The notes below the pieces were generated by a model, which did not search any database, was not told the origin of the DNA, and saw only the letters and a list, made by a program, of their open reading frames with translations. Shown here piece after piece: positions 1 to 9,907 of a stretch of DNA of 9,907 bases; position 1 is the first letter of the stretch; each line of letters opens with the position of its first letter. A program made the position numbers and the translations under genes. Origin of the DNA: Candidatus Zhuqueibacterota bacterium. GTDB lineage: Bacteria; BS750m-G25. The stretch spans positions 1 to 9,907 of the forward strand of contig JADHWK010000069.1 in NCBI GenBank assembly GCA_016783505.1, read 5' to 3'.

Positions 1-1
1 A

Positions 2-382
2 ATGAATTCAACCAAGGTGACTGGGGATAGGGGGGAGGAATTAGCGGTTGAGTTTTTGAAGAAAAAGGGGTATCTGGTCAAGTCTAGGAATTATCGGGCC
101 GGGCGGCTGGGGGAGATTGACATCGTTGCCGAGAAGGAGAACACCCTGGTCTTTGTGGAGGTCAAGACCCAGAGAAGGGGGGGGTTCGGCTCCCCCGAAG
201 GGTGGGTAAACAAAAGAAAGCAAAAAAGATTGGGCAATGTAGCCCTGCACTATTTGCAGGAAAATGAAATTGAGGGCATGGACTGCCGCTTCGACGTGAT
301 TACCCTGAATATGTCCCCTCGCAAACCTGTCATCCATCATATTGAAAATGCTTTTTGTTTAGAATCTGAAGATTTCTCTTGA
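2..382 (+). CDS. yraN: YraN/UPF0102 family protein, putative PD-(D/E)XK-type nuclease
   Basis: A 126-residue protein, the usual length for this family (about 115-130). The N-terminus 'GDRGEELAVEFLKKKGY' (residues 8-24) is the family's opening helix. 'GEID' (37-40) followed by 'VFVEVK' (50-55) gives the acidic residue and E-x-K (D40, E53, K55) of an endonuclease-like core, and 'RFDVI' plus the closing 'HHIENAF' are further family hallmarks. The family is conserved across bacteria; its fold resembles Holliday-junction resolvases and restriction endonucleases, but its cellular role is poorly defined. The ATG is the second base of the window, so its ribosome binding site is not visible. The start is nevertheless credible because homologues begin just before this helix. 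Family assignment is secure; nuclease activity is inference. It is followed by 215 bp of non-coding DNA, so it probably ends a transcription unit that lies mostly to the left. Confidence 0.93.
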   Translation: MNSTKVTGDRGEELAVEFLKKKGYLVKSRNYRAGRLGEIDIVAEKENTLVFVEVKTQRRGGFGSPEGWVNKRKQKRLGNVALHYLQENEIEGMDCRFDVITLNMSPRKPVIHHIENAFCLESEDFS

Positions 383-433
383 TTTTTCATAAATTTAATG
401 CGAAATTTAATAATAGAAAAAAATCACAGTTCA

Positions 434-581
434 GCCACTAAGGCACCAAGACACAAAGGAGAAAAATGAGTTTTAAATCCATTTTACAAAGCGAAGAATC
501 CATAGCAAAAAGATATTTAACATGCTGCTCATTAAAAATGGAAAGATTTATTTTATCTTGGTGACTTAGTGTCTTTGTGGC
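434..581. repeat. 148-bp element with inverted ends made of CACNAAGN octamers
   Basis: The left arm (434-458) reads GC followed by three octamers of the form CACNAAGN, the last ending one base short. The right arm (557-581), read on the minus strand, has the same form. Aligned end to end without gaps, the two 25-base arms agree at 20 positions. All five mismatches fall on the two degenerate positions (N) of the octamer, so the pattern is conserved and not just a chance low-complexity match. The roughly 98 bp between the arms holds no recognisable gene; a 32-codon reading frame (466-564) has an AAAGGAG-like sequence before its ATG but no recognisable product. The structure resembles a small non-autonomous mobile or palindromic repeat, but no target-site duplication was identified. 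It ends 3 bp before the ribosome binding site of the beta-helix gene, so it must lie within that gene's leader or promoter region. Confidence 0.7.
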
Positions 582-584
582 TAA

Positions 585-590
585 AAGGAG
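585..590 (+). promoter_or_regulatory. Ribosome binding site (AAGGAG) fixing the beta-helix gene start
   Basis: AAGGAG sits 7 bases before the ATG at 598 and is the strongest Shine-Dalgarno match in the region. It rules out the in-frame GTG at 577, which lies upstream of it and inside the right arm of the inverted repeat. The ATG at 601 is also in frame and one codon away; it would change the protein only by one methionine. Confidence 0.8.
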
Positions 591-597
591 ACACAAA

Positions 598-2709
598 ATG
601 ATGAAATCAATTTTTAGCATTGCTAGCGTTCTGCTATTTTGTGGAACAACCTTTGCTGAGATCATTCATGTTCCTGGTGATCAGCCGACTATCCAGGCGG
701 GGATTGATGTTGCGGTAAATGGAGATACTGTCTTGGTAGATACGGGTCGGTATGTGGAAAACATTAACTACAACGGTAAGAACATTGTGGTTGGGTCACT
801 ATTTCTTACAACAGATGATACATCCTATATCACCCAGACGGTGATTGACGGCAACCAGAATGGTAGTGTGGCGACTTTTATAAATGGTGAAGATTCTAGT
901 GCAATATTGACTGGTTTTACTATCACGAATGGGCTGGGTGAAAGTTCTTGGCCTTACAGTGGTGGTGGTATTACTTGTAGAAATAATTCCCGCCCCACGT
1001 TGTCCGACGTAATTATTAGTGAGAATTCCGCTGAAAGTCGTGGTGGTGGTATGTATTGCTCTGATGATTCCAACCCTACATTGACCAATGTGACCATCAG
1101 CGGGAATTTTTCTGCATATAATGGCGGTGGGATTTACTTCGATTTCAATTCCAGCGTAACTTTTGACTCTGTCAATCGTTGTAATATTTTTTTGAACAAT
1201 GCTGGTGGCATAGGATATGACCTTTATGCTGGCTACAATGTTCCCACTATCAATGTAGTAGTGGATACATTCACTGTAATGAACCCAATGGACTGTCACG
1301 CCCATCCAATTAACAACTTCACCTTTGATATTTTAAATGCTATAATAGAGCAGGTAGAGGCTGATTTGTATGTCAACCCTAACGGCGATAATAACAACAC
1401 CGGTCTTTCGCCGGATGAGCCCTTACAAACCATTACTTTTGCGATCACAAAAACCTATGCGGATAGTTTTCATCCCCATACCATTTATCTTGCTGAGGGA
1501 ACCTATAGTCCATCAACCAATGGGGAGAGTTATCCTTTGAACTGTATAAGCTATATTTCTATATCCGGTACTTCTGAAGAAACAACCATTTTAGATGCAG
1601 AAGGTGAAAGTAGGGTCATAAATTGTTATTATGGCAACAATTTTAATATTGAAAAAATGATGGTCCAGAATGGGGTAACTTCTTCAAATGGTGGCGGTAT
1701 TTACTGTTATTATTCCAGCCCGATTCTGCAGAATGTTACCATCAGCGGGAATTTTGCTTGGCATTACGGTGGCGGGATTTACTGTTGGAATTCCAGCGCG
1801 ATCTTGTCCAATGTGACCATTAGTGGAAATCATGCTTTTTTTAACGATGGTGGAGGTATTTACTGCTATGGTGGCAGCCCAACCTTTGTCAATGTGACCA
1901 TTAGCGGAAATTGGGGTGGTGGACCGATCCCCCGTGGCGGCGGGATTGCGTTGGCACATTCCAGTCCCATATTGACCAATGTGACCATTAGCGGAAATTA
2001 TGCTTCACATGGTAGCAATATTTTTCTATTTGGTTCCTGCCCTATTTTGGTGAATACCATTCTCTGGAATGATTACTCATCAGGTATCTATTTCAGCCAC
2101 CATCCGGATGGCTTTTCTATCATAACCATTTCTTACTCAAATGTGCGGGGTGGTTATGATGGTATTATAAGCAATGATTACGGCATCGTGAATTGGCTGG
2201 AAGGCAATATCAATGCTGATCCGCTGTTTGTCGGTGGGGACCCATTTGATTACCATCTTACAGAAAATTCACCTTGCATTGATGCTGGAACAGCGTTCTT
2301 CATCTGGAATGATGATACATTAATAAATCTTCCAGACACCGTCTATTATGGAAATGCGCCAGATATGGGGGCTTATGAATCCGAGTTTGAGGGGATAGTA
2401 GATATTAGTTCAGAAATACCAAAAACGTTTACCTTTTCCCAGAATTATCCCAATCCGTTTAACCCAACCACCACCTTTCGGTTCGGACTTCCCAGACAGG
2501 CTTATGTAACCTTGAAGGTTTACAATCTCCTCGGTCAAGAAGTAGTGACTTTAGTTGATGAACGCAAATTAGCCGGTTACCATCAAGTAAAGTGGGATGT
2601 CCCGCAAAGCGGGATTGGTTCAGGGATATATTTCTACCGTATAGAAGCCCACTCCAGCGGGAAGGCTGGGAAGTTTGTGAAGGTGAGAAAGTGTTTATTG
2701 GTGAAATAG
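598..2709 (+). CDS. Secreted right-handed beta-helix protein with type IX secretion C-terminal sorting domain
   Basis: A 703-residue exported protein. Residues 1-21 form a signal peptide ('MMKSIFSIASVLLFCG...FAE'). Next comes 'IHVPGDQPTIQAGIDVA..GDTVLV..GRYVENI', the typical entry strand of a pectate-lyase-like parallel beta-helix. Rungs rich in 'GGGIYC...S.P.L.NVTISGN' follow. NVTISGN occurs five times (near residues 164, 379, 405, 432 and 461), with 26-29 residue spacing among the last four. A middle segment, 'LYVNPNGDNNNTG..PDEPLQTI', matches the DUF1565 pattern, as if a second helix module starts there. From about residue 610 a T9SS type A sorting domain is clear: 'NYPNPFNPTT' (616-625), 'VYNLLGQEVVTL', 'AGYHQVKWD', 'SGIYFYRI' and a basic final strand. 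No catalytic residues for a polysaccharide lyase could be identified, so enzyme versus adhesin or structural protein is open. Flanking intergenic regions suggest it is transcribed alone. AT-richer than the carboxylase gene. Confidence 0.92.
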   Translation: MMKSIFSIASVLLFCGTTFAEIIHVPGDQPTIQAGIDVAVNGDTVLVDTGRYVENINYNGKNIVVGSLFLTTDDTSYITQTVIDGNQNGSVATFINGEDSSAILTGFTITNGLGESSWPYSGGGITCRNNSRPTLSDVIISENSAESRGGGMYCSDDSNPTLTNVTISGNFSAYNGGGIYFDFNSSVTFDSVNRCNIFLNNAGGIGYDLYAGYNVPTINVVVDTFTVMNPMDCHAHPINNFTFDILNAIIEQVEADLYVNPNGDNNNTGLSPDEPLQTITFAITKTYADSFHPHTIYLAEGTYSPSTNGESYPLNCISYISISGTSEETTILDAEGESRVINCYYGNNFNIEKMMVQNGVTSSNGGGIYCYYSSPILQNVTISGNFAWHYGGGIYCWNSSAILSNVTISGNHAFFNDGGGIYCYGGSPTFVNVTISGNWGGGPIPRGGGIALAHSSPILTNVTISGNYASHGSNIFLFGSCPILVNTILWNDYSSGIYFSHHPDGFSIITISYSNVRGGYDGIISNDYGIVNWLEGNINADPLFVGGDPFDYHLTENSPCIDAGTAFFIWNDDTLINLPDTVYYGNAPDMGAYESEFEGIVDISSEIPKTFTFSQNYPNPFNPTTTFRFGLPRQAYVTLKVYNLLGQEVVTLVDERKLAGYHQVKWDVPQSGIGSGIYFYRIEAHSSGKAGKFVKVRKCLLVK
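1732..1998 (+). repeat. Near-identical in-frame repeats encoding NVTISGN rungs
   Basis: Four 21-base copies of the pattern AAT-GTK-ACC-ATY-AGY-GGN-AAT lie at 1732-1752, 1810-1830, 1891-1911 and 1978-1998, spaced 78, 81 and 87 bases apart; a fifth, more distant copy is at 1087-1107. All are in the reading frame and each marks one turn of the beta-helix. The DNA is more alike than the protein requires, since the same codons recur for several residues. This suggests recent duplication or gene conversion among rungs. Between copies the sequence diverges freely except for 'GGGIYC'-type glycine runs. Confidence 0.8.
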
Positions 2710-2783
2710 AGAAATATTCTGAATTGCAGATAAAAGCATCGAATTATTAATGGCCTCACTGCAGAAAAATCAAAAAGTGATCC

Positions 2784-2803
2784 AATCCCGATGTTTCGGG
2801 ATT
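2784..2803. terminator. Hairpin after the beta-helix gene, possible terminator; shares its core with a repeat at 4538-4553
   Basis: AATCCCGA and TCGGGATT form a perfect 8-bp stem around a 4-base loop (TGTT), 74 bases after the stop codon of the beta-helix gene. Only four T residues overlap its right edge, so it is a weak intrinsic terminator at best. Its 16-base core (2786-2801) is 15/16 identical to a palindrome on the other side of the carboxylase gene, so it may instead be a dispersed repeat. Confidence 0.45.
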
Positions 2804-2846
2804 TTGTGTAACATATCTTTACTTTGAAATTACAAAGCATTAACAA

Positions 2847-2867
2847 GACACCGTTGCAAACGGTGTC
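2847..2867. promoter_or_regulatory. Strong hairpin upstream of the carboxylase gene
   Basis: GACACCGTT and AACGGTGTC pair perfectly over 9 bp around a 3-base loop (GCA). No T-run follows, so it does not look like an intrinsic terminator. It lies 57 bases before the carboxylase ATG and could be part of the 5' leader, a protein binding site (it is a near-perfect dyad), or a transcript-stabilising structure. The rest of the interval 2710-2924 holds no reading frame I would call a gene. Function unassigned. Confidence 0.5.
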
Positions 2868-2924
2868 GGATCTCAGAATACAGTAAAATTTTTGCAATAG
2901 CCCCATAAATAGGTGAATAGAGCA

Positions 2925-4466
2925 ATGGATAAAATTGAACAACTGCGAGAATTACGGGAAAAGGCCCGGATGGGGGGAGGGAAGGAGCGGATTGAAAAAC
3001 AGCACGCCAAGGGCAAATTGACGGCTCGGGAGAGGCTGGATCTGCTTCTGGACGAGGGGAGCTTTGAAGAGGTGGACATGTTCGTCGCCCATCGGTGCAC
3101 CGATTTTGGACTGGAAAAACAGAAGATTATGGGCGATGGGGTGGTCACCGGCCACGGACGCATTGACGGTAGGCTGGTCTATGTGTTCTCCCAGGATTTT
3201 ACCGTCTTCGGGGGATCGCTGTCTGAGGCCCACGGTGAAAAGATCTGTAAGATCATGGACATGGCCATGAAGATGGGAGCCCCGGTGATCGGGCTCAACG
3301 ATTCGGGCGGCGCCAGGGTGCAGGAAGGGGTGGTTAGCCTGGGGGCCTACGCCAATATCTTCCTGCGCAATACCTTGGCTTCGGGGGTGATACCCCAGAT
3401 CTCAGCCATCATGGGCCCCTGCGCCGGGGGAGCGGTGTATTCTCCCGCTATTACCGACTTCATCTTTATGGTGAAAAAGACCAGCTATATGTTCGTCACC
3501 GGCCCCAAAGTCGTCAAAACGGTGACCCATGAAGATGTCAGCTCTGAGGGGCTGGGTGGGTCCGAGGCCCACGGCGTCAAATCTGGGGTGTCCCACTTTA
3601 GTTGCGAAAACGAGCCCCACACCCTGGAAAAGATCAGAAAGCTGATCGGTTTTATCCCCCAGAACAACCTGGAAGAACCCCCGATCCTGCCCTGTGAAGA
3701 TGACAAAAACCGCCAAGACGAGAAATTGCTGACCATCGTCCCCTACAGCCCCACTAAACCCTATGACATGAAGGAGATTATCACTAAGGTAGTGGATAAC
3801 GAGGATTTTTTTGAGGTGCACGAACACTTTGCCCCCAACATCGTGGTCGGGTTTGCCCGCCTGAACGGCAGGTCGGTGGGCATCATCGCCAATCAGCCCG
3901 CTGTTTTGGCCGGGTGTCTGGACATCAATTCGTCCAAGAAGGGAGCCCGCTTCATCCGTTTCTGTGACGCCTTCAACATCCCCATTATTACCTTTGAGGA
4001 TGTTCCCGGGTTTCTGCCGGGCACCGATCAGGAGTGGGGGGGGATCATTACCAGTGGGGCCAAACTCCTGTATGCTTATTGCGAGGCTACCGTGCCCAAA
4101 CTGACGGTGATCACCCGCAAGGCCTACGGGGGGGCCTACGACGTCATGAACTCCAAACACATCCGGGGGGACGTGAACTTAGCCTGGCCCACCGCCGAGA
4201 TCGCCGTAATGGGTCCCAAGGGAGCCGTGGAGATCGTATTTCAGAAAGAGATTCAGAAGGCTGCCGATCCCGAGGCATTGGAAGAACAGAAAATTATCGA
4301 ATACACGGAGAAGTTTGCCAACCCATACGTAGCCGCCGCCCGGGGCTACATTGACGACGTCATCGAGCCACACCAGACCCGGCCCAGGCTGATCAGAGCC
4401 CTGGAGATGCTCCAGACCAAGGTGGATTTGAACCCGAAGAAGAAACATGGGAATATTCCACTTTAA
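2925..4466 (+). CDS. mmdA/pccB: Acyl-CoA carboxylase carboxyltransferase (beta) subunit, propionyl-CoA carboxylase / methylmalonyl-CoA decarboxylase type
   Basis: A 513-residue protein, standard length for the family. It moves a carboxyl group between carboxybiotin and an acyl-CoA. The N-terminal carboxyltransferase half carries '[17 protein letters not shown]', '[14 protein letters not shown]', '[13 protein letters not shown]' and '[16 protein letters not shown]' (from residue 164), glycine-rich loops expected to form the acyl-CoA oxyanion site. The C-terminal half carries '[24 protein letters not shown]', '[10 protein letters not shown]' (399-408), '[18 protein letters not shown]' and the classic end 'KKHGNIPL'. 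In Streptomyces enzymes an Asp in the 'GGAYDVM' segment favours acetyl/propionyl-CoA over longer acyl-CoAs; the equivalent here would be D406. Start: ATG 2925, with AGGTG 9 bases upstream; an in-frame GTG at 2913 lies within that site and is less likely. No biotin carboxylase, biotin carrier or membrane decarboxylase subunit lies beside it, so carboxylase and sodium-pump decarboxylase cannot be told apart from context. Clearly GC-richer than its neighbours. Confidence 0.95.
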
Positions 4467-4526
4467 TCGAATTTAGCTCTTAGCCTTACTGGATGTCTCG
4501 GAATTTCTAAAACTTAGTGGTAATCC

Positions 4527-4600
4527 TGTCATTCCCGTCCCGAAGTTTCGGGACTAATTCGACTGAATGGATTCTTGCTTTAAAGACCGCAGGAATGACA
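4527..4600. repeat. Palindromic intergenic repeat element bounded by TGTCATTCC / GGAATGACA
   Basis: TGTCATTCC (4527-4535) and its exact inverse GGAATGACA (4592-4600) bound a 74-bp element. Just inside the left end is a second dyad, GTCCCGAA / TTCGGGAC (4537-4554), with a 2-base centre. The 16-base core of this dyad (4538-4553) matches the hairpin at 2786-2801 in 15 of 16 positions. Ends of the form TGTCATTCC are familiar from REP/MITE-like intergenic repeats in many genomes, but I cannot count copies here. Nothing else gene-like is seen in 4467-4730. The element starts 60 bases after the carboxylase stop and could also serve as its transcript end. Confidence 0.65.
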
Positions 4601-4730
4601 ACGGGTTAACTGTTACAAATGTTGAAATACTGATCCAAGACCTGTAGGGGAATATTGGAAGACTTGAAAATTGAGCTCCATCCATTCATCCTTACATTAT
4701 TTCAATTTTTTAGTGATTCTGGGAGTTAAA

Positions 4731-5333
4731 ATGCGCACCTTCAATAAATTCTTTGTTGCGATTAGTAGTTGCTTCCTGATCTATCATCTTAGCGGGTTGG
4801 TTTACGCTCAGGAGACGGATACTACAGATTTATATCTGAATATACACAAAAAGTGGGGATCAAGAATTAATGAGGTGAAGGAAATTTTAAAAGATGAGAT
4901 CATTGAAGAAGGACAGATCACCAGCTTGATCGAATACGGTAAAATTGCCATAGACCCTGACCATCGGATTTACCAGATAAAGGCAAAGAGAACTGATGAT
5001 CCTTTCAATACCATTCTCTACCAATATACCTTTCTGGACGACCAATTGTTCAAACTGGAGATTTACCCAAAGACCAAAAGACTGCCTTATGATAGGCTGC
5101 TTAGGGCGGTTTTTCAGGAATTTGGACCCTATGAGGAAAAATGGGTATGGCAGCCCCGTTCCAAAAATACCGGGGTGAAAACGTTGACATGGGAGAAAGA
5201 ATACACGAAAATTACCTTCAAATGCTATTTTGCTGACTTATGGGGAAAGGGTAAATATCGCTACAGTGATTTTAGTATAACCTATGTAAATAAGACTATT
5301 GAGGAATTTATTAAGGATTTCAATAGAAATTGA
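4731..5333 (+). CDS. Small exported protein of unknown function
   Basis: A 200-residue protein I do not recognise. Residues 1-26 look like a signal peptide: 'MRTFNK', then a hydrophobic stretch, then 'GLVYAQ' with probable cleavage after the Ala; there is no lipobox Cys at the cleavage point. The mature part opens with 'KWGSRINEVKEIL', reminiscent of the 'WG.s..eV' helix seen in several small periplasmic proteins. It continues with 'LYQYTFLDDQLFKLEI', an antiparallel-strand pattern, then 'FGPYEEKWVW' and 'KTLTWEKEYTKITFKCYF'. Together this hints at a compact alpha/beta periplasmic domain; that is inference. The start is ATG 4731 with GGGAG 5 bases upstream; the longer frame opening with TTG at 4671 lacks a ribosome binding site and would bury the signal peptide. 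It ends 24 bases before the flippase gene and is probably co-transcribed with it. AT-rich. Confidence 0.72.
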   Translation: MRTFNKFFVAISSCFLIYHLSGLVYAQETDTTDLYLNIHKKWGSRINEVKEILKDEIIEEGQITSLIEYGKIAIDPDHRIYQIKAKRTDDPFNTILYQYTFLDDQLFKLEIYPKTKRLPYDRLLRAVFQEFGPYEEKWVWQPRSKNTGVKTLTWEKEYTKITFKCYFADLWGKGKYRYSDFSITYVNKTIEEFIKDFNRN

Positions 5334-5357
5334 TCCATTAAATGAAAGTGATTTAAG

Positions 5358-6896
5358 TTGCAAGATCAGTTGGGGACAGGTCATCTGCAGGAAGAACCGA
5401 TCCATTTAGCCCAGAAGACAACCTTTGTGGGAATCGGGAGACTGGCCAATTCCTTAGCCAGACTGGCGGTTAACATCATCCTCGCCCGGGCGCTGTTGTC
5501 CAAGGAATTATTCGGTCAGTATCAGCAAGTGTGGCTTTATTTTAATACCTTCTTTCCCATCTTCATCTTCGGCATCCCGGCCACCGTCTATTACTTTTTC
5601 CCGAGGCTGAAGGAGGAGGAAAAGAGCCCTTTTGTCAATCAGACAATCTTTATTTTATTTGTATTTGGCCTGATCTTTGGGTTGGGTCTTAAGGGGTTTT
5701 CACCTTTAGTAGCTGAAAGATTTCAGAACCCAGATCTGGTTTGCTATTACCGGAGCTTTGCGGTTTACGCCTTTGCTATGGTGGCGGGGGCGTTTTTCGA
5801 TTCGGTGTTCATCGTTCTCAATAAGCACCGCATTTATTCGGTTATTGTCGTGGTAGAAGCCCTGTTCTTTCTGGGATTGGTTACTATCCCCTTATGGCTG
5901 GGCGCGCCCTTAGACCTGGTCTTTCTGCTGGTGACCCTGCTGGCCCTGACCAAGCTGGCCTTTGTCTTAAGCCATCTGCATTTTTCTCCAAATGGTATTA
6001 AGATTAAAATTAAACTTCCCCAATGGAATTTCCTTAAAAGGCAACTTCGATATGCTTATCCTATTGGACTGAGCACGGCGGTGGCCATCGTCTCGCTCTA
6101 CATAGACAAAAACGTGGTGGCCGCCTTTTTTGATACGGCTACCTATGCCGTCTATTCCATCGGGGCCATGGAAATTCCCTTTGTGGGGGTTATCTTAGCC
6201 TCCATCACCGCTGTTTTGATGCCCGAGGTGAGCCGATTGCATCATACCGGTGCAGTGGCGAGGGTGGCGGCGCTCTGGAAGGGGGTCATTTCAAGGACCT
6301 CGCTTTTGATTTTCCCCCTGTTTTTCTTCTTATTTGTCTTTGCCGATCGGATCATTGTCCTGGTATTTTCGGAAAGATATGCAGCGGCGGCGTTGCCCTT
6401 TCGGATCTATCTTTTTTTGCTGCCCCTGCGGATAACGACCTATGGGAATATCCTGGTGGCCCTGGGAAAACCCCAGGTTGTCTTTCGGACCTGTCTTTTA
6501 AGTATGATATTGAACCTCATTCTGAGCATTTTCCTGGTTAAAACCCTGCTCGATTCAGGCTATGAAAAAGCCTATGTAGGGGCAGCGATTTCAACAGTGG
6601 TGGTGACTTTTATTCAAATCTCTATTTATCTTACGGTTATTACCCGGACGATAAAGGTTGGTCTCAAGGGGGTATTTCCGTTTTTAGAAATGGGAAAAAT
6701 CGCCGCTGTTTCATTACTAAGCGTGTTAATCTGTACGGTTGCCCTATTGGTTTTTTCCAATAACCTAACAATTTTGATCGCTGCCTTTCTCCTTTTCAGT
6801 GGGACATTCCTTTTTAGCATAGACAGGTTTAGAATCAGCGGTTTTGTGCTCAAAGACTGGAGAAAATTTCTGGGATTTGGGGAAAGAAAGGTGTAG
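5358..6896 (+). CDS. Polysaccharide/lipid flippase of the MOP superfamily (Wzx/MviN-like)
   Basis: A 512-residue, strongly hydrophobic polytopic inner-membrane protein, the usual length for Wzx/O-antigen flippases. The first membrane region 'TTFVGIGRLANSLARLAVNI' followed by 'LLSKELFGQYQQVWLYFNTF' and 'GIPATVYYFFPRL' is typical of the polysaccharide biosynthesis protein family: an N-terminal helix, the 'LG.y' type turn, then an alternating series of roughly 12-14 membrane segments. 'YAYPIGLSTAVAIVSLYIDKNVVAAFFD...YAVYSIG' marks the second repeat half. Such proteins move undecaprenyl-linked sugar chains from the cytoplasmic to the periplasmic face. The substrate cannot be read from sequence. 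The start is uncertain: TTG 5358 is the first possible start after an in-frame TGA at 5349, with only a weak AAAGTG upstream; a second TTG (5370) and a GTG (5427) are alternatives. No glycosyltransferase genes are adjacent, which is unusual for a Wzx. The C25 protease gene follows after 4 bases. Confidence 0.85.
   Translation: MQDQLGTGHLQEEPIHLAQKTTFVGIGRLANSLARLAVNIILARALLSKELFGQYQQVWLYFNTFFPIFIFGIPATVYYFFPRLKEEEKSPFVNQTIFILFVFGLIFGLGLKGFSPLVAERFQNPDLVCYYRSFAVYAFAMVAGAFFDSVFIVLNKHRIYSVIVVVEALFFLGLVTIPLWLGAPLDLVFLLVTLLALTKLAFVLSHLHFSPNGIKIKIKLPQWNFLKRQLRYAYPIGLSTAVAIVSLYIDKNVVAAFFDTATYAVYSIGAMEIPFVGVILASITAVLMPEVSRLHHTGAVARVAALWKGVISRTSLLIFPLFFFLFVFADRIIVLVFSERYAAAALPFRIYLFLLPLRITTYGNILVALGKPQVVFRTCLLSMILNLILSIFLVKTLLDSGYEKAYVGAAISTVVVTFIQISIYLTVITRTIKVGLKGVFPFLEMGKIAAVSLLSVLICTVALLVFSNNLTILIAAFLLFSGTFLFSIDRFRISGFVLKDWRKFLGFGERKV
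6887..6893 (+). promoter_or_regulatory. Ribosome binding site of the C25 peptidase inside the flippase 3' end
   Basis: AAAGGTG lies within the last codons of the flippase, directly before its TAG stop (6894-6896), and 7 bases before the ATG at 6901. Translation of the protease is therefore probably coupled to that of the flippase. Confidence 0.7.
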
Positions 6897-6900
6897 ACAA

Positions 6901-9900
6901 ATGAGAACTTATCTTGTAAATGGTATCCTTCTTTTGGCATTTATTCTTGTCCAGGGTTCCTTAATATCGGTCCGGGCGGGAGTGTCATCCGAACATACGA
7001 TTTTATTTGAAAGAAATGACATTCGAACGGATAAAAGGGGAGAGTATGATGTAATCTATCTGGGGAACTGTGATATTTCCCGGGATGAAGGGAAACCTCA
7101 ACTTCCCGTATACTATTTCTCGATAGAAATTCCTTTAAATCAAATTATCGAGGGGGTTGAGGTAGTATTAACCACAAGCGAGAATCTACCGAACAATTTT
7201 TACGTGTTTCCAGCCCAACCATCCTCCATCTTAATGAAAGAGGGGGAACAGATTACCTTCACCCCGCCCGATGAAGTTGTTTATAATTCCAGCGACCTGT
7301 TTCCCCCACGGATTATTGAGGCGGGGAAGCCCGGTTTTAAGCGGGGAACCAAACTTGCCAGCTTGAAGATATATCCGCTGCAGTATCGGCCCGCTGATGG
7401 GACGATGATTTTTCATTCAGAGATAAAATTCCGGATTCATTATTCTTTGCTTGAAGTGAGCGAACAAGGAATCAGATCGCTGATGGATACAGAAGACGCT
7501 CCTCAAAAGCAGTATGTAATTATAACTGATGAGTCCTTAGTTAACGCTTTCCAGCCCCTGGGTGACTGGAAGAGGAAAAAGGGGGTTCCTGATACGATAG
7601 TTACCACATTATGGATTTATAGTCAGTACCCTGGCACCGATGACCAGGAGAGGATAAGAAATTTTATTGTAGATGCCTATCAAAATTGGGGAACGGTTTG
7701 GGTTCTTTTAGGTGGGGATACCGATGTGATACCGGCACGGGTAGCTTTTGCGATGGACTGTGAGGCCGGTTTTCATGATGATGAGAACGAATTACAAGCT
7801 GATCTTTACTATGCCGCCTTGGACGGGAACTGGGATGAAAATCAAAACCAAATCTATGGTGAGGTTGCCGATAGCGTTGATCTGTATCCAGAGGTATTTG
7901 TGGGACGGGCCCCGGTCAGCACCCAGGCTCAGGCCCAGGTTTTTGTGGATAAGATATTGACGTATGAGAAGAATCCGGACCTGAGCTATCTTGATCAAGC
8001 GCTGTTTTTTGCCGAAATTCTGTGGTTTGACCCATACACGAACGAGGGGATTGCCAAGGATATGATTGATGAGCAATTTCTGCTGCCCCAGTTTGATCCG
8101 GTCACCAAGCTTTACGAGGCCAACGGAAACGAATCCCCGGCTTTGGTTATCGCCGCCATAGAGTCTGGTCAGAATATTATTAATCATGCCGGACACGGTG
8201 GAACAGCCGCCATGGGAGCCGGCGCCGGAACCCTGCGCAATGCGGATATAGATAGCCTTAACCATCCAGATAAATACGGCGTTCTCTTTTCTATCGGGTG
8301 CTGGACGACGGCCTTCGATTATGACTGCATTGCCGAACATTGGGTGCAAAATCCGGCTGGCGGGGGGGTGGCCTTCATCGGGAACTCCCGATACGGATGG
8401 GGCTCGCCGGGAAATCCAGGATACGGTATCTCCGACCTGTTCGACCGACGGTTCTATCAGTCTATTTTTGAGGATGAAATTTACAATATCGGGGCGGCCC
8501 TGGCGGGGGCAAAAGCCCATTTCATTCCCGTCTCCCAGGGGGAAAATGTCTATCGGTGGCATCAATATCAGCTTACCCTGCTGGGCGACCCGCAGATGCC
8601 CCTGTGGACGGATGTTCCCCATAACCTGACCGTATCTTTTCCCCACCAGATTCCCGTTGGGCAAAACAACTTTACGGTTACGGTTACCGATAGTTCAGAC
8701 CGGTCTATTGAGGGGGCCAGGGTCTGCCTGTTTAAGGAAAATGGGGTTTATAAATTTGGGTTCACCGACATCAGCGGACAAATAACCTTTGATATTGCTC
8801 CTATTTCCCCCGGGGATATGGATGTTACGGTGACAGCTCATAATTTCTTGACGTTTGAGGAAGCGGCATCTGTCTTCGCCGAGGGGCCTTATGTGGGGGT
8901 CTCGGACGTCCAATTTGAGGATGCCAATAGCGATGGAACCTTAAATCCCGGGGAAAGAATAGAGATGTCGCTGACCTTGAAGAATTTCGGCAATCAGACC
9001 GCCCAGGAGGTTGCGGTGGATTTTTCTACCTCCTGTCCCTTTATTACCATTCTCAACTGGAATGGGGATTTCGATGATATTGTCCCAGGCGATTCGGTCA
9101 CCGTGGACAGTGCAGTGGTTTTTGATCTCTCCGGGGACTGCATGAACGGAAAGGTGGGTTATCTCGACTTGCTGGTAAGCGATGCCGAAAACCATAACTG
9201 GCCGCATACCATTGGGATAACGGTGGCCACACCGATTTTGGGATTTGGGAATTATACCATAGATGATGGGGATAGTCTACCTGAGCCCGGCGAAGAGGTG
9301 GCAATGATAGTTATCTTAGAAAATAAGGGCTTAGCCTATGCTGCAAATACCAGTGCCATCCTGACAACCCTGGATGAATACCTGACCGTTACCGTGGATA
9401 GCGCAGGGTATGGGAATATTATTCCCGATTCATCGGGCACCTCTTCAACTGCTTACCAGCTTTCTATCGCCGAAAATTGTCCTGATACCCACTTTGCCTT
9501 CTTAAATCTAAATTTGTTTACCGGGAACTATACGTTTTCTGATACGTTCATCTTTGCAGTAGGCGAGGCCGGTTTCTTCGATGATATGGAAAGCGGGGAA
9601 GGGGGATGGACCCATTCCGGGGATGACGATTTATGGGGAATCTCATCAAATAGATCCCATTCCGGTAGCTATAGTTGGTACTGCGGTGAGGAAGCTGACT
9701 CCCAATACCATAATGATATGGAGGCCTCACTGGTCTCCCAGGAGATTATCTTACCCCCGGCTTCTTATCTGAGCTTCTGGCATTGGTATGAAGTGACCAT
9801 CTATGGGGTGGATGGTTTTTATGTGGAGATCACGGATGATGGGGGTGAAAATTGGACCACCTATGATTTTATCGGCAGTGGAGGGGCTTTGGTTAATCCC

Positions 9901-9907
9901 CTGCTTC
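6901..9907 (+). CDS. Secreted C25 (gingipain-family) cysteine peptidase, 3' end beyond the window
   Basis: This frame has no stop from ATG 6901 to the last base (1002 residues seen). Residues 1-26 are a signal peptide ('MRTYLVNGILLLAFILVQGS...VRA'). About 30-200 is a beta-rich propeptide-like region, including 'GKPQLPVYYFSIEIP'. About 204-575 is the Peptidase_C25 domain: 'QYVIITDESL', 'LGDWKRKKGV', 'VWVLLGGDTDVIPAR', 'PEVFVGRAPVST', the catalytic-His motif 'NHAGHGG' (His432), the catalytic-Cys motif 'LFSIGCWTTAFD' (Cys467), and the domain end 'YQLTLLGDPQMPLW'. The His-Cys spacing of 35 is close to that in gingipain R (33). An Ig-like region follows (about 575-655). Then come two related beta-sandwich-like repeats, opening near 669 and 788, with 'DANSDGTLNPGE' and 'DDGDSLPEPGE'. 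From about 892, 'FFDDMESGEGGWTHSG' begins a jelly-roll/MAM-like surface domain. By analogy with family members a T9SS sorting domain is expected past the window edge. The gene follows the flippase by 4 bases. Cleavage specificity cannot be predicted. Confidence 0.93.
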   Translation, partial: MRTYLVNGILLLAFILVQGSLISVRAGVSSEHTILFERNDIRTDKRGEYDVIYLGNCDISRDEGKPQLPVYYFSIEIPLNQIIEGVEVVLTTSENLPNNFYVFPAQPSSILMKEGEQITFTPPDEVVYNSSDLFPPRIIEAGKPGFKRGTKLASLKIYPLQYRPADGTMIFHSEIKFRIHYSLLEVSEQGIRSLMDTEDAPQKQYVIITDESLVNAFQPLGDWKRKKGVPDTIVTTLWIYSQYPGTDDQERIRNFIVDAYQNWGTVWVLLGGDTDVIPARVAFAMDCEAGFHDDENELQADLYYAALDGNWDENQNQIYGEVADSVDLYPEVFVGRAPVSTQAQAQVFVDKILTYEKNPDLSYLDQALFFAEILWFDPYTNEGIAKDMIDEQFLLPQFDPVTKLYEANGNESPALVIAAIESGQNIINHAGHGGTAAMGAGAGTLRNADIDSLNHPDKYGVLFSIGCWTTAFDYDCIAEHWVQNPAGGGVAFIGNSRYGWGSPGNPGYGISDLFDRRFYQSIFEDEIYNIGAALAGAKAHFIPVSQGENVYRWHQYQLTLLGDPQMPLWTDVPHNLTVSFPHQIPVGQNNFTVTVTDSSDRSIEGARVCLFKENGVYKFGFTDISGQITFDIAPISPGDMDVTVTAHNFLTFEEAASVFAEGPYVGVSDVQFEDANSDGTLNPGERIEMSLTLKNFGNQTAQEVAVDFSTSCPFITILNWNGDFDDIVPGDSVTVDSAVVFDLSGDCMNGKVGYLDLLVSDAENHNWPHTIGITVATPILGFGNYTIDDGDSLPEPGEEVAMIVILENKGLAYAANTSAILTTLDEYLTVTVDSAGYGNIIPDSSGTSSTAYQLSIAENCPDTHFAFLNLNLFTGNYTFSDTFIFAVGEAGFFDDMESGEGGWTHSGDDDLWGISSNRSHSGSYSWYCGEEADSQYHNDMEASLVSQEIILPPASYLSFWHWYEVTIYGVDGFYVEITDDGGENWTTYDFIGSGGALVNPLL

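What the first reader, a model, noticed from the sequence alone, without database searches (positions are those of the whole stretch)
4731..9907. Candidate surface-display cassette: small exported protein, flippase, and giant C25 protease
Three genes run in one direction with gaps of 24 and 4 bases, and the protease's ribosome binding site lies in the flippase's last codons. In Porphyromonas, C25 gingipains leave by T9SS and are anchored to A-LPS, whose biosynthesis requires sugar-chain flipping. A flippase translationally coupled to a C25 protease, with no glycosyltransferases around, suggests a link between glycan export and protease anchoring, or a flippase-fold protein with a new role in protease export. 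The small exported protein could be a chaperone, inhibitor or assembly factor for the protease.
Basis: partly seen in the sequence, partly recalled or inferred. Interest (0 to 1): 0.65.

Follow-up and report, generated by a model that had tools for sequence, protein, structure and literature searches.

The report
Flippase and secreted protease, glycan cluster
The three genes are real, but they look like the cut-off front of an ordinary surface-sugar gene cluster in an uncultured bacterium that also carries ordinary type IX-secreted proteins, and the flippase-protease pairing is not seen in any other genome examined.

Summary
The trio is real: a small exported protein (4731-5333), a Wzx/MOP-type flippase (5358-6896) and a C25 protease (from 6901). 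The window is one whole contig that ends inside the protease. Its last 139 bases are identical to the first 139 of another contig (C63), with no other match in the assembly. Joined, the protease is 1155 aa and ends in a T9SS type A sorting domain. It is followed on the same strand by a second T9SS-tailed protein, two methyltransferases, GT2, two GT4s, a second flippase and a polysaccharide deacetylase; 384 bases later comes a PorZ (A-LPS delivery protein, above NCBIfam cut-off). "No glycosyltransferases around" is therefore a contig-end artefact. The flippase-C25 pairing is not conserved: 0 of 14 genomes holding both families, and 0 of 36 relatives' neighbourhoods, against glycosyltransferases in about 20 of 36. 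The genome has about 9 C25 genes, about 80 T9SS tails, 6 flippases, and SprA, PorU, PorV and PorZ. Best reading: an ordinary envelope-glycan flippase and an ordinary T9SS cargo protease in one variable surface-gene island. A link to the sugar anchor stays open, because PorZ borders this cluster and PorU-PorV another. A new flippase role has no support. The small protein is an orphan.

The parts
4731..5333 (+). Small exported protein, 200 aa, orphan; probable signal peptide (cleavage after ...LVYA, or less likely lipobox ISSC), predicted alpha-alpha-beta4-alpha-beta4-alpha order at low confidence
   Evidence: ORF; no Pfam/NCBIfam/PHROG/PDB relative; only itself in 98 genomes apart from one spurious hit inside a carbohydrate-binding-type lipoprotein; AlphaFold mean pLDDT 55
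5358..6896 (+). Wzx/MOP-superfamily lipid-linked glycan flippase (start codon uncertain; relatives begin about 13-17 residues later)
   Evidence: PF01943 1.4e-14, PF13440 2.2e-10; relatives 28-41% identical across many phyla
6880..6892 (+). Purine-rich Shine-Dalgarno-like stretch GGGGAAAGAAAGG inside the flippase's last codons, upstream of the protease ATG
   Evidence: sequence
6901..9907 (+). Peptidase C25 (gingipain clan) precursor: signal peptide, C25 propeptide, catalytic domain (HAGHG at residues 429-433, SIGC at 464-467), C25 Ig-like domain; cut by the contig end; completed on contig C63 (1155 aa in all) with MAM-like domain and T9SS type A sorting domain
   Evidence: PF01364 1e-68, PF08126 5.6e-11, PF03785 6.8e-6; 139-base unique exact overlap with C63 and frame continuation; PF18962 1.6e-11 and PF20773 on the continuation
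9769..9907 (+). 139 bases identical to the first 139 bases of contig C63; the junction to the rest of the cluster
2913..4466 (+). mmdA-like carboxyltransferase (methylmalonyl-CoA decarboxylase alpha subunit family): housekeeping left border of the island
   Evidence: PF01039 1.3e-205, TIGR01117 854 bits; GC 0.55 against 0.27-0.48 in the cluster

Best explanation
This is the upstream part of an envelope-glycan gene island in an uncultured bacterium of an otherwise unsampled phylum; the contig break hid the rest. The flippase is an ordinary Wzx-type transporter that turns undecaprenyl-linked sugar units across the inner membrane. The C25 protease is an ordinary T9SS type A cargo: exported by Sec, translocated by SprA, its tail removed by PorU, then released or joined to a surface glycolipid. 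They probably share a transcript with the glycan genes downstream, but there is no dedicated flippase-protease partnership. Shown: the gene order, families, the T9SS tail, the T9SS components, and the lack of conservation of the pair. Inferred: co-transcription, the flippase's substrate, and that PorU processes this protease.
For: Unique exact 139-base overlap C6/C63 with the reading frame continuing into a T9SS tail. Downstream co-directional genes with gaps from about -4 to 92 bases: beta-helix protein with T9SS tail, methyltransferase, GT2, GT4, second flippase, polysaccharide deacetylase, GT4, FkbM methyltransferase; then 384 bases and PorZ. All other C25 genes in the genome also have a T9SS-type tail in the same frame (PorU's own tail included). 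C25 beside the flippase in 0 of 14 genomes with both families and 0 of 36 flippase neighbourhoods, while GTs lie within 10 kb in about 20 of 36. Low and uneven GC in the cluster (MT 0.30, GT2 0.29, FkbM 0.27) between mmdA (0.55) and the metB-like gene (0.53) fits an exchangeable surface-gene island. About 80 T9SS tails and 6 flippases in 2.5 Mb make a flippase next to some cargo gene unsurprising.
Against: The join to C63 rests on an assembly overlap, not on reads. The protease sits between the flippase and the glycosyltransferases with very short gaps, which is tighter than a random scatter of cargo genes needs. PorZ at the end of the cluster hints at a more specific link. No close relative of the genome exists in the collections, so conservation could only be tested at 28-41% flippase identity.
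Confidence: 0.72

Rival explanations
1. Anchor-glycan operon: the cluster makes the T9SS anchor glycolipid (an A-LPS analogue) of this phylum. The flippase exports the anchor glycan, cargo proteins are co-expressed with it, and PorZ delivers it to PorU for transpeptidation.
For: PorZ (NF052228, 284 bits, above the 260 cut-off; matches solved PorZ 5m11) lies 384 bases past the glycan genes. Two type A cargo genes lie inside the cluster. PorU, PorV and a T9SS-dependent M6-like protein lie on C51 next to another glycan cluster with an initiating transferase, a flippase and Wzy/WaaL. In P. gingivalis PorZ delivers A-LPS to PorU (PMC8545088) and a Wzx homologue is needed for A-LPS and for the A-LPS-bound forms of RgpB and HBP35 (PMC3684754). 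Some relatives of this flippase sit in clusters whose proteins resemble WbpA/B/D/E, the linking-sugar pathway (L071, L079; by sequence inspection only).
Against: The Wbp/Vim linking-sugar genes were not found in the cluster. The C51 cluster beside PorU-PorV is an at least equally good candidate. PorZ is separated by 384 bases and reads as its own unit. The pair is not conserved elsewhere.
Confidence: 0.2
2. Dedicated flippase-protease cassette, or a flippase-fold protein acting directly in protease export, with the small protein as chaperone or inhibitor.
For: Gaps of 24 and 4 bases and the ribosome-binding site inside the flippase gene.
Against: No co-occurrence in any other genome tested. 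Other C25 genes in the same genome have no flippase beside them. T9SS cargo crosses the inner membrane by Sec (established knowledge). The small protein has no relatives.
Confidence: 0.03
3. Pure chance neighbours: a transcription boundary lies between flippase and protease or just after it, and the glycan genes belong to a separate unit.
For: Promoter- and terminator-like sites are at shuffle level, so boundaries cannot be excluded. GC content shifts abruptly along the cluster. Two flippases suggest two clusters abutting.
Against: Every gap from the small protein to the FkbM gene is 92 bases or less and all are co-directional.
Confidence: 0.05

Closest known systems
Gingipains RgpB/Kgp of Porphyromonas gingivalis (peptidase family C25)
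   Same: C25 propeptide, catalytic domain with HxGHG and Cys motifs, Ig-like domain, T9SS type A sorting domain; matches Kgp at 2e-14 and RgpB at 1.6e-11
   Different: Only about family-level similarity; different phylum; preceded by a flippase gene; MAM-like domain before the tail; specificity unknown
Wzx/PST-type O-antigen flippases (MOP superfamily), e.g. PGN_1033 and PorS of P. gingivalis
   Same: Polysacc_synt family, likely undecaprenyl-linked glycan export; a Wzx is required for A-LPS in P. gingivalis (PMC3684754)
   Different: No direct comparison with PGN_1033 or PorS was possible; substrate unknown; adjacent to a cargo gene
T9SS attachment complex PorU-PorV-PorQ-PorZ
   Same: PorU (775 bits), PorV-family protein and PorZ (284 bits) are in the genome; PorZ borders this cluster
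   Different: PorQ was not sought; PorU-PorV lie on another contig; no evidence on the anchor's chemistry here
O-antigen/exopolysaccharide gene clusters of candidate phyla (Cloacimonetes, Delongbacteria, Eisenbacteria loci fetched here)
   Same: Same flippase family beside GT4, methyltransferases, GNAT or hexapeptide transferases
   Different: None carries a C25 gene; one (L050) has a T9SS-tailed protein about 1.5 kb away

Membership tests
Peptidase C25 / gingipain-like T9SS cargo | C25 catalytic domain above the Pfam cut-off | tested here: met
   232.7 bits vs 23
Peptidase C25 / gingipain-like T9SS cargo | His and Cys catalytic motifs in place | tested here: met
   HAGHG at 429-433 and SIGC at 464-467, read against gingipain motifs from general knowledge
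Peptidase C25 / gingipain-like T9SS cargo | C-terminal T9SS sorting domain | tested here: met
   On the continuation contig: TIGR04183 5.6e-13, PF18962 1.6e-11; depends on the C6-C63 join
PorU sortase | Full-length NF033707 match above cut-off 420 | tested here: not met
   91 bits only; the genome's PorU is on C51 with 775 bits
Wzx/Polysacc_synt flippase | Polysacc_synt family match above cut-off | tested here: met
   PF01943 54.6 vs 28.2 bits
Wzx/Polysacc_synt flippase | Lies in a glycan assembly cluster with glycosyltransferases | tested here: met
   GT2 and two GT4 on the continuation contig
Wzx/Polysacc_synt flippase | Transport of lipid-linked sugar | not testable with these tools
   needs biochemistry or complementation
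MurJ lipid II flippase | TIGR01695 above cut-off | tested here: not met
   35.9 vs 235.6 bits
Conserved flippase-C25 cassette | Genes stay together in other genomes | tested here: not met
   0 of 14 genomes, 0 of 36 loci
T9SS anchor (A-LPS-like) cluster | T9SS attachment protein associated with the glycan cluster | tested here: inconclusive
   PorZ 384 bases downstream here; no comparison across genomes possible
T9SS anchor (A-LPS-like) cluster | Wbp/Vim linking-sugar genes present | tested here: inconclusive
   none seen in the cluster; whole genome not searched for them, assembly about 60% complete

The most novel reading that the evidence does not exclude
The cluster that starts in this window makes the T9SS anchor glycolipid in a phylum outside the Bacteroidota, with flippase, two cargo proteins and the A-LPS-delivery protein PorZ encoded side by side; this would give a genetic route to unknown T9SS anchor sugars in uncultured phyla.
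Probability: 0.2. Interest if true: 0.6.

Novelty: new member of a known kind. Interest (0 to 1): 0.3.

Why it matters
As it stands it shows how a contig end can make an ordinary glycan cluster with T9SS cargo genes look like a new cassette. If PorZ and PorU-PorV prove to sit beside glycan clusters more often than chance across T9SS-bearing phyla, gene neighbourhood could be used to find the sugar anchors of T9SS proteins where nothing is cultured; the linking sugar is known in only two Bacteroidales species in the work read here (PMC7468200).

Tried and rejected
Single-protein scans for the flippase in viral and genome collections found nothing; an alignment query worked. The genome is the only held member of its phylum, so no near relatives could be compared. 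The small protein: Pfam, PHROGs, NCBIfam and PDB by sequence gave nothing. The one weak genome hit (L011) falls inside a 266-aa lipoprotein that looks like a carbohydrate-binding type and was rejected as chance. AlphaFold without an alignment gave pLDDT 55 and Foldseek no match below E 0.03, so no fold is claimed. Idea that the C25 is PorU itself: rejected (91 vs cut-off 420 bits; PorU found on C51). Idea that the C63 deacetylase is the DUF7033-type protein beside the flippase in Eisenbacteria and Delongbacteria: not supported (hhalign probability 0.3%). Promoter/terminator scans were at background.

Full report
CHECK OF THE OBSERVATION. The window is the whole of contig C6 (9907 bases) of a draft genome of 2.5 Mb in 89 contigs, estimated 60% complete, and the only held species of its phylum. 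The three genes exist as described: small exported protein 4731-5333, flippase 5358-6896, C25 protease from 6901 to the contig end. The 24- and 4-base gaps and the Shine-Dalgarno-like run inside the flippase's last codons are there, but the flippase's TTG start is doubtful because relatives begin about 13-17 residues later. In seven stretches of this genome 23 of 65 same-strand neighbours (automatic ORF calls) are 30 bases or less apart, so tight packing is usual.

THE CONTIG CONTINUES. The last 139 bases of the window are identical to the first 139 bases of contig C63, and a search of the genome with the last 200 bases finds only these two places. Reading on, the protease frame stays open and ends at 1155 aa with a typical T9SS type A tail (YPNPFNPKTYIQYNLAKPGKVTLKVYNLLGQE...; TIGR04183 5.6e-13, PF18962 1.6e-11) after a MAM-like domain. 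All other C25 genes of the genome also have such a tail in the same frame. The join is an assembly overlap, not read evidence; I put it at about 90%.

WHAT LIES DOWNSTREAM. On C63, same strand: beta-helix protein with T9SS tail (585-2312), SAM methyltransferase (2332-2985), GT2 (2998-3894), GT4 (3923-4984), a second Polysacc_synt flippase (4981-6384), polysaccharide deacetylase/DUF2334 (6381-7934), GT4 (7931-8968), FkbM methyltransferase (9061-9828), then after 384 bases PorZ (10213-12504; NF052228 284.5 bits against a cut-off of 260; similar to solved PorZ 5m11), then a methylmalonyl-CoA epimerase-like ORF (named from sequence only). Gaps from the small protein to the FkbM gene run from about -4 to 92 bases. 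GC content is uneven and low (0.27-0.48) between mmdA (0.55) and the metB-like gene after PorZ (0.53). This is the anatomy of a variable envelope-glycan island.

IS THE PAIR CONSERVED? Relatives of the flippase (E <= 1e-12) were found in 22 of 289 other genomes of the same domain. Of 15 examined, 14 have C25 genes (1-15 each), and none lies near the flippase: most are on other contigs, and the nearest on the same contig is about 96 kb away. In 36 distinct flippase neighbourhoods (20 from those genomes, 16 more from the alignment-based scan; two of its 18 repeat genomes already used), none holds a C25 domain by a profile built from this genome's own copies, one holds a T9SS tail (L050), and about 20 hold glycosyltransferases (21 by the automatic count, of which one or two may be overlapping-frame artefacts). 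Some of these contigs are short, so the neighbourhoods are not all 10 kb deep. By rough arithmetic, 9 C25 genes among about 2300 genes and 6 flippases give about a 5% chance that some flippase abuts a C25 in this genome, and about 45% that one abuts some T9SS-tailed gene (inference).

THE T9SS IN THIS GENOME. SprA (C3), PorU (C51, 775 bits), a PorV-family protein and a T9SS-dependent M6-like protein next to PorU, PorZ (C63), and about 80 tails above cut-off. PorU-PorV lie on the same contig as, and a few kb from, another glycan cluster with an initiating glycosyl-phosphotransferase, a flippase and a Wzy_C/WaaL protein. In P. gingivalis, PorZ binds A-LPS and delivers it to PorU (PMC8545088), a Wzx homologue is needed for A-LPS (PMC3684754), and the linking sugar comes from the Wbp/Vim pathway (PMC7468200).

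MECHANISM. Most likely the flippase moves a lipid-linked glycan unit and the protease is one of many type A cargo proteins; both are encoded in a surface-gene island and probably co-transcribed. Whether the glycan made here is the one to which PorU attaches cargo is open: PorZ at the border is suggestive, the C51 cluster is an equally good candidate, and no linking-sugar genes were seen here. A direct role of the flippase in protease export has no support and conflicts with what is known of T9SS (Sec, then SprA).

THE SMALL PROTEIN. It has a probable signal peptide and no relatives in any library or genome searched. A low-confidence model (pLDDT 55) suggests alternating helices and beta sheets; no fold assignment is justified. 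It could be a cell-envelope protein of any kind.

VERDICT. Real genes, ordinary families, a misleading contig end, no conserved cassette. The residue of interest is the closeness of T9SS attachment genes (PorZ here, PorU-PorV on C51) to glycan clusters in an otherwise unsampled phylum.

Noticed in passing
contig C63 (locus L101) 10213-12504: PorZ homologue above the NCBIfam cut-off directly after a glycan cluster, outside the Bacteroidota as far as the lack of phylum relatives suggests.
   Followed up: partly
contig C51 (loci L013, L097): PorU, PorV-family protein and T9SS-dependent M6-like protein lie a few kb from a glycan cluster with an initiating transferase, flippase and Wzy/WaaL: a second closeness of T9SS attachment genes and glycan genes in one genome.
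   Followed up: partly
window 577-2709: Right-handed-repeat (polymorphic-outer-membrane-like) protein with T9SS type A tail; similar repeat proteins with tails recur in the genome (e.g. C63:585-2312; another repeat protein with the same opening motif lies near a C25 gene at L016:14634-16199).
   Followed up: partly
window 2913-4466 and C63:12733-13146: mmdA-like carboxyltransferase and a methylmalonyl-CoA epimerase-like ORF, genes often found together, flank the low-GC glycan/cargo island on either side, as if the island were inserted between them.
   Followed up: no
contig C1 35091-41485: One full and three partial copies of an initiating glycosyl-phosphotransferase (PF02397) within 6.5 kb, one with a stop codon: decaying duplicates.
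   Followed up: no
loci L071 (Planctomycetota) and L079 (Tannerellaceae): Relatives of the window flippase sit next to proteins that by their sequence look like WbpB/WbpD/WbpE enzymes, a possible hint to the sugar moved by this flippase family.
   Followed up: partly
contig C1 about 179000-188500 (locus L015): Two large C25 proteases (about 1710 and 1670 aa) in tandem, a few to 24 bases apart depending on start codon, with a small protein just upstream of the pair.
   Followed up: no
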